Assembly: GCA_017795025.1 (NCBI GenBank)
Contig: CP051243.1
Coordinates: forward strand, 2,504,897 to 2,568,896
Reading direction: 5' to 3'
Source of the DNA: Flavobacteriales bacterium
GTDB taxonomy: Bacteria; Bacteroidota; Bacteroidia; Flavobacteriales; Schleiferiaceae
DNA length: 64,000 bases
The notes beneath the pieces were generated by a model. The model was given only the letters and a program-made list of their open reading frames with translations. It did no database searches and had not been told where the DNA came from. Below, piece by piece: positions 1-64,000 of this stretch (the stretch's first letter is position 1; each line of letters opens with the position of its first letter). Position numbers and translations under genes: made by a program.

Positions 1-286
1 GCTGTAAGACCTTAGGAACCCGGAAGTAATCACTATCCTTATCCGGGGCATTTTTGAGGGCCTCATCTTTGGTTAAGAGGGTTTTTGAAGCGTCCTCGCG
101 CAATACATTTCGCTCTTCACTTAAATAAACCAAGGGCTCCACCCCTTCGAGGTCTAACTCATTGATTTTTGCTACAAAACCCAGAATCTTATCCATATCC
201 CCCTGCATTTCCTTCATCTCCTGTTCGGTAAACTCCAAACGGGCCAAATGGGCGAGATGACGGATTTCGTCGATGCTAATCTTCAT
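1..286 (-). CDS. gatC: Asp/Glu-tRNA amidotransferase subunit C (partial)
   Basis: Partial gene; 95 codons are visible and the 3' end lies off the left edge. The product begins MKISIDEIRHLAHLARLEFT and continues with the E-x-x-x-x-x-x-D-x-x-x-I-L-x-F-V pattern of GatC. It ends near the edge in DSDYFRVPKVLQ, which is the typical GatC C-terminus, so only a few codons are missing. GatC is the small subunit that holds GatA and GatB together in the enzyme that converts Glu-tRNA(Gln) or Asp-tRNA(Asn) to the amidated form. The ATG at 286-284 is the only good start. An asnS gene is present at 31650, so the complex is probably needed mainly for Gln-tRNA; that is inference. Confidence 0.9.
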   Translation of the reverse strand, partial: MKISIDEIRHLAHLARLEFTEQEMKEMQGDMDKILGFVAKINELDLEGVEPLVYLSEERNVLREDASKTLLTKDEALKNAPDKDSDYFRVPKVLQ

Positions 287-422
287 AGGTGCATTGCTTT
301 TGAGATTGCAAATATGCTAAAATTAAAGTCCAGAATAAGGGTTTACTTTTTCTTCCCCAGCCCTTCTATGAGGCTTTGAAGGAAGCCTAGCCCGTTAATA
401 CTATAATCACTAAAGATTAAGC

Positions 423-1151
423 CTATTTTTCCTTTTGCTTCAAACTGCTAAGAATGTTCTGATAGCAAGTTTCACGTAAGCGATCGATCTCTTCTTGACT
501 ATCTTCTTGGGGCTGTAAAAAAGGTAAAACATCCACTCTTAACAAACCCGGCCTCCCTCTAAAGTTATCGTAGGGCAAAAGGCGCTTGCAATCGTGAAAA
601 GCCGCCGGAATGATGGTTACTCCTCTAGAGGCCGAAAGCTTAAAAGCACCATTCTTAAAAGGGGCTAAGGTGATTTCTTCTCGAGGCGCCATGCCTTCGG
701 GATAAATACAAACCCCCATTCCTTCATCTACCTTGGCCGCCGCTAGTTCATAGGTTAGTTTGCGACTGCTGTAACTCGAGCGGTCTACCAAGATATTGGT
801 CCTTTTGTAGAAATAACCAAAGAGCGGTAGCTTGGTGAGCTCCTTCTTTCCAATAAACAAATAAGGCATCGGGAAAACCGCCAGGGTTAGCATGATGTCT
901 AACATACTGGTATGGTTCGGACAAATCAAATATTGACCCTTAGGATCGGGCTTTTCGGCCCAATTTACCTTCCAGCGAAATCCACATAAAATCAAAACCA
1001 ATTTAGCCCATAAACGCTCGAAGTAAAAGAACTGTAAATAGGTCTTTGGACTTAGCGAAGTAAGGAAGATAAAAGGAAATAGGATCATAATCGCGATGAA
1101 GTTCGCGAGGTAAAACCATACTCTAAATAAAGGGGCCAGTACGTAACGCAT
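423..1151 (-). CDS. 1-acyl-sn-glycerol-3-phosphate acyltransferase family protein
   Basis: 242 aa from the ATG at 1151. The PlsC-type HX4D motif is seen as NHTSMLD (residues 79-85) and the lysophosphatidate-binding motif as YPEGMAPRE (150-158), a variant of the usual FPEGTRS. The N-terminus has a hydrophobic stretch (residues 11-32), consistent with inner-membrane attachment. It should transfer an acyl chain to the sn-2 position of lysophosphatidate. The open frame extends further upstream, but that part overlaps trpS and does not look like the family, so the start at MRYVLAPLFR was chosen. It is divergent from trpS with 84 bp between the starts. The gene name plsC is likely but several paralogs can exist per genome. 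Confidence 0.88.
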   Translation of the reverse strand: MRYVLAPLFRVWFYLANFIAIMILFPFIFLTSLSPKTYLQFFYFERLWAKLVLILCGFRWKVNWAEKPDPKGQYLICPNHTSMLDIMLTLAVFPMPYLFIGKKELTKLPLFGYFYKRTNILVDRSSYSSRKLTYELAAAKVDEGMGVCIYPEGMAPREEITLAPFKNGAFKLSASRGVTIIPAAFHDCKRLLPYDNFRGRPGLLRVDVLPFLQPQEDSQEEIDRLRETCYQNILSSLKQKEK

Positions 1152-1205
1152 AATGGAAATCGCGGCAAAAATAACAGATTGCTCCGGTCTAGCCTTTGTG
1201 CTTCT

Positions 1206-1213
1206 TACATTTG
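1206..1213 (+). promoter_or_regulatory. Candidate trpS promoter (-7 element)
   Basis: TACATTTG matches the Bacteroidota -7 consensus TAnnTTTG exactly and lies 22 bp before the trpS start. An upstream TTG about 23 bp away could serve as the -33 element, although the spacing is a little long. Confidence 0.5.
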
Positions 1214-1235
1214 TGGCCCAAAAGCTAATTAGACC

Positions 1236-2207
1236 ATGGCTCGAATCCTCACCGGAATTCAAAGTACAGGTGTTCCACATCTTGGTAATGCGCTGGGTGC
1301 GATTGAACCCGGCATTGAAATGTCGCAAGACCCCGGCAATGAATCTTTCTTTTTTATTGCCGACCTGCATTCTTTAACCGCCCTTAAAGACGCTGCAAAA
1401 CGTCGCGAAAATGTATATGCCGTGGCTGCTTCTTGGCTAGCCTTGGGCTTTGACGTGGAGAATAACTTTTTCTATCGGCAAAGTGATATTCCGGAGGTAA
1501 CGGAGTTAACCTGGTATTTAAGCTGCTTTACGCCCTACCCCATGCTGGCTAATGCGCATAGCTTTAAGGATAAAAGTGACCGCTTATCGGATGTAAACGC
1601 TGGCTTGTTCACCTATCCGGTTTTGATGGCCGCCGATATCTTGCTTTATGATGCCGACCAAGTACCGGTAGGAAAAGACCAGAAGCAACATTTGGAAATG
1701 ACCCGCGACATGGCCGGTGCCCTTAACAATGCCGTGGGCAAGGAAATTTTAAAGCTGCCGGAATCGGTAATTCGCGATTCGGTGAAAACCGTGCCCGGAA
1801 CTGATGGTCAGAAGATGAGTAAAAGCTATGGCAATACCATCGACATCTTTGCACCCGCGAAAGTTTTGAAAAAGCAGGTTATGGGGATTTTAACGGACAG
1901 CACTCCCCTGGAAGAGCCCAAGGATCCAGATACCTGTCATGTGTTTGCCCTTTACCAGCTCTTAGCCGATGAGGATCAAATTGCCGAAATGCGCCAAAAT
2001 TATTTAGGTGGAAATTACGGCTACGGCCATGCAAAAAAGGCGCTTTTAGAGCTTATCAATACCAAATATGCATCTGCCCGCGAGCGCTACCAGAGCTTAA
2101 TGGAAAGTCCCGAAGAGATTGAGCAATACCTGCAGGTTGGGGCAGAAAAAGTGCGACCAATCGCCCGCGAAGTATTAAGTCGTGTAAAAAGAAGTTTAGG
2201 CTTTTAA
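1236..2207 (+). CDS. trpS: Tryptophan--tRNA ligase
   Basis: 323 aa class I aminoacyl-tRNA synthetase of normal length. The HIGH-like motif is PHLGN (residues 14-18) and the KMSKS loop is intact at residues 193-197 (DGQKMSKSYGN). The GKDQKQHLEMTRD segment is the usual tryptophanyl-AMP pocket region. It charges tRNA(Trp) in the cytoplasm. The gene ends one base before the stop codon of the convergent lepA, so the two transcripts must overlap or terminate inside each other's ends; no hairpin terminator is visible at this junction. Confidence 0.97.
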   Translation: MARILTGIQSTGVPHLGNALGAIEPGIEMSQDPGNESFFFIADLHSLTALKDAAKRRENVYAVAASWLALGFDVENNFFYRQSDIPEVTELTWYLSCFTPYPMLANAHSFKDKSDRLSDVNAGLFTYPVLMAADILLYDADQVPVGKDQKQHLEMTRDMAGALNNAVGKEILKLPESVIRDSVKTVPGTDGQKMSKSYGNTIDIFAPAKVLKKQVMGILTDSTPLEEPKDPDTCHVFALYQLLADEDQIAEMRQNYLGGNYGYGHAKKALLELINTKYASARERYQSLMESPEEIEQYLQVGAEKVRPIAREVLSRVKRSLGF

Positions 2208-2208
2208 C

Positions 2209-4011
2209 TTAATCGTTCAGCTTAAGTACCGCTAAGAATGCTTGTTGGGGGATTTCCACATTTCCAACCTGACGCATGCGCTTCTTACCCGCTTTTTGTT
2301 TTTCCAAAAGCTTACGCTTTCGCGAGATATCACCACCATAACATTTGGCCGTTACATCTTTACGTAAGGCGCTTAGCGTTTCACGGGCAATAATTTTGGC
2401 TCCGATAGCGGCTTGGATGGCAATCATAAACTGCTGACGCGGAATAAGTTCCTTGAGCTTTTCACAAATCTTTTTACCAATATCGTAGGCATTGCTACGG
2501 TGAATCAAAGCGGATAATGCATCTACGGGCTCCCCGTTAAGCATTACATCTACCTTCACCATATCGCTCTCCCGATAACCGGTAGGATGATAATCGAAAC
2601 TGGCATAACCACGGGAAATAGACTTTAAACGATCGTAAAAATCAAATACAATTTCTGCGAGGGGCATATCGAAAGAAAGTTCTACCCGCTCAGAAGTAAG
2701 GTAAACCTGATTGGTTAAGATCCCCCGTTTTTCGATGGCCAAGTTCATTACGGCCCCAACATAATCGGCCTTGGTAATAATTTGAGCCTTAATGTACGGC
2801 TCCTCCATCCGTTCCATTTTAGTGGGATCCGGAAACTCGGAGGGGTTATTTACGATGATGCGCTCATCGGGAGCCTTCTTCATAAAGGCGTGGTAGCTCA
2901 CGTTAGGAACAGTGGTAATTACGGTCATATTGAACTCCCGTTCCAAACGCTCCTGGATAATTTCCATGTGCAACATACCCAAGAAACCACAACGGAAGCC
3001 AAAGCCAAGTGCCGCAGATGATTCGGGCTCAAAGGTTAAGCTAGCATCGTTTAGTTGAAGCTTCTCTAAAGAAGCTCTCAATTCTTCAAATTCGTCGGTA
3101 TCTACCGGATAAATACCCGCAAATACCATGGGCTTAACGTTCTCAAATCCAGCAATGGGTTTTGCGGCCGGGCGCTCTACCGAAGTAATGGTATCACCCA
3201 CCTTCACTTCCTTGGCTTCCTTAATTCCCGAAATGATATAGCCTACATTACCGGTGCCAATTTCCTTGCGGGATTCTTGACGTAAGCGTAACACCCCAAT
3301 TTCATCAGCATCATACTTACTGCCAGTATTCATAAACTTTACCGCCGAACCATTTTTCATGGTTCCATTTACCACCTTAAAGAAGGCTTCAATTCCACGA
3401 TAGGGATTAAATACCGAATCAAATATTAGAGCTTGCAATGGCGCATCGGGGTCACCTTCTGGTGCAGGAATACGATGAACTACTGCCGATAAAATTTCTT
3501 GAATACCAATACCTGTTTTGGCCGATGCCAAGATGATATCCTCATCCTCACAACCAATAAGGTCAATAATCTGGTCTTTTACCTCCTCGGGGTTAGCGCT
3601 AGGGAGGTCTACTTTATTGAGCACGGGAATAATTTCCAAATCATGCTCCAAGGCCAAGTAAAGATTCGAAATAGTTTGGGCCTGAATCCCCTGGGCGGCA
3701 TCTACCACCAAAAGTGCCCCTTCACAAGCGGCAATGGCGCGCGACACCTCATAGGAGAAGTCCACGTGTCCGGGAGTATCAATTAAATTAATGGTGTAAT
3801 CCGTTCCCTCGAAAGGAAAGTTCATTTGAATGGCGTGACTTTTAATCGTAATTCCACGCTCACGCTCCAAGTCCATATCATCGAGCAGCTGACTTTTCGC
3901 CTCTCGCTCCGAAACCGTTTGCGTATGCTCCAATAGACGGTCGGCCAAGGTACTTTTCCCATGGTCGATGTGTGCAATGATGCAAAAGTTTCGGATGTTC
4001 GTCATCTTCAT
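2209..4011 (-). CDS. lepA: Elongation factor 4 (LepA)
   Basis: 600 aa from the ATG at 4011 (MKMTNIRNF), which gives the normal LepA length; a longer open frame upstream has no family similarity. The GTPase P-loop is AHIDHGKST (residues 13-21), followed by the [11 protein letters not shown] switch region, the DTPGHVDF motif and NKVDLP. The C-terminus carries the LepA-specific domain ([22 protein letters not shown] is the characteristic end). It is a ribosome-associated GTPase that can back-translocate or rescue stalled ribosomes. An alternative start is the ATG at 4005, two codons later. Confidence 0.97.
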
Positions 4012-4186
4012 AAAAAGCCCAAATTCTAATGAACTGCGAAAGTAATATAAAAGCAGGCGCAAAGAAGTAAAAATGCTTTGGTGAAGTCTTAAACGAACCA
4101 AAAGCTGTCGATAACTTTTGCAAAATCACCTCGACTTTGGATACTAAATGCTATGCCTTACTTTTACCCATCTAAAGAAAGACGGC

Positions 4187-6562
4187 ATGAAAACTTTTAA
4201 ACAATTAGGCCTTTTAGGTTTCTTGTTCTTGTTTCTGGGAAGTCCCGAAGCTGAAGCTTCTCACTTCTCTAGTGGCGAGATTTATTACCGCTGGGCACCT
4301 ACTGCTAACGATTCGAGCCGATATGAGGTTTTTGTGAACTGGTATCGTAACAACGGTGGAATTGGGATTACGCAACCTACTCAAACTGTATGTATTACTA
4401 GTAGTTGTTTCCCGAATGTGAACGCAACCCTAAACCGTATTATGCCCCCTCCCGGGCAGGCCTCTCCCAATGATAACAATGGGGGCTGGATTGTACCAGG
4501 CCTAGACGAATGCGCCAACGCTACCGACCCAACCTATAAAGATCTTTCGGTGCATAAGTTTTCGGGCTTTGTAAGTTTACCCGGTACCTGTGGTGATTTT
4601 AAGTTTACTGCAAATGCAGTTTGTTGTCGTGACCAATCAACCAATTTGGCCACCTCACCTAATATGTATTTGGAGGCTAAACTGAATAACACCTTAGGGG
4701 AAAGCTCTTCTCCCGAAATTCAGGCACCAGCCGGTAAAGCCTTCTGTTTAACCCAGCCTGGCGCTAAGCCTTTCCAATTTATTCAGGCGGCTATTGATGC
4801 CGATCTAGATTCCATTCGTTATCGCTTTGGTCACCCACAGTCGGGTACGCTATGCGGCCCTGGAACTAATATTAACTTCTCTGCTGGTTACACCGTTAAT
4901 GCTCCCTTCCCTTCTTCTACCGGTATTATTATCGATCAAAGCACGGGAATTTTCACCTTTAGCCCTAATCAGCAAGGTTCGTATGTAGTTAAGATTATTG
5001 TAGAAGACTGGCGTTTCGACCCCGTAACCCTTCAGTGGTTAAATATTGGTGAGTCGGTTCGGGAAATTCAAATTCCAGTAACAGCTAACTGTAACCCTGC
5101 TTCCGCAGATGGACCACGACTCTCCCTAACAGCGGCGACCAACAATGCTTCCATTCAGAACTACAGTCAGGCCGATATTGACAGCATGAAAACCCAATAC
5201 GGAATGCGCGAGTTCCGCGGGGATGATAGTATCTCCAATGGTACCGCTACCGTGCATCAAATTCCCGTTTTCCAAGGGTATCAGTGTTTCGATTCCATCG
5301 TTTCGATTGAGTTTGATAACAATATTCGTTGTTCTTCTGTAGATCCAACCGATTTCCGTCTTATCGGTCCTGATGGTATTGCCCGTCCGGTTGTGGATGT
5401 TGAAACCAACTGTCAGTTCCTAGTAACTCGGGTACTCGATTTGAAATTAAACCAGCCCCTTGATGTAGACGGTACCTATGTACTGCAAATTCGTCGGGGT
5501 AATGATGGTACCACCTTGCTGAATGAGTGTGGTATTGAGCTCTCCGAATTCTATACCTTCCTGATTCCGGTGAGTGGCTGTCCGGCCCCAACCTATACCA
5601 TGGATGGTTTAAGTGTAATCAACGACTTAGATGTTCGTTTAGACTGGTCCGGTAATGCCGCCCTACAAGATCCTTCTATTATCGCCACCTTCAATTCTTG
5701 GAATGTGTATCGTGCCGATTCTGGAGTGCGTCCCTTTACCTTAGTTAAGGTTATCGACGATCCTAATGTGCGCACTTTCGTAGATAGCTTTGCGCCGAAT
5801 GGCTATTATGTAGATAATTTCATTTACGATTATCAAGTACAATTAGTGTACAACGGCAAGGGTCGTACCCCAAGTCGTTTCTGCTCTACCATTAACCTGC
5901 GTATTGATAGCGCTAATCGTACCGATAATAACCTTCCGCTTTACTGGAATCATTACAACTGTATCGATCAGTCGGTACGTAATTACGATGTGTTTAAAGG
6001 AAAACGCGATACCGCGGTACCTCCCCCCGGAATTACCTGGGAGTTGCAAAGTCAAACTACCGACTCCACGGCCAACTTCGCCATCCCTCCAGCCGATAGC
6101 GCAACGGAAGGAACTTATGTGGCTCGTGTGGTAGCGCGTAATGTAAACGGCAATACCCGCGCCGATTCCTCCGAATCTAACTGGGTGTACTATTACATCG
6201 TGTACTTCCCACCCGTTATTCCACCACCCCCACCCGAAGTTGGTGAGGTCTTAATCCCCAATATTATCACTCCTAACGGTGATAATATCAACGACCGATT
6301 CTTTATCGAAGCCCCAAGCGATGGTGGCGTACAATACGAGAAAATCGCGGTAAGCTTCTTTAACCGTCACGGAGAACGTGTTTACTATAACGAAGACTTT
6401 GCCAGCATTAACGACCGTAACCAAGGTTGGAATGGGGTTAACAATGCTGGGCAAGCCTTAGCCTCCGGAGTATACTTCTACATTATCCAAATGGATAACC
6501 CTGCTACCGGAGAGTCGCAAACCCTACAAGGAAACATTACCATCAATACCGGCGGCATGTAA
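4187..6562 (+). CDS. Secreted protein with T9SS type B sorting domain (tandem copy 1)
   Basis: 791 aa from the ATG at 4187, which starts directly at a signal peptide (MKTFKQLGLLGFLFLFLGSPEAEA); a start 13 codons earlier is open but adds no signal-like sequence. After cleavage the protein begins SHFSSGEIYYRW, a common N-terminus of large Bacteroidota surface proteins. The middle is Cys- and Asn-rich with PKD/cadherin-like segments, then a VIPPPPPE linker. The last ~90 residues match the gliding-motility-associated C-terminal domain (IPNIITPNGDNINDRF ... FNRHGERVYYN ... GWNG ... ASGVYFYII), which directs type IX export and surface attachment. The function of the passenger is unknown. Residues after the middle are identical to the next gene. 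Confidence 0.87.
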   Translation: MKTFKQLGLLGFLFLFLGSPEAEASHFSSGEIYYRWAPTANDSSRYEVFVNWYRNNGGIGITQPTQTVCITSSCFPNVNATLNRIMPPPGQASPNDNNGGWIVPGLDECANATDPTYKDLSVHKFSGFVSLPGTCGDFKFTANAVCCRDQSTNLATSPNMYLEAKLNNTLGESSSPEIQAPAGKAFCLTQPGAKPFQFIQAAIDADLDSIRYRFGHPQSGTLCGPGTNINFSAGYTVNAPFPSSTGIIIDQSTGIFTFSPNQQGSYVVKIIVEDWRFDPVTLQWLNIGESVREIQIPVTANCNPASADGPRLSLTAATNNASIQNYSQADIDSMKTQYGMREFRGDDSISNGTATVHQIPVFQGYQCFDSIVSIEFDNNIRCSSVDPTDFRLIGPDGIARPVVDVETNCQFLVTRVLDLKLNQPLDVDGTYVLQIRRGNDGTTLLNECGIELSEFYTFLIPVSGCPAPTYTMDGLSVINDLDVRLDWSGNAALQDPSIIATFNSWNVYRADSGVRPFTLVKVIDDPNVRTFVDSFAPNGYYVDNFIYDYQVQLVYNGKGRTPSRFCSTINLRIDSANRTDNNLPLYWNHYNCIDQSVRNYDVFKGKRDTAVPPPGITWELQSQTTDSTANFAIPPADSATEGTYVARVVARNVNGNTRADSSESNWVYYYIVYFPPVIPPPPPEVGEVLIPNIITPNGDNINDRFFIEAPSDGGVQYEKIAVSFFNRHGERVYYNEDFASINDRNQGWNGVNNAGQALASGVYFYIIQMDNPATGESQTLQGNITINTGGM

Positions 6563-6587
6563 GCCTTTAACTCAATAAAACAATCCT

Positions 6588-6620
6588 AAACCCTCGGCCC
6601 TGTGGTCGGGGGTTTTCTTT
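6588..6620 (+). terminator. Rho-independent terminator after tandem copy 1
   Basis: Stem AAACCCTCG / TCGGGGGTTT with one T:G pair, loop of about 8-9 nt, followed by TTTTCTTTT. The same terminator sequence is repeated after copy 2 at 9103-9135. Confidence 0.8.
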
Positions 6621-6707
6621 TACTCATTGAAATCCCCTCTAGAGTATTTTATTGACTAAATTCTTTGTTTTTAATCCTACTTTAGCCATCCACAAATTAC
6701 AGGTAGT

Positions 6708-9077
6708 ATGAAACTCTTTAAAGCCCTTGGCCTTTTGGTCGTTTTACTGATTAGCACGGTTGATCTGCAAGCCTCTCACTATTCCAGTGGGGAGATTTAT
6801 TATAAATGGCGCCCTACGGCAAATGACTCCAATCGATACGAAGTTTTTGTAAACTTTTACCGTAACAATGGCGGTGCAACAATTGGCAACACCCCTTTAA
6901 CCATTTGCATTACCAGTAGCTGTTTTCCTAACGTTAACGCCACTTTTCAAAAAGTTTTACCCCCTCCCGGTCAAGCCTCTCCTGGGGATAACCAAGGTGG
7001 TTGGTTAGTTCCTGGTCTAGATGAGTGTGCGAATGCCTCTGATCCTACCTATAAAGATTTATCTATCCATAAATGGAGTGGCTTTGTGAGCTTACCTGGA
7101 ACTTGTGGTGACTTTAAGTTTACGGCTAGCCCACCTTGCTGCCGTGACCAATCAACGAATTTATCGGCTTCACCAAACTTATACTTGGAAGCCCGACTTA
7201 ATAACACTTTGGGGAATAGCTCCTCTCCAGAGATTCAGGCTCCAGCCGGTAAAGCCTTCTGTTTAACCCAACCAGGCGCTAAGCCCTTCCAGTTTATTCA
7301 GGCGGCCATTGACGCTGATGGGGACTCCATTCTTTACCGTTTTGGACACCCACAATCAGGTAACAACTGCGGACCTGGAACTAATATCGCTTTCTCCGCC
7401 GGTTATACGGTTAATGCTCCCTTCCCTTCTTCTACCGGTATTATTATCGATCAGAGCACGGGTATCTTTACCTTTAGCCCTAATCAGCAAGGTTCTTATG
7501 TAGTTAAGATTATTGTGGAAGACTGGCGTTTCGACCCCGTAACCCTACAGTGGTTAAACATTGGTAATACCGTTCGGGAGATTCAGATTCCAGTAACGGC
7601 TAACTGTAACCCCGCTTCCGCAGATGGACCACGACTCTCCCTAACAGCGGCGACCAACAATGCTTCCATTCAGAACTACAGTCAGGCCGATATTGATAGT
7701 ATGAAAACCCAATACGGAATGCGCGAGTTCCGTGGGGATGATAGTATCTCTAATGGTACGGCGACCGTGCATCAAATTCCCGTTTTCCAAGGGTATCAAT
7801 GTTTCGATTCCATCGTTTCGATTGAGTTTGATAACAATATTCGTTGTTCTTCTGTAGATCCTACCGATTTCCGTCTTATCGGTCCTGATGGTATTGCCCG
7901 TCCGGTTGTGGATGTTGAAACCAACTGTCAGTTCCTGGTAACTCGGGTACTCGATTTGAAATTAAACCAGCCCCTTGATGTAGACGGTACTTATGTACTG
8001 CAAATTCGTCGGGGTAATGATGGTACCACCTTGCTTAATGAGTGTGGTATTGAGCTCTCCGAATTCTATACCTTCCTGATTCCGGTGAGTGGCTGTCCGG
8101 CCCCAACCTATACCATGGATGGTTTAAGTGTAATCAACGATTTAGATGTTCGTTTAGACTGGTCCGGTAATGCCGCCCTACAAGATCCTTCTATTATCGC
8201 CACCTTCAATTCTTGGAATGTGTATCGTGCCGATTCTGGAGTGCGTCCCTTTACCTTAGTTAAGGTTATCGACGATCCTAATGTGCGCACTTTCGTAGAT
8301 AGCTTTGCGCCGAATGGCTATTATGTAGATAATTTCATTTACGATTATCAAGTACAATTAGTGTACAACGGCAAGGGTCGTACCCCAAGTCGTTTCTGCT
8401 CTACCATTAACCTGCGTATTGATAGCGCTAATCGTACCGATAATAACCTTCCGCTTTACTGGAATCATTACAACTGTATCGATCAGTCGGTACGTAATTA
8501 CGATGTGTTTAAAGGAAAACGCGATACCGCGGTACCTCCCCCCGGAATTACCTGGGAGTTGCAAAGTCAAACTACCGACTCCACGGCCAACTTCGCCATC
8601 CCTCCAGCCGATAGCGCAACGGAAGGAACTTATGTGGCTCGTGTGGTAGCGCGTAATGTAAACGGCAATACCCGCGCCGATTCCTCCGAATCTAACTGGG
8701 TGTACTATTACATCGTGTACTTCCCACCCGTTATTCCACCACCCCCACCCGAAGTTGGTGAGGTCTTAATCCCCAATATTATCACTCCTAACGGTGATAA
8801 TATCAACGACCGATTCTTTATCGAAGCCCCAAGCGATGGTGGCGTACAATACGAGAAAATCGCGGTAAGCTTCTTTAACCGTCACGGAGAACGTGTTTAC
8901 TATAACGAAGACTTTGCCAGCATTAACGACCGTAACCAAGGTTGGAATGGGGTTAACAATGCTGGGCAAGCCTTAGCCTCCGGAGTATACTTCTACATTA
9001 TCCAAATGGATAATCCTGCTACCGGAGAGTCGCAAACCCTACAAGGAAACATTACCATCAATACCGGTGGCATGTAA
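6708..9077 (+). CDS. Secreted protein with T9SS type B sorting domain (tandem copy 2)
   Basis: 789 aa with a signal peptide (MKLFKALGLLVVLLISTVDLQA) and mature start SHYSSGEIYYKW. It is a paralog of the preceding gene: the first ~300 residues differ at scattered positions, while from VREIQIPVTANCN to the stop codon the proteins are identical, including the C-terminal type B sorting domain (NIITPNGDNINDRF). At DNA level the identity continues into the terminator. This pattern indicates either recent duplication with divergence of the front half or, more likely, gene conversion of the back half. It should be exported by type IX secretion and displayed on the surface; the ligand or role is not known. 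Confidence 0.87.
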   Translation: MKLFKALGLLVVLLISTVDLQASHYSSGEIYYKWRPTANDSNRYEVFVNFYRNNGGATIGNTPLTICITSSCFPNVNATFQKVLPPPGQASPGDNQGGWLVPGLDECANASDPTYKDLSIHKWSGFVSLPGTCGDFKFTASPPCCRDQSTNLSASPNLYLEARLNNTLGNSSSPEIQAPAGKAFCLTQPGAKPFQFIQAAIDADGDSILYRFGHPQSGNNCGPGTNIAFSAGYTVNAPFPSSTGIIIDQSTGIFTFSPNQQGSYVVKIIVEDWRFDPVTLQWLNIGNTVREIQIPVTANCNPASADGPRLSLTAATNNASIQNYSQADIDSMKTQYGMREFRGDDSISNGTATVHQIPVFQGYQCFDSIVSIEFDNNIRCSSVDPTDFRLIGPDGIARPVVDVETNCQFLVTRVLDLKLNQPLDVDGTYVLQIRRGNDGTTLLNECGIELSEFYTFLIPVSGCPAPTYTMDGLSVINDLDVRLDWSGNAALQDPSIIATFNSWNVYRADSGVRPFTLVKVIDDPNVRTFVDSFAPNGYYVDNFIYDYQVQLVYNGKGRTPSRFCSTINLRIDSANRTDNNLPLYWNHYNCIDQSVRNYDVFKGKRDTAVPPPGITWELQSQTTDSTANFAIPPADSATEGTYVARVVARNVNGNTRADSSESNWVYYYIVYFPPVIPPPPPEVGEVLIPNIITPNGDNINDRFFIEAPSDGGVQYEKIAVSFFNRHGERVYYNEDFASINDRNQGWNGVNNAGQALASGVYFYIIQMDNPATGESQTLQGNITINTGGM

Positions 9078-9102
9078 GCCTTTAACTCAATAAAACAATC
9101 CT

Positions 9103-9135
9103 AAACCCTCGGCCCTGTGGTCGGGGGTTTTCTTT
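9103..9135 (+). terminator. Rho-independent terminator after tandem copy 2
   Basis: Same stem (AAACCCTCG / TCGGGGGTTT) and T-rich tail as at 6588-6620; part of the duplicated block. Confidence 0.8.
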
Positions 9136-9218
9136 TACTCATTGATAGGCCTTCTTAAAGATTCCGCCCTTGAGACTTGTGTTTGCAATTTCTACATTCG
9201 AAGCAAACCAAATTTATT

Positions 9219-11516
9219 ATGCTTCCTAAAACCATCCGACTGGTCGTTCTTCTGTTTATCTCCTTTCAAGGATTTGGCTCACACTTTAGCAGCGGTGAAA
9301 TTTATTATAAATGGTCCCCCATTGCCACCGATAGCAGCCGTTATGAAGTTTTTGTGAATTGGTTTCGTAATAATGGCGGAATTCCAATATCGCAGACAAC
9401 TGCCGCTGTTTGTATTACTAGTTCTTGCTTTCCAAACATAAATCTTACTTTAAACCGTATCATGCCACCACCGGGACTGGCCTCCCCAAATGATAATGAT
9501 GGCGGCTGGCTGGTAACCGGAATAGATGATTGTGCCGACCCTACTGACCCCGCGTATAAAGATCTTTCTGTTCACAAGTTTTCCGGCTTTGTGAGCCTTC
9601 CAGGGGTTTGTGGGGACTTTAAATTTTCTGTTAGTCCTCCATGCTGTCGTGATCAGTCAACCAACTTGAGCTCTAGCCCCAATCTTTATATCGAAGCGAG
9701 CCTAAACAATACTTTAGGCGAAAACTCCTCCCCCGAAATTCTAAGCCAGCCAGGAGTTGGTTTCTGTGTGCAAGGAATAAACGATCCGCCCGTACAGTTT
9801 CAGCAAAGGGCTGTGGATGACGATCTTGATAGTATCATTTATCGTTTGGTTCAACCCGAGTCAGGTCCCCAATGTGGCCCCGGCATTTTAATTCCTTACG
9901 ACACAACCTATACAGCCACAAACCCCATCCCTAGTTGGACGGGCTGGCATATTAATCAGAATAATGGCGTTTTTACCCTCTCGCCCTACCAACAGGGCTC
10001 CTTTGTGGTTAAAATTGAAGTAGAAGATTGGCGCTTTGATCCCGTAAACCTTCAATGGCTAAATATTGGTAGTTGCGTTCGAGAAGTTCAAATTCCAATT
10101 ACCGCTAATTGCAATGCCTCCGCCCAATCCAGAAGCATTGGACTGGGTTTGCAGGTAAACAGTTACAGCCCAAGTAATTTGGACAGCTTGGCCTTAGATA
10201 GCCTTAAGCAACACTACCAGCTTTCCGACATTTACAAGGATAGCGCCCTAACACTAGTTCCGGAGCTCTTTAGCTATTCCTGCTTTAGTAATAAGGTGCG
10301 CTTGGCTTTCGAAACGCCCATGAAAGCCAATTCCATAAAACCCACTGATTTTCGCCTAATTGCACCTGATGGAAGTCCTAAACCCATCATTGGGGTCATT
10401 GATAGTTCCAATGGGATTTATACTTCTGAAATTTATTTAGAGCTCCTCAACCCATTGGTTTACAATGGCAATTACCTCTTACAACTACGTCGTGGAAACG
10501 ACGGCAACAGTTTAATTAGTAAATGTGGTAATGAGTTTGAAGAGTTTAGCGTAATTCTTCTCCCCGTGCAAGGATGCCCCATTCCCAATTATCAAATTGA
10601 TCGGGTAGGCGTTCGGCAAGATCAAGAGATTGTAGTGTCATGGTCTGCCGACACTACGGTACTAAGAAATCCTGGGATTAACCAATATTTTGGGGGTTGG
10701 GACCTCTATGTTAGTGAAAACCAAGGACCGTGGATATTACAACATACCGCTAATCAAAAGAACGACAGCAACTATGTAGTTGGCTTTAATGGTAGTATTT
10801 ATCCGGTGGACCATAATAACTATGAATTCTTTGTGGAGCTTCGCTACGGTGGAGAATCATGGGGAAGCAGTAACTATGGCGAAAGCATCTTGCTGGAACA
10901 AACGGGAGTGCAAGTTGGTGCTACTGCTGATGACATTGAGTTATCTTGGAATCACTACCCCCTTATTCCTGCTAATCGTCGATCCTATTTAGTGGAATAT
11001 GGAAAATATTTCCGTGTTGATTCAGTAATCTGGCTAAGCTCCATTCAAACCAATTTAGATAGCATTAGCCTCAGTCTCCCTAAGGACACGGCGCTTTCGG
11101 TATATGCCCTGCGAATTACAGCCTTAGACCTTCAAAGGCAATTGCCAAACGCACAATCAAATTGGGTGCTGTATAATCCGGGTAACCTACCCATCAGTTT
11201 AAATGAACATCAAAGCGAACTGCTTATTCCCAATGTACTTTACTCCAAACAAGGAAGCAGGACTCCCTTTTTAGTTAGCGCCAAGAATAAAGGGGAATTA
11301 GGAGATTTTAGTCTCGCAGTTTACAATACGCGTGGCGAGCTGGTGTTTTACGACGCTGAATACCATAAACGAAATCAGGCTGGCAGTGCCTGGACTGGGG
11401 AAAGTACACAAGGAAACTCCCTACCTACCGGTATGTACCTCTACCAATTGGAGTTCAAATCGGCAAAAGATCAAAAAATAAAGCAGCTTTCGGGAAGACT
11501 TACGATTCTCAAATAA
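9219..11516 (+). CDS. Secreted surface protein, divergent third tandem paralog
   Basis: 765 aa from the ATG at 9219 (MLPKTIRLVVLLFISFQGFG is the signal peptide). The mature N-terminus SHFSSGEIYYKW and the first ~300 residues clearly match the two upstream paralogs (for example DLSVHKFSGFVSLPG and PPCCRDQSTNLS). The rest is diverged. The C-terminal domain keeps the outline of the type B sorting domain (LLIPNVL ... FSLAVYNTRGELVFYD ... AWTGES ... TGMYLYQLEF) but has lost the NG-D-x-x-N-D-x-F core (YSKQGSRTPFLV instead). It may use type IX secretion with a weakened signal, or have changed its anchoring. It ends at a strong bidirectional terminator. Confidence 0.82.
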   Translation: MLPKTIRLVVLLFISFQGFGSHFSSGEIYYKWSPIATDSSRYEVFVNWFRNNGGIPISQTTAAVCITSSCFPNINLTLNRIMPPPGLASPNDNDGGWLVTGIDDCADPTDPAYKDLSVHKFSGFVSLPGVCGDFKFSVSPPCCRDQSTNLSSSPNLYIEASLNNTLGENSSPEILSQPGVGFCVQGINDPPVQFQQRAVDDDLDSIIYRLVQPESGPQCGPGILIPYDTTYTATNPIPSWTGWHINQNNGVFTLSPYQQGSFVVKIEVEDWRFDPVNLQWLNIGSCVREVQIPITANCNASAQSRSIGLGLQVNSYSPSNLDSLALDSLKQHYQLSDIYKDSALTLVPELFSYSCFSNKVRLAFETPMKANSIKPTDFRLIAPDGSPKPIIGVIDSSNGIYTSEIYLELLNPLVYNGNYLLQLRRGNDGNSLISKCGNEFEEFSVILLPVQGCPIPNYQIDRVGVRQDQEIVVSWSADTTVLRNPGINQYFGGWDLYVSENQGPWILQHTANQKNDSNYVVGFNGSIYPVDHNNYEFFVELRYGGESWGSSNYGESILLEQTGVQVGATADDIELSWNHYPLIPANRRSYLVEYGKYFRVDSVIWLSSIQTNLDSISLSLPKDTALSVYALRITALDLQRQLPNAQSNWVLYNPGNLPISLNEHQSELLIPNVLYSKQGSRTPFLVSAKNKGELGDFSLAVYNTRGELVFYDAEYHKRNQAGSAWTGESTQGNSLPTGMYLYQLEFKSAKDQKIKQLSGRLTILK

Positions 11517-11520
11517 GCAT

Positions 11521-11554
11521 AAAAAAAGGCGACCCTAATTTAGAGTCGCCTTTT
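11521..11554. terminator. Bidirectional terminator
   Basis: Perfect stem AAAGGCGAC / GTCGCCTTT with a 12-nt loop, A-run before and T-rich tract after, so it can stop transcription from both sides. It separates the plus-strand surface-protein cluster from the minus-strand accC end. Confidence 0.88.
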
Positions 11555-11574
11555 ATACTTTTTATCGTGTAATC

Positions 11575-12915
11575 CTAAGATTTATAATCGAAGGTTTCCA
11601 TAAACTTGGTGGTGTAATTGCCGGCAATGTAATCCGGGTCGTCCATTAAGGCACGATGAAAAGGAATCGTTGTTTTAATTCCTTCAATTACGAACTCATC
11701 CAAAGCACGACGCATTTTGTCGATTGCCTCTTCGCGAGTTTGCGCTGTGGTAATCAGCTTAGCAATCATCGAATCGTAATAAGGAGGGATTGCATAGTCT
11801 GCGTAAACATGGGTATCTAAACGTACGCCATGTCCGCCCGGTGCATGGAATGTAGTTATCTTACCAGGAGATGGACGGAAATCATTAGCCGGATCTTCGG
11901 CATTGATACGGCACTCAATGGAATGCAATTTAGGCTCGTAGTTTTTACCTGAAATTTTAATTCCGGCGGCCACCTTAATTTGCTCACGAATTAAATCGTA
12001 GTCAATTACCTGCTCGGTAATAGGATGCTCCACCTGAATACGCGTATTCATCTCCATAAAGTAGAAGTTGCGATGCTTATCCACCAAAAATTCGATGGTT
12101 CCGGCTCCTTCATACTTAATATGCTCACAAGCTTTCACCGCTGCTTCACCCATTTGCTTGCGCAATTTGGCGGTCATAAATGGAGAAGGAGTTTCTTCGG
12201 TAAGCTTTTGGTGACGACGTTGGATGGAGCAGTCGCGTTCGGAAAGGTGACAAGCTTTACCCGTTTGGTCACCTACGACCTGAATTTCAATATGGCGTGG
12301 CTCCTCGATGAGCTTTTCCATATACATGCCATCGTTGCCAAAGGCGGCTCCTGCTTCTTGACGAGCCGACTCCCAAGCCTTTAGGAGGTCTTCTTCCTTC
12401 CAAACGGCGCGCATCCCTTTTCCACCGCCACCGGCCGTAGCCTTAAGCATTACGGGAAAGCCAATTTCCTTGGCAATCTTCATTGCTTCATCAAAGGAAT
12501 CTAAAAGACCCTCTGAACCAGGGATGGTAGGTACACCGGCCGCCTTCATCGTTTCCTTGGCGGTCGCTTTATCGCCCATGCGATCAATCATCTCTGGAGA
12601 AGGACCAATGAATTTAATGCCGTTCTCCGAACAAATTCGCGAGAAGCGAGCATTTTCGGAAAGGAAACCGTAACCCGGATGAATAGCATCCGCATTGGTA
12701 ATTTCCGCTGCGGCAATAATATTGGGGATATTGAGGTAGGACTCGCTGCTGGCCGCTGGACCAATGCATACTGCCTCATCGGCAAAACGCACATGCAGGC
12801 TGTCCTTATCTGCCTTCGAGTAAACCGCTACGGTAGAAATACCCATCTCGCGACAGGTACGTAAAACACGTAAAGCGATCTCGCCTCGATTGGCGATGAG
12901 TACTTTCTTAAACAT
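11575..12915 (-). CDS. accC: Acetyl-CoA carboxylase, biotin carboxylase subunit
   Basis: 446 aa, normal length. N-terminal biotin carboxylase fold ([20 protein letters not shown]), ATP-grasp glycine loop GGGGKGMR near residue 163, the EEPRHIEIQ segment and the catalytic [14 protein letters not shown] motif are all intact. It carboxylates the biotin on AccB using ATP and bicarbonate, the first half-reaction of malonyl-CoA synthesis. It is the last gene of the DUF177-rpmF-plsX-fabH-accB-accC operon, 9 bp after accB, and is followed by the terminator at 11521-11554. Confidence 0.97.
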
Positions 12916-12924
12916 AGGCTAATA

Positions 12925-13437
12925 TTAAGATGGATCCACCAAGAACAGAGGCTGGTCGTACTCCACTGGAGATTGGTCGTCTACCAAAATCTTTACAATC
13001 TTTCCGCTTACCTCGCTTTCAATCTCATTAAAGAGCTTCATGGCTTCAATAATACAAACCACAGTTCCTTCCGAAATTTCATCGCCAACGCTTACAAACA
13101 AGTCTTTGTCTGGACTTGGACGGCGATAGAAAGTTCCAATCATTGGTGACTTAATGGTGATGTACTTGGAGTCATCTTCTGCAGCGGGGCTAGCAGCGCT
13201 AGGAGCGGCCGGAGCAGCTGGAGCTTCCGGAGAAGGGGCTGCTGGGGCTGCTTGAGCAGCAGGAGCCGGAGCAGCAGCCATAGGCTGAGGCATACTGATT
13301 ACTTGCGTTTTATTCTCGCTAGCAACAGCCGATTCCGTTTTAATATTAATCTTGAAATCTTCAGTTTCGAGGTTTACCTCAGCGGCACCGGAACGGGCCA
13401 CAAACTTTATAAGATTCTGAATTTCTTTTAAGTCCAT
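12925..13437 (-). CDS. accB: Biotin carboxyl carrier protein of acetyl-CoA carboxylase
   Basis: 170 aa. The N-terminal part ([17 protein letters not shown]) and an Ala/Pro-rich flexible linker (about residues 52-87) lead to the biotinyl domain. The biotinylated lysine is K134 in [11 protein letters not shown]. It carries carboxybiotin between AccC and the carboxyltransferase. It is followed by accC after 9 bp. A TAnnTTTG element lies 32 bp upstream of the start, so accB-accC could also be transcribed separately from the rest of the operon. Confidence 0.97.
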
Positions 13438-13468
13438 GGATGGTGATGTTTAAATTTCAGGGTGCAAA

Positions 13469-13476
13469 CAAAGCTA
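13469..13476 (-). promoter_or_regulatory. Candidate internal accBC promoter (-7 element)
   Basis: On the minus strand the sequence reads TAGCTTTG, a perfect match to TAnnTTTG, in the 46-bp gap between fabH and accB. No clear -33 TTG partner was seen at the ideal distance, so this is a moderate call. Confidence 0.4.
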
Positions 13477-13483
13477 AAAAAAT

Positions 13484-14479
13484 TTACTTGGCGTCGATAG
13501 CCCACTTGAGGTAGATTGCTCCCCAAGTAAAACCGCCGCCGAAAGCTGCAAAAACAAGGTTATCACCTTTCTTTAATTGGTGCTCATAATCCCATAAACA
13601 AAGGGGAAGGGTACCATTTGTAGTGTTTCCATAACGGTCAATATTCAACATCACCTTATCGGCTCCCAAGCCCATTCTTTTGGCGGTAGCGTCGATAATG
13701 CGCTTATTCGCTTGATGCGGAACTAACCAAGAAACATCTTCAGATTGAAGATTATTGCGCTCCATAATGCGAGCACTTACGTCGGCCATATTGGTTACGG
13801 CAAATTTGAAGACCTGCTGACCTTCCTGATGCACAAAGTGCTGCCCTAACTCAACCGTTTCCTTGCTGGGAGGATACATCGATCCACCCGCTTTAATATT
13901 TAAATACTGACGACCAATACCGTCGCTGCGTAAAATACTATCCTGCACGCCTAGGCCCTCTTCGTTGGGCTCTAGTAATACAGCGCCACAGCCATCACCA
14001 AAAATCACGCAAGTGGTGCGGTCATTATAATCGATAATCGAGGACATTTTATCGCCGGAGACAATAAGTACTTTCTCGTACCGACCGGATTCGATGTACT
14101 GGGAGCCTGCATTAAGGCCAAATAAAAACCCCGAACATGCTGCGTTGAGATCGTAACCAAAGGCCTTGTTCATTCCCATTTCGGAAATTACAAAGGAGGC
14201 CGAATTGGCAACGGGCATATCTGGGGTTACCGTACAAAAGATTACGGCGTCGACTTCTTCGGGCTTTACATTGGCTTTTTGCAAGCACTCTGTAGCGGCT
14301 TTGATGCCCATGTAGGATACGCCTTTGCCTTTTTCTCTTAGGATACGACGTTCCTTAATCCCGGTGCGGGTAGTGATCCACTCGTCGGAAGTATCTACCA
14401 TGGTTTCCAATACCGCGTTGGTTAAACGGTATTCGGGAAGGTATCCTCCAACGGCAGTAATTGCTGCTGTTCTTGCCAT
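13484..14479 (-). CDS. fabH: Beta-ketoacyl-ACP synthase III
   Basis: 331 aa from the ATG at 14479 (MARTAAITAVGGYLPEY); a longer frame into plsX is open but not family-like. The catalytic triad is visible: Cys115 in LNAACSGFLFG, His in WLVPHQANKRI and Asn in RYGNTTNGTLP. It condenses acetyl-CoA (or branched acyl-CoA) with malonyl-ACP to start fatty-acid chains in the cytoplasm. It follows plsX with a single base between the plsX stop and the fabH start, so translation is probably coupled. The order plsX-fabH-accB-accC couples precursor supply and chain initiation. Confidence 0.96.
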   Translation of the reverse strand: MARTAAITAVGGYLPEYRLTNAVLETMVDTSDEWITTRTGIKERRILREKGKGVSYMGIKAATECLQKANVKPEEVDAVIFCTVTPDMPVANSASFVISEMGMNKAFGYDLNAACSGFLFGLNAGSQYIESGRYEKVLIVSGDKMSSIIDYNDRTTCVIFGDGCGAVLLEPNEEGLGVQDSILRSDGIGRQYLNIKAGGSMYPPSKETVELGQHFVHQEGQQVFKFAVTNMADVSARIMERNNLQSEDVSWLVPHQANKRIIDATAKRMGLGADKVMLNIDRYGNTTNGTLPLCLWDYEHQLKKGDNLVFAAFGGGFTWGAIYLKWAIDAK

Positions 14480-14480
14480 A

Positions 14481-15401
14481 CTAAATGGTGCTAGATGCGG
14501 AAATTTGCTCCGCAAAATTAGCTGATGCAAATGACTCGGCCCCTAATATCATACTTTTTATCGCTTCTGGGCCCGATGCGCCATGCGCCAAAAGCACTTT
14601 TCCTTTGATGCCCAAGATAGGGGATGCGCCGTACTTTTCGTAGTTAAGACGCTCTAAAAATTCGTGATTCAATCCCAGGTCTTGACTGAGGCTAAAGAAA
14701 GATTCCGTTTGCTTAAGAAGCATATTGCCTGTAAAGCCATCACAAATTAAAACCTCCGCCTCAAGCTTAAATAGATCTCGAGCCTCGGCATTCCCAATAA
14801 ATGCGGGCTCCCGGTCTTTCAAAAGCTGATAAACTCTTTGGTATTGCAGATTGCCCTTTGACGCTTCGGTACCGGTGTTTAATAGGGCCACCTTGGGGTT
14901 CTCTTTATTTAGCACTGATTGCGCATAAGCCTTACCCAAACGGGCAAATTCTAAGAATTGCTCGTCCTTAACATCCACATTAATCCCCACATCGAGAACA
15001 ACAGTTTGCTCCCCATTCATTTTTGGGAAGAGGGAAATTACTGCCGGACGACTAATCCCTTCATGCAAACCTAGGGCCTGCATCGATGCTACCATCAGAG
15101 CACCCGAATGACCAGCACTGGCAAAGCAATCGATCTTAGTCTTCGCTAGGTCGCTTATTCCTCTTAATAAGGTAGAGTCGGGTTTTTGCTGAAGCGCACG
15201 TACTGGATGTTCATCCATGCTAATGTGCTCGCTACAGGAAACGGCTACACAGGACTCAGGTAAACTTTTTAGATCATCGGAAAGGCCATAAACCCATACT
15301 TCCGTGTTTGCCTTTAGCTCGGGCATCGCCAGTTGCAATCCCGCTAGAATAGCTTCCGGAGCATGATCTCCCCCCCTTATATCAAGCCCTATCTTAGTCA
15401 T
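14481..15401 (-). CDS. plsX: Phosphate acyltransferase PlsX
   Basis: 306 aa; begins MTKIGLDIRGGDHAPEAIL, the usual PlsX opening (often DxMGGDxAP; here DIRGGDHAP). The GHSGALM loop, LLNTGTEASKGN and VICDGFTGNMLLK segments are diagnostic. It converts acyl-ACP to acyl-phosphate for phospholipid synthesis at the membrane. The family is usually about 310-350 aa, so this copy is slightly short at the C-terminus. It sits between rpmF and fabH; a terminator-like hairpin lies a few bases before its start codon. Confidence 0.95.
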   Translation of the reverse strand: MTKIGLDIRGGDHAPEAILAGLQLAMPELKANTEVWVYGLSDDLKSLPESCVAVSCSEHISMDEHPVRALQQKPDSTLLRGISDLAKTKIDCFASAGHSGALMVASMQALGLHEGISRPAVISLFPKMNGEQTVVLDVGINVDVKDEQFLEFARLGKAYAQSVLNKENPKVALLNTGTEASKGNLQYQRVYQLLKDREPAFIGNAEARDLFKLEAEVLICDGFTGNMLLKQTESFFSLSQDLGLNHEFLERLNYEKYGASPILGIKGKVLLAHGASGPEAIKSMILGAESFASANFAEQISASSTI

Positions 15402-15404
15402 AAC

Positions 15405-15433
15405 AAAAAAAGGCAGACGCTAGGACTGCCTTA
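15405..15433 (-). terminator. Terminator-like hairpin between rpmF and plsX
   Basis: On the minus strand AAGGCAG / CTGCCTT encloses a 9-nt loop and is followed by seven T residues, then within a few bases by the plsX ATG. It has the form of an intrinsic terminator inside the operon and may reduce transcription of the lipid genes relative to rpmF. Confidence 0.65.
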
Positions 15434-15456
15434 TAATAATGTATTCAAAGAACTGG

Positions 15457-15651
15457 TTAAGCAGTTGCTTCTTCTTTCTCCATTACCACTTTACCCTTGT
15501 AGTAAAGTTTTCCTTCGTGCCAGTAAGCACGGTGGTAAAGATGCGCTTCGCCGGTAACGGAACAAACCGCTACGGTAGGCATGTCCGCCTTGTAATGCGT
15601 TCTTCTTTTATCGCGGCGAGTTGTACTTTGTCTGCGTTTAGGATGCGCCAT
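15457..15651 (-). CDS. rpmF: 50S ribosomal protein L32
   Basis: 64 aa, strongly basic at the N-terminus ([22 protein letters not shown]), with the L32 pattern and the [18 protein letters not shown] end typical of Bacteroidota. Only one cysteine ([11 protein letters not shown]) is present, so the four-cysteine zinc-binding form is absent. It lies 11 bp after the DUF177 gene, the arrangement conserved in most bacteria, and is followed by a terminator-like hairpin. Confidence 0.95.
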
Positions 15652-15662
15652 TTTGCTCTATT

Positions 15663-16199
15663 TTAATTCAATAAGTCCTTTAATTTATCCCAACGAGGAT
15701 CAGTTTCCTCATCGTCTTTCTTTGTTTCCGGTTCTTCGGGGCTTAAAGCCTCCAGCTTAGCGAGAATCTCCTGACCTTTTTCGCCGGATTCTACCTCCGG
15801 GTGCACCACTTTTAAAGGCTTGGCTAAAACTGCCATCTCATAAAAGTATTGCGCCAAATTTAGGCGGTGTTCTCCATGCGGAAGAATCAATAAATCCTCT
15901 TCACTATCATCGAATTCCTCTCCAAATTTTACCTGTAAAGTAGCCTCTGCCTCCAAAGGAAGCCAAAACATTTCGTTGGTAATATCGCAAGGCACCCACA
16001 CCTTACCCTCCACCTGCATTTGCAAACGAAGCTGGGTTTCACACTTCAAAAACTGCACATTAGCCGTTAAATCCGCCTTCTGGAAATCCGAATATTCAAA
16101 AGCTTCAAAGAACTTAGCATCGATTTGAAAATCAAACTGATGCTCGCCCAATTTCAAACCGGAGAACGCAATGTCGAAGTGTTTCAATCGATTCTCCAT
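15663..16199 (-). CDS. DUF177 (YceD) family protein
   Basis: 178 aa, acidic C-terminus (EPETKKDDEETDPRWDKLKDLLN). The middle contains C-D-I and the EFDDSEEDLLILP segment typical of DUF177, and the DPRWDKLKDL ending is the common signature in Bacteroidota. The family is involved in 23S rRNA accumulation in plants and E. coli and is nearly always next to rpmF, as here. It is the first gene of the lipid operon and has a well-formed promoter about 20 bp upstream. Identification rests on context plus the C-terminal pattern. Confidence 0.85.
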   Translation of the reverse strand: MENRLKHFDIAFSGLKLGEHQFDFQIDAKFFEAFEYSDFQKADLTANVQFLKCETQLRLQMQVEGKVWVPCDITNEMFWLPLEAEATLQVKFGEEFDDSEEDLLILPHGEHRLNLAQYFYEMAVLAKPLKVVHPEVESGEKGQEILAKLEALSPEEPETKKDDEETDPRWDKLKDLLN

Positions 16200-16219
16200 G
16201 CCTGATTTTTTAGGGAGCG

Positions 16220-16249
16220 CAAATGTATAAATAAATCCTCAATCACAAA
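16220..16249 (-). promoter_or_regulatory. Promoter of the DUF177-rpmF-plsX-fabH-acc operon
   Basis: On the minus strand TTTG (16249-16246) is followed after 18 bp by TACATTTG (16227-16220), a near-perfect Bacteroidota -33/-7 promoter, placed 20 bp before the DUF177 start codon. Confidence 0.7.
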
Positions 16250-16255
16250 GGTCTT

Positions 16256-17305
16256 TTACTTTTTTTTGCCTTTGATTTTTAGAGGGTTGGCGGTTATTTC
16301 GGCACTAATGGCTCGGGACCGAACCAAATCGATGGCTGCAAAGAGGGCCGACCGGAACGAAGCGGGATCGGCGGTGCCCTGGCCGGCAATATCAAAGGCG
16401 GTTCCATGGTCTGGGCTTGTGCGAATAATCGGTAAGCCCGCCGAGTAATTTACCCCCTCTCCAAAGGTTAAGCTTTTAAAAGCCACCAAACCTTGGTCGT
16501 GATACATCGCTAGTACCGCATCAAAGTCTTTATAGGAAGAAGCGCCAAAAAAACTATCTGCCGGATAGGGACCAAAGGCCATAATCCCATCCTCGCGTGC
16601 TTGCTCTATGGCTGGTAAAACAATTTCCTGATCTTCCTTACCCATTAGGCCTTGGTCACCAGCATGTGGATTTAAAGCTAATACCGCAATTCGGCCTTTC
16701 GGCAGATGGAAATCCATCTTTAAACTTTGATGTATAGACTTGAGCTTTTGAATGATGAGCTCCGCACTAATAAGCTCGGTTACCCGCGCCAGTGGCACAT
16801 GTACGGTAGCCAAGCCCAAGCGCAACTCCGAAGAAAGGAAGAACATGGTGGCCTTGCTTTTAAATCGACTTTCTAAATAATCGGTATGACCCGAGAACTG
16901 AAAATCAGAGCTTTGGATACTCTCCTTATTGATAGGTGCCGTAACAATAGCATCAACTTGCTTCGCTTCAACCGCATCGCAAGCGGCCTCCAAACTTTTA
17001 GCGGCATATTGCCCAACCTCAGAACTCACCTGCCCGAAGTCTATTTTAACCTCTTCCTTCCAACAATTTACCAAATTAGCCTTGCCCTCTAATGCCTCCT
17101 CCGGGCTTTGAATAATGTGAAAGTTAAAATCGCGCATATCCACCGCATTTCGGTGGAAAGAAGCCACCTTAGTGGATCCAAAAACTATTGGGGTGCACAG
17201 GCTTAATACCTCTGGATCGGAAAAGGTCTTGATGATAATCTCCATTCCAATCCCGTTAAGGTCACCTATGCTTATTCCAATTCGAGGGAGTCGTGCTTCA
17301 CTCAT
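16256..17305 (-). CDS. pdxA: 4-hydroxythreonine-4-phosphate dehydrogenase
   Basis: 349 aa. Begins ARLPRIGISIGDLNGIGMEI, the PdxA N-terminus (GDPxGIGPE is common; here GDLNGIGME as in many Bacteroidota). Metal-binding histidines are in SGHTDYLE and AMYHDQGL, and the C-terminal RTSPDHGTAFDIAGQG is fully conserved. It oxidises 4-phosphohydroxy-threonine with NAD in pyridoxal phosphate synthesis. The start overlaps the end of the aminopeptidase gene by 4 bp, so the two are co-translated. The encoded end is Lys-rich (KIKGKKK). Confidence 0.95.
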   Translation of the reverse strand: MSEARLPRIGISIGDLNGIGMEIIIKTFSDPEVLSLCTPIVFGSTKVASFHRNAVDMRDFNFHIIQSPEEALEGKANLVNCWKEEVKIDFGQVSSEVGQYAAKSLEAACDAVEAKQVDAIVTAPINKESIQSSDFQFSGHTDYLESRFKSKATMFFLSSELRLGLATVHVPLARVTELISAELIIQKLKSIHQSLKMDFHLPKGRIAVLALNPHAGDQGLMGKEDQEIVLPAIEQAREDGIMAFGPYPADSFFGASSYKDFDAVLAMYHDQGLVAFKSLTFGEGVNYSAGLPIIRTSPDHGTAFDIAGQGTADPASFRSALFAAIDLVRSRAISAEITANPLKIKGKKK

Positions 17306-18699
17306 ACCTTCGATTTTAAGAAATTATACATCAGGCGAACGCCAACCCCGGTACCTCCTTGAGGACGGTAATGATGGGCCGCGTTTAAAAATGCCGGACC
17401 TGCAATATCAATATGGATCCATGGGTAATCGGTGAATTTCTCTAAAAACTTACCCGCGGTAATGGCGCCGGCTTCGCGACCTCCAATGTTCTTCTGATCA
17501 GCAATGCTAGACTTCAACAGTTCATCATACTCTTCCCAAAAAGGAAAGCGAGCGATGCGCTCATAGGCCCTATCACCTGCAGCCGATAAATCGGAAAACT
17601 CTTCTTCCTTAGCAGTTCCCATGGCTACCACTCCATACTTCCCAATGGCAATTGCGGCAGCTCCGGTTAAAGTGGCCAGGTCGACTACTAATTGCGGTTT
17701 GTAATTTTTAGCGTAGGCCAAAGCATCTGCTAAAAGCATGCGACCCTCAGCATCTGTATTTAAAACCTCCACAGTAGAGCCATCGTACATTTTAACGACA
17801 TCCCCGGGCACATAAGCGTTTAATCCGGGACGATTATCCGTAGCAGGTACTAAGCCAATGACATGTACGGGAAGTTTATTCGCTGCAGCAGCGGAAATAG
17901 CGCCAATAACGGCAGCGGCTCCCCCCATATCACTCTTCATGGAGTCCATGGAGTTAGGGGTAGGCTTTAAGCTTAGTCCACCCGTATCGTATACCACGCC
18001 TTTACCTACTAAGACAATCGGCTTATCCCACTGGCAATCTGCCGATTTGTACTCCAAAATGCTGAAGCTTGGCGGGTCCACACTTCCTTTATTTACGGCA
18101 AGTAGGCCTCCCATTTTTAGGGATTCAATTTTCTTTTTATCGAAGACCTCTACTTTAAAGCCATGCTCTGCTCCCGCCTTTTTGGCTTCTTCACCCAATT
18201 GCTTGGCCGTTAAAAAACTCAAGGGCTCATTCACTAAGTCTCGAGCCAAGAAGGTTCCCCCAACTACCGCCTGTAACTCTCGAAGCTGTTCCGAAGAAAA
18301 CCGCTCATCAAGAAGAATAGTAGCCAAGCTGGACTCTTTTTTGGAAAAGTACTTATCAAAGCGATAAGCCGATAAAGCCAAGCCTTCGGCGAAAGCCATC
18401 GCTTTATCCGAGGCCGCTCCAAGAAGGGCAAGCTTTGTACCCTTGTGGTTTTTAAAAACCTTGTGGGCCAAAATCCGGGCCTCTTCATAAGCCTTTGGAC
18501 CATCCCCTTCCGGAAGACAGGCAACGCTTAATTCGGGTTTGCGACTAAAATGAACCTGGGCTCCCGCCTTTAATTCGCTCTCGAGGTAAGCCATTTCCGA
18601 GGGCTCTAGGTCGAGATTAGTACGATCTTCCAATCGTTCTAAGAGGTATATTTTGTGATCCAAGTCTTGCTTGGCATCAATGGTGCTGAAAGTCAACAT
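17302..18699 (-). CDS. Leucyl aminopeptidase (M17 family)
   Basis: 465 aa. The M17 catalytic domain is clear: metal and active-site lysine in VGKGVVYDTGGLSLKP, SMKSDMGGAAAV, and NTDAEGRMLLADALAYA with the catalytic Arg. The N-terminal ~150 residues form the less conserved substrate/hexamer domain. It is a cytoplasmic two-metal exopeptidase that removes N-terminal amino acids. It is first in a two-gene unit with pdxA (4-bp overlap) and has a TAnnTTTG element 20 bp upstream. It could be called pepA, but functional equivalence is not shown. Confidence 0.94.
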   Translation of the reverse strand: MLTFSTIDAKQDLDHKIYLLERLEDRTNLDLEPSEMAYLESELKAGAQVHFSRKPELSVACLPEGDGPKAYEEARILAHKVFKNHKGTKLALLGAASDKAMAFAEGLALSAYRFDKYFSKKESSLATILLDERFSSEQLRELQAVVGGTFLARDLVNEPLSFLTAKQLGEEAKKAGAEHGFKVEVFDKKKIESLKMGGLLAVNKGSVDPPSFSILEYKSADCQWDKPIVLVGKGVVYDTGGLSLKPTPNSMDSMKSDMGGAAAVIGAISAAAANKLPVHVIGLVPATDNRPGLNAYVPGDVVKMYDGSTVEVLNTDAEGRMLLADALAYAKNYKPQLVVDLATLTGAAAIAIGKYGVVAMGTAKEEEFSDLSAAGDRAYERIARFPFWEEYDELLKSSIADQKNIGGREAGAITAGKFLEKFTDYPWIHIDIAGPAFLNAAHHYRPQGGTGVGVRLMYNFLKSKV

Positions 18700-18718
18700 A
18701 AGAATCTTTAAATTTGAG

Positions 18719-18726
18719 CAAAGTTA
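18719..18726 (-). promoter_or_regulatory. Candidate promoter of aminopeptidase-pdxA (-7 element)
   Basis: Minus strand reads TAACTTTG, an exact TAnnTTTG match, 20 bp before the aminopeptidase start. Confidence 0.5.
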
Positions 18727-18814
18727 CCAATTCAAATGCGTCGAAAATAAACGCATTTACCCAACACAAAACCAACCTTTCTACGTTAAGGTTACGGAAT
18801 AGGTATTATCTGCT

Positions 18815-21475
18815 ATGAGAAAAATCTTACTGCTATTTTTCTTTTTAATCGGACTCTCGGCACAAGCGACTCATAATCGCGCTGGAGAGATTACCTATCG
18901 TTGGATCAATGGACTTACCTACGAAGTCACCATCACTACCTACACTAGGGCTTGTCAACTTTGCGCCGATCGCTGCGAATTGGCCATTGATTGGGGTGAT
19001 GGTTCAGGCGACACCCTAGCCCGTGCCAATGGTCCAAGCGTGGTTTGCCTTACCGCTCGCGATGGCGAGATTATCGACGCCCTGAATCAGATTCGGAAAA
19101 ACATTTACGTTGGCTTGCACACTTATGATGCCCCAGGTATCTACACCATAAAAATGGAAGACCGGAATCGTAATGCCGGGATTAGTAATATTCTTAACTC
19201 CGACCAGGTTCCTTTTTACATCGAAACGGAGCTTTTTATATCTCCAAGTTTAGGGGCCAATAGTTCCCCTGTTCTTACCAATCCTCCGGTAGAAAGAGGT
19301 TGTGTAGGGAAACGCTTCGAACACAACCCGGGTGCCTACGACCCTGATGGCGATAGTTTAGCCTATCGATTGGTTTTTTCTAAAGCCCAAAACGGCGACC
19401 CTATTCAAACTATTTACGACCCTCAATATGTCCAAGACTCGGTAAAGATTGACCCTAATACCGGAACCTTTTATTGGGACCTACCGCGTAATGTGGGGCA
19501 ATATAACTTTGCCTTTGAGGTGGTGGAATATCGCAAAAACAGTCAGGGACGCTACGTACGAATAGGCTTTGTAACACGAGACTTACAGGTAGACATTGAG
19601 GATTGTGGCAATAACCCCCCAGAAGTAAATCCGATTGGCCCTTTTTGTGTGGAAGCGGGTACGAACCTCAACTTTATAGTAAACGCCAGTGATGTAGATG
19701 GGGATGACCTAACCCTAAGTTCTTTTGGCGGTCCCTTTGAGGTAGATATTCCTAGAGCCACCTTTAATGAGGTCAGCGGGCCCACCCCAGTATCGGGTTT
19801 CTTTAATTGGAACACTCGCTGTTTACACGTCCGCAAGCAGCCCTATCAAGTGCACTTTAAGGCGGTGGATATGCCCCCGGACCCTGATGATATTCCTCTA
19901 TCCGACATTTACACAACCGAGATTACGGTTATAGCACCCGCTCCTGAAAACCCAGACGTTCAGCCCGAAGGCTTTGATTTACGCTTAAATTGGGATCGGT
20001 CGATATGCGGCCAAGCCGAAGGTTATTTGGTATATCGACGGGAAGCCGAATATGGCTTTGTGCCGGGAGCTTGCGAAACGGGAGTTCCCGCCTATACAGG
20101 TTATGTTTTTTGGGATAGTATTCAAGATGTAAATACCACTACCTATCTCGACACTACGCAAATTGAAATTGGTAAGGAATACTGCTATATGGTAGTTGCT
20201 TATTTCGAAGACGAGGCCCTAAGTTATGCCAGTGAGGAATTTTGCGCCTCCTTGCCCCTCAGCTTACCCATGTTTACCAAGGTCGATGTGGAAACAACAG
20301 ACCCTGCCAGCGGAACTATCGGGGTAGAATGGATTGAGGCCCCTGAATTCGACAGTACCCTTTATCCGCCCCCTTATCGACTCGACCTCATGGGTCGCGC
20401 TGGAAATGACGGTCCCTTTAACCTATTGTTTAGCGCCAATAATTTAGATGCTGGCAGTTTTAGCCACCAAAACTTAAATACTCAAGCCGAGCGATATGAA
20501 TATCGCCTCGACGTGTTTGCAGGACCTAATTTGGATAAGGTAGGCTCTACAGCCATTGCTAGTTCTGTTTTTAATTTGGCTAGTGGTAGTGACCAAAGTG
20601 TCGATTTGGAATTCGACTTTGATGTTCCTTGGCTTAATGAGCGATTTATTATTTACCGCGAAGAACCCACTGGATCAGGACAGTTTGATAGTATTGGTGA
20701 AAGCTTTACACCCAATTACCGAGACACCGGTCGAGTAAATGGCGAGAACTATTGCTATTATGCAGAGGCTTATGGACGATATACCGCAAGCGACTCCCTT
20801 CCTCGTCCTCTTATCAACCGAAGTCAGGTTGCTTGTGCCACCGCCCGCGACACTACTGCTCCTTGTATTCCGCAGTTTACCATTAGCAATGTTTGTCCGG
20901 ATACCATTTACTTTTCTTGGAAATTGGGCTTAGGCGATGATTGCTCTAACGATGTAAAGCAAATCAATATTTATTTCCGCACTGGCGAAAATGCTTTTGG
21001 AGAGGTGCCTCTGCTAAGTATTCCTGCTACCGGGGATTCTACCATAAAATATGTGAGTGACGGAACCATTTTTGGCTGTTATGCCATTTCGGCCGTAGAT
21101 GATGCCGACCAAGACCCCGGGGGCCAAGCCAATGAAAGTGCTTTAAGCGAAGAGCTTTGTATTGAAAGTTGCTTTAGCATTGGTTTCCCTAACGTGTTTA
21201 CCCCTAATGCGGATGGGATAAATGACCGCTTCCTCCCTTGGCAAATAGAACAGGTTTCTCGCTTGGAAATTGAAATTTACAGCCGCTGGGGAAATTTGGT
21301 TTACCGGAACAATAACCTGGAAGACTTTCTTAGTAATGGCTGGGACGGCACTATCCAAGAAAATGGGCAAGATGCCGCCGAAGGAGTTTATTATTACGTT
21401 TGCCGCTATCAAGCGGAAAGTATTGGTCCTTCGGTCGAACAAACCGCCTCAGGATTTGTCCATTTACTCAGATAA
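18815..21475 (+). CDS. Large secreted protein with T9SS type B sorting domain
   Basis: 886 aa with signal peptide MRKILLLFFFLIGLSAQA and mature start THNRAGEITYRW, which is related to the N-terminus of the three proteins at 4.2-11.5 kb. PKD-like and fibronectin-like segments follow (AIDWGDGSGD; DPDGDSLAYRL repeated as DVDGDDLTL). The final ~90 residues form the gliding-motility-associated C-terminal domain (FPNVFTPNADGINDRFLPW ... IEIYSRWGNLVYRN ... GWDG ... AAEGVYYYVCRY), which is complete. It should be exported through type IX secretion and held at the cell surface, possibly as an adhesin. The specific role is unknown. ribE starts 9 bp after its stop. Confidence 0.88.
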   Translation: MRKILLLFFFLIGLSAQATHNRAGEITYRWINGLTYEVTITTYTRACQLCADRCELAIDWGDGSGDTLARANGPSVVCLTARDGEIIDALNQIRKNIYVGLHTYDAPGIYTIKMEDRNRNAGISNILNSDQVPFYIETELFISPSLGANSSPVLTNPPVERGCVGKRFEHNPGAYDPDGDSLAYRLVFSKAQNGDPIQTIYDPQYVQDSVKIDPNTGTFYWDLPRNVGQYNFAFEVVEYRKNSQGRYVRIGFVTRDLQVDIEDCGNNPPEVNPIGPFCVEAGTNLNFIVNASDVDGDDLTLSSFGGPFEVDIPRATFNEVSGPTPVSGFFNWNTRCLHVRKQPYQVHFKAVDMPPDPDDIPLSDIYTTEITVIAPAPENPDVQPEGFDLRLNWDRSICGQAEGYLVYRREAEYGFVPGACETGVPAYTGYVFWDSIQDVNTTTYLDTTQIEIGKEYCYMVVAYFEDEALSYASEEFCASLPLSLPMFTKVDVETTDPASGTIGVEWIEAPEFDSTLYPPPYRLDLMGRAGNDGPFNLLFSANNLDAGSFSHQNLNTQAERYEYRLDVFAGPNLDKVGSTAIASSVFNLASGSDQSVDLEFDFDVPWLNERFIIYREEPTGSGQFDSIGESFTPNYRDTGRVNGENYCYYAEAYGRYTASDSLPRPLINRSQVACATARDTTAPCIPQFTISNVCPDTIYFSWKLGLGDDCSNDVKQINIYFRTGENAFGEVPLLSIPATGDSTIKYVSDGTIFGCYAISAVDDADQDPGGQANESALSEELCIESCFSIGFPNVFTPNADGINDRFLPWQIEQVSRLEIEIYSRWGNLVYRNNNLEDFLSNGWDGTIQENGQDAAEGVYYYVCRYQAESIGPSVEQTASGFVHLLR

Positions 21476-21484
21476 AGTTTCAAG

Positions 21485-22072
21485 ATGTTTACTGGTATTA
21501 TCGAAAGCCTAGGCAGGCTCGAAAAAAAAGAAACAGAAGGTAGCAATGTGCATTTTACCTTCTCTTGCTCCTTCACCTCCGAATTAAAAATCGATCAAAG
21601 TTTAGCACATAATGGCGTTTGCCTTACTGTGGTTGAAATTATTGGGGAACAGTACACCGTTACCGCGATTGACGAAACCCTTAAACGCAGTAATTTAGGT
21701 CGCCTTTCTATTGGTGATGAGGTGAACTTAGAGCGCTGCATGCAAGCCAATGGACGTTATGATGGGCATATCGTGCAGGGCCATGTAGACACTATGGCCG
21801 AATGCCTCAAGGTGGAAGAAAAAGACGGAAGTTGGGAGTACCTCTTTAAGCATCCCAAAGGCCAGCAAAACCTCACGGTAGAAAAAGGTTCCATCACCGT
21901 AAATGGCGTTAGCCTAACCGTGGTGCATTCTGATCCTGAGCATTTCTCTGTGGCCATTATTCCCTACACCCATGAGCACACCAATTTCAAGAATTTTAAA
22001 GCCGGTACACTGGTGAACATAGAGTTCGATATTTTAGGGAAGTATGTTGCACGGATGTTAGGAAAAAGATAA
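21485..22072 (+). CDS. ribE: Riboflavin synthase, alpha subunit
   Basis: 195 aa made of two lumazine-binding repeats: the first begins MFTGIIESLG and contains LAHNGVCLTV, the second contains MQANGRYDGHIVQGHVD and GSITVNGVSLTVV. It converts two 6,7-dimethyl-8-ribityllumazine molecules to riboflavin plus a pyrimidinedione. The short gap (9 bp) to the upstream surface-protein gene suggests read-through transcription, although the two functions are unrelated. Confidence 0.96.
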   Translation: MFTGIIESLGRLEKKETEGSNVHFTFSCSFTSELKIDQSLAHNGVCLTVVEIIGEQYTVTAIDETLKRSNLGRLSIGDEVNLERCMQANGRYDGHIVQGHVDTMAECLKVEEKDGSWEYLFKHPKGQQNLTVEKGSITVNGVSLTVVHSDPEHFSVAIIPYTHEHTNFKNFKAGTLVNIEFDILGKYVARMLGKR

Positions 22073-22220
22073 AATACTATTCTTTTCCTTAAGCCTATCC
22101 TGTGTAGTTTGGACGTTAGCAAGAGAGCATATCCTTGTATCCTAAGCCTCAACAAATCTCGCTGGTTTTCCCACCATGACAATGCACTTAGGTGGGGGCA
22201 TTTAAAATTACGGTTTTAAT

Positions 22221-22754
22221 TTACTGAGACACACAATCGGCCTGTACCTGCTTATGACGCCATTGTATCCAATGCTCTTGTAAACCTTCTGGGGTTGTTT
22301 TTAAGCCACTGATGGAAAGCGCATCTCCTGGAAGCAGGGCCTTAGCTAATTGCCTTCTTCGGGCCGCCAAGGCAGGAATATGATTCCAGCCGCCTACATG
22401 GTCAAAAGCAGTATAGGCCTCACAAGCGGTTGGGACGGCTTTAAAGGGTATTTTTAAAAAGTAAACCACGGTTCCGCTTCCCATACCCTTCGTGCTCATT
22501 TCAATCTTACTGAAATCAACCTTCACGTAATTTCCATTTCGGTACAAAAGCTTTAGCTGGTCACCTACCGCAGCAGCCATGGTATTCGAGAATTGATGGG
22601 CCACATCCGATCCGCCAATAAACTCTGGACCTTCATACTGACCGTAGCATTGGCCATCATCGCAATATATCGCCCCGGGTTTCAGCGCTTCTTGCTTCGG
22701 ACCAAGATTTCCAAAAAGGAAAAATAGACTAATAAATAAAGGTTGTAAAAACAT
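22221..22754 (-). CDS. Hypothetical secreted protein
   Basis: 177 aa with a hydrophobic N-terminus (MFLQPLFISLFFLFGNLG) that looks like a signal peptide or anchor. The mature part has four Cys residues (YCDDGQCYG near the start, TACEAY in the middle and C near the end), suggesting disulfides in the periplasm. No family was recognised. It lies 13 bp after the PH-domain membrane protein gene on the same strand and probably shares its transcript. Confidence 0.65.
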   Translation of the reverse strand: MFLQPLFISLFFLFGNLGPKQEALKPGAIYCDDGQCYGQYEGPEFIGGSDVAHQFSNTMAAAVGDQLKLLYRNGNYVKVDFSKIEMSTKGMGSGTVVYFLKIPFKAVPTACEAYTAFDHVGGWNHIPALAARRRQLAKALLPGDALSISGLKTTPEGLQEHWIQWRHKQVQADCVSQ

Positions 22755-22767
22755 GGTAAAGCTTTGC

Positions 22768-23184
22768 CTATAAGGTAAGCTTTATTTGAGGATTTACTTC
22801 TTGCAAAGCTGCAATAAACGCATCTTCCTTGGCCGGAGAAACCAATTGACTTTGGAAGCGGCCGTATTTAAGCTCTAAGCGCTGAAGAGAAGCGGCCGGA
22901 GCAGCCAGTAAACTTCGAGACCTCCTTATTTCGTATATCTCCGAAATTGCAATTGGCGGATATTTAAAGGGCCCAACTTTAGGGATTAGAAAGCCCCCCT
23001 TCAAGGTATAAGAAGTGTGATAAAACAAGTATATAATAAAGCAAAAAAGAAAGAGTAGCAAGCCGGTGCTAATCAGCCATTTTGAAGAAAAGCCTTCTTC
23101 TTGCCAAACCATAAAGAGGGGGCCGAAAAAAGCCAGAGCAATAAATAACAGTAGACCGTAGGATACTCCAGATTTAAACTCCAA
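22768..23184 (-). CDS. Membrane protein with bacterial PH-like domain (bPH_4/DUF1200)
   Basis: 138 aa. Two membrane segments (about residues 8-27 and 34-54) are followed by a small domain with the pattern TLKGGFLIPKVGPFKYPPIAISEIYEI-RRSRSLLAAPAASLQRLELKYG, which fits the bacterial PH domain of the DUF1200/YyaB type (GPF, I-x-x-I-x-x-I-x-x-S-x-S-x-x-x-P-A-L-S-x-x-R-L). The soluble part ends in FIAALQEVNPQIKL, also typical. The domain is probably cytoplasmic; the function of this family is not established. Assignment is from memory of the pattern. Confidence 0.7.
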   Translation of the reverse strand: MEFKSGVSYGLLLFIALAFFGPLFMVWQEEGFSSKWLISTGLLLFLFCFIIYLFYHTSYTLKGGFLIPKVGPFKYPPIAISEIYEIRRSRSLLAAPAASLQRLELKYGRFQSQLVSPAKEDAFIAALQEVNPQIKLTL

Positions 23185-23222
23185 AACTATTTTTTATAAA
23201 ATTAATAAAAGCTTAGGGTCCC

Positions 23223-24878
23223 TCATCCCTCCAAACTTTTAAAAAGGCCTGCCAAGCCTAAACCCGCGCGATTTAATTGTCCTGCGCGACTGTCGTGATC
23301 CTGAAATTCCCTTGGCAGCAAATGGGCACGATAAGCTATAGATAGGTACTCTTCGGCAATGAGCTTACGTAAATCAGCATCCATACTGCCCCCCGAAGGA
23401 TTCTCATCCACTAAAACTACCCGCTTCGCTTGCCTTAACTGCTCCCGAATATCCCCTTCTGGAAAAGGTCTAAACACCGGGAGGTGCAAGTGTCCCCAAG
23501 CCGATTTGGTAGCAGCTTCTTGCACTAAGCTGGCCGTACTTCCATAAGAAATCAAGACCTTTTCTTTACTTGCCTCATGCCACCAATGGGGGCGGTAAGA
23601 TCGCCATAGGTCTTCGTGGTCTTGGCGGTAGGAGTCTTTGGGATAACGTAAAAATAATGGTCCTTGCAAATCATCGAAAGCCCAGTCTAACATCGCCTTT
23701 AATGCTTTACCATTGGCCGGGGCCCCTATACGAATACTAGGTAAATCGGCTAACATGGATTGATCATAAAGCCCATGGTGAGTGGGCCCATCTTCACCCA
23801 CTAAGCCGGCTCGGTCGAAAATAAAAATCACGGGCAGGGATTGCAGCACTACATCATGCACAATTTGATCGAAAGCTCGTTGGGCAAAAGTGCTGTAGAG
23901 ATGTACCAGCGGTTTCATACCATCTGCCGCAAGGCCCGCCGCCATAGTTACCACATGTTGCTCTGCTATGCCGACGTCAATTACCCGATTGGGAAAAGCG
24001 GACTTGGCTTCTAATAAATTAGCGCCGGCTAACATGGCCGGACTTAAAACCACCAACTTGGGATCTTGGGCTAATCTGTCCAAGATAAAGGAACCAAAGT
24101 CGGCTTGGAAACTTGGAGCAGAAGGCGCCTTCTTACGTTGAATATCTTGGCGAAAGCCTCGGCCTTTTTCAGTATGGAGATGTAAAAATACTGGACCCTC
24201 TGTAGATTGGGCCTCATTGACAATCTTCAAAAGGGCCTGTAAATTATTGCCTTGCTCTTCAAACAAATACTTGAAGCCTAAGGAAGAGGCCCATTCCCGG
24301 TAAGAGCCTAAAGCTTGCAAAGCCCCAACATTGGGGTCGATGCTCCCTTGATTATCGTTTAAAATCACCAGACAGGGAGCCTGCTCCGAACCTAAAAAAT
24401 TGAGTGCTTCAAAGGCCTGACCACCCGTTAAAGCGCCATCGCCAATTACGGCTACGTGCCTACGGGAATGGCCTTGCAGCTGAGCTGATTTTATAAATCC
24501 CGCTAAGGCCGAAATTGAGGTTGAGGAATGCCCCGCTCCAAATGGATCATAGCTACTCTCGGACCTCTTCGTGAAACCTGAAATCCCGCCTTTCTGACGG
24601 TTGCTGTGAAAATTTGTCCGTCGTCCCGTTAAAACCTTATGCGCGTAGGCCTGATGACCAACATCCCAAATCAAGATATCCTCAGGCGTATTAAAGCAAT
24701 AATGAAGGGCTATGCTTAACTCCACCACTCCTAAACTGGAGCGAATATGGGCTTCCTTAGTTTGGGTTTCCTCCTGGATAAACCTCCGTAAATCCTCCGC
24801 AAGGGCAGGGAGGTCCAAAGGATCCAATTTCCTTAAATCGCTCGGATCATTAAGCTTTGTTAAGAGGGGATAGCTCAT
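23223..24878 (-). CDS. dxs: 1-deoxy-D-xylulose-5-phosphate synthase, short variant
   Basis: 551 aa from the ATG at 24878 (a TTG at 24887 would add three residues). TPP- and substrate-binding elements are recognisable: H44 in KEAHIRSSLGVVEL, IWDVGHQAYAHKVLTGRR, GHSSTSIS, the GDG motif VIGDGALTGGQAFEA, and in the Pyr domain DVGIAEQHVVTMAAGLA and FDRAGLVGEDGPTHHG. It should join pyruvate and glyceraldehyde-3-phosphate, the first step of the MEP isoprenoid route. It is shorter than the usual ~580-640 aa: the loop after NDN is cut down, the G-P-x-D/N-G-H-D motif reads FEEQGNN, and the conserved His before the linker is replaced (APSFQADF). See findings. Confidence 0.88.
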   Translation of the reverse strand: MSYPLLTKLNDPSDLRKLDPLDLPALAEDLRRFIQEETQTKEAHIRSSLGVVELSIALHYCFNTPEDILIWDVGHQAYAHKVLTGRRTNFHSNRQKGGISGFTKRSESSYDPFGAGHSSTSISALAGFIKSAQLQGHSRRHVAVIGDGALTGGQAFEALNFLGSEQAPCLVILNDNQGSIDPNVGALQALGSYREWASSLGFKYLFEEQGNNLQALLKIVNEAQSTEGPVFLHLHTEKGRGFRQDIQRKKAPSAPSFQADFGSFILDRLAQDPKLVVLSPAMLAGANLLEAKSAFPNRVIDVGIAEQHVVTMAAGLAADGMKPLVHLYSTFAQRAFDQIVHDVVLQSLPVIFIFDRAGLVGEDGPTHHGLYDQSMLADLPSIRIGAPANGKALKAMLDWAFDDLQGPLFLRYPKDSYRQDHEDLWRSYRPHWWHEASKEKVLISYGSTASLVQEAATKSAWGHLHLPVFRPFPEGDIREQLRQAKRVVLVDENPSGGSMDADLRKLIAEEYLSIAYRAHLLPREFQDHDSRAGQLNRAGLGLAGLFKSLEG

Positions 24879-24884
24879 ATACGG

Positions 24885-24892
24885 CAAAAGTA
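24885..24892 (-). promoter_or_regulatory. Candidate dxs promoter (-7 element), possibly leaderless
   Basis: Minus strand reads TACTTTTG, an exact TAnnTTTG match, with only 6 bp between its last base and the ATG at 24878. Transcription would start at or very near the start codon. Confidence 0.5.
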
Positions 24893-24906
24893 CATTTTAA
24901 GCACAC

Positions 24907-24940
24907 AAAAAAAGCCCCAACGATAAACGTCGGGGCTTTG
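24907..24940 (-). terminator. Terminator of the RND efflux operon
   Basis: Stem AAAGCCCC / GGGGCTTT extended by ACG/CGT with one mismatch; on the minus strand it is followed by a run of seven T residues. It lies 31 bp after the end of the RND gene and directly before the dxs promoter. Confidence 0.85.
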
Positions 24941-24970
24941 TCAACCAATTAACCAAACCTTTAACCTAAT

Positions 24971-27900
24971 CTACTGAACGCGTCCGAACCAGATTCGGAG
25001 GAGGCGGTTAAAACGCTCCAGCACCAAGTATAATACTGGTACTACGATCAGTGTTAAGAATGTAGCAAAGACTAGACCAAAAATTACGGTCCAAGCCATT
25101 GGAGACCAAAAAATAGCATTGTCGCCACCAAAATAGATATTAGCGCCACGGCCATCCAGTAATCCAATAAAGTCGATGTTTAACCCTACCGCTAAAGGAA
25201 GCAGGCCTAATACGGTAGTAATCGCAGTTAACAATACCGGGCGTAAGCGGGTCATCCCTCCAATCTCAATCGCTTCCACTAGTTTATTATCACCAAGTTC
25301 TTCGCCTTCGGGAAGGTTGGCCTCCTCACGTAAACGGGCGCGACTTAGTTCAATAAAGTCGATAAGTACAATACCATTATTTACTACGATTCCTGCTAGG
25401 GAAACGATACCAATACCGGTCATAATTACCACAAACTCCATTTGGAAGATACCAAGCCCTAAGAACACCCCGATAGTACTGAAAATTACGGTTAAGATGA
25501 TAATGAAGGGCTTAAGGGCAGAGTTAAACTGCGACACCAAAATAATAGCGATCAAGGAAACGGCAATGAGCATAGCCAGGGCTAAAAACTCAGCACTTTC
25601 CTCCTGCTCCTGTTGGGATCCTGTAAACTTAAGGTCGTAACCGGTAGGCAGTTTATAATCGGCCAATACCTCCTTAATTTCATTGTTGATTTCCGTTTCG
25701 TTGAAGCCTTCAATCACATTGGAGTAAACCGTAATTAAGCGCTCCGAATCTTTCCTTTTAATGGAATTATAGGAACTCACAAACTCGTAGCTCGCCACAG
25801 CGGAGATGGGAACCTACACGATTTGACCGCTGGCCTGAGAGCGGAAGGTTACCAATTGATTCATCAAGCTAGCCACATCGTAGCGGTCTTCTTTCTTCAA
25901 TCGCACTTCAATCGGGTAATCATCCTCACCCTCTTTATACTTGCTAGCCTCAGAGCCATAAAGTGCAGTTCTTAAAACAAGCGCAATCTGCTGCGTGCTC
26001 ACCCCTAGGCGACGAGCGCGATCCCGATCAATACGCACCAACATCTCCGGCTTATTGGTTTCCAAGTCAATCTGTAAACCTTCAATTCCAGGAATTTCAG
26101 CCTCATCAACAATTCGTTTAACCTCATCTGCTTTAGCGATAAGTACATCGAATTGCTCACCGGTAATTTCAATGTTAATCGGTCGGCCGGTGGGCGGTCC
26201 GTTGTTTTCCTTCTCCACACTGATGGTAAGCCCCGGTAGCCAATTGCTCAGCTTTTCGGTTACCTCGCGCTGAACATCAGTGGTTTTGATTCCATTTCGG
26301 TATTCAAATTCTACGAAGGAAATAGTGATCCTAGCTTTGTTGGGCGTGTTCTGGCCGCCGCCGCCACCAAATTCATTTTGAGAAGCCGTTTCGGCACCCA
26401 CGTTGGTCACCACACTTTCTACTAAATCCTCGTAGGGAGCTAATACCTCTTTCAATTTATGCTCCACTCTTCGAGCTACAGAGTCGGTAGCCACCACATC
26501 CGTTCCCAAGGGCAACTCAACAAAAACATTGATGTAGTTAGGCTCATTAACCGGGAAGAATTGAATGGTAGGATTCGAGTTGAAATAAAAGTTAATCGAC
26601 CCCATCATCATCACCACCGTACCCACAATAATCGCGGCAGGTCGCCAAGAACGTAGAGAATACGCTAAACTCTTACTGTAAAACCGCTCCAACCTAGGTA
26701 ATAGAACCTGCTGGAACCAGGCCGATAGTGGATTTAAAGCATAGGTAAAGAGCAATACTCCAACCGCAATAGCCAGTAATAGGTTTCCTAAGATAGTTAC
26801 ATAAGCCAAATGGGCTCCAATACCCGCAATTAGGAATATGACAAACCAAATAAGGGCCTTGCGGTGATTTTTATCCGCTTCAAAATCTTGCTTCTTAATA
26901 AAGGCCGCGGCGATAACGGGATTAATAACCAAGGCTACAAAAAGGGAAGATCCTAACACGATGATAAGGGTTCGAGGCAGGTAGCCCATAAACTCACCGA
27001 TAATGCTATCCCAAAAAATTAATGGGAAAAAGGCCGCCAAAGTGGTGGCGGTTGAGCTAATAATAGGAACGGCAATTTCCCCTACTCCTTGGCGGGATGC
27101 CTCCCAGGCCGTGAGCCCTTCTTCGGCATACAGTCGGTATATATTCTCAATAGTTACAATCGCATTATCCACCAGCATCCCTAAAGCAAGGATCAAAGAG
27201 AAGAGTACGATGAAGTTTAAGGTTACTCCCGAGGCGCTCAAAATGAGGAAGGAAATAAACATCGAGAATGGGATACTCAATCCCACGAAAGTGGCATTAC
27301 GCAGACCTAAGAAAAACAGTAAGGTTAGCGTTACTAAGATTACCCCCGAAATAATACTGTTCTCGAGGTTAGCAATTTGGTTCCGCGTTTGCTTGCTCTG
27401 ATCATTGGTGATGGTAATCCGTAAATCCTTAGGCAATTGGGTGAGCTTAGCCTGCTGAATGATCTTACGAATCTGGTCTGTCGCTTCGAGGAGGTTTTCG
27501 CCCCCTTTCTTAATTACGTTTAAGGAAACCACCGACTCTCCATCAAGACGAGCCATGCTTTCTACTTCCTTATAAGTAAAGAGTACCTCAGCGATATCCT
27601 TGAGGTAGACAATATTGCCGTTTTCGTGCTTGATAATCACATTACGAATCTCCTCCATGGAGCTAAACTCTGCATCGGTACGAATGCTACGTCGGGTTTT
27701 CCCTAAGAGGATATCCCCCGCCCCAATATTGATGTTTTCAGCCGCTAAGGCATTTTGGACATCGTTAAAGCTAAGCTGATTGGCCTGTAATTTGGCCATA
27801 TCTATATTCACCTGAACCTCCTTCTCTTTGTCACCGGTAATGGTGGCCTCGGAGATTTCACTGAGTTCTTCAATATCGTCCTGCAAGAGTTCGGCATAAT

Positions 27901-28387
27901 CCACCAGGTCATCAATGGCATAATCTCCGGAGAGGTTAATATTCAAGATGGGAATGCGGCTCAAGTCAATATCCAATACCACCGGATCTTGGTCGAGGTC
28001 GGTCGGTAAGTCGCTCATCGCACGATCCACGGCATCTTTCACATCCTGCAGGGCCTTTTCGGTATCGACATCAATATTGAACTCAACGTTAATAATTGAC
28101 ACATCCTGAACGGACTCCGAGTTGAGGTTTTTAATTCCATCAACCGATTTGATTTCCTTTTCCAGGGGTCGGGTAATCAAGTTCTCAATATCCTGAGGTG
28201 TATTCCCAGGATAAGGCGTTTGCACGTAAATCAGTGGGAATACGATTTCGGGAAATGATTCCTTAGGCATGGTGATATAAGAAAATACCCCAAAAAGAAT
28301 CAAGAGCGCCGAAAGGATAAATACGCTGATACTATTGCGAAGGGCTAGCGTACTGAGCCCAAAGTTTCGATTTGTATTAGTCGCCAT
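24971..28387 (-). pseudogene. RND efflux transporter permease interrupted by an in-frame amber codon
   Basis: Read through, this is a 1138-codon RND (AcrB/MdtC-like) permease of normal length: N-terminal TM1 (LALRNSISVFILSALLILFGVFSY), the FLGLRNATFVGLSIPFSMFISF and LALGMLVDNAIVTIENIYR segments of TM3-4, periplasmic loops, and a C-terminal membrane half with GIGIVSLAGIVVNNGIVLIDFIEL. A TAG at 25816-25814 interrupts it after ...SQASGQIV; the same frame continues VPISAVASYEFVSSY without any shift. The 5' part (25814-28387, 857 aa) lacks the last six or so transmembrane helices. A single C-to-T change from CAG would explain it. It follows the membrane-fusion gene by 11 bp. It could be a real loss of function, a suppressed stop or a sequencing error. 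Confidence 0.85.
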
Positions 28388-28398
28388 AAATTTTGTAC

Positions 28399-29529
28399 TT
28401 ACTGGATGTCAATCTGCTGACCTTCACTTACAGAGCTTGCGCCCACAACAATAACCGAAAGGCCGCTTTCCAGTCCTTCTTTTATTTCGGTCAACTCCCC
28501 AAAGGAGCGTCCTAATTTTACGTAGCGTTTACGCGCTACTTTTTGTCCTTCCTCCTCCTGGGCCAAATACACGTAATCACCTTTCAGGTCTTTAAGCACC
28601 GCCATATTGGGTACTACAAAGGCCGACTCATTTTCATAGTCCTTCAAACGCAATTCCGCTAGGAGGTTTGGCTTAATCAACTCATTATTATTGTTTAAGC
28701 CTACTTTAATGGTAAAGCTGCGATTTTCGGGATTAATAAACTGGCTGGCAAAAATGACTTTCTCCATCTGGCGAAGACCTAAAGAAGGAATACGCACCTC
28801 AACAGAATCGCCCACTTGTACCGATTTAAGGTAGTTTTCAGACAAATCCGTTTCTAATTCTAAATTGCTGAGGTCTACCACACGGGCGACCGGTGTTCCT
28901 GGACCTACGAACTCGCCTTCGTTAACCCTTACCAAATCGAGCGTACCGTTTACGGGCGCTTTAACAAATGTATTTTCGTATTGGGCTTGCACCTGCTTTA
29001 AGCGGTTTTGCGCTGCCTGAAAATTGGTTTCAGAATTCAGAAACTCTATTTCCGAGCCGATGCTGTCCTTCCATAAGCGGGCGCGGCGCTCGTAGGTGGT
29101 TTTGGCTAGTTTAAAGGCGGCCTCTGCTTCTTTTAGCTGACCTTCAATAAAGTCGCTTTCTAAGCGCAAAATGGTTTGACCCTTGCGTACTTTATCTCCT
29201 TCTTTGGCGGCAATGGAAACCACGCGGCCGTTTCCTTCGGCGCTAAGCACCACGTTTTCCTTGGAGCTCACAGTAGCGCTTAATCGCACAAAGTGACGGA
29301 AAGCCTCGGGCTGAATAGTTTTAGTTTCAACCGGTGGGATATTTTCTTCGCGCTCCACCTTAGTGGTATCTAGGCGCGCAATCTTCGCGGTTAAGGAGTC
29401 AATCTCAACCTGAAGTTCGGCTAAGGCCGTTTTCTTTTCGGAGAGATCCCCTTTTAAAGTTTTTAGGTCGTTAGGGTTTTGGCAGGCGGCCAACAATCCT
29501 ATTGCGAGTAAAATGCTTTGTTTTTTCAT
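28399..29529 (-). CDS. RND efflux membrane fusion (periplasmic adaptor) lipoprotein
   Basis: 376 aa from the ATG at 29529, chosen because it begins a lipoprotein signal (MKKQSILLAIGLLAACQNP, lipobox LAAC). A coiled coil (about residues 25-60, LKGDLSEKKTALAELQVEIDSLTAKIARL) is followed by a biotinyl-lipoyl-like half motif (VVSIAAKEGDKVRKGQTILRL), an alpha-hairpin (residues ~120-170), and the second half motif (VKAPVNGTLDLVRVNEGEFVGPGTPVARV). It would link the inner-membrane RND pump to the TolC-like channel. It sits 19 bp after the channel gene. Confidence 0.92.
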   Translation of the reverse strand: MKKQSILLAIGLLAACQNPNDLKTLKGDLSEKKTALAELQVEIDSLTAKIARLDTTKVEREENIPPVETKTIQPEAFRHFVRLSATVSSKENVVLSAEGNGRVVSIAAKEGDKVRKGQTILRLESDFIEGQLKEAEAAFKLAKTTYERRARLWKDSIGSEIEFLNSETNFQAAQNRLKQVQAQYENTFVKAPVNGTLDLVRVNEGEFVGPGTPVARVVDLSNLELETDLSENYLKSVQVGDSVEVRIPSLGLRQMEKVIFASQFINPENRSFTIKVGLNNNNELIKPNLLAELRLKDYENESAFVVPNMAVLKDLKGDYVYLAQEEEGQKVARKRYVKLGRSFGELTEIKEGLESGLSVIVVGASSVSEGQQIDIQ

Positions 29530-29548
29530 GGTGTTCGAAGAGCTATTA

Positions 29549-30892
29549 TTATTTCCCCAAGGCATATTCGAGGGCTTCTTTGGCGTTTAAGACATTTAAA
29601 ATTGCGCTGATATAGCTGCGCTCAGCTTCCAAATACTGGTTTTCGGCTTGTGTTAGTTCCAAGCTACTGGCCAATCCTTCTTGGTATTTACGAAGGGTGC
29701 GATTGCGAATACGCTCGCTTAAGGTGCGATTGCGCATCTGGTTATTCAAGTTATCCAATGCAAAGTGGTAATCGCTAATGGCCTGATTATACTGCATACT
29801 CAACTGCGTTTCGGTCGCTTGCTTCGCCACGCGAATGCGGTCGAGGTCAATTTTAGCTTTTTGCACCTTGGCTTGACGCCCAAGGCCAGCAAAGATGGTC
29901 CAGTTTACACTAGCACCAATGGTCGTTCCCGGTATCCAATAAGTATCAAAACTAAAGGCGTCGGAAGCCGTATTAGCAAAGTTGCTTTGGGAATGATTTA
30001 CAAATCCGCTGATGGTTGGGAAGTACTTGGCCTTTTCATTAGATAGCGCTAAGCTGGCTCCTCGTTCCTGAGATAATAAACTGCGAAAAGTTATATGCTG
30101 ATCTACCTGAAAGGGGGTGGCACTTAAGCTTGCATCATTTCGCACCGGACTAATTACATCATCTAAAGTAGAACTCAGTACAATTTCCTCCTCCAAGGGA
30201 ATACCCATATTAAACTTAAGGAGTTGGTAAGCAAGGTCTACCTGACGTTCTGCATTGCGCAAGTTGTTTTGCAAATTGTTAAGCAAGAGCTCCATCTGCG
30301 TTACGTCTTGCTCCTCCACAAATCCGTTTTCGAAAAGCTTTTGGGTTTCTTCGTAATTAGACTTAATGGTTTCTAGGTTCTTACGTAAAATATCGCGGGT
30401 TTCCTGAGCCACTAAAGCGCCATAATAACTCTGCGCGGTATTTCTTCTTGCTTCAATTTCGGCTTCTTCCTTTTCCAAAGCCTTGGTTTCCTTAAAAACT
30501 TTAGTTGCTTGTAAGGCCACAAAGTAGGAACCATCAACAATAAGCTGGCTTAATTGCACTTGCGCTTGGTTTTGATGTGCTACTCCAAAGGCTACCGTGG
30601 CAAATTCATCTTCGGGAGCGTTGGGGTCAAAAAAGCGAGCAGGAATAGGTTGCTCGGGAATTTGAGCATTATAGCTGTAACCAAATGAGCTGGTAATTTG
30701 GGGTAAACCCATAGCCGCCGTTTCCTTAATGGTTTTACGGGCTTTTTCCACCTCAAATATTTTATCCTGAACGGTGTAGGCATTTTGGGCGGCAAAGTCC
30801 TGTGCCTCTTGTAAAGAGAAAGGTTTTGCCTCCTGCTGGGCCATGATTGGGATGCTAAGGAGCGAAAGTCCCAATGCTAAGTAGTTTCTCAT
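29549..30892 (-). CDS. TolC-family outer-membrane efflux protein
   Basis: 447 aa with a signal peptide (MRNYLALGLSLLSIPIMAQ). Two repeats of the outer membrane efflux protein family are seen, each with long Gln/Asn/Glu-rich helices (for example YGALVAQETRDILRKNLETIKSNYEETQKLFENGFVEEQDVTQMELLLNNL). The second repeat ends with KYQEGLASSLELTQAENQYLEAERSYI, a hallmark pattern. It forms the trimeric exit duct of the efflux system encoded by the same operon. It starts 2 bp after the TetR gene. Confidence 0.93.
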   Translation of the reverse strand: MRNYLALGLSLLSIPIMAQQEAKPFSLQEAQDFAAQNAYTVQDKIFEVEKARKTIKETAAMGLPQITSSFGYSYNAQIPEQPIPARFFDPNAPEDEFATVAFGVAHQNQAQVQLSQLIVDGSYFVALQATKVFKETKALEKEEAEIEARRNTAQSYYGALVAQETRDILRKNLETIKSNYEETQKLFENGFVEEQDVTQMELLLNNLQNNLRNAERQVDLAYQLLKFNMGIPLEEEIVLSSTLDDVISPVRNDASLSATPFQVDQHITFRSLLSQERGASLALSNEKAKYFPTISGFVNHSQSNFANTASDAFSFDTYWIPGTTIGASVNWTIFAGLGRQAKVQKAKIDLDRIRVAKQATETQLSMQYNQAISDYHFALDNLNNQMRNRTLSERIRNRTLRKYQEGLASSLELTQAENQYLEAERSYISAILNVLNAKEALEYALGK

Positions 30893-30894
30893 AA

Positions 30895-31515
30895 TTATGT
30901 ATTAGCAGTAGTTGTCTTTAGTTTTTCTTCTAGGTAGGCGACGCCTTGTTGATTGGAGATGCCACGAATGTGATAAACCAATATTTCACGCATCATTCCG
31001 GGAATGGAGCGATCGGAGAGGTAATTTAAATCGGCCTCAGTCATGGTGCGGGTGCGACTGTAATACAAAAAGGCCACAATCTCCTTGTCTAGCTCCTTGC
31101 GGAACAAGCCTTCTTGAATTCCTCTTTCGATGTTGGCACGCATCATTTTAAAAACCAATTCTCTCTTTTTCGACTCCAAATAAGCGCTCACCTCGGGGTA
31201 ATAGCGCTCTAATTGAAACTGCATACTGTGATCATGCCTTTCAATATTGGTGCAAACAACCTCGTCCATCGCGAAAAGCATATCGATGGCATTACCAGCA
31301 CCATTAAGCAAAGTGAGCATCTCCGATTTAATGTTCTCGAAAATGTCGTCCACCGAACGACTTACAAGATCTTCCTTATTGGAAAAGTACTTGTAGAGGG
31401 TTTTCTTAGAAACACTCATCTCCTTGGCGATATCGTCCATGGTAACCGGACGCAAACCATATCGATGGAAGAGCTCCTTCGCCTTGTCCAAAATCTCTTT
31501 CTCCATATTCTCCAT
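30895..31515 (-). CDS. TetR/AcrR family transcriptional regulator
   Basis: 206 aa. N-terminal HTH: KELFHRYGLRPVTMDDIAKEMSVSKKTLYKYFSNKEDLV (residues ~13-50) fits the TetR DNA-binding domain closely; the C-terminal ligand domain is not assignable. It is the first gene of the efflux operon and probably represses it in the absence of an inducer. ATGs at 31515 and 31506 are both possible starts. A TAGTTTTG element lies just upstream, so the operator should be near 31516-31560. Confidence 0.92.
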   Translation of the reverse strand: MENMEKEILDKAKELFHRYGLRPVTMDDIAKEMSVSKKTLYKYFSNKEDLVSRSVDDIFENIKSEMLTLLNGAGNAIDMLFAMDEVVCTNIERHDHSMQFQLERYYPEVSAYLESKKRELVFKMMRANIERGIQEGLFRKELDKEIVAFLYYSRTRTMTEADLNYLSDRSIPGMMREILVYHIRGISNQQGVAYLEEKLKTTTANT

Positions 31516-31523
31516 TTCGGCCG

Positions 31524-31531
31524 CAAAACTA
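31524..31531 (-). promoter_or_regulatory. Candidate promoter of the TetR-efflux operon (-7 element)
   Basis: Minus strand reads TAGTTTTG, an exact TAnnTTTG match, 8 bp from the first ATG. A TTTCC about 19 bp upstream may act as the -33 element. Confidence 0.5.
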
Positions 31532-31649
31532 GAAAAGGAAATTCACATGGAAACTATTTTATTAAAAAAGTTTCTTGGTGTTAAGGTTTCTTTAACATTG
31601 CACTAAGGCAAAGGAAAAATTGTGAAATTTGCCGCCCAAACATTGAGCA

Positions 31650-33077
31650 ATGAGTTTATCCATCAAAGATATTTTACAACAAAAGCCTGTAGGCACCACT
31701 CATGAGGTAAAAGGCTGGGTTCGAACCTTTCGCAGCAATCGATTTATTGCTTTGAGTGATGGATCTACCATTAAAACCTTGCAGTTGGTGGTCGACTTTG
31801 AGCAATTGGACGAAGCCACCCTTAAAAAAGTGGCAACCGGAGCGGCGATTATAGCCAGTGGCGACTTGGTAAGTTCTCAAGGTAAGGGTCAGGATATCGA
31901 AATGCTGGTGAGCAAGCTTGAAGTTGTAGGCGAAAGTAATCCAGAGGAATACCCTTTACAGCCTAAAAAGCACTCCTTAGAGTTCCTGCGTGATATTGCC
32001 CATTTACGAATGCGCACCAATACGTTTGGGGCCATAATGCGCGTACGACACCATTTGGCCTTTGCGGTGCATGAGTATTTTCATAAACGTCAGTTCTTCT
32101 ATTTACACACGCCCATTATTACCGGCAGTGATGCCGAAGGAGCCGGGGAAATGTTCAATGTTTCCATTTTAGATAAAAAGAACCCTCCCCTTACGGAAGA
32201 TGGACAGATTGACTACAGTAAGGACTTTTTCGAAAAAGAAACCAACCTTACCGTTTCGGGCCAATTAGAAGCCGAGCTTGGCGCGATGGCGCTTTCTAAG
32301 GTTTACACCTTTGGACCTACCTTTAGGGCGGAGAACTCGAATACTTCAAGGCACTTGGCGGAGTTTTGGATGATTGAACCTGAAGTAGCTTTTGCCGACC
32401 TGAACGACAACATGGACCTGGCGGAGGACTTTTTGAAATACGTTATCTCGAGCACCTTAAATCATTGTGTCGACGATCTCGAATTTTTAGAAAAGCGACT
32501 TTTAGACGAAGAGAAAAGTAAACCCGAAAAAGATCGCAGTCCGCGTCCATTAAGAGAGAAGCTGCAGTTTGTGGCCGAGAATAACTTTCGTCGGGTAAGC
32601 TATACCGAAGCCATTGACATCCTGCGAAACTCTAAGCCCAACAAAAAGAAGCGCTTTAAATATATCATCGATGAATGGGGGGCCGATCTGCAATCGGAAC
32701 ACGAGAAATATTTGGTGCAACATTTCAATGCTCCGGTGATTTTATTCGATTACCCTGCTAAAATTAAGGCCTTCTATATGCGTCTTAATGAGGACGAGAA
32801 AACGGTACGCGCCATGGATATCCTTTTCCCAGGTATTGGCGAAATTGTTGGCGGTTCGCAAAGGGAAGAACGTCACGATGTACTACTCGGTAAAATGAAT
32901 GACTTTGGTATCGACTCCAAAGAGCTGCAATGGTATCTCGACACCCGAAAATTTGGCAGCTGCGTGCACAGTGGCTTTGGTTTGGGCTTCGAACGCCTGG
33001 TTCTTTTTGTTAGCGGAATGACCAACATTCGCGATGTGATTCCCTTCCCAAGAACACCAGGTAACGCCGAATTTTAA
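31650..33077 (+). CDS. asnS: Asparagine--tRNA ligase
   Basis: 475 aa class II synthetase. N-terminal OB-fold anticodon domain (HEVKGWVRTFRSNRFIALSDGS), motif 2 region (FGPTFRAENSNTSRHLAEFWMIEPE) with the AsnRS-type residues, and motif 3 (GFGLGFERLVLFVSGMTNIRDVIPFPR) are intact. It charges tRNA(Asn) in the cytoplasm. It is divergent from the TetR gene. Confidence 0.97.
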   Translation: MSLSIKDILQQKPVGTTHEVKGWVRTFRSNRFIALSDGSTIKTLQLVVDFEQLDEATLKKVATGAAIIASGDLVSSQGKGQDIEMLVSKLEVVGESNPEEYPLQPKKHSLEFLRDIAHLRMRTNTFGAIMRVRHHLAFAVHEYFHKRQFFYLHTPIITGSDAEGAGEMFNVSILDKKNPPLTEDGQIDYSKDFFEKETNLTVSGQLEAELGAMALSKVYTFGPTFRAENSNTSRHLAEFWMIEPEVAFADLNDNMDLAEDFLKYVISSTLNHCVDDLEFLEKRLLDEEKSKPEKDRSPRPLREKLQFVAENNFRRVSYTEAIDILRNSKPNKKKRFKYIIDEWGADLQSEHEKYLVQHFNAPVILFDYPAKIKAFYMRLNEDEKTVRAMDILFPGIGEIVGGSQREERHDVLLGKMNDFGIDSKELQWYLDTRKFGSCVHSGFGLGFERLVLFVSGMTNIRDVIPFPRTPGNAEF

Positions 33078-33194
33078 TTTAGGCAAGTCCGCTTAAACCG
33101 CGCTGGCATACCATTTGTTAAGCTTGTGCAAAAACGGCAAAATTTTTGATAAGAGGCCGCCGCTTTTTGTATTTTCACCAAGCCAAGACAAAGT

Positions 33195-34655
33195 ATGCTC
33201 AAACAACAACTCAACCAAAAGCTTCTACAAAAGCTCAGCCCGCAGCAGATTCAGCTCATGAAGCTGATTCAGTTGCCCACCTTAGCATTTGAGCAAAAGA
33301 TTAAAGAGGAATTGGAGAGTAATCCCGCCTTAGAAGAGGGCAAAGATGACAGCGACGAAATAAGGGCTGATGAGGAGTTTGAGTCCTCCGAAGAGCAGCG
33401 CGAAGATGAACGCATCGAAGCGGAAGATATTAATGTCGACGATTACCTCAGCGACGATGATATTCCAGATTATCGCCTGCAGGCGAATAATTACTCGGCC
33501 GACGATGAAGAAAGCAAAGTGCCGATTACCGGTGGAAAAAGCTTCCATGAGTTCTTGATTGAGCAGCTGGGCACCTTTCCCTTGGAAGAACAGGATCGTA
33601 AAATTGCCGAATATCTGGTCGGCAATATTGACGATGATGGGTATATCCGCCGTGATTTGCTGGCCATTGTTGATGACCTTGCCTTCACCCAAAATATTTT
33701 TGTGGAAGAGGAACACCTAGAAAAAATCCTCAAGCTTATTCAGTCATTGGAGCCTGCAGGCGTCGGTGCACGTAACTTGAAAGAGTGCTTGCTCATTCAG
33801 CTTCGCGAGGAAGAAAAGTCCTTTCACCAAAGGCTTGCAATTGAAATCCTGGAAGATCATTTCGATGAGTTTATCAAAAAGCACTACACTAAATTAGTGC
33901 AGCGCTTGGAAGTTGACCAAGAAGATCTTCGCAGGGCCATTGACGAAATTACCCGTTTAAACCCCAAGCCCGGCAATAGCACAAGCAATAGTAGTCGTGA
34001 TGTGCAAGTGGTGGTTCCCGATTACACCCTCCGAATTGTAGAAGGCGAATTAGAGCTTAGCCTTAATGGACGAAATGCCCCAGAGCTGAATGTGAGTCGC
34101 GAATACCGCGAAATGCTCGAAACCTACCGTCAAGGTCAGAAAGAAAATAAAGCCCAAAAAGAAGCTGCTTTGTTTGTTAAGCAAAAGCTCGATGGGGCCA
34201 AATGGTTTATCGAGGCCATTAAGCAGCGACAGCAGACTCTTATGCTTACCATGGGGGCTATAATGGAGTATCAAAAAGAATACTTTCTAAGCGGCGACGA
34301 AACTAAGTTACGCCCCATGATCTTAAAGGATATTGCCGATGAAATCGGTATGGATATATCAACTGTTTCGAGAGTGGCCAGTAACAAATATGTGAGCACT
34401 CCCTATGGCACCTTCCTTATCAAGGAGTTCTTTAGTGAGAGCATGAAAAACGAAGCTGGTGAAGACGTAAGTACGCGTGAAATCAAAAAGATTTTAGAAG
34501 ACTCGGTTGCCGAAGAAGACAAGCGAAAACCCTTAACCGACGATAAACTGGCCAAGCTTTTAAAAGATAAGGGTTACCCCATAGCGCGTCGGACAGTAGC
34601 AAAATACCGCGAGCAGCTCGACATTCCCGTTGCCCGCTTACGCAAGGAGCTCTAG
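33195..34655 (+). CDS. rpoN: RNA polymerase sigma-54 factor
   Basis: 486 aa. The Gln/Leu-rich activator-interaction region I is at the start (LNQKLLQKLSPQQIQLMKLIQLPTLAFEQKIKEELESNP), followed by an acidic region II (about residues 45-95) and the core-binding domain. The DNA-binding domain contains the HTH (LKDIADEIGMDISTVSRVASNKYV) and the RpoN box ARRTVAKYRE near residue 465. It directs polymerase to -24/-12 promoters and needs an enhancer-binding ATPase. The membrane-protein gene begins 2 bp after its stop. Confidence 0.97.
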   Translation: MLKQQLNQKLLQKLSPQQIQLMKLIQLPTLAFEQKIKEELESNPALEEGKDDSDEIRADEEFESSEEQREDERIEAEDINVDDYLSDDDIPDYRLQANNYSADDEESKVPITGGKSFHEFLIEQLGTFPLEEQDRKIAEYLVGNIDDDGYIRRDLLAIVDDLAFTQNIFVEEEHLEKILKLIQSLEPAGVGARNLKECLLIQLREEEKSFHQRLAIEILEDHFDEFIKKHYTKLVQRLEVDQEDLRRAIDEITRLNPKPGNSTSNSSRDVQVVVPDYTLRIVEGELELSLNGRNAPELNVSREYREMLETYRQGQKENKAQKEAALFVKQKLDGAKWFIEAIKQRQQTLMLTMGAIMEYQKEYFLSGDETKLRPMILKDIADEIGMDISTVSRVASNKYVSTPYGTFLIKEFFSESMKNEAGEDVSTREIKKILEDSVAEEDKRKPLTDDKLAKLLKDKGYPIARRTVAKYREQLDIPVARLRKEL

Positions 34656-34656
34656 C

Positions 34657-35262
34657 ATGAACGAGCGTCTATCAAAACTAATCTCCATTGTTTTTCACCC
34701 GGCAATTTATCCCTTGCTCGGTCTCTACTTCATTTTCGAATATCTACCCTATCATTATCCCAACAAAGTCATTTTACTTTCCTTGGTGATGGTCTTTTGC
34801 GGCACCTATCTAATTCCGGTTTTAGTGAGCTTATTGCTTTACCGCTTTGGCCTAATCAGCAGTTTAATGATGGAAAAAGCCAGCGATCGCAGATGGCCTT
34901 ATGTGGCGGGCGCTTTATGCTTTTACTTAACGGCGCGCCTTATAGAAAGTGCCGGACTGGCGGCAGAGGCGCATCACTATTTACTCGGAGCCGCTACGGT
35001 AATTCTATTGCATCTCATCTTGTTGCCCTTCTTAAAACCCAGTGCGCATTTGGGAGGATTAGGCGGTTTTCTGGGTCTCTTTATGGCCGTTTCAGCTAAA
35101 TACGCTTTAAACCTTCTGCCCTTTATTGGCCTGCTAATTTTAGTAGCGGGTATTATCGCCTCGGCACGCCTACAGCTGAAAGCGCACAATGGTAAAGAAC
35201 TACTCCTAGGCTTTTTAAGCGGGGTGCTTATTGTTTTTGCCACGGTTTACTACTTACCTTAA
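34657..35262 (+). CDS. Integral membrane protein, PAP2-like
   Basis: 201 aa with about six hydrophobic segments. The motif KPSAHLGGLGGFLGLFMA resembles the PSGH motif of PAP2 phosphatases but with A for G, and NGKELLLGFLSGV occupies the place of the usual GxHxxxDVLxG motif without its His/Asp, so catalytic activity is doubtful. The start at 34657 is 2 bp after the rpoN stop; an in-frame earlier start would overlap rpoN. Placing such a gene directly after rpoN is common in Bacteroidota. The function is unknown. Confidence 0.6.
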   Translation: MNERLSKLISIVFHPAIYPLLGLYFIFEYLPYHYPNKVILLSLVMVFCGTYLIPVLVSLLLYRFGLISSLMMEKASDRRWPYVAGALCFYLTARLIESAGLAAEAHHYLLGAATVILLHLILLPFLKPSAHLGGLGGFLGLFMAVSAKYALNLLPFIGLLILVAGIIASARLQLKAHNGKELLLGFLSGVLIVFATVYYLP

Positions 35263-35291
35263 AAAGAAAATAGCGAGCCGAAGCCCGCTAT
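35261..35291 (-). terminator. Terminator of the esterase gene
   Basis: Stem TAGCGGGC / GCTCGCTA around TTCG with one mismatch; on the minus strand it is followed by TTTTCTTTTT. It sits between two convergent genes. Confidence 0.65.
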
Positions 35292-35318
35292 CTTGCTAAT
35301 TGAGGGGGGAAGAAAAAA

Positions 35319-36308
35319 CTATTGCGCGTTGCGCTTAACAAAGCGGGCTATATCATCCCAGTATTCGTGGTGTAAAGAAGCCTGGTTAGATCCTTTATAC
35401 TGAGAGGCACCACTGATGCGGATATACTCTAAATCTTGTCCATCTACAAAGCCTTTGTTTCGAGCCGCTAAGGCAATAGGGTCGGTGCCGTAGCCAGGAA
35501 CAGTGCCGGTATAATAGGTGCCAATTATCCGGGTTCCATCATTAAAATGGGCATCCCAATGGTTAATCAACATCATAGCGGCATCACTTCGATCAATCAT
35601 ATTATTATCGAAAGAATAGGTAAACATTCCGATATATCCCCGCACCTTGCTACTTGCACCCGGGTTATCAGAATTATCAAAGCCCAGTTGGTTTACCGCA
35701 TTGGTGATCATCATACGATGCGCTCCAACTCCAATAGTGGCAATCTCCGACGAATCTAGGTAGGCTACCGAAAAAGCTGTGGCTGCCCCCGTACTCCAAC
35801 CACCAATAAAGATATTGGCTGTGTCAACCGCATAAGCTTCTGCGTTTAAGCGGAAAAAGCGCACTGAAGAACGAAGGTCCTGAAAGGCCTTTACATAAGT
35901 GTTGTAACCAGGGTTTCCCGTGGCGTACTTAACAATGGCGGCATTAAGTCCCTTTAAGGCTAAATTACTGGCCAGCTGACGAAGCTTAGGCATCTCGGTA
36001 TAAGTAGACCATCCTCCTCCTGGAGCGAGTATTACTAAGGGGCGGTCGCCACCAAACTCAGAGGGTGCTGTAAAAAACTCCACTTTATGATGGTTTAATG
36101 GACCATACTGAAAACGCTGGCTCACCACCGCCTCGGCTAAGCGTTCGTTGGTACTATCGGGGTTTAAATGCCAGTTGCTTGGCTCATTGTGGATACGGGC
36201 TTCGGCCTCCGCTTTAAAACTGTCGTTGTCGTTTTCACAAGCACTAAAAGTGATTAATACCAAGCTTGCTAATAGGCCTTTGATAAAGTTGCTAATGGAA
36301 GTATTCAT
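35319..36308 (-). CDS. Lipoprotein alpha/beta-hydrolase (esterase-like)
   Basis: 329 aa from the ATG at 36308, with a lipoprotein signal (FIKGLLASLVLITFSACEND, lipobox FSAC). An oxyanion-type HGGG-like segment is seen as LVILAPGGGWSTYTEMP, followed by the nucleophile elbow FIGGWSTGAA (G-W-S-T-G), where Ser is the likely nucleophile. A His-containing end (SLHHEYWDDIARF) could supply the catalytic His. It resembles acetyl-esterase/lipase family proteins of the BD-FAE or Est type. The substrate is unknown; the location is outer or inner membrane facing the periplasm or outside. Confidence 0.8.
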   Translation of the reverse strand: MNTSISNFIKGLLASLVLITFSACENDNDSFKAEAEARIHNEPSNWHLNPDSTNERLAEAVVSQRFQYGPLNHHKVEFFTAPSEFGGDRPLVILAPGGGWSTYTEMPKLRQLASNLALKGLNAAIVKYATGNPGYNTYVKAFQDLRSSVRFFRLNAEAYAVDTANIFIGGWSTGAATAFSVAYLDSSEIATIGVGAHRMMITNAVNQLGFDNSDNPGASSKVRGYIGMFTYSFDNNMIDRSDAAMMLINHWDAHFNDGTRIIGTYYTGTVPGYGTDPIALAARNKGFVDGQDLEYIRISGASQYKGSNQASLHHEYWDDIARFVKRNAQ

Positions 36309-36466
36309 GTCTTTAAATTTTTGTTTGAACAAATTCACTGCAGCAAACCTAGCTTGCGAATACCCCCTCTTATAAGCAGCTATGTTGCGAATACTTGAAG
36401 GCGTTCACAAACTTCATTTTTTAAAGTCGTTCCCTTCTTAAACACATGTTGCAAGCTCATTAACTT

Positions 36467-37975
36467 ATGATGCAAAAGCCCTTTTTCTCCCTGAAGTGTA
36501 GTACTTTAGGAACGGATACCCACCCAATGCCAAACAAATCCCCCATATCAGTAGAAGCTGAGAACAAGGCCAACTTATCGATGGACGAGCGCTTTGTTCT
36601 TAAACTTCGTGATCACATTCTCGAAAACCTTACGGTAGAGGATTACAGTGTGGAGGATTTAGCGCAGGAGGTTGCCTTTAGTCGTTCCCATTTGTATCGA
36701 AAACTGCAAGGTCTTACCGGCCTATCTATTAGTCAGTTTATACGAAATGTTCGTCTGGAAAAGGCTTATGAGCTGCTAAAAGCCGAGGTAGCAACGGTAT
36801 CCGAAATTGCCTATCAAGTGGGCTTTGGCAGCAGCACCTATTTTAGCAAATGTTTCCACGAGGTATATGGCTTCCCACCAGGAGAACTAAAGAAACGCGG
36901 AACGGAAACCCAAACGGAAGTCCCTCCGAATAGCGGTTTAAAAATAGAGCGGAAACAAAATCCGATTGAGGCCCTACACCCCGGTGGAAATGGGGAATTA
37001 ATCGAGGAGCTTTTTAGAGCGCTCTTACCTTTTAAGCCTAGTTTGGAAAAATTCCTTTTAATCGATGAAGAAGAAGGGGAAAGTTTAGATCATCGCCTAC
37101 TGGCCTACCAAGCCATAAAGTGCTTCCCCTGGCCATTAGGAGTAGAGTTAAGACGTTTGTTCTCCGCCAGCTTTAGAGAGGTATCTGAGGAACGTTACCA
37201 GCAAAGCCTAAAAACCTTGCGGAAAACCCTGCGCTTCTGTTCCTTTTTAATGTTGGCGGAAATCTTAGAGCATTTAAACGCTGAGGGCGCCGAACTGCAA
37301 AGCTTAAAAGGACAAGGCCAGAAACTCGTTGAAGCCATGGAACGCATGGAAGATGATGACCTCCGTTTTATCTTACAAAGCTTTAAACCTGCCCTGGAAG
37401 AGTGTTCTAGGCTTTTTATTCCCGAACTAAAGTCCTTCCTCGATTCGGTTTTACTTTTAGAAGTAGAAGACTGGCTCAGCAAATCATCAGGCGAAAGCCT
37501 AGAACTGCGCTGCCAAACTTTGGACCAGTCACTAAACCTTATCCTAAAAAAACTAGGCTTTCTGGCGCGCTACCGCTTAGTTAATATTAGTGAAATCAGG
37601 GTCCTTAAAGACAAGTTTGAAAGCGCCTCCTTCGAACATCAATACCATTTTTTAAATGCGGTAGATGCCGATTTTAAGGTCCACTCCGAAAGACTGGAAA
37701 ATTTTGCCGATTCGAGGTCTGTGCTCCTCATGCATAGCATTAAAGATACCGGCAGCTTTTTAAATCTATCCCCCTTTTTGGTCGACACCTTCGAGTCGGA
37801 CCAAAAAAGTGGCAGTACCAAACGCGATGTATTTCTCCTTTATAAGGTAGAAAAAGGGCAGCTCTATTACGAGGGCTCCGACCTAAACCGCATTGAGGAC
37901 TTAAGCAATAGTAACCATTATCCGATTTGGCTCCGCGCCTTTCAGCGAAGCATGCAATACCTACGGAAATTATGA
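36467..37975 (+). CDS. AraC-type HTH protein with a large C-terminal domain of unknown function
   Basis: 502 aa from 36467; an ATG at 36527 (MPNKSPIS) or one in front of DERFVLKL is also possible. The AraC DNA-binding domain lies near the N-terminus (about residues 39-146: FVLKLRDHILENL ... YSVEDLAQEVAFSRSHLYRKLQGLTGLSISQFI ... VSEIAYQVGFGSSTYFSKCFHEVYGFPPGELKK). The remaining ~350 residues are mostly helical and match no family that I recognise; they end LNLSPFLVDTF ... YYEGSDLN. The order HTH-first is the reverse of most AraC regulators. The stop overlaps the start of the STAND NTPase by 4 bp, so the two are a coupled pair; it may sense or transmit the NTPase state. Confidence 0.8.
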   Translation: MMQKPFFSLKCSTLGTDTHPMPNKSPISVEAENKANLSMDERFVLKLRDHILENLTVEDYSVEDLAQEVAFSRSHLYRKLQGLTGLSISQFIRNVRLEKAYELLKAEVATVSEIAYQVGFGSSTYFSKCFHEVYGFPPGELKKRGTETQTEVPPNSGLKIERKQNPIEALHPGGNGELIEELFRALLPFKPSLEKFLLIDEEEGESLDHRLLAYQAIKCFPWPLGVELRRLFSASFREVSEERYQQSLKTLRKTLRFCSFLMLAEILEHLNAEGAELQSLKGQGQKLVEAMERMEDDDLRFILQSFKPALEECSRLFIPELKSFLDSVLLLEVEDWLSKSSGESLELRCQTLDQSLNLILKKLGFLARYRLVNISEIRVLKDKFESASFEHQYHFLNAVDADFKVHSERLENFADSRSVLLMHSIKDTGSFLNLSPFLVDTFESDQKSGSTKRDVFLLYKVEKGQLYYEGSDLNRIEDLSNSNHYPIWLRAFQRSMQYLRKL

Positions 37976-40590
37976 AAAAGCCGAACGCTCCATCACCCTA
38001 TAAATTCCTCGATGCCTATACGCGCGAGGATGCCGCCTTTTTCTTTGGGCGTGAGCAGGAGGTTGAGGAAGCCTACACCAAGGTTTTTCAAAGCCGTATC
38101 CTCCTGGTTTACGGCGCCTCGGGCACAGGTAAGTCGAGCCTCATTCACTGTGGCTTAGCCGATAAGTTTAAAAACAGCGATTGGCTACCAATATCCATCC
38201 GGAGGGGGGGTAATATATCCCGCTCCCTAAAGGGACAGTTGCAGCGAATGCTCGCCTATCCTGAGACCGCGGAAGGTTCAACTAACTCTTCGGCTACTGA
38301 AATTCGGAACTTAGTGCAACAGGTCTTTCTGGACCACTTTAAGCCCATCTACTTTATTTTCGACCAGTTTGAAGAGCTCTTTATCTTCGGTGATAATGAC
38401 GAGTGGCGGGCTTTTGCCCATACCCTTCAAACGCTACTCAAGAGTGAGCTCGACCTACATTTCATTTTTGTGGTGCGCGGCGATTATCTAGAGTATCTAA
38501 ACGAATTTGAAAAGCATATCCCAGGTTTCTTCGACAATCGTCTGCGGGTCGAAAAAATGAGCCCCCACCAAGCGGAACGGAGTATTATGGGTCCGGCAGA
38601 GAAGGCCGGTATTAAGATCGAAGCCGGTTTTGCCGAAAGCTTATTGCAACGCCTAAGCGGACGCAGTAAAACCGTAGAGCCAACCTTTTTACAGGTTTAC
38701 CTGGATCGCCTCTATCGCGAGGAACAGGCTCGAAATGAAGGGAACAATTTACAGTTTAGCAAGGCCGGTCTCGACCAGATGGGGCCCATCGACGACATTC
38801 TCGCGGAGTTTGTTGATGAGCAGGTTTATAAAATGGAAAGCCCCAAATTAGCTTGGGATATTCTAAAGTGCTTTGTTTCGCTAGAAGGCACCAAGATTCC
38901 TTTGCGAAAAGAGGAAGTGCGCCAAGCCCTCAATCAGTTGGGTAGCGCCTGCAGTGAGGAGGCCTTAAATCGAAATTTGGAAGAACTCGTTTCTAAACGC
39001 ATACTAAAATCTGCCGATGAAGAAGGGCGTTTAGAGCTGCGGCATGATAGCTTAGCCCTGAAAATTTATGAGCGCATTTCCTTGCAAGAAAAGGAACGCC
39101 TAGAAGTTCAACGGTTTTTAAGTCTCAGCTTTAAGGAGTTTCAAAAACGGGGCACCCTTCTTAAAGAGGAAGACCTCGCCTATGTTCTGCCGCATCAGCG
39201 TAAGCTAGATCTTAGTCCCGAAATTCAATCCTTTGTACAACAAAGTCAGAAGCGCTCTCGCAGCGCCCGGCGTAAAGCACGCAACCAACGGATTATTTTG
39301 CTCCTAATTTTACTATTGGCTCTGAGTTCATTAGTTGGCTGGTATTATACGGGGCAGGAAAAAGAACGTGCTAATCGAGCGGCTTTAATCGCCCAAGAGG
39401 CATCAGTAAAAGCCCAAGCAGAGAAGGCCCGGGCGGAGCGGGAAAAACAGAAAGCCGAAATTCAAGAAGCGGAAGCCCTTAAGCAAGCCCAGTTGGCCTC
39501 CGCCGCTCGAATTAGGGCGGAGCAGGAATCTGCCAAAGCATTGGCGGCAGAGCAACAAGCCTTACGGGAACAAAACTTGGCCCGAGCCGCGGAAACAAAA
39601 GCCTACGAAAGTGCAGAAGAGGCTCTTAGGCAAAAAGGGATCGCCGAGAAGGCCCGGGCCGAAGAGGAGCGACTAAGAAAGCTTGGCTTGGCTCGACAAT
39701 TAGCCTTACGTGCCCAACAGATGGAATACCCTGCTCGTGCTCAATTGGCTTTACAAGCTTATAAAATTCATATAGATGAAGGGGGCTCCAAGCGAGAGCC
39801 GGCTCTGTACAGTGCCCTACTCAGCGCTTATCGCGGCGCTCAAGATCAAGCCTTTTTACAGGGAATTATTCCCTTTAAAATAAGCGCCTGGCAATTGCTT
39901 AACCAGAAGCTTTATTTGCGGGATGAAGAACAAAAGGTTTATCAGTGGGAGGCGCCTCTCGCAAAGGAAAGCGCAAGTGCCACTCTTGCATGGCAGTCCA
40001 AACATCTTCTGCGCAAGGCGTCGAGTCAAGAGCTTTTTTCGGTGGAGCAAAACCAACTAAAAGTAAGAACGAATTCCGAGGAAAAGATTCTCATTTCACG
40101 AAACGGCAGCGACTTTAGGGAATTAGCGCTCCAAGCCCGGCAAATGACTTGCTTAAAATTGAGTGCGGACGGCAAGTGGCTGGCTTGGGGACAGGAAGAT
40201 GGAAAAGTATTTTTATATCAGATTGCCAATCAAAGTTTGAGGCAAATGGCCTCGCATTTTAGTGCGGTAACAGATTTACAATTTGACCCTAGCTCAAGCC
40301 AATTTGCCAGCTCTGGTTACGATCGCATGGTGCAAGTGTGGACTCTTGATAATCTAAGCCAAAGTCCCTTGCGCATTACTGACCTCGCTTATTGGGTTGC
40401 CGCTCTCCAGTTTGAGGGTGGGGAACATTTGTGGATTAATACTTTCGAAGGACACTTGTACCGGATGCCACTTAGTAGTGATCGACTATTTGAATTGCTC
40501 TGTGACGAAAACTTATCGGCGCCAAGCCAAAGGGAATGGCAACAATGGACCGATGGACAAGTAGAACTCCTTAAAGCCTGCCAACCATGA
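37972..40590 (+). CDS. Membrane-anchored STAND NTPase with coiled coil and WD40-like C-terminus
   Basis: 872 aa. N-terminal nSTAND-type P-loop domain: FFGREQEVEEAY at residues 24-35, Walker A GASGTGKSSL (48-57), Walker B FIFDQFEELF (128-137), then a VVRGDYLEYL sensor segment and winged-helix-like region with the ELRHDSLAL motif (355-363). One transmembrane helix follows (441-459), then a long Ala/Glu/Lys/Arg coiled coil (462-575). The C-terminus carries beta-propeller-like repeats (LKLSADGKWLAWGQEDGKVFLYQ; LQFDPSSSQFASSGYDRMVQVW). Such proteins act as ATP-driven switches in signalling or defence. It overlaps both neighbours by 4 bp in a five-gene chain. The start at 37972 was chosen from that overlap and from the domain start. 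Confidence 0.85.
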   Translation: MKKPNAPSPYKFLDAYTREDAAFFFGREQEVEEAYTKVFQSRILLVYGASGTGKSSLIHCGLADKFKNSDWLPISIRRGGNISRSLKGQLQRMLAYPETAEGSTNSSATEIRNLVQQVFLDHFKPIYFIFDQFEELFIFGDNDEWRAFAHTLQTLLKSELDLHFIFVVRGDYLEYLNEFEKHIPGFFDNRLRVEKMSPHQAERSIMGPAEKAGIKIEAGFAESLLQRLSGRSKTVEPTFLQVYLDRLYREEQARNEGNNLQFSKAGLDQMGPIDDILAEFVDEQVYKMESPKLAWDILKCFVSLEGTKIPLRKEEVRQALNQLGSACSEEALNRNLEELVSKRILKSADEEGRLELRHDSLALKIYERISLQEKERLEVQRFLSLSFKEFQKRGTLLKEEDLAYVLPHQRKLDLSPEIQSFVQQSQKRSRSARRKARNQRIILLLILLLALSSLVGWYYTGQEKERANRAALIAQEASVKAQAEKARAEREKQKAEIQEAEALKQAQLASAARIRAEQESAKALAAEQQALREQNLARAAETKAYESAEEALRQKGIAEKARAEEERLRKLGLARQLALRAQQMEYPARAQLALQAYKIHIDEGGSKREPALYSALLSAYRGAQDQAFLQGIIPFKISAWQLLNQKLYLRDEEQKVYQWEAPLAKESASATLAWQSKHLLRKASSQELFSVEQNQLKVRTNSEEKILISRNGSDFRELALQARQMTCLKLSADGKWLAWGQEDGKVFLYQIANQSLRQMASHFSAVTDLQFDPSSSQFASSGYDRMVQVWTLDNLSQSPLRITDLAYWVAALQFEGGEHLWINTFEGHLYRMPLSSDRLFELLCDENLSAPSQREWQQWTDGQVELLKACQP

Positions 40591-41612
40591 AACACCTATT
40601 GAGCATTCTGCTGGGCTTTAGCTTTATGGCTCAAGCCCAAAACTGTTCGCAAAACTTGGAGGAAGCACAAATCGCCTTTTTCAACGGTCGCTTTCAATCT
40701 TGTATTGAGCTCCTGAAACCCTGCATAGAGACATATGCTATTAAGGAAGACCGTATTATGGCCCTTGAAATTTTAGCGAAATCGCAACTGATGCTTGGTC
40801 AAAAAACGGAAGCCGAAGCGAGTATGTATCGTATTTTAAGTACCGACCCTTTTTACCAAGTTCGCCCAGATTTAAGCGTTTCCTTAGAGGAGCTTTATCA
40901 TCAATTCCGCCTCGTTCGGCAATGGCAGCTTGGCTTTAATCTTTCTTACTTGGCGGCAAAGTACAGCCTACTTAAAACCTGGTCTTTCTCGGGAGTAGTT
41001 GAGGAAAGTACCGCCTATGAGGCACGTCCCTCCATGCAGTTTGAAACCTGGGGAAGCTATACCCTATACCGGGGGCTTCAGGTAGAGGCCGGACTTGCCT
41101 TTCAAGCCATGAGCTTTTATCGTGCTGAGCTCCAGCAAAACTACCTCTTGCAAAGCAGTCTAGAAGATTATCAGTTTATTAGTCCGCGGTTGGGCTTGCA
41201 GTACGAGTATGCTGGGCGCAGTTTTAGTGGCTTTGTAAACTTTGGTGGTAGTATGCAAATTTTACAAAGTGCAAGAGCCGATATGGCCCTAAATCCTCAA
41301 ATTGGGGAGATACCTGCTGCCTTTGGGGGTTACCCCGAAAGTCAGGAAAACCTCGACCTCAGCTTTCAAAGAAAAAGCCTGTTGAACAATCTTTACGCTG
41401 GCATTGGCTTACGTTATGGACGCGGCCATCATCGTTTCGAGTTGAGTTACCGTTTTCAGCATGCCTGGACCAATATGGTTATAGATGATCAGCGGTTCAG
41501 CGATGCTAATTTGCTTAATAATCTAGCCTATGTCCCGGATGATTTTAGCTTTAATTACGGGCTTTGGCAAGTTGGCTATTTATACACCTTCCTAAAACCC
41601 CAAAAAAAATGA
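40587..41612 (+). CDS. TPR-containing outer-membrane beta-barrel-like protein
   Basis: 341 aa with a signal peptide (MKHLLSILLGFSFMAQAQ). The N-terminal part (residues ~20-110) has TPR-like helices (EEAQIAFFNGRFQSCIELLKPCIE ... ALEILAKSQLMLGQKTEAEASMYRILSTDPFY), followed by an alternating beta-rich region of about 210 residues ending in an aromatic (GLWQVGYLYTFL), as in an outer-membrane barrel. It is probably an outer-membrane component whose periplasmic TPR domain binds a partner, perhaps the downstream lipoproteins. It overlaps the STAND NTPase gene by 4 bp upstream and the next lipoprotein gene by 4 bp downstream. Confidence 0.75.
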   Translation: MKHLLSILLGFSFMAQAQNCSQNLEEAQIAFFNGRFQSCIELLKPCIETYAIKEDRIMALEILAKSQLMLGQKTEAEASMYRILSTDPFYQVRPDLSVSLEELYHQFRLVRQWQLGFNLSYLAAKYSLLKTWSFSGVVEESTAYEARPSMQFETWGSYTLYRGLQVEAGLAFQAMSFYRAELQQNYLLQSSLEDYQFISPRLGLQYEYAGRSFSGFVNFGGSMQILQSARADMALNPQIGEIPAAFGGYPESQENLDLSFQRKSLLNNLYAGIGLRYGRGHHRFELSYRFQHAWTNMVIDDQRFSDANLLNNLAYVPDDFSFNYGLWQVGYLYTFLKPQKK

Positions 41613-42901
41613 CCAGACTTATAGCACTTATTCTGGCAGGTATGTTTTTGCTCTCCTGTAGTCGGGATGAAGGTCATTTTGCCGATCGTTTTGTGCGCAA
41701 TTTTGCCTTGGAAGGAAATAGCAGCATGAGCGATATAATCGAGCTGCCGAATGGAAACCTGCTTCTTTGTGGACAGCTGGCTAAACCCGCCTTTAACAGC
41801 AATGTGAGCAGCGAGTTTTCCTCCTCCGACCTCGAAGAGTCGGCTCCGGCTTTAGTGCTTACCAATGCCGAAGGTTTAGTGATTGATTACTTCTTATACC
41901 CCATTGGTAACATTGACATTGACCCCATTATAAATCTTTCGGACCTCACTGGCAAAGCTCGTTTTCTGGAGATTGAAAGCCTGGCAAACGGCGGCTATCT
42001 TGTGCATGGTGAGTTTCGCAATTTTGGGATCAGTGTTGGTTTTAACAGTCCCGACCCTGAACCCGAGTCACGGAATACCATTCCTTTTTTGGTGAGGATA
42101 AACGCCAATTTTGAGCTCGAAAGCTTTCAGCAGTTTAACGGACAGGCACCTTGGGATGGCCATTTTAGATCCAGCGGTCGCCTAAAGGCCAAGCCTGACG
42201 GCAGCGGCTTTATTTTTATGATTGGCTTTGATTATCACGTACCCACAGATCGGTTTTTAGGATTTGAACTCCACGAATTGGATGCCGATGGGAATTTTGT
42301 TCGCAGTGCCGATTTCGACGAACAAAGCCTCGATAAATTCGCTCGCGATTTTTGCTTCCTTGAAAATGGCAAAATTGGAGTTGCCGGATCAAGGTTAGGG
42401 AGCTATTACCTTTTTGAAGTGGATGAGGCCAGTTTGAGTCAGTCTAAGCGAACCTTCCTGGGAGACGATGGCACTGGCGAGCGTTTCAATAACAACTTAA
42501 TTTTGGTTGAGCCACTTAGTGATGGGGGCGTTTTTTGCTTTTACACCGACCCTGTAGAAATCAACTACATCCACCATTTGGACGCTCAGGGCAACACCCT
42601 CCGTAAAGTAGATTTAGCACCCCATCAAATTGATCAATACCCCATCAACAGTTCGGTTTGCCAAAATGGTGATGTTTTACTCACTTGTAGTGATTTGGAA
42701 GATCCTAGTTTGGAGCGAGCTGTTGTATATCGCATTAACCCCGAAGGAATCAGTCGTTGGTCGAAAACTTTTGATGGTCGAGTACTTAGCATAAAGGAAG
42801 CTGAGGACGGAGACCTTTTTGTGCTGGTAGACCTAATTTATGGCGCCGGTAGTCGCAAAGCAACCTTATTTAAACTCGATCCTCATGGTGCGCTCTATTA
42901 A
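41609..42901 (+). CDS. Beta-propeller-like lipoprotein
   Basis: 430 aa from the ATG at 41609, which begins a lipoprotein signal (MTRLIALILAGMFLLSCSRD, lipobox LLSC) and overlaps the previous stop by 4 bp. At least six repeated blades share a pattern of [L/Q]-x-N/D-G-x-hydrophobic-G (ELPNGNLLLCGQL, SLANGGYLVHGEF, FLENGKIGVAGSR, PLSDGGVFCFYTD, CQNGDVLLTCSD, EAEDGDLFVLVDL), so a beta-propeller is likely. It has no recognised catalytic motif and probably acts as an adaptor on the envelope in the five-gene chain. Confidence 0.72.
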   Translation: MTRLIALILAGMFLLSCSRDEGHFADRFVRNFALEGNSSMSDIIELPNGNLLLCGQLAKPAFNSNVSSEFSSSDLEESAPALVLTNAEGLVIDYFLYPIGNIDIDPIINLSDLTGKARFLEIESLANGGYLVHGEFRNFGISVGFNSPDPEPESRNTIPFLVRINANFELESFQQFNGQAPWDGHFRSSGRLKAKPDGSGFIFMIGFDYHVPTDRFLGFELHELDADGNFVRSADFDEQSLDKFARDFCFLENGKIGVAGSRLGSYYLFEVDEASLSQSKRTFLGDDGTGERFNNNLILVEPLSDGGVFCFYTDPVEINYIHHLDAQGNTLRKVDLAPHQIDQYPINSSVCQNGDVLLTCSDLEDPSLERAVVYRINPEGISRWSKTFDGRVLSIKEAEDGDLFVLVDLIYGAGSRKATLFKLDPHGALY

Positions 42902-43436
42902 GCTTTTAGTCCTAGTCCTAATCCTAGCTGCCTGTCAGGATGATGAAGATGTATCGGCCCCCGAGCCACGCAAGGCTATGGTTGGTTTATGGCAATACGA
43001 CCACATAATTGTAGAAGATATCTTAGTGACCCCTTTTGCCGATAATAAAATGGAACCGGGCAGCTTTAAAGGCAATTTAGGTGGGGAGCGGGCAGAGCTT
43101 AACCGCCGGCGTGTGCGCTATTATGAAGATGGGACCTATCAACTACTCTGGCTCGATCGCGGTGCCTATGAATTGGGAACCGATGGAGATCCAAATTGGC
43201 AGCCCTCCTTTGGCATGTATCGGACCAATCAGGGAGAAGATAGCCTGATTCACAACAGTCCACTTTTTTACGCACAAGCCTACTCGCTTAGCTTTAATGG
43301 CGACACCCTTATTCGCACCTCTTACCGCTATATGAGTAGTAATAGTAGAGATAACAACAGTGGCGCCTCAGCTAACCTTTGGCAGCCTGGCGATACCGTT
43401 AAATATCAAGAGGTTTTCCATCGGGTTTCTGACTAA
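42885..43436 (+). CDS. Small lipoprotein of unknown function
   Basis: 183 aa from the ATG at 42885, with a lipoprotein signal (MVRSIKLLVLVLILAACQDDED, lipobox LAAC). The rest has a lipocalin-like feel (VGLWQYDHIIVED ... RVRYYEDGTYQLLWLDRG) but no firm family. The gene overlaps the end of the beta-propeller lipoprotein by 17 bp and is the last of the five-gene chain. Confidence 0.7.
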   Translation: MVRSIKLLVLVLILAACQDDEDVSAPEPRKAMVGLWQYDHIIVEDILVTPFADNKMEPGSFKGNLGGERAELNRRRVRYYEDGTYQLLWLDRGAYELGTDGDPNWQPSFGMYRTNQGEDSLIHNSPLFYAQAYSLSFNGDTLIRTSYRYMSSNSRDNNSGASANLWQPGDTVKYQEVFHRVSD

Positions 43437-43551
43437 AAAATTAGGGACTAAAAAGAACACCTCCAGCCTTAATAGAGGGTTTCTCAATTGCTTAAGCCTA
43501 TAAACCAAATAAAGCCTTTATGGGCTTTCACTCTAACACTCAGATTTTCGG

Positions 43552-43559
43552 TACTTTTG
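43552..43559 (+). promoter_or_regulatory. Candidate lysS promoter (-7 element)
   Basis: TACTTTTG, exact match to TAnnTTTG, 16 bp before the lysS start codon. Confidence 0.5.
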
Positions 43560-43575
43560 CGCGAAATTTCAGGAC

Positions 43576-45297
43576 ATGAGTCAATCCCTTTCCGAACAGG
43601 AAATCCAACGTCGCGAATCGCTGCAAGCCTTACGGCAGATGGGCATAGATCCCTATCCTGCTGCCCGTTACGAAGCGAGCCATTTTTCTACTGATATCCT
43701 CAGTGGCTTTGAAGCTGATGCCGAAGCTACCGAATGGGAATCGGTAAAGATTAGCGGTCGTATTATGACCAAACGCATTATGGGTAAGGCCTCCTTTATT
43801 GATGTAATGGACAGTAAAGGGCGCATTCAGGTTTACCTAAATCGTGATGTGCTTTGCCCCGGTGAGGAAAAGGAGCTCTACAATTCTGTTTTCAAAAAGC
43901 ATCTTGATATTGGTGACTTTATCGGTATCACCGGTAAGGTTTTTCGCACCAAGATGGGTGAGGTGACCCTTGAAGCTGATAGTTTAACCGTTTTAAGTAA
44001 GAGTCTTAAACCCTTGCCTATCGTTAAAAAGGACGAAGAGGGAAATGTATACGATGCCTTTACCGATCCCGAGCAACGTTACCGTATGCGATACGTTGAT
44101 TTAGTGGTAAACGATAAAGTTAAAGACACCTTTATTACTCGAACCCGCATCATCAACGCCATGCGTGAGTTCTTTAATCGTTATGATTATTTGGAGGTGG
44201 AAACCCCCATTTTGCAACCCATTCCGGGAGGGGCAGCAGCGCGTCCCTTCATCACCCACCACAATGCTTTAAACATTCCGCTTTACTTGCGTATTGCTAA
44301 TGAACTTTACCTCAAGCGCCTTATTGTTGGCGGCTTTGAAGGGGTGTATGAGTTTGCAAAAGACTTCCGTAACGAAGGTATGGACCGGACCCATAATCCG
44401 GAATTTACCGTGATGGAAATATATGTGGCCTACAAGGACTATTTCTGGATGATGGACTTCACTGAGCAAATGCTTCAGCATGTAGTGAAAACTATCAAAG
44501 GGGGCGATTCCAAAGTTAGCCTCGGTGGGGTTGAGCTCAATTTCGAGGCTCCTTTTGCCCGGGTAAGTATGCGACAAGCGATTTTAGATCACACCGGTTT
44601 TGATATCGATGGTAAGTCGGAGGCAGAACTACGTGCCGCTTGCGCTGATATGGGAATCGAAACCGAGCCCAGTATGGGTAAAGGGAAGTTGATTGACGAA
44701 ATTTTCGGTGAAAAATGTGAACCGAATTATATCCAACCCACCTTCATTACTGATTATCCGGTGGAGATGTCGCCTCTGTGTAAAAAACACCGCGATAACC
44801 CCGAGTATACCGAACGATTTGAGTTGATGATTAATGGTAAGGAAGTGGCTAATGCCTATTCGGAGTTAAATGATCCCATTGATCAGCGCGAACGTTTCGA
44901 AGCGCAATTACAATTGAGCGAAAAGGGCGATGATGAAGCCATGTTTATTGACCAAGACTTCTTACGAGCCCTAGAATACGGGATGCCTCCTACCTCGGGA
45001 ATGGGCATTGGAATTGATCGTTTAACGATGATGCTAACCGACAATGCTTCTATTCAGGAAGTCCTTTTCTTCCCTCAAATGAAACCGGAAAAAACGGTTA
45101 AAAAGGTAGAGCTCAATGATAATGAAAAACTCCTTTTCGAACGCCTAAAAGCAGAAGGAAGGATGCCTTTAAATGACTTAAAAGAGCAGCTCGGACTCTC
45201 TAACAAACAATGGGATAAAAGCTTAAAAGGACTTAATAAACTGGGCTTAAGTAAGGTGGAAAAAACCGATGAAGGCCTTTTTATTGAACTGCTTTAA
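43576..45297 (+). CDS. lysS: Lysine--tRNA ligase (class II)
   Basis: 573 aa. N-terminal OB-fold anticodon domain (VKISGRIMTKRIMGKASFIDVMD), catalytic motif 2 (FAKDFRNEGMDRTHNPEFTVMEIY) and motif 3 (GMGIGIDRLTMMLTDNASIQEVLFFPQMKPE) are intact. It has an extra C-terminal domain of ~60 aa (NDNEKLLFERLKAEGRMPLNDLKEQLGLSNKQWDKSLKGL), a winged-helix-like extension found in Bacteroidota LysS. It charges tRNA(Lys). It stands alone, downstream of the lipoprotein chain. Confidence 0.97.
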   Translation: MSQSLSEQEIQRRESLQALRQMGIDPYPAARYEASHFSTDILSGFEADAEATEWESVKISGRIMTKRIMGKASFIDVMDSKGRIQVYLNRDVLCPGEEKELYNSVFKKHLDIGDFIGITGKVFRTKMGEVTLEADSLTVLSKSLKPLPIVKKDEEGNVYDAFTDPEQRYRMRYVDLVVNDKVKDTFITRTRIINAMREFFNRYDYLEVETPILQPIPGGAAARPFITHHNALNIPLYLRIANELYLKRLIVGGFEGVYEFAKDFRNEGMDRTHNPEFTVMEIYVAYKDYFWMMDFTEQMLQHVVKTIKGGDSKVSLGGVELNFEAPFARVSMRQAILDHTGFDIDGKSEAELRAACADMGIETEPSMGKGKLIDEIFGEKCEPNYIQPTFITDYPVEMSPLCKKHRDNPEYTERFELMINGKEVANAYSELNDPIDQRERFEAQLQLSEKGDDEAMFIDQDFLRALEYGMPPTSGMGIGIDRLTMMLTDNASIQEVLFFPQMKPEKTVKKVELNDNEKLLFERLKAEGRMPLNDLKEQLGLSNKQWDKSLKGLNKLGLSKVEKTDEGLFIELL

Positions 45298-45537
45298 GAA
45301 GCTCCCTAAGAAGCTGCCCGGTCAAAGACCAATGCAGAATTTCTTGTAGTGATAATTTGACTTAAGTCTCGACGATTCCTTACAGGATATCCTAGGAAGG
45401 TTTCGCTATTTTGTTTTTACAAAAGCACTTCTCCTTTAGTGTCCGCCTTAACCTATACGATAACCAGGGGGTATTCTATAGTAGCGCGGTGAGGTCAGTG
45501 GGGGTTGATTTGACCTCAGAGTGTTTTTCCATTTCAG
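45298..45537. other. Intergenic region with possible structured RNA
   Basis: No gene is visible in the ~360 bp between lysS and the CDGSH gene. The region holds a near-palindrome around AGGATATCCT (45384-45393, with flanking CCTT/AAGG), a perfect 8-bp inverted repeat TGAGGTCA / TGACCTCA (45490-45497 and 45511-45518) followed by a T-run, and a terminator just after. It may encode a small RNA, but neither a strong promoter nor a known family was recognised. Confidence 0.35.
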
Positions 45538-45575
45538 AAAAGGTCGGTTGATGAATTTCAGCCGGCCTTTTTTTA
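45538..45575 (+). terminator. Rho-independent terminator
   Basis: Stem AAAGGTCGG / CCGGCCTTT with one T:G pair and a 15-nt loop that can itself pair partly, followed by seven T residues. It could end lysS read-through or a small RNA in the preceding region. Confidence 0.75.
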
Positions 45576-45658
45576 GCACTAAACTTTAGCGGCCTACTTA
45601 AAGCGCCGCTTGCTAGGTCTCAAACTGCCAAGTGTTTTAAAAGGCCAAATTGGTTTTA

Positions 45659-46081
45659 TCAGCCTTCAAAGCCAAGTCGTTTATGACTACCATCGCAAAA
45701 GGGCTTATTGGCCGATCCGCCGCAGCGGCATAATACCGGATTGTGCTCCACCGAGCTACTGCCGTCGGCATGACTAAACTTAATATCGCCTTGTAACATT
45801 ATAGGACCATTGGGCATTACCTTGGCGGTGATGGGACCTGCTTCCAGGGCTTCCCCTTTGGTTTGGCCAACATAGCTTAGCGCTCCCGAAGGACATTTTT
45901 CAATTTGGGCACGTATAACCTCGCCAGAAGCCCCATTTGGGTCAACCCAGGGCTTTTTTCCATAGCGAAATACTTCTGGTAAATTTCGCCAGCAGCGTTC
46001 TGAATGGATGCATTTATGGGCTTGCCAGATAATGGTGACCTCTTCACCGGTATACTCTTTTCGAGAAGGTTTTACTTTCAT
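45659..46081 (-). CDS. Iron-sulfur protein: YjdI-type (4Fe-4S) domain fused to CDGSH domain
   Basis: 140 aa from the ATG at 46081; a start at 46138 is open but YjdI proteins normally begin near KEYTGEEVTIIW. The first part (HKCIHSERCWRNLPEVF ... IEKCPSGAL) is the divergent mono-cluster ferredoxin domain of the YjdI family; the second (CRCGGSANKPFCDGSHKRLGF) is a CDGSH zinc-finger-like domain that holds a 2Fe-2S cluster through three Cys and one His. Both functions in one chain suggest an electron-transfer or cluster-transfer protein of the cytoplasm. A neighbouring role cannot be inferred. Confidence 0.88.
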   Translation of the reverse strand: MKVKPSRKEYTGEEVTIIWQAHKCIHSERCWRNLPEVFRYGKKPWVDPNGASGEVIRAQIEKCPSGALSYVGQTKGEALEAGPITAKVMPNGPIMLQGDIKFSHADGSSSVEHNPVLCRCGGSANKPFCDGSHKRLGFEG

Positions 46082-46153
46082 ATGCAAAGGGGGATTTTGC
46101 CAAAAGGCATGAACCTCATTTGCATTAAATGTAGGCAATAATTTGAGGCCTAC

Positions 46154-46930
46154 CTAAAGGATGTCTTCGCTAAACTCGGTGTAAGACAAGCACAGCTTTA
46201 GTTCCTCCCAGTTTTCCACAAAATCACTATACTTTTGCGGACTGATTTTTTGTAGGCTGCTCTTTGGCTGGATAAACCGCAAGCCTAAAAAATGACTCAG
46301 GCGGTCGTATAAACGGAGCCGATCAAATTCCTGCAGTAAGTCCTCTTCATAGTTAACTTCAAAATAGCGTAGGCCTTTCAGGCATTGCTTTTCATATTCT
46401 TCGAGCGCCTTTCCAGCTCTTAATTCGATTAAAAAAGCAGGAATGTCCACGGTCATTTTTTCGATTTGGCGCTGGGCTTCCGCCTGATGCCAGGTTTGAC
46501 GAAAGCGAGCATAATGCTTGGAAAGGGTTTGCCGCACCAAATTGCTACGGCTCAGGAATACGATTTTATACCCTTTTTTTTCGCTGAGGTAGCGCAAGAA
46601 CTCATGGCCATCCTCCTGATTTAGAATCTCCTTTAACTGATAGGAAAGGAGTTTAAAACCATAAACCTTCGATCTAAAAACACGATTGCGGAATTTTAAA
46701 AACAAGCGTGGAAATAACACCTTGCGATTAAAGATTTCTTTATCACAATCCACTTCATGCGACTTATTAAGCATGTCTGTTAAAAGGGTGGACCCCGTTC
46801 TTCCTCGTCCAAACAAAACGAAATGTTGCTGATGATTAGTAACAGGATAAACCAAAGCGCGATAGACCGCCACGGCCTCCCGCAAATAACCACCCAGGTT
46901 TTGATTTAAGCTTGAAATAAGATGAGGCAT
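46154..46930 (-). CDS. Sulfotransferase-like protein
   Basis: 258 aa. The 5'-phosphosulfate-binding loop is seen as FVLFGRGRTGSTLLTDMLNKS (about residues 37-57) and the 3'-phosphate-binding motif as IVFLSRSNLVRQTLSKHYAR (near residue 125). These two elements are typical of PAPS-dependent sulfotransferases of the Stf0 or family-1 type. The substrate is unknown; cell-surface glycan or lipid is possible. It is 15-16 bp from the CDGSH gene's longer reading frame and probably co-transcribed with it. Confidence 0.78.
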   Translation of the reverse strand: MPHLISSLNQNLGGYLREAVAVYRALVYPVTNHQQHFVLFGRGRTGSTLLTDMLNKSHEVDCDKEIFNRKVLFPRLFLKFRNRVFRSKVYGFKLLSYQLKEILNQEDGHEFLRYLSEKKGYKIVFLSRSNLVRQTLSKHYARFRQTWHQAEAQRQIEKMTVDIPAFLIELRAGKALEEYEKQCLKGLRYFEVNYEEDLLQEFDRLRLYDRLSHFLGLRFIQPKSSLQKISPQKYSDFVENWEELKLCLSYTEFSEDIL

Positions 46931-47088
46931 GAGCTTGAATTTTGATCAAATGTAAACCTCGGTTATCGCCATTTTTTGACTTTTCGCTCGCTCGTCAGAT
47001 TTAAGCTTTGAACTAACCGCTTTAGCCGATAAATGGAAATCAATAAAACCAATGTTTAAATAGACTGGTTTCCGCGCGAACAGTCTTT

Positions 47089-47096
47089 ATTTTTGC
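47089..47096 (+). promoter_or_regulatory. Candidate mutS2 promoter (-7 element)
   Basis: TATTTTTG, exact TAnnTTTG match, 13 bp before the TTG start of mutS2. The expected -33 partner is poor (TGGTTT). Confidence 0.45.
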
Positions 47097-47109
47097 GCAA
47101 ATTATTGGT

Positions 47110-49731
47110 TTGCAATTATTCCCACCCGATTTGGCCCAAGCTCTAGATTTCCCTTTTATTAAGCGGGAAGTAGCACGCTATTGCTCTAGTAAAGCGGCCA
47201 AAGCGCAGGCACTCGACCTCCTGCCCTTTCAAGATCGGGAAAAGCTTTTTCAAGCCATCCGCGAAAGCGATGAAATATTGGCCCTGCTCCTAAGTGAAGA
47301 ACGCTTTCCAACGGCGGAGCACCCTGACCTTAGTGCCTTTTTATCGAAGCTTAAGGTGCGTGGACATGCCTTACGGGAAGAGCAATTTGCCGATATCCGC
47401 AGTTTGGCGATTAATTACCGTCATCTCTTTCAGTTTATCCAAAACAAACAGTTGCGCTTGGCCTCCCTTTGGGCCCGTTTGCAGTTTTTGATTCCGGAAA
47501 AATTTGTGACCGAGGCTATCGATGCGGTACTCGACGAAAGAGCCCAAGTACGCTCGAATGCTTCACCTGAACTGAGTAAAATTCGTCGGGATCTAACCCG
47601 CAAGCGCGCTTCGGCCGATCGGATTTTCCAACGTATTTTAAAGAAGTACCGCGATAAGGGCTATGTCGCCGATTTTGATGAGAGTGTGTCGGAAAGTCGA
47701 CGCGTATTAGCAATTACCTCCTCCTTTAAAGCTCAGGTGCAAGGGATTTTGCACGGTAGCTCCAATAAGCATAGCATTGCCTTTATTGAACCAGGGGAAA
47801 CGGTAGAGATAAACAATGAAATTTCTGAACTCTTAGAGGCGGAAAAAGAAGAAATAAAACGAATTCTCCGCCAGCTAAGCACCGACCTTAATCCTTACCA
47901 CGATTACATTAGCAGCGTTCAAGAGACGATGATTTGGCTTGATTTTAGTCGGGCCAAAGCCCTTTTTGCCGAAGCTCAACAATCGTGCTACCCCGAAATA
48001 GTAGAACATAAAAGCGTTTACCTCAAGGAAGCTTATAACCCCGTTCTTCGTCATTTTAACCAGGAGAAAGCGAAACCCACGGTACCGCTACACCTTAACC
48101 TAGATAAGGAACGGCGCATATTGGTTATTAGTGGCCCTAATGCGGGTGGTAAATCCTTGTCCCTTAAAACCGTTGGGCTTTTGCAGATCATGTTGCAATC
48201 GGGTTTGGCAATACCCGTGCATGAAGAAAGTAAGCTGGGTCTTTTTGATCAACTTTTTGGCGATATCGGCGATGCCCAAAGCATCGAAAATGAGCTTAGC
48301 ACCTATAGTTCTAAGCTCCAGAAAATGGATCATTTTTTAACCTACACCGATTCGTCCACCTTATTATTAATCGATGAGTTTGGTAGCGGCTCTGACCCGG
48401 AATTGGGTTCGGCCTTGGCCCAGGTTTTTCTCGATCGACTCAATGCCTATGGGGCCTATGGGATTATCACCACGCACTTTAACGCGATTAAGGCTTTGGC
48501 GGCCGAAATGAAAGGTGTGGTTAATGGCGCCATGCTTTTTGACCAAAAAAGCTTCGACCCCCGATATGAATTACAAATTGGGCAACCTGGCAGTTCCTAT
48601 ACTTTCGAAGTTGCGCAAAGAAGTGGCATTCCCTCCCATCTTATTGATGATGCCCGTAATCGGGTGCAGCAGAATACCTTAGAAGTAGATAAACTACTCG
48701 TCCAAATTCAGGATGATAAGGTGGCGATTGAGAAGGTACGTACCGCCCAACAAAGGGAACTTAACAAGCTTCGAAAGCTAGAGCGTGAGCAAGAAGAGCG
48801 CATTGCGAGCTTAGAAGATAAGGTGCAAAAGCAGCGGCGAATGAATGAGGAGCAAGATCGCCTTATTTATTGGGGACAGCGCTTTCAAAAGTTGATTGAT
48901 TCCTGGATGGATCAAAAAACGCAAAAAGACAAAAAAGCGGTAGTCGCCCGGTTTATCGCCATGCTTAACCAACGATCGGGTGAAGTCCAAAAAGAGGAAC
49001 AAAGCCATCACCGCAAGGAAGTAAAGCAACACCGCAAAGATTTAGATCGCTTTATTCAAGAGCCAGTGCAGGTGGGCATGGAAGTGAAAATTCTGGACTC
49101 GGGAATTAAGGGTACCCTCATAGAACAAAAAGGCGATAAGTACCTAATTGCCCTTGGTGGTAATATGACCACCCTAATGGAGCGCAATAAATTTGTTCGC
49201 GCCTCTGCCGAATTAGGGGATAAACCGAAAAAGAAAACGCGCCGCAAACCCAGCCCCAAGAAGGACGCTAAGTCCAGCCAAAAAAAGGAAACGAAGACAC
49301 CAAACAAAGCTAAACCTGAAGTCAAAGGCAAGTCCCAAACCAAGCAAGATGGTTTAAAGCAAGGGGGTTCACAAGGCGAAAAAGAGCAAACAAAAAAGGG
49401 GGAACCGGCGCATAAAAAAGCCGAGCAAACCAAGGACGAAGACCTAAAAGCCAATCAGCTTAAAGCAAAAGGATGGGATGTGAGTCCCGCTCGACCAGGA
49501 AAAAAAGGTAAGCCCAGTAAGAAGTCGCTTAGGCCAAACCAAAAGAGCGAAGAGCCCTCTAAGCCTAAAGAGGAGAAACCAGATTTAGAAGCCAAACCGG
49601 AAGCTAAAAACGTGGCCGATAAGGCGGCTGAATCGAGCAAAGAAGAGTCTTTAAACATCGAAAAGTTGGCGGATTTAGGCTGGACGGTGAGCCCGGCTAA
49701 GAAGTCAAAACGACCCCCTTCTAAGAAATAG
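47110..49731 (+). CDS. mutS2: MutS2-like ATPase with a long lysine-rich tail
   Basis: 873 aa from a TTG at 47110; no ATG is available in frame upstream. The MutS family ATPase domain is intact: Walker A SGPNAGGKSLSLKT near residue 340, Walker B LLLIDEFGSGSDPELGSALAQ, and the THFNAIKALA signature. A coiled coil follows (residues ~520-580). No Smr nuclease domain is present at the C-terminus; instead a disordered Lys/Pro/Glu/Ala tail of ~165 aa (from about residue 705) carries two copies of a short motif, LKAKGWDVSPARPGKKG and LADLGWTVSPAKKSK. MutS2 is linked to suppression of recombination or ribosome rescue in other phyla. The tail is unusual. Confidence 0.9.
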   Translation: MQLFPPDLAQALDFPFIKREVARYCSSKAAKAQALDLLPFQDREKLFQAIRESDEILALLLSEERFPTAEHPDLSAFLSKLKVRGHALREEQFADIRSLAINYRHLFQFIQNKQLRLASLWARLQFLIPEKFVTEAIDAVLDERAQVRSNASPELSKIRRDLTRKRASADRIFQRILKKYRDKGYVADFDESVSESRRVLAITSSFKAQVQGILHGSSNKHSIAFIEPGETVEINNEISELLEAEKEEIKRILRQLSTDLNPYHDYISSVQETMIWLDFSRAKALFAEAQQSCYPEIVEHKSVYLKEAYNPVLRHFNQEKAKPTVPLHLNLDKERRILVISGPNAGGKSLSLKTVGLLQIMLQSGLAIPVHEESKLGLFDQLFGDIGDAQSIENELSTYSSKLQKMDHFLTYTDSSTLLLIDEFGSGSDPELGSALAQVFLDRLNAYGAYGIITTHFNAIKALAAEMKGVVNGAMLFDQKSFDPRYELQIGQPGSSYTFEVAQRSGIPSHLIDDARNRVQQNTLEVDKLLVQIQDDKVAIEKVRTAQQRELNKLRKLEREQEERIASLEDKVQKQRRMNEEQDRLIYWGQRFQKLIDSWMDQKTQKDKKAVVARFIAMLNQRSGEVQKEEQSHHRKEVKQHRKDLDRFIQEPVQVGMEVKILDSGIKGTLIEQKGDKYLIALGGNMTTLMERNKFVRASAELGDKPKKKTRRKPSPKKDAKSSQKKETKTPNKAKPEVKGKSQTKQDGLKQGGSQGEKEQTKKGEPAHKKAEQTKDEDLKANQLKAKGWDVSPARPGKKGKPSKKSLRPNQKSEEPSKPKEEKPDLEAKPEAKNVADKAAESSKEESLNIEKLADLGWTVSPAKKSKRPPSKK

Positions 49732-49769
49732 GGCATTCCTTACATTTGGGGCACAAACAAAACACCCTT

Positions 49770-51173
49770 ATGGAAGAAGTTGTATCCGACATTCCCTTAA
49801 TCACCAACGACGCGGTGGTTTTTGGGATTCTGATGACCCTTTTACTTTTAATTTTCCGCAGTAGTGAAATGCCGGCCTTTAAAAAGTTTTACGCCGTTAT
49901 TCCTACCCTACTCCTTTGCTACTTTTTGCCTTCGGTTTTTAGTACACTGGGCATTATCTCCCCTCATTGGATTGACGTTGCGGCGGCTAAAGATTTTTTA
50001 GCGGGCCAAGGCTATGATATTTCCAGCCTCGAAAGCTTTAAGGACTTTAAGAACTTCGTAATTAATCAAGAAATAGATAGCCACCTACTGGAGCCTTTTA
50101 TGGGGGAGTCTCGTTTGTACTTTATGGCCTCCCGCTATTTGTTACCGGCCAGTTTAATCTTACTCACTTTAAGTATCGACTTGAAGGAGGTCTTTCGCCT
50201 CGGACCCAAGGCCTTGATCATGTTCGTTACCGGTACCTTCGGGGTTATAATAGGAGGGCCCTTGGCGATTTTACTGTTTAGCGCCATTGCCCCTGAAGTT
50301 GTGGGAGCAGGTAGTGATGAAATTTGGCGCGGGATGACCACCATCGCTGGTAGTTGGATTGGTGGCGGTGCCAACCAAGCGGCGATGTATGAGATCTTTG
50401 GTGAAAACGGACAGATTTCGGGTAAGATATTCTCGGTGATGATTACGGTAGATATCATCGTTGCAGAGATTTGGATGTTCTTCTTACTCTTGGGAGTAGG
50501 AAAGGCTGATTCTATTGATAAATTTTTTAAAGCTGACGCCTCAGCCGTTACTGCGCTTAAGGATCACATGCAAGAATTTTCATCACGCATTGCGCGTATC
50601 GCGTCAACTGTTGACCTTTTTGTGATATTTGGGATTGCTTTAGGGGCTACTGGCCTGGCTCATTTGTTGGCCGATATCATTGCTCCATTAATCTCCGAAT
50701 ATTCCCCTTTCCTTACCAAGTACTTTAGCATGGGAAGTAAGTTCTTCTGGTTAATTGTGATTGCCACCACATCGGGAATTGTGATGTCCTTTACCAGATT
50801 ACGCGATTATGAAGGTGCTGGTGCCTCCAAAATTGGCTCCGTGTTTATTTACATTCTGGTCGTAACTATTGGTATGAAAATGAACATCATGGGTATTTTC
50901 GAAAATCCGGGTTTATTCTTAGTAGGATTGGTTTGGATGATTATTCATGTAGGACTTTTATTCCTTATTGGAAAGCTAATCCGGGCACCCTTCTTCTTCT
51001 TAGCGGTTGGGTCTAAAGCTAATATCGGAGGAGCGGCCTCAGCTCCAGTGGTAGCCGCTGCCTTTCATCCCTCTCTTGCGCCGGTGGGTGTTTTACTAGC
51101 CGTATTAGGCTATGCTTTGGGAACCTTTGGTGCACTCTTATGTGGAACACTTATGCAAATAGCCGCTACCTAA
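49770..51173 (+). CDS. DUF819 family membrane protein
   Basis: 467 aa from the ATG at 49770 (MEEVVSDIPLITNDAVVFGI). About ten to twelve hydrophobic segments. The pattern GSWIGGGANQAAMYEIFG, GVIIGGPLAILLF and the C-terminal KANIGGAASAPVVAAAFHPSLAPVGVLLAVLGYALGT match DUF819 transporters (YjcL-like), which resemble gluconate/citrate-type ion carriers. The substrate is unknown. The stop codon overlaps the start of the M28 peptidase by one base (TAATG), so the two are co-translated; the peptidase may release the substrate carried by this protein. Confidence 0.9.
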   Translation: MEEVVSDIPLITNDAVVFGILMTLLLLIFRSSEMPAFKKFYAVIPTLLLCYFLPSVFSTLGIISPHWIDVAAAKDFLAGQGYDISSLESFKDFKNFVINQEIDSHLLEPFMGESRLYFMASRYLLPASLILLTLSIDLKEVFRLGPKALIMFVTGTFGVIIGGPLAILLFSAIAPEVVGAGSDEIWRGMTTIAGSWIGGGANQAAMYEIFGENGQISGKIFSVMITVDIIVAEIWMFFLLLGVGKADSIDKFFKADASAVTALKDHMQEFSSRIARIASTVDLFVIFGIALGATGLAHLLADIIAPLISEYSPFLTKYFSMGSKFFWLIVIATTSGIVMSFTRLRDYEGAGASKIGSVFIYILVVTIGMKMNIMGIFENPGLFLVGLVWMIIHVGLLFLIGKLIRAPFFFLAVGSKANIGGAASAPVVAAAFHPSLAPVGVLLAVLGYALGTFGALLCGTLMQIAAT

Positions 51174-52546
51174 TGAAAAAGATGTTTATCGCCCTTTTTG
51201 TGGCCTATAGCTTGGCTCCATTGAGCGCTCAGGATCAAGATGCCGCTATCTTTAAAAGTATTTATTCGCAAGCTTTAAGTGAGCAACAAGGCTTCGCTTG
51301 GCTTACAGAACTTTGTAGCATGGGCCCCAGGTTTGCCGGGAGCGAACAGGCTACAGAATCGGTTCTTTACTTTAAAGAAGTAATGGACTCCCTCGGTTTT
51401 GAAACGAGCTTACAAGCGGTAAAGGTGCCTCGCTGGGTGCGTGGTCCGCAGGAAAAGGCTTGGTTGGTACAGGGGATTGATCAAACAGAAATGGCAGTTA
51501 CCGCCTTAGGTGGATCCATTGCTACACCCGAAGGCGGCTTAAAAGCCGAAGTGATAGAAATCAAATCATTTGAAGCCCTAGATAGCTTAGATCTACAGGG
51601 TAAGATTGCCTTCTTTAATATTGAGATGGACCCCACTTATATTAGTACGGGCTACGCATATGGCTCGGCGGTAAAACAACGTTGGGCCGGAGCGATAGAA
51701 GCCTCCAAACGTGGCGCTATAGGAGTGGTTATCCGATCTTTAAGTAGCAGTATTAACAAGTATCCGCATACCGGCAGCATGGCATATGCCCCCGATGTTA
51801 AGCGCATTCCTGCGGCGGCACTGAGTACCTTCGATGCGGAGCTCCTCAGTAAGCAGTTAAAGCAAGATCCCGACTTACAGGTAAAATTGGACATGGCCTG
51901 CGAATGGCAGGATTCCGTGTATTCGTATAACCTCATCGCTGATTATCGCGGGAGCGAGCGTCCCGAGGAAATAATTGTAGTTTCTGGTCATATCGACTCC
52001 TGGGAATTGGGAACTGGCGCTCATGATGATGGCGCTGGAGCCATGCACGCCTTAGAAAGCATCTACCTTTTAAAGGAAATGGGCTTTAAACCCAAGCGCA
52101 CCGTTCGACTAATCTGGTATATGAACGAAGAGTTTGGTTTAAGTGGTGCCCGCGTGTACGCCAAAGCAGCTAAGGCTGATGATAGTGAACGTCATGTTAT
52201 TGCCATTGAAAGTGATGGTGGTGGATTTACTCCCAAGGGCTTTTCTATCGACGCTAGTCCCGAAATGGTAACTCGAATCAAAGACTTCCGTTCTTTATTC
52301 GAGCCTTATGGAATCTACCAATTTTCGAAAGGAGGTTCTGGGGCCGATATTGGCCAGCTTAAAGCAGATGATATTGTACTTATCGGCTTGCGCCCCGATA
52401 ATCATCGTTATTTCGAAGTACACCATTCCCAATTAGACAACATCTCGGCAGTAAATGCACGAGAATTTACGCTGGGCTCGGCCAGTTTAGCCGCTCTAAT
52501 TTGGATTATGGACCGGGATGATGTATGCATTTCTTGTACGAAGTAA
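51173..52546 (+). CDS. M28 family zinc peptidase, secreted
   Basis: 457 aa from the ATG at 51173 with a signal peptide (MKKMFIALFVAYSLAPLSAQ). The M28 metal site is visible: VVSGHIDSWELGTGAHDDGAGA (His and Asp ligands), WYMNEEFGLSGARVYA (Glu pair) and ESDGGGFTPKG (Asp), with the last His in FEVHHSQLDN. A protease-associated-like insertion occurs between residues ~100 and 240. It should act outside the cytoplasm as an aminopeptidase or carboxypeptidase. Translationally coupled to the DUF819 gene. Confidence 0.92.
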   Translation: MKKMFIALFVAYSLAPLSAQDQDAAIFKSIYSQALSEQQGFAWLTELCSMGPRFAGSEQATESVLYFKEVMDSLGFETSLQAVKVPRWVRGPQEKAWLVQGIDQTEMAVTALGGSIATPEGGLKAEVIEIKSFEALDSLDLQGKIAFFNIEMDPTYISTGYAYGSAVKQRWAGAIEASKRGAIGVVIRSLSSSINKYPHTGSMAYAPDVKRIPAAALSTFDAELLSKQLKQDPDLQVKLDMACEWQDSVYSYNLIADYRGSERPEEIIVVSGHIDSWELGTGAHDDGAGAMHALESIYLLKEMGFKPKRTVRLIWYMNEEFGLSGARVYAKAAKADDSERHVIAIESDGGGFTPKGFSIDASPEMVTRIKDFRSLFEPYGIYQFSKGGSGADIGQLKADDIVLIGLRPDNHRYFEVHHSQLDNISAVNAREFTLGSASLAALIWIMDRDDVCISCTK

Positions 52547-52682
52547 AATTTTTGCTCCTCATTTTCAGGAGTTTACATATTTTTCACGAAAAACTTTAGT
52601 TCTCCGTGAACCCAAAGGCCTTGTCCTAGTTATTTAGACAGGTTAAGGTTTGGTTAATTGTTTTGATTTAGTTTGAAACAAG

Positions 52683-52715
52683 GGGAGACGTGAGGACGTC
52701 TCCCTTTCTTTTTTT
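52683..52715 (+). terminator. Rho-independent terminator
   Basis: Perfect 9-bp stem GGGAGACGT / ACGTCTCCC with a GAGG loop and a T-rich tail (TTTCTTTTTTT), 136 bp after the M28 peptidase stop codon. Confidence 0.9.
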
Positions 52716-52774
52716 ACCCATGCTTAACCTTAAGCTAAAAAGCCTTTTGAAAATTTTTTAGCAACTTGAGGTCC

Positions 52775-53236
52775 ATGAAGTTAAGTTCGGACCCGCAGTT
52801 TATAGATCATCAAAATCAAATCATTTCAGATACCCGACAATTCGTTCAAAGCTGGTTAAAGGAACACCCTCAAGGAAGGGTTTTTGTAGGTTGTGATTCT
52901 AAAGTTAGGGGTGACCTTACGAAATACTGCACCGCTATTTGTCTATGGAATATCGGACGTGGTGTAAGTGAAGTTTATAAGAATGAAGTGGTGCCCACGC
53001 CGCCCGACGATTATACCCGACTTTGGACGGAAGTTGAAAAAGCAGTTGCGGCCGCTGAAAAACTAAAAGACCTAGGCCCTATAACCGTGCATGTTGATAT
53101 CAATAGCAATCCCAAATACCGTTCGCATAAATTATACGATGCTTCCATAGGCCTTATTAACTCCCTGGGCTTCGAAGGAGCCGGAAAGCCCTTTTCATGG
53201 GCCGCAAGTTGCGGTGCACACCGACATTGCCAATAA
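52775..53236 (+). CDS. YkuK-family (DUF458) RNase H-like protein
   Basis: 153 aa from the ATG at 52775 (an in-frame TTG at 52766 is possible). The RNase H-like core is recognisable: GRVFVGCDSKVRG near residue 40, ITVHVDINSNPKYRSHKLYDA and the ending KPFSWAASCGAHRHCQ, which fits the family end ASSYANRY. The activity of this family is not proven; conserved Asp residues suggest a nuclease fold. It is the only gene of its small transcription unit, between two terminators. Confidence 0.8.
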   Translation: MKLSSDPQFIDHQNQIISDTRQFVQSWLKEHPQGRVFVGCDSKVRGDLTKYCTAICLWNIGRGVSEVYKNEVVPTPPDDYTRLWTEVEKAVAAAEKLKDLGPITVHVDINSNPKYRSHKLYDASIGLINSLGFEGAGKPFSWAASCGAHRHCQ

Positions 53237-53397
53237 AGTTCATTGGCCGAGGTCAACTTGTTGACAAACTGTTAGTAATCTAGGCTGTTTTTAACCCCCT
53301 CAGATTTATTTATAAAATAAATACCTGATAAATAGTCCCTTAAACTTGCGATTCTAAATCTCACTTTTTACATTAGGAGCAAAGATTATAGGGGAAC

Positions 53398-53571
53398 ATG
53401 GGAATTATTAACACTTTTTCTACAAACAAATCGAACGGCAAGCTGCAGCAAGGGAACTGCGAGATAAATAATCGAAGGAAGGGTGGGGACATTAGCCCGA
53501 ATCGAAAAAAACTGTTTAAAAAATTTAACTACCGCTTCAAAATACGACGTTTCGAATCGGTAGCCAGTTGA
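53398..53571 (+). CDS. Possible small basic protein (57 aa)
   Basis: 57-codon open frame starting at an ATG at 53398 that is preceded by AGGGGAAC. The product is strongly basic (about 15 Lys/Arg; NRRKGGDISPNRKKLFKK in the middle) and ends VAS. It is the only plausible coding frame in the 395-bp gap between the YkuK gene and the E1 dehydrogenase, and it is followed 6 bp later by a strong terminator. No family was recognised. It could instead be the body of a small RNA. Confidence 0.4.
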   Translation: MGIINTFSTNKSNGKLQQGNCEINNRRKGGDISPNRKKLFKKFNYRFKIRRFESVAS

Positions 53572-53576
53572 AACTA

Positions 53577-53610
53577 AAAAGTCCAAGCCATTATCGCTTG
53601 GACTTTTTTT
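53577..53610. terminator. Bidirectional terminator
   Basis: Perfect 10-bp stem AAGTCCAAGC / GCTTGGACTT with a 7-nt loop, flanked by A-run on the left and T-run on the right, so it can serve the plus-strand small ORF and the minus-strand E1 gene. Confidence 0.88.
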
Positions 53611-53631
53611 ATGCCTTATGGGTTCGCCTTA

Positions 53632-55707
53632 TTAATAAGCTGCGAGTTCTTCTAGCTTCGCTTTTACTTTATCCGCATTAGGAATCATGGTCGCCTCAAG
53701 CGTACTATTTAATGGAATAGCGGGCATGTTCTCCGAACCAATCACCATTACGGGTGCGTCCAAATCTTGAAAACACTCTTGCTGTATCCAGCCCGCTAAA
53801 CCCTGACTAAACCCATTTCGGGAAGGCTCCTCGGTTACGATTAGTACTTTAGAATGCTTGCGAACATACTCTAAAATCATCTCCTCATCTAAAGGATAAA
53901 GGGTTCGAAGATCGAGCACTTCCACCTTTTCGTTCAGCGCCGCTCTGGCCGCTTTAGACCAGTAAACTCCCATACCATAGGTGATTACTAAAAGGCTTTC
54001 TCGATTTGCTACACTCTCGGCTGATGCGGGATAAGCAATCCTTGCCTTTCCGAACGGAAGGATATAGTCCTCTCCTGGGTCTACTGTTTTCGCGTCTTCT
54101 GTGCCCTTAACCTTGCTCCAATAAAGTCCTTTATGTTCGAGCATCACCACTGGGTTGGGATCGTAAAAGGCTGCTTTCATCAGTCCTTTTAAGTCGGCTC
54201 CGGTACTAGGATAGGCAATTTTAATCCCTCTGATATTGGTAAGCACACTTTCAACAGAGCTGCTGTGATAAGGTCCTCCGCTACCATAGGCGCCAATCGG
54301 TACGCGAATAACCGAACTAACGGGCCATTTGCCGTTAGAGAGGTAATTACTGCGACTTACCTCAGAGAAAAGCTGGTTTAAGCCTGGCCAGATATAATCG
54401 GCAAACTGTACCTCCACAAAGGGTTTTAAGCCAACGGCACTCATTCCAACGGTGGATCCAATAATAAAGGCCTCTTGAATGGGGGTATTAAACACTCGGT
54501 CATCCCCAAACTTTTGCGCCAGGGTAGCGGCTTCCGAAAACACGCCCCCTAAGCGGCCCCCTACATCCTGACCGTACAATAGGGCTTCAGGATGTTTTGC
54601 TAGGGTTTCTTGAATGGCGAATAAGGCGGCATCCACCATAACGGTTTTATCCTTGCCGGCGGGACTGCGGTCTCCTTTCTCCTCCGTAATAGGGCTAGGC
54701 GCAAAATCGTGGGTAAAGAGGTCCTCCGGGCGCGGGTCTTCCTGTTTTAAGGCTTCCTCATAATCACTCTTAACGTATTTTCCGGCCTCTTCATTAATGG
54801 CCTCAAGCTCTTCTTCTGAACTACCGTTCTCGAGCAACCATTGACGAAGTTTTGGCCAGGGGTCACGAGTAGCATGCTCTTCTAGGTCATCGCGATACCG
54901 TTCCTTACGCACACCTGAGGTGTGGTGCCCTAATAAGGGGACGCGGGCGTGGATTAGGAAAGGACGACGTTCCTCCCGCATGATTTCCAACACCTCAGCT
55001 ACCGTATTATACGATTCTTCAAAGTTACTTCCATCAATACTACGTACCTCAATCCCTTTAAAGCCCTCGGCAAATTCGGCTGCATTTTGGGCGCGGGTTT
55101 CTTTAGCGTTGGCCGAAATATCCCATTCGTTATCCTGCACTAAAAACAATAAAGGAAACTGCTTAAGCGCTGCCATTTGAAGCGCTTCCGAAACCTCTCC
55201 TTCGGTCATAGCGGCGTCTCCAATCGAACAAACGGCGATCGGCTTATCCTCACTTTCTGCCAGTCCCATTTTCTCGCGATATTGCAGACCCATAGCCACA
55301 CCTGCGGCAGGAATAGCCTGCATTCCGGTGGCCGATGATTGATGTGGGATTTTAGGCTTATTCTCATCCTTTAGACTTGGATGAGAATAGTAGGTTCGCC
55401 CCCCACTAAATGGATCATCACGCTTGGCCAATAATTGCAGCATGCACTCGTAGGGAGACATTCCAATGCCCAGTAAAATAGAATCGTCCCGATAATAAGG
55501 TGATACAAAGTCGTAAGGTCGAAGCTGCATGCCCAGCGCTAACTGAATCGCCTCATGTCCGCGTGAGGCGGCATGAACATATTTAGCAGTAACCGCCTTG
55601 TTTTCCTCATACAGCTCTGCCATATGCTTAGCAGTGCTCATTAAGGCAAAGGCCTTTTTGGCTATATCAATAGAAAGTTTTGGTGCTTTATCGGTAGGTG
55701 CAGACAT
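53632..55707 (-). CDS. 2-oxoacid dehydrogenase E1, fused alpha and beta subunits
   Basis: 691 aa. The alpha part (residues ~1-340) has the TPP motif GDAAMTEGEVSEALQMAALKQFPLLFLVQDN and phosphorylation-loop region GHHTSGVRKERYRDD. The beta part (from ~350) begins KTVMVDAALFAIQETLAKHPEALLYGQDVG, then FNTPIQEAFIIGSTVGMSAVGLKPFVEVQFADYIWPG and the C-terminal transketolase-like domain (EVLDLRTLYPLDEEMILEYVRKHSKVLIVTEEP). It decarboxylates a 2-oxoacid (branched-chain type is likely) and passes the acyl group to a lipoyl E2. The E2 and E3 partners are not in this window. The fused form is common in Bacteroidota. Confidence 0.92.
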   Translation of the reverse strand: MSAPTDKAPKLSIDIAKKAFALMSTAKHMAELYEENKAVTAKYVHAASRGHEAIQLALGMQLRPYDFVSPYYRDDSILLGIGMSPYECMLQLLAKRDDPFSGGRTYYSHPSLKDENKPKIPHQSSATGMQAIPAAGVAMGLQYREKMGLAESEDKPIAVCSIGDAAMTEGEVSEALQMAALKQFPLLFLVQDNEWDISANAKETRAQNAAEFAEGFKGIEVRSIDGSNFEESYNTVAEVLEIMREERRPFLIHARVPLLGHHTSGVRKERYRDDLEEHATRDPWPKLRQWLLENGSSEEELEAINEEAGKYVKSDYEEALKQEDPRPEDLFTHDFAPSPITEEKGDRSPAGKDKTVMVDAALFAIQETLAKHPEALLYGQDVGGRLGGVFSEAATLAQKFGDDRVFNTPIQEAFIIGSTVGMSAVGLKPFVEVQFADYIWPGLNQLFSEVSRSNYLSNGKWPVSSVIRVPIGAYGSGGPYHSSSVESVLTNIRGIKIAYPSTGADLKGLMKAAFYDPNPVVMLEHKGLYWSKVKGTEDAKTVDPGEDYILPFGKARIAYPASAESVANRESLLVITYGMGVYWSKAARAALNEKVEVLDLRTLYPLDEEMILEYVRKHSKVLIVTEEPSRNGFSQGLAGWIQQECFQDLDAPVMVIGSENMPAIPLNSTLEATMIPNADKVKAKLEELAAY

Positions 55708-55807
55708 GCTTAAATTTTTGCTGCTGCAAATATCGTAAAAGCCGAGGGAAGGATTTTGCCTGAAGCTTTAATTCCCTAGAAGGAAAAGAATCGATTTAAG
55801 GTTTTGA

Positions 55808-56779
55808 TTATTTTTCGTCGACCGCCGCACCAAAATCGTAGCTAAAGCCAATGCTAAGCACCTGCTTAAACTGAGAGCGAGGAACGCCAACGGTATTCGG
55901 GTCATCGTCGAGATCGAACTTCACATCATGGTCATAAATATAAGCCAGTGCAATATTCGCTTTGATGTATTTATTGACCTTGAAGAAAACAATGAGCTCC
56001 GAGTTGATATCAATTAAACTTGGGTCTTCCACATAGTTAGAGAACAGGTCGATTCGCCCTTGCAGGTCAATGTCTTCCCACAGTTTACGTTTGTAGGTAA
56101 TATTTGCGTAGCCCCCAACCTCAAAGCGCACTCCGCTAGAATCAACACCGTAGGCGCCGGCATTGGCTAAGCGCTCTACCATAACGAAGGTCCCTTTAGC
56201 CGTTACCGGAGAAAGGAACATGGTAAACCGTTTATTCGGCTTATGGGTAGTTCCCAAACCAAGTAAGAGGTAACCCGGCGCCATAAAATCGGAAATCTTG
56301 ATGTCATCTCCCTGCTCACCAGGCTTTTCATAACCCGGACGAAATTGAGTACGGAAGTTGGCTAAAGCAGAATAAGACCAAGTTTTACTTTGCAGGTAAT
56401 CTATCCTCGTTTCAATCTCAATCCGATCGTCGGTTTTATTAAAGATGGTATCCTGGTAGTTCACTCCATAACCCAGGGTTACGGCATTACTCCACATCCA
56501 CTTATTACCGCTTAGGTAATTGGCAAAGCCATTAAAAATAGTGTTGCCTGCAATAGAGTTCACACCACCCGCTTGCCAGTTGCTATAGGAGGCCTGGGAG
56601 AATTGTAATCCGTAATTACCCCCTATTTCCCACATACTGGTGTCACTTGCCGCGGTGCCCAAACGTTTTAGGGATTCACGACGAAACTCCATGATATCCT
56701 TCTCTTGAAACCAAGCACTATTTTGGGCCGTAAGGGCAAGACTTAAAACGCTGAAGGCGAGAAACCAAAGCTTACGCAT
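55808..56779 (-). CDS. DUF3078 family outer-membrane protein
   Basis: 323 aa from the ATG at 56779, with a signal peptide (MRKLWFLAFSVLSLALTAQ). The segment NYGLQFSQASYSNWQAGGVNSIAGNTIFNGFANYLSGNKWMW is the DUF3078 signature, followed by alternating beta strands (for example TRIDYLQSKTWSYSALANFRTQF). It ends with an aromatic-containing strand (SIGFSYDFG), so it is probably an outer-membrane barrel. The family is widespread in Bacteroidota and its function is unknown. The gene lies 22 bp after the enoyl-CoA hydratase gene. Confidence 0.85.
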   Translation of the reverse strand: MRKLWFLAFSVLSLALTAQNSAWFQEKDIMEFRRESLKRLGTAASDTSMWEIGGNYGLQFSQASYSNWQAGGVNSIAGNTIFNGFANYLSGNKWMWSNAVTLGYGVNYQDTIFNKTDDRIEIETRIDYLQSKTWSYSALANFRTQFRPGYEKPGEQGDDIKISDFMAPGYLLLGLGTTHKPNKRFTMFLSPVTAKGTFVMVERLANAGAYGVDSSGVRFEVGGYANITYKRKLWEDIDLQGRIDLFSNYVEDPSLIDINSELIVFFKVNKYIKANIALAYIYDHDVKFDLDDDPNTVGVPRSQFKQVLSIGFSYDFGAAVDEK

Positions 56780-56801
56780 TGTAAAAATTTTGGCAAAATT
56801 A

Positions 56802-57572
56802 TTATTTCTTTTTGAAGGCGTTGATGGCATTGCGGGTAAAATCGGATAAAACCAGTTTTCCGCTTACGGCGGCCCGCTCCGCTAAAAGCGCGTCCCAGTG
56901 CTCGCTGCCTTGCCAAAACGCTTCTTTCAACTGCTTCATGGCCTCGGGGTTAAAGCCCTTTAGGCGTTCAATTAATGCGGCAATTTCTTGGTCCATTTCT
57001 TCCGCACTTTCGTGCAGATGGTAGTAAAGCCCTTTTTGGTGCGCCCAATCAGCACTGCGCCATTCGGTAGCATTTATAGCCAATTCACTCATTCCGCTAA
57101 GGCCAATTTTTCGTTCCACCGCTGGCCCTACAACAAAGGGCCCAATACCCACTGCTAATTCACTTAGCTTAACAGATGCATGGCGGGTGGCAAAACAGTA
57201 ATCTACTGATGAAGCCAAACCTACCGCCCCACCCACGGCCTTACCGTGCACACGTCCAATGATAAACTTAGGACATTTACGCATGGCGTTTATCACATTA
57301 GCAAAGCCGCTAAAGAACTTCTTGCCTTGTTCTAAATCTTGAATGGAGATGAGTTCGTCAAAAGAGGCTCCCGCACAAAACGCACGCTCTCCAGCTGAGC
57401 GTAGTAGAATGACTTTAACTTCATCGTTTTCTCCAGCACGGGTAATTGCTTCTGCCAATTGAGACAGCAGCCTACTCGGTAATGAGTTACTTAAAGGATG
57501 ATAAAATTCTATGCTCGCTAAACCATCAAGCACTTCACTTTTAATATATCCTTGCATTAGAGCTTCTGACAT
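56802..57572 (-). CDS. Enoyl-CoA hydratase/isomerase family protein
   Basis: 256 aa from the ATG at 57572 (MSEALMQGYI); a later ATG at 57557 is also possible. The crotonase fold is recognisable: RSAGERAFCAGASFDEL (oxyanion site), RVHGKAVGGAVGLASSVDYCFAT, and LSELAVGIGPFVVGP. It would act on an acyl-CoA in the cytoplasm; hydratase versus isomerase cannot be told apart because the usual Glu positions are not clear. paaZ lies ~1 kb away on the same strand, which is compatible with ring-cleavage metabolism. Confidence 0.88.
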   Translation of the reverse strand: MSEALMQGYIKSEVLDGLASIEFYHPLSNSLPSRLLSQLAEAITRAGENDEVKVILLRSAGERAFCAGASFDELISIQDLEQGKKFFSGFANVINAMRKCPKFIIGRVHGKAVGGAVGLASSVDYCFATRHASVKLSELAVGIGPFVVGPAVERKIGLSGMSELAINATEWRSADWAHQKGLYYHLHESAEEMDQEIAALIERLKGFNPEAMKQLKEAFWQGSEHWDALLAERAAVSGKLVLSDFTRNAINAFKKK

Positions 57573-57735
57573 TTTTCTCGATTTTCCGGCAAAGGTAAGG
57601 GGATTTGATGGCTTAGTTATAAAATGCAATCAGTCGGCAATGCTTAAAAAGTATCAGCCCTTGGGTTAAATCAATTTCAAGTTAATAGATTCAACTATAT
57701 TCAAACCAAAGTTTGAAAACAGATATGCAGTAAAG

Positions 57736-58188
57736 ATGAAAAGTGAAATCTTATTTGGCCTGATAACTTCTATTGCTGGTTTCTTAATTGGCTTTTTTGG
57801 TAACTATTTCATAGCTAAGTATAATGCTCGAAATGAACTTAAAAAATCCATGTCTGAGCATAGGGCGAAGTTTTATTTAGAGCTTTGGAAACTTTGTAAT
57901 CGCCAGATTGATGAACGAAATCAGCAATTGGAAAGGAGGAAAGAGATTCAAGCGTGGTATGAGAAAGGGGGTGGTTTATTGCTGCCTTTCAAAGCAACCG
58001 ACCGATTGATCGGCGCTTCAAATATCCTTGAAATATCTCAGAATCGGGCTTTAAATGAAAATGAGCTCGCGCATCTAAAAGAGAATCTCTCATGGCTTAG
58101 AACAGAGATGAAATTTGCTGTTGGCTCTTACTCTCGAAAAGAAGCGCACAGAACTTTACCCAATCTGAACGCTGTTTCCCAAGAATAA
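57736..58188 (+). CDS. Hypothetical single-pass membrane protein
   Basis: 150 aa with one N-terminal transmembrane helix (LFGLITSIAGFLIGFFGNYFIA) and a soluble helical remainder rich in Lys, Arg and Glu (YLELWKLCNRQIDERNQQLERRKEIQAWYEKG). No family was recognised. It is the only plus-strand gene in the 53.6-60.7 kb minus-strand block, and its flanks are AT-richer than the neighbours, which may mean recent insertion. Confidence 0.6.
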   Translation: MKSEILFGLITSIAGFLIGFFGNYFIAKYNARNELKKSMSEHRAKFYLELWKLCNRQIDERNQQLERRKEIQAWYEKGGGLLLPFKATDRLIGASNILEISQNRALNENELAHLKENLSWLRTEMKFAVGSYSRKEAHRTLPNLNAVSQE

Positions 58189-58292
58189 AAATGAGCTCCT
58201 TCAATCGATAAAAATATAAGTCAGCGCAACTCCTAAAATAAGCCTGTTTGGTAACTGTTCTTTACACCTTTTATTTGGTGCTATAAGAGCAC

Positions 58293-58637
58293 TTAGCTCA
58301 TCTCTAACCAAGTCCCATGCTCATTACTACTTTCTACTTTGCAAATCATGCTATGATAATAGGCATACCAGGTTTTTGCTCCCGTCTTGGCTGACCCGTG
58401 CTCTAAATTTGCCCGCCATTTGGAAATCGACTCCTGATCGCGCCAGTAGGAAATAAATATTCCCTCTTTTTCATCACCCTTGGATGAATACCCCAAGTAT
58501 CCATCTTGCTCCTGGACTAATTGCATCATCCGTTCATCCATTTCGGGGTAGCCTTCCAATTCGGAAGACTTCTTTGAAATAAAGATTACCGCGTAATAGG
58601 GGGCTTGAGGAGCATTTGCCTTCCAATGGCTTATCAT
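58293..58637 (-). CDS. Antibiotic biosynthesis monooxygenase (ABM) family protein
   Basis: 114 aa. The pattern YYAVIFISKKSSELEGYPEMDERMMQLVQEQDGYLGYSS ... GIFISYWRDQESISKWRAN fits the ABM fold (dimeric alpha/beta barrel; the YLGYSS and YWRDxESIxxWR blocks are typical). Many members have no known substrate. It overlaps the end of paaZ by 4 bp, so it is translated with it and may act on a product or a toxic by-product of the same pathway. Confidence 0.8.
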   Translation of the reverse strand: MISHWKANAPQAPYYAVIFISKKSSELEGYPEMDERMMQLVQEQDGYLGYSSKGDEKEGIFISYWRDQESISKWRANLEHGSAKTGAKTWYAYYHSMICKVESSNEHGTWLEMS

Positions 58638-60682
58638 GCTGATTGATCCAATTTTTTAACCATGGTGAGGATGGTCGCCAAAGCCACTGTTTCCCCTTCC
58701 TCATCATAAACATCAACATTAAACTTTACGATGCCCTTGGCAATGTCGTCTTCGCTACGCTTCTCCTGATCGATTTTCTCCTTAACGGTAAACTTAACAC
58801 CGATAGTCATACCGGGATAAACCGGTTTGGTAAAGCGACATTCATCAATACCATAATTAAGCAGTACGGGGCCTTTGCGTGGGTCCACAAACATACCGGC
58901 TGCTTTGGATAAGACATAATAGCCGTGTGCCACTTTACCTTCAAAAATGGTTCCTTCTAAAGAGGTGGCATCCACATGAGCGTAAAAATTATCCCCGCTT
59001 ACTTGAGCAAAGCTGGCAATATCGGCGTCTGTTACCGTATGTCGGTGGGTATACACGGTTTCGCCCACTTTAAGCTCCTCAAAATGCTGACGGAATAAAT
59101 GCTTCTCTGTTTCGGGACGGCTAGCTCCAGGTTGATAGACTTGGGTAATTTCTGTGATCGTATCGGGGTGCCCTTGAATTGCGGTGCGCTGCAGGTAATG
59201 CAAGATTCCTCGCTTTCCTCCCATTTCCTCGCCTCCACCGGCCCGACCAGGCCCTCCGTGGGTTAATAGCGGCATAGGTGATCCATGGCCAGTACTTTCC
59301 TTAGCACTTTTTGCATTGAGCACCATAATCCGGCCATGCATATGAGCTGCTTCTACCACAAACTCCCGTCCGATTTTATCGTCTGCGGTAATTATAGAAC
59401 TCACAAGTGATCCTTTACCCATATTTGCCAAGTCGGCAGCTTCGGCAAGACCTTTATATGGAATCAAGGTGGACACAGGGCCAAAACATTCTATCTCGTG
59501 TACATCCGTATTCTTAAATGGATTGTTGTTTCGGAAAAGCATGGGGCTCACAAAGGCACCGGTTGCTCTTTGAGCGCCAATTACTTCAAAGTCATCATTT
59601 GAATACACCAATTCTTGGCTCGCCTTTAGTCGATCCACATTCTCCATTAAGCGCTCTACCTGAATATTCGCGGCTAAGGAGCCCATGCGTGTTTTCTCAT
59701 CTCGAGGGTCACCTATTGCGGTTTTTTGCAAACGAGCAATGAGCGCCTCTTGAACGGCGTCAATTTTATTCTCGGGCACTAGAATTCTGCGAACTGCGGT
59801 ACACTTCTGTCCGGCTTTAGTAGTAATTTCACGTTGCACCTCTTTAACGAAGATGTCGAACTCGGGCATTCCAGGTTCAACATCCGGACCTAATACGGAT
59901 GCATTTAAGGAGTCTGCTTCTAGATTAAAGTTTACCGATCTTTCGATGATATGGGGTAATGCCTGTAATTTTTTACCCGTCGCCGCACTTCCTGTAAAGG
60001 TTACGGTATCCCCGGTTTCTACGTGATCAATAATTCCTCTGCCTAGACCGCTAATAAGTTGCAGAGCTCCTTCGGGAAGAATCTTAGAGGCGATTATTTC
60101 GCGCACCACATGTTCCGTTAAAAAGGAGGTGTATTCCGAAGGTTTAACTACGGCCGGAACGCCGGCCATCAGGTTTACAGCAATTTTTTCAAGCATCCCC
60201 CAAACAGGGAAGTTAAAAGCGTTAATATGCACCGCTACTCCCCGCTTGGGTACCATAATATGGTGGCCAATAAAGGTGCCTTCCTTGGATAATGGCGCAT
60301 GCTGACCATCTACATAGTAGGGTAAATCCGGAAACTGTCGACGGAGAGAAGCGTTGGCAAATAAGTTTCCAAATCCGCCTTCGATATCTACCCAGGAGTC
60401 AATTTTCGTTGCTCCGGTTTTAAAGCTTGTTTCGTAAAACTGGTTTTTAATTTTAACCAAGTGCAAGGCCAGTGCCTTTAGCATTCTACCGCGTTCTTGA
60501 AAGGTCATTTTCCTTAAGGCGGGACCTCCGACACGACGTCCGTATTCTAAAATGGCTTTATAATCGAGTCCGGCACTAGAAACAATGCCTATTTCGGTTC
60601 CATGGATGGCATCGCGTGCAATGAGTTCCTCGCCTTCGCCAGAAACCCACTCGCCCATTACATAATTTTGGATTTGCTGCAT
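58634..60682 (-). CDS. paaZ: Oxepin-CoA hydrolase/3-oxo-5,6-dehydrosuberyl-CoA semialdehyde dehydrogenase (PaaZ)
   Basis: 682 aa from the ATG at 60682 (MQQIQNYVMGEWV), matching the family length. The N-terminal aldehyde dehydrogenase domain has the catalytic Cys in TTKAGQKCTAVRRILVP and FNLEADSLNASVLG; the C-terminal MaoC-like hydratase domain (from ~residue 540) has FAQVSGDNFYAHVD and VAHGYYVLSKAAGM. It opens the oxepin ring of the phenylacetyl-CoA route and oxidises the resulting aldehyde. The core paaABCDE genes are not in this window, so the pathway assignment rests on this gene plus the crotonase at 56802. Confidence 0.93.
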   Translation of the reverse strand: MQQIQNYVMGEWVSGEGEELIARDAIHGTEIGIVSSAGLDYKAILEYGRRVGGPALRKMTFQERGRMLKALALHLVKIKNQFYETSFKTGATKIDSWVDIEGGFGNLFANASLRRQFPDLPYYVDGQHAPLSKEGTFIGHHIMVPKRGVAVHINAFNFPVWGMLEKIAVNLMAGVPAVVKPSEYTSFLTEHVVREIIASKILPEGALQLISGLGRGIIDHVETGDTVTFTGSAATGKKLQALPHIIERSVNFNLEADSLNASVLGPDVEPGMPEFDIFVKEVQREITTKAGQKCTAVRRILVPENKIDAVQEALIARLQKTAIGDPRDEKTRMGSLAANIQVERLMENVDRLKASQELVYSNDDFEVIGAQRATGAFVSPMLFRNNNPFKNTDVHEIECFGPVSTLIPYKGLAEAADLANMGKGSLVSSIITADDKIGREFVVEAAHMHGRIMVLNAKSAKESTGHGSPMPLLTHGGPGRAGGGEEMGGKRGILHYLQRTAIQGHPDTITEITQVYQPGASRPETEKHLFRQHFEELKVGETVYTHRHTVTDADIASFAQVSGDNFYAHVDATSLEGTIFEGKVAHGYYVLSKAAGMFVDPRKGPVLLNYGIDECRFTKPVYPGMTIGVKFTVKEKIDQEKRSEDDIAKGIVKFNVDVYDEEGETVALATILTMVKKLDQSA

Positions 60683-60842
60683 GTGTGCTTTTTTGAGTGG
60701 GCTAAAGGTACGGTTAGCCAAAGGGTAATACAAGCTTGGGATCTGGGAAGCATTTAGGGGTGGTTAAAAACGTTTTATTTAGCGTTTATAAGCGCTTATT
60801 TCTCGCTGTTTCTACGTGGATTTCCATTAGTTGCGGTGAAAA

Positions 60843-61214
60843 ATGAAGGATGCATTAACAAAGGAAATTATCGCCGGATTTTACAATGTTTATCGTGAAT
60901 TGGGTTACGGCTTTTTAGAGAAGGTTTACCAAAATGCGCTGGAAATCGAGTTTCGGGAATTAGGTCTGAGGTATGAACGCGAACGAAAATTAGTTGCAAA
61001 ATACTCTGGGCAAACGGTGGGAAATTACAGAGCTGATTTTATCGTGGAAGACAAGGTTATTGTTGAGGTGAAGGCCGGTGCGGAGTTACATGTGGGTGCT
61101 AGGTTTCAAACTTTGAATTACTTGCGGCTAGCTGGTCTGAAGGTGGGCTTGGTGCTGTACTTTGGGCCTGGCCCGGTTGTTAGAAGGGTGGTGTCTGATA
61201 ATTGGGAGGATTGA
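60843..61214 (+). CDS. GxxExxY family protein
   Basis: 123 aa. The family motif is seen as GYGFLEKVYQNALEIEF (G-x-x-E-x-x-Y at residues ~23-29), followed by ADFIVEDKVIVEVKAG and the end LRLAGLKVGLVLYFGP. The D-x-x-V-x-x-x-x-x-V-E-V-K pattern suggests a PD-(D/E)XK-like nuclease fold; the function is not established. The stop codon is followed immediately (61215) by a long array of hairpin-forming repeats, so gene and array may form one unit. Confidence 0.85.
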   Translation: MKDALTKEIIAGFYNVYRELGYGFLEKVYQNALEIEFRELGLRYERERKLVAKYSGQTVGNYRADFIVEDKVIVEVKAGAELHVGARFQTLNYLRLAGLKVGLVLYFGPGPVVRRVVSDNWED

Positions 61215-62371
61215 GGAACGCGGATGAGAAGATGACGTAGTTGGAAAAACCTTAAGAACTTCATTTCGTCCTAAAATCTATGTTCAAGTAATTAAAACCG
61301 TGAAGGTGGAACGCGGATGAGGGGATGACGCGGAGGGCTTAATCTTAATAGCTACATCTCATCCATTTATCTGTGTTCAAAAATCAAACCCCATTGGAGG
61401 AACGCAGATGAGAGGATGACGCAGTTGGAAAAACCTTAACAAGCTCATTTCGTCCTTTAATCTGTGTTCATAAGTAATTATGTGAGGAACGCGGATGAGA
61501 GGATGACACGGAGGGTGTATCCTTAATAGTCACATTTCATCCTTTGATCTGTGTTCAAATAATTATTACCGTGAAGGTGGAACGCGAATGAGAATATGAC
61601 GCCGTTGGAAAACCTTAACAACTTCATTTCGTCCTTTAATCTGTGTTCAATTTATTATTACCGTGGAGGAAGAACGCGGATGATCGGAGAACGCGGTTTG
61701 GAATAGCATTATCCGTTACATTTCATCTGTGTTCAAAAATCAAACCCCATTGGAGGAACGCAGATGAGAGGATGACGCAGTTGGAAAAACCTTAACAAGC
61801 TCATTTCGTCCTTTAATCTGTGTTCATAAGTAATTATGTGAGGAACGCGAATGAGAGGATGACACGGAGGGTGTATCCTTAATAGTCACATTTCATCCTT
61901 TGATCTGTGTTCAAATAATTATTACCGTGGAGAAGGAACGCAGATAATTGGATGACGCGGTTTGGAATATTATTCGCTGTTGCGTTTCATTATTTAATCT
62001 GTGTTTAAGTTGCTATTACCATGGTAAGAGGAACGCGGATGACTGGAAAACGCGGTTTGGAGTATCATTATCAGTTACATTTCATCTGTATTCAAAAATT
62101 AAAACCCTATTGGAGGAACGCTGATGAGAAGATGAGGCGGAGGGTGTATCCTTAATAGCCGCCTTACATCCTTTGATCTGTGTTCACGTAATTAAAAACG
62201 TGAAGGTGGAACGCGGGTGAGAAGATGACACGGTTGGAAAACCTTAACACATTTCGTCCTTTAATCTGTGTTCCTAAGTAATTATGTGAGGAACGCGGAT
62301 GATAGGATTACGCGGGAGGTGTATCCTTAATAGTCACTTTTAATCCTTTCGTCTGTGTTGAAATAAAAACC
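61215..62371 (+). repeat. Array of 13 imperfect hairpin-forming repeats
   Basis: Thirteen units begin with GGAACGC (or AGAACGC) at 61215, 61308, 61399, 61486, 61579, 61671, 61755, 61842, 61935, 62030, 62115, 62208 and 62290, giving periods of 82-95 bp. Each starts near GAACGCGGATGA and ends near ATCTGTGTTC. These ends pair in RNA over 10 bp with two G:U pairs; inside, GGATGA pairs with TCATCC or TCGTCC. Three subtypes by inner sequence (CAGTTGG...ACCTTAAC, CGGAGGG...ATCCTTAATAG, CGGTTTGGA...) alternate irregularly. No open reading frame of note lies within. The block 61369-61573 recurs at 61725-61929 with one difference. The remaining 62372-62517 holds nothing clear except the promoter at 62494. 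Confidence 0.9.
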
Positions 62372-62493
62372 TTAGGGGAGGACGGGATTGGTTTACTATA
62401 ATAACCTCACTACATGTAATCATCTGTCTCTCCTGACTAAGATGGGCTTGGAAGCGACACGAATAGGAACGGACTTCTAATTCGCATTATCCC

Positions 62494-62501
62494 TACTTTT
62501 G
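62494..62501 (+). promoter_or_regulatory. Candidate promoter of the arylsulfotransferase-like gene (-7 element)
   Basis: TACTTTTG, exact TAnnTTTG match, 16 bp before the start codon at 62518. Confidence 0.5.
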
Positions 62502-62517
62502 CCAAATATTCTAAACA

Positions 62518-63804
62518 ATGGAAAAGTTTCTTCTGCGTCTATCCATAATCGTACTTGTGCTTTTTAGTCTCTCCGTGTTTGGTTGGCTCGTTAAGCATCA
62601 CAGCCAAGGAGATCCTGTTTTAGGCGAGAAAATTGGTAAAGGTCTAATCTCTTATGTAAGCTTCCTCGATCTTTTTGAGCAGTCCGTAGAGGAAGTGCAA
62701 AAGCTGCCCGAAACTTTTATTCCTACTCCAGAGGGGTTCGAGAGCCTGAATAAGCTTGAGCAAGATGTCTTAGCCTTAATCAGTTACAGCAATAAAGACA
62801 AAGGTCGGAGTGTTGAAATTCGCAATTTGAAGAACGATGAAACCCTGCATCAGTGGGATATTCCTAACCCCTATCAAGCGCATGACCGTATAATGGATCC
62901 GCTGCTTTTACCGGGAAAACGCCTGGTTTATTCTTATAATGGAGTTACAGGGCTCACCTGCCTTGACGCGGAAGGAAAAGAACTATGGAAGCAGGACACC
63001 ATCGCACATCATCATTCTTTAAACCTGGATAGTGCCGGCAATATTTGGGCTTGCAGCTACACTAAGGAAAATGGCGGCTTTATAATTTATAAGGGCTTTT
63101 ATGATCTTGATGGTCGCGAACTGGTTTACATCGACAATACTATCACCCAAATCGATTCGGAAACTGGCCATATTAAATTTCATAAGTCGATAACGGAGAT
63201 TTTAAAGGAGAACGAACTCGAAAACCTATTGGTAAAGTCGCCCAATATCGAAGACCCTATTCACCTAAATGATGTTCAACCCGCCCTTAAAACCACCGCC
63301 TACTACCGCGAGGGTGATGTTTTTCTGAGCTTCCGAAACACCTCGGCCATTATTCACTATCGCCCCTCTACAAATAAGGTGATCCGACTTATTGAAGGTT
63401 TATTTTATTCTCAGCACGACGTTGACTTCCTCAATGACAGCACCATTATCTTTTTCAATAATAACTCTCATACCCATTGGTCGGGTAGACCCGGAAACTG
63501 GCGTGTGGCTGATGAGCGGATTGACGCCGGTGATTTTTATTCCAATACCATGGCTTACGATTTAAAGAATGAGAAACTATTCGTTTATGAATCGGAGGCT
63601 TACAAGGCCAATGGTATCCATACCTTTACGGAAGGAATGCAAGAAGTGCTGCCCGATGGAAGCTTATGGATTGAAGAACAAAATAGCGGCAAGCTCTGGA
63701 TTTTTAAGGATGGCGAACTGCGCTACCGTAATGTATTAAAGTCGCACCACGATGGACATCATCACTTGCCAAACTGGACCCGTATTTTAACTTCGCAGCC
63801 ATGA
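62518..63804 (+). CDS. Arylsulfotransferase (ASST) family-like protein
   Basis: 428 aa with an N-terminal membrane segment (LLRLSIIVLVLFSLSVFGWLV) that should anchor the protein on the periplasmic side. The rest is a beta-propeller-like fold: LLPGKRLVYSYNGVTGLTCLDAEGKELWKQDTIAHHHSLNLDSAGNIWACSY has the pattern of ASST family proteins, with a candidate catalytic His in AHHHSLNLD, and SQHDVDFLNDSTIIFFNNN matches a later blade. Substrate is unknown. Its stop overlaps a 49-aa membrane protein gene by 4 bp. Confidence 0.75.
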   Translation: MEKFLLRLSIIVLVLFSLSVFGWLVKHHSQGDPVLGEKIGKGLISYVSFLDLFEQSVEEVQKLPETFIPTPEGFESLNKLEQDVLALISYSNKDKGRSVEIRNLKNDETLHQWDIPNPYQAHDRIMDPLLLPGKRLVYSYNGVTGLTCLDAEGKELWKQDTIAHHHSLNLDSAGNIWACSYTKENGGFIIYKGFYDLDGRELVYIDNTITQIDSETGHIKFHKSITEILKENELENLLVKSPNIEDPIHLNDVQPALKTTAYYREGDVFLSFRNTSAIIHYRPSTNKVIRLIEGLFYSQHDVDFLNDSTIIFFNNNSHTHWSGRPGNWRVADERIDAGDFYSNTMAYDLKNEKLFVYESEAYKANGIHTFTEGMQEVLPDGSLWIEEQNSGKLWIFKDGELRYRNVLKSHHDGHHHLPNWTRILTSQP

Positions 63805-63950
63805 TTTACACCGCCTTATACATAGGCCCAGGAATGGGTACCGGAGCTTTAATCCTTGTTTTCTTAATTGGTGCCCTCGTATTATTCTCCTTGGGATACA
63901 TTGTTTACCTGCGCCTCAAAAGAATGGGGAAAAGGAAAAATAAAAAATGA
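63801..63950 (+). CDS. Small single-pass membrane protein (49 aa)
   Basis: 49 aa with one transmembrane segment (GTGALILVFLIGALVLFSLGYIVYL) followed by a basic tail (KRMGKRKNKK). ATG overlaps the upstream stop by 4 bp and its own stop overlaps the next start by 4 bp, which argues that it is translated. Function unknown; it may be an assembly or accessory subunit of the flanking genes. Confidence 0.65.
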   Translation: MIYTALYIGPGMGTGALILVFLIGALVLFSLGYIVYLRLKRMGKRKNKK

Positions 63951-64000
63951 CCCTCGACCTTCTCGTTCTAGGAACTGCAGCATTACTAAGCTTCGGGCTT
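63947..64000 (+). CDS. Membrane protein, partial (5' end only)
   Basis: Only 18 codons are visible (MTLDLLVLGTAALLSFGL), strongly hydrophobic; the rest lies off the right edge. Start overlaps the previous stop by 4 bp, so it belongs to the ASST-like operon. No family can be given. Confidence 0.6.
   Translation, partial: MTLDLLVLGTAALLSFGL

What the first reader, a model, noticed from the sequence alone, without database searches (positions are those of the whole stretch)
36467..43436. Five overlapping genes linking a DNA-binding protein, a STAND NTPase and envelope proteins
An N-terminal AraC HTH protein, a membrane-anchored STAND NTPase with coiled coil and propeller repeats, a TPR/beta-barrel-like outer-membrane protein and two lipoproteins overlap by 4, 4, 4 and 17 bp. 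The set spans cytoplasm, inner membrane and outer membrane. STAND NTPases are common in signalling and anti-phage systems. I do not know a named system with this gene order, so it is a candidate new envelope-sensing or defence module.
Basis: partly seen in the sequence, partly recalled or inferred. Interest (0 to 1): 0.8.

Follow-up and report, generated by a model that had tools for sequence, protein, structure and literature searches.

The report
Envelope-spanning STAND switch with AraC regulator
Six neighbouring genes in a Bacteroidota genome look like a relay in which outer-membrane proteins signal through an immune-receptor-like ATPase in the inner membrane to a gene-switching protein, a wiring for which no description was found and some of whose relatives carry cell-death-type outputs instead.

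Summary
The five overlapping genes are real and conserved, and a sixth belongs with them: a divergent esterase-like lipoprotein gene. The six occur together in four genomes of two families (in one, several ORFs are broken), as an 8.1 kb block absent from the same site in four congeners.

The AraC protein is an HTH fused to an adaptor domain unknown to Pfam. In a class-wide sample that adaptor is encoded directly upstream of 15 of 20 closely related nSTAND1 NTPases; its N-terminal partner varies: none, a CHAT protease, or (only in these four genomes) an AraC HTH. Nearly all these NTPases have one transmembrane helix; charges suggest a periplasmic propeller. TPR–beta-barrel genes and nSTAND1 genes adjoin in both search directions (12 of 20; 35 of 59). 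The intergenic region holds half-sites exactly 21 bp apart in four of four genomes, as expected of an AraC operator.

Best reading: a trans-envelope, STAND-controlled transcription switch acting on itself and the esterase. Contacts, signal and direction are inferred or unknown. TIR/DUF4062 and CHAT outputs in relatives make an immune origin plausible; nothing shows defence here. Pfam, NCBIfam, PADLOC and seven paper searches gave no named system. The AraC start at 36467 lies inside the operator; the true start is probably 36527.

The parts
35319..36308 (-). Divergent alpha/beta-hydrolase lipoprotein (BD-FAE-like), signal peptide with lipobox, sixth member of the set (ORF extends to GTG 36338)
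   Evidence: PF20434 BD-FAE 8.9e-11, above gathering score; beside g1 in 4 of 4 genomes; G169 G170 W171 S172 x G174 invariant in four sequences
36381..36387 (+). Operator half-site A, TATGTTG; 64, 64, 66 and 65 bp upstream of half-site B1 in the four genomes
36445..36472 (+). Operator: half-sites B1 CATGTTG (36445-36451) and B2 TATGATG (36466-36472), direct repeat spaced 21 bp
   Evidence: spacing 21 bp in 4 of 4 genomes; among lags 9-80 only 21 gives a 7-mer repeat shared by all four, 0 of 150 shuffles at that lag; only 0-mismatch pattern match in G000
36502..36509 (+). Promoter-like -7 element TACTTTAG (resembles TAnnTTTG, recalled for Bacteroidota)
   Evidence: TACTTTAG or TACATTTAG in the other three; inference
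36527..37975 (+). g1: AraC-HTH plus adaptor protein, corrected start (ORF annotated from 36467)
36659..36898 (+). AraC HTH domain of g1 (aa 65-144 of the 502-aa ORF)
   Evidence: HTH_18 1.3e-19
36968..37972 (+). Adaptor domain of g1, no Pfam family; shared with standalone and CHAT-fused proteins encoded upstream of nSTAND1
37972..40590 (+). g2: nSTAND1 NTPase - TM - coiled coil - WD40 propeller
   Evidence: nSTAND1 4.4e-45, WD40 3e-08; Walker A GASGTGKS at aa 48, Walker B YFIFDQFE at aa 127, LRHDSLA at aa 356; coiled coil by eye from the Ala/Glu/Arg-rich stretch
39292..39348 (+). Single TM helix of g2 (aa 441-459), K/R-rich on its N side
40587..41612 (+). g3: signal peptide, periplasmic TPR-like part, outer-membrane beta-barrel
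   Evidence: homologues hit OMP_b-brl_2; N-terminal part shared with TonB receptors in G022 and G024
41609..42901 (+). g4: lipoprotein with predicted beta-propeller fold
   Evidence: AlphaFold2 pLDDT 68.4, pTM 0.73 from two sequences; Foldseek PDB matches from 1.3e-10
42885..43436 (+). g5: small lipoprotein, no known family; significant homologues seen only with the AraC variant

Best explanation
A trans-envelope signalling switch. Surface or outer-membrane components (g3 barrel with periplasmic TPR part, lipoproteins g4 and g5) report to the periplasmic WD40 propeller of g2. The signal crosses the inner membrane through g2's TM helix and coiled coil to its cytoplasmic nSTAND1 NTPase. Activated g2 (presumably ATP-bound and multimeric, as STANDs are) engages the adaptor domain of g1 and so sets its AraC domain's binding to the 21-bp direct-repeat operator, controlling the operon itself and the divergent secreted esterase. 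Shown by sequence: gene set, domains, TM helix with charge bias, adaptor-STAND pairing, conserved repeat between the divergent genes. Inferred: physical contacts, that g1 binds this operator, nucleotide switching, direction (activation or repression), ligand.
For: Six genes conserved as a unit in 4 of 4 genomes with the AraC variant, two families, different genomic sites; absent from the rpoN-lysS site in G001, G002, G004, G005. Adaptor immediately upstream of close nSTAND1 in 15 of 20 loci; adaptor and NTPase distances correlate over 18 pairs, Mantel r 0.91, 0 of 2000 permutations as high. More K/R on the N side of the helix in 35 of 35 STAND or split-STAND proteins scored. TPR-barrel gene in the STAND cluster in 12 of 20 distant and 5 of 20 close loci; in reverse, 35 of 59 TPR-barrel matches lie within 6 kb of an nSTAND gene, 14 do not, 10 were not looked at; genome overlap 23, from 34 and 36 of the same 395, about 3 expected. 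In G022 and G024 a STAND-less helix-coiled coil-propeller protein sits beside a TonB receptor with the g3-type N-terminus. 21-bp repeat in 4 of 4.
Against: No binding, expression or localisation data. Only four genomes carry the AraC variant, in two genera, so co-conservation is little replicated; loci of the survey are not all independent (several share a genome or genus). Operator matches with up to one mismatch against the reversed-pattern control: G000 8 and 6, G003 17 and 4, G048 10 and 6, G059 6 and 13: no consistent excess. 14 of 49 TPR-barrel matches looked at had no STAND within 6 kb, and 8 of 20 distant STAND loci had no TPR-barrel. L107, L117 and L137 show no TM helix at my threshold, and in the two STAND-less proteins K/R are fewer before than after the helix. 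The adaptor model was too poor to interpret (pLDDT 39.8). In G003 a second perfect operator lies beside a different AraC-type gene, so the site may not be specific to g1.
Confidence: 0.57

Rival explanations
1. Defence or competition-sensing module: same wiring, but the barrel and lipoproteins detect phage adsorption or cell-contact attack, and the AraC output turns on a protective response.
For: Adaptor partners in relatives include CHAT proteases (6 of 6 sent to Pfam) with His and Cys motifs intact in 7 of 9 upstream proteins examined; TIR or DUF4062 proteins lie just upstream of other TM-nSTAND1 genes; patchy presence in the genus, 2 of 7 genomes.
Against: No PADLOC system match: weak or P-loop/propeller hits, and ThsB for one TIR protein, L138; no toxic effector here; the conserved divergent esterase suggests metabolism.
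Confidence: 0.2
2. Nutrient-type surface locus: g3-g5 and the esterase are an uptake or degradation machine under AraC control, and g2 is only a scaffold, with no signal passing through it.
For: BD-FAE-like esterase; g4's structure matches include lectins; g4 and g5 start with acidic residues after Cys, like surface-export signals (PMC5080379).
Against: Walker A and B motifs intact in g2; adaptor-NTPase distance correlation; STAND-barrel pairs occur elsewhere with no gene like this esterase seen beside them (the hydrolase profile was run, not).
Confidence: 0.15
3. The hydrophobic stretch is not a membrane span and g2 is cytoplasmic; the envelope genes are co-transcribed but unconnected.
For: Only hydropathy and charge were used; no localisation data.
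Against: One strong hydrophobic helix between NTPase and repeat domain in nearly all members, K/R-rich on the N side in 35 of 35 scored; two STAND-less relatives begin with such a helix.
Confidence: 0.05

Closest known systems
MalT, E. coli STAND transcription activator (PMC10427625: abstract and passages read)
   Same: STAND NTPase controlling transcription; MalT is inhibited by the acetyl esterase Aes, and an esterase-like gene also accompanies this locus
   Different: MalT carries its effector (DNA-binding) domain C-terminally in the same polypeptide; here the HTH is AraC-type, on a separate protein, and the STAND has a TM helix. The esterase here is a lipoprotein, so the parallel with Aes may be accidental
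nSTAND1/EAD and EACC1 conflict systems (PMC8195603, PMC7159879: passages read)
   Same: nSTAND1 clade; constant domain joined to swappable effectors; caspase-superfamily and TIR effectors
   Different: EACC1 has a TM helix, g1's adaptor has none; 'outer membrane' occurs 0 times in either main text; adaptor matched no Pfam model
DGR-diversified STAND and ternary-system antigen sensors (PMC10907252: passages read)
   Same: nSTAND1 or NACHT proteins with proposed sensor domains; CHAT and TIR domains in some targets; some targets of the set predicted to reach the periplasm
   Different: C-type-lectin-fold sensors; no TPR-barrel or propeller lipoprotein and no AraC output in the passages read
FecA-FecR-FecI type transducer signalling (recalled)
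   Same: Outer-membrane protein signals to transcription across the envelope
   Different: No anti-sigma or sigma gene among the five genes; an NTPase and an AraC protein in their place

Membership tests
nSTAND1 STAND NTPase (g2) | Match to PF20703 above the gathering score | tested here: met
   155.4 bits against 27.1
nSTAND1 STAND NTPase (g2) | Intact Walker A and B | tested here: met
   GASGTGKS aa 48, YFIFDQFE aa 127
nSTAND1 STAND NTPase (g2) | ADP/ATP-dependent multimerisation | not testable with these tools
   needs purified protein
AraC/XylS regulator (g1) | HTH_18/HTH_AraC above gathering score | tested here: met
   70.7 and 60.8 bits
AraC/XylS regulator (g1) | Direct-repeat operator near its promoter, half-sites about 21 bp apart (spacing recalled for AraC) | tested here: met
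   binding itself untested
MalT-like STAND regulator | NTPase and HTH in one polypeptide | tested here: not met
   separate genes
Known anti-phage STAND system (Avs and others in PADLOC) | Match of the genes to system models | tested here: not met
   g1 one weak CARF hit (0.019); g2 HEAT-ARM_XIII over its propeller only (6.9e-14) and weak P-loop hits; g3-g5 none
Known anti-phage STAND system (Avs and others in PADLOC) | Protection against phage | not testable with these tools
   experiment needed
EACC1 two-gene conflict system | TM-helix EACC1 gene plus caspase gene (PMC7159879) | tested here: not met
   g1 has no TM, no caspase among the five genes
Outer-membrane beta-barrel (g3) | Barrel family match | tested here: inconclusive
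   g3 itself none; homologues L054 and L132 match PF13568 above gathering; L114's gives none

The most novel reading that the evidence does not exclude
This is one member of an undescribed class of envelope-spanning NLR-like receptors, spread through Bacteroidota: an nSTAND1 NTPase with a periplasmic propeller, a TPR-beta-barrel partner in the outer membrane and propeller lipoproteins, wired to interchangeable outputs (CHAT protease, TIR/DUF4062, standalone adaptor with SpoIIE genes nearby, AraC regulator). In the window lineage an immune-type receptor has been re-plumbed once into a transcription switch.
Probability: 0.42. Interest if true: 0.87.

Novelty: new variant of a known kind. Interest (0 to 1): 0.72.

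Why it matters
STAND proteins (the family of NLRs, MalT and anti-phage Avs) are described as intracellular signalling proteins (PMC10427625, passage). A STAND with its sensor in the periplasm, paired with an outer-membrane barrel, would be a new way to carry surface information into a Gram-negative cell. Because the same adaptor carries a protease domain in some relatives and a DNA-binding domain here, the locus gives a direct, testable case of a cell-death-type receptor turned into a gene switch; the operator offers a simple reporter for finding what the receptor senses.

Tried and rejected
Gene start at 36467: rejected, since it lies in half-site B2 and the homologues lack the extra residues. 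AlphaFold2 of the adaptor: pLDDT 39.8, not used for a fold search. A wider regulon: matches with up to one mismatch show no consistent excess over the reversed-pattern control (G000 8 and 6, G003 17 and 4, G048 10 and 6, G059 6 and 13), so none is claimed, though G003 is in excess. DUF4062 at the N-terminus of the L065 adaptor protein was my impression by eye; Pfam gave nothing at E 0.05, so it is left as unknown. TIR in L122 by eye only; no Pfam match. Foreign GC as a sign of transfer: the block (0.44-0.50) hardly differs from its surroundings (0.42-0.46), being somewhat higher at 38-40 kb. RNA families and tRNAs in the window: none. Adaptor in viral contigs: none. Adaptor in a 395-genome phylum sample: only the own genome and G618, so the phylum sample missed the loci that the NTPase search later led to. 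Seven paper searches on the subject listed no description of an nSTAND1-outer-membrane module; 'nSTAND1' occurs in 2 papers of the library. Three more were for background; one search gave nothing useful on AraC spacing, so that spacing is recalled.

Full report
1. The observation. The five ORFs and their overlaps (4, 4, 4, 17 bp) are as reported. Pfam supports an AraC HTH in g1 and nSTAND1 plus WD40 in g2; g4 has no match and g3 and g5 only sub-threshold ones; NCBIfam adds nothing above its cut-offs. The window is G000:C1:2504897-2568896 of a 3.44 Mb single-contig genome.

2. The set is six genes, not five. g1's C-terminal domain was found in 4 of 296 genomes of the order, own genome included. 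In G003 (same genus), G048 and G059 (another family) all five genes are present in the same order, and in all four genomes the divergent neighbour is a lipoprotein of the BD-FAE/abhydrolase kind. In G059 g1, g2 and g4 are split by stops or frameshifts; decay or assembly error cannot be told apart. g2 searched alone and g3 searched alone against the same 59 genomes each hit the same 5, at adjacent places: G000, G003, G048 and, at low scores, G022 and G024.

3. The block is an accessory cassette. G001, G002, G004 and G005 have rpoN, a small membrane-protein gene and lysS in direct succession, with no module; G006 has another gene there. The STAND gene and full-length g1 are present in 2 of the 7 genomes of the genus searched. 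In G048 the set lies beside thyA (named by eye) and its rpoN locus lacks it. Transfer or repeated loss both fit.

4. The adaptor. The C-terminal domain of g1 has no Pfam match. One genome-contig scan gave two loci: the G003 contig, and a Cyclobacteriaceae bin (L054) with a standalone adaptor, nSTAND1-TM-WD40, TPR-barrel and two further lipoprotein-like genes in a row. A phylum sample of 395 genomes gave only the own genome and, weakly (5.8e-4), G618, where an nSTAND1 gene also follows. A search of 395 class genomes with the NTPase part gave 51 places in 36 genomes at E 1e-15 or better; at most 4 candidates per genome were scored. I fetched 40 further stretches: 20 close (L099-L118, 14 genomes) and 20 distant (L119-L138, 19 genomes). 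In the close set an adaptor (E 1e-18 or better) is the next gene upstream in 15 of 20 (in L106 as a fragment at a contig edge); L115 is doubtful (1e-5); L101, L102, L109 and L111 have none, some of them near contig ends. In the distant set it is 0 of 20. Six of six adaptor proteins with a suspected CHAT domain that I sent to Pfam pass the CHAT gathering score, L117 only just. Of nine upstream proteins examined, seven keep HYxGHA and NGC; L115 and L116 lack the His motif within the ORF. On trees of 18 adaptor-NTPase pairs the three AraC-fused proteins form one clade (99/98 adaptor, 100/99 NTPase), and the distances agree (Mantel r 0.91, 0 of 2000). L116 was labelled CHAT there by resemblance only. 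Left out of the trees: L039 (broken), L106 (fragment), L110 (ORF truncated), L115 (weak).

5. The envelope side. Of 37 proteins scored for charge, the 35 STAND proteins (L114, L116 and L118 being split-off TM halves) all have more K/R in the 15 residues before the helix than in the 15 after it, which predicts a cytoplasmic NTPase and a periplasmic propeller. The two STAND-less ones (L051, L052) start with the helix, only four residues preceding it, and have fewer K/R before than after. Not scored: L039, L101, L106, L107, L110-L113, L115, L117, L126, L137; of these L107, L117 and L137 showed no helix at my threshold. TPR-barrel genes lie in the same-strand cluster in 12 of 20 distant loci (L119, L120, L121, L123, L124, L125, L127, L128, L130, L132, L133, L135) and downstream in 5 of 20 close ones (L099, L100, L103, L105, L114), with a fragment upstream in L101. 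None of the 40 loci was used to build that profile (L054 and L066 were). Control: no TPR-barrel hit in 27 unrelated loci, only g3 in the window; the g4 profile did give one weak control hit (2e-4, L020) and one of 2e-6 in L159, so it is less specific. Reverse test with a nine-row TPR-barrel profile: 59 matches in 34 of 395 class genomes, 23 of them among the 36 STAND genomes, about 3 expected. 35 of the 59 lie within 6 kb of an nSTAND gene, 14 were looked at and do not, 10 were not looked at. Of the 20 stretches fetched for this, 12 have an adjoining nSTAND gene (L175, L177-L183, L190-L193), of which L191-L193 were already predictable, and 8 do not (L176, L184-L189, L194); six of those eight hold TPR-barrels in tandem. 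Lipoproteins matching the g4 profile at 1e-9 or better stand beside STAND genes in L114, L124, L132, L135 and L190, and in L066, which helped build the profile. g4's model has pLDDT 68.4 and pTM 0.73; the best PDB matches are CylK, Photorhabdus lectins and YncE (E 1.3e-10 to 1e-7, TM-scores by query length about 0.5-0.6), propellers as I recall them, and one entry titled Dos1 propeller.

6. Other outputs in relatives. Proteins encoded just upstream of distant TM-nSTAND1 genes carry TIR_2 (L126, L138) or DUF4062 (L126, L134, L183, L191, L192) above the gathering scores, with sub-threshold DUF4062 in L175, L180, L182 and L193; those in L122 and L124 gave none. Two similar-sized proteins downstream gave none (L181) or a very weak TIR hit (L178). 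TPR-SpoIIE phosphatase genes lie near the STANDs of L099, L100, L102 and L103, and a SpoIIE-HAMP gene near that of L122.

7. The operator. The intergenic regions of the four genomes each hold exactly three copies of YATGWTG on the g1 strand: two 21 bp apart in 4 of 4, the third 64, 64, 66 and 65 bp upstream. Among lags 9 to 80 only 21 gives a 7-mer repeat (one mismatch per copy) common to all four; at that lag 0 of 150 dinucleotide shuffles do. The sequences are related, so the shuffles overstate the surprise; the exact spacing is the stronger point. With no mismatch the pattern occurs once in G000, G048 and G059, always here, and twice in G003; it was read from these sites, so only the rarity of others is informative. 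The window's annotated ATG at 36467 is inside the second half-site; a -7-like element follows at 36502, and homologues begin near the equivalent of 36527.

8. Mechanism. From MalT (monomeric ADP form, oligomeric ATP form; oligomerisation is needed for DNA binding; PMC10427625, abstract and passages) I infer that the cytoplasmic NTPase multimerises on an envelope signal and engages the g1 adaptor. An AraC protein at direct repeats just upstream of the operon's promoter and between divergent genes is the usual anatomy of an autoregulating activator (recalled). The residues after the lipobox Cys, SRDE in g4 and QDDED in g5, resemble the surface-export signals reported for Bacteroidetes (PMC5080379, passages); this is suggestive only.

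9. Novelty. No Pfam match to the adaptor, no NCBIfam entry above cut-off and no PADLOC model for the set. 'nSTAND1' is found in 2 papers of the library; in neither did the passages that I read describe an outer-membrane partner. The library lacks most subscription papers and all bioRxiv preprints. I file it as a new variant of STAND-based systems; the trans-envelope class as a whole may deserve more. On re-checking I lowered the main confidence from 0.58 to 0.57, for the operator control in G003 and the charge counts of the two STAND-less proteins.

Noticed in passing
L159:7998-8025 (G003:C2:179997-180024): A second perfect YATGTTG-N14-YATGWTG site in G003 lies between an AraC-type gene (929 aa; HTH hit, TPR-like N-terminus by eye) and a divergent secreted hydrolase-like gene (393 aa, by eye): the same AraC-operator-hydrolase anatomy without a STAND.
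   Followed up: partly
L160:7944-7971 (G048:C1:872943-872970): A one-mismatch operator that also shares the inner TGAACATATGT stretch lies upstream of a secreted FG-GAP-like protein gene (by eye), in the opposite orientation.
   Followed up: no
L051:6084-10317 and L052:7503-11714: STAND-less helix-coiled coil-WD40 protein followed by a TonB receptor whose N-terminus is the g3-type part, in a cluster with ABC-transporter and, by eye, anti-sigma- and phosphatase-like signalling genes.
   Followed up: partly
L176, L185-L189: Tandem TPR-barrel genes, mostly with lipoprotein-like genes, and no STAND nearby; possibly stand-alone surface units or partners of STANDs encoded elsewhere.
   Followed up: no
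L104:2339-3937 (-): A HEPN_STY4199 protein (122.6 bits against a cut-off of 25) is encoded divergently beside a standalone adaptor-nSTAND1 pair; L105 has a 532-aa gene in the like place that was not tested.
   Followed up: no
L101, L106: Two nSTAND1 genes in tandem, in L106 behind one adaptor fragment; the larger proteins (about 1320-1360 aa) may carry other sensor domains.
   Followed up: no
L065:8903-12886 (G618): Adaptor with an unidentified N-terminal domain followed by an nSTAND1-TM protein ending in leucine-rich-repeat-like sequence (by eye) instead of a propeller; no TPR-barrel nearby.
   Followed up: no
L112, L113, L114, L116, L118: The STAND seems split into an NTPase gene and a separate TM gene, in L112 and L113 apparently with the latter upstream of the adaptor.
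   Followed up: partly
window 45659-46138 (-) and 46154-46930 (-): Beyond lysS: a CDGSH iron-sulfur-like small protein and a sulfotransferase-like protein, by eye only.
   Followed up: no
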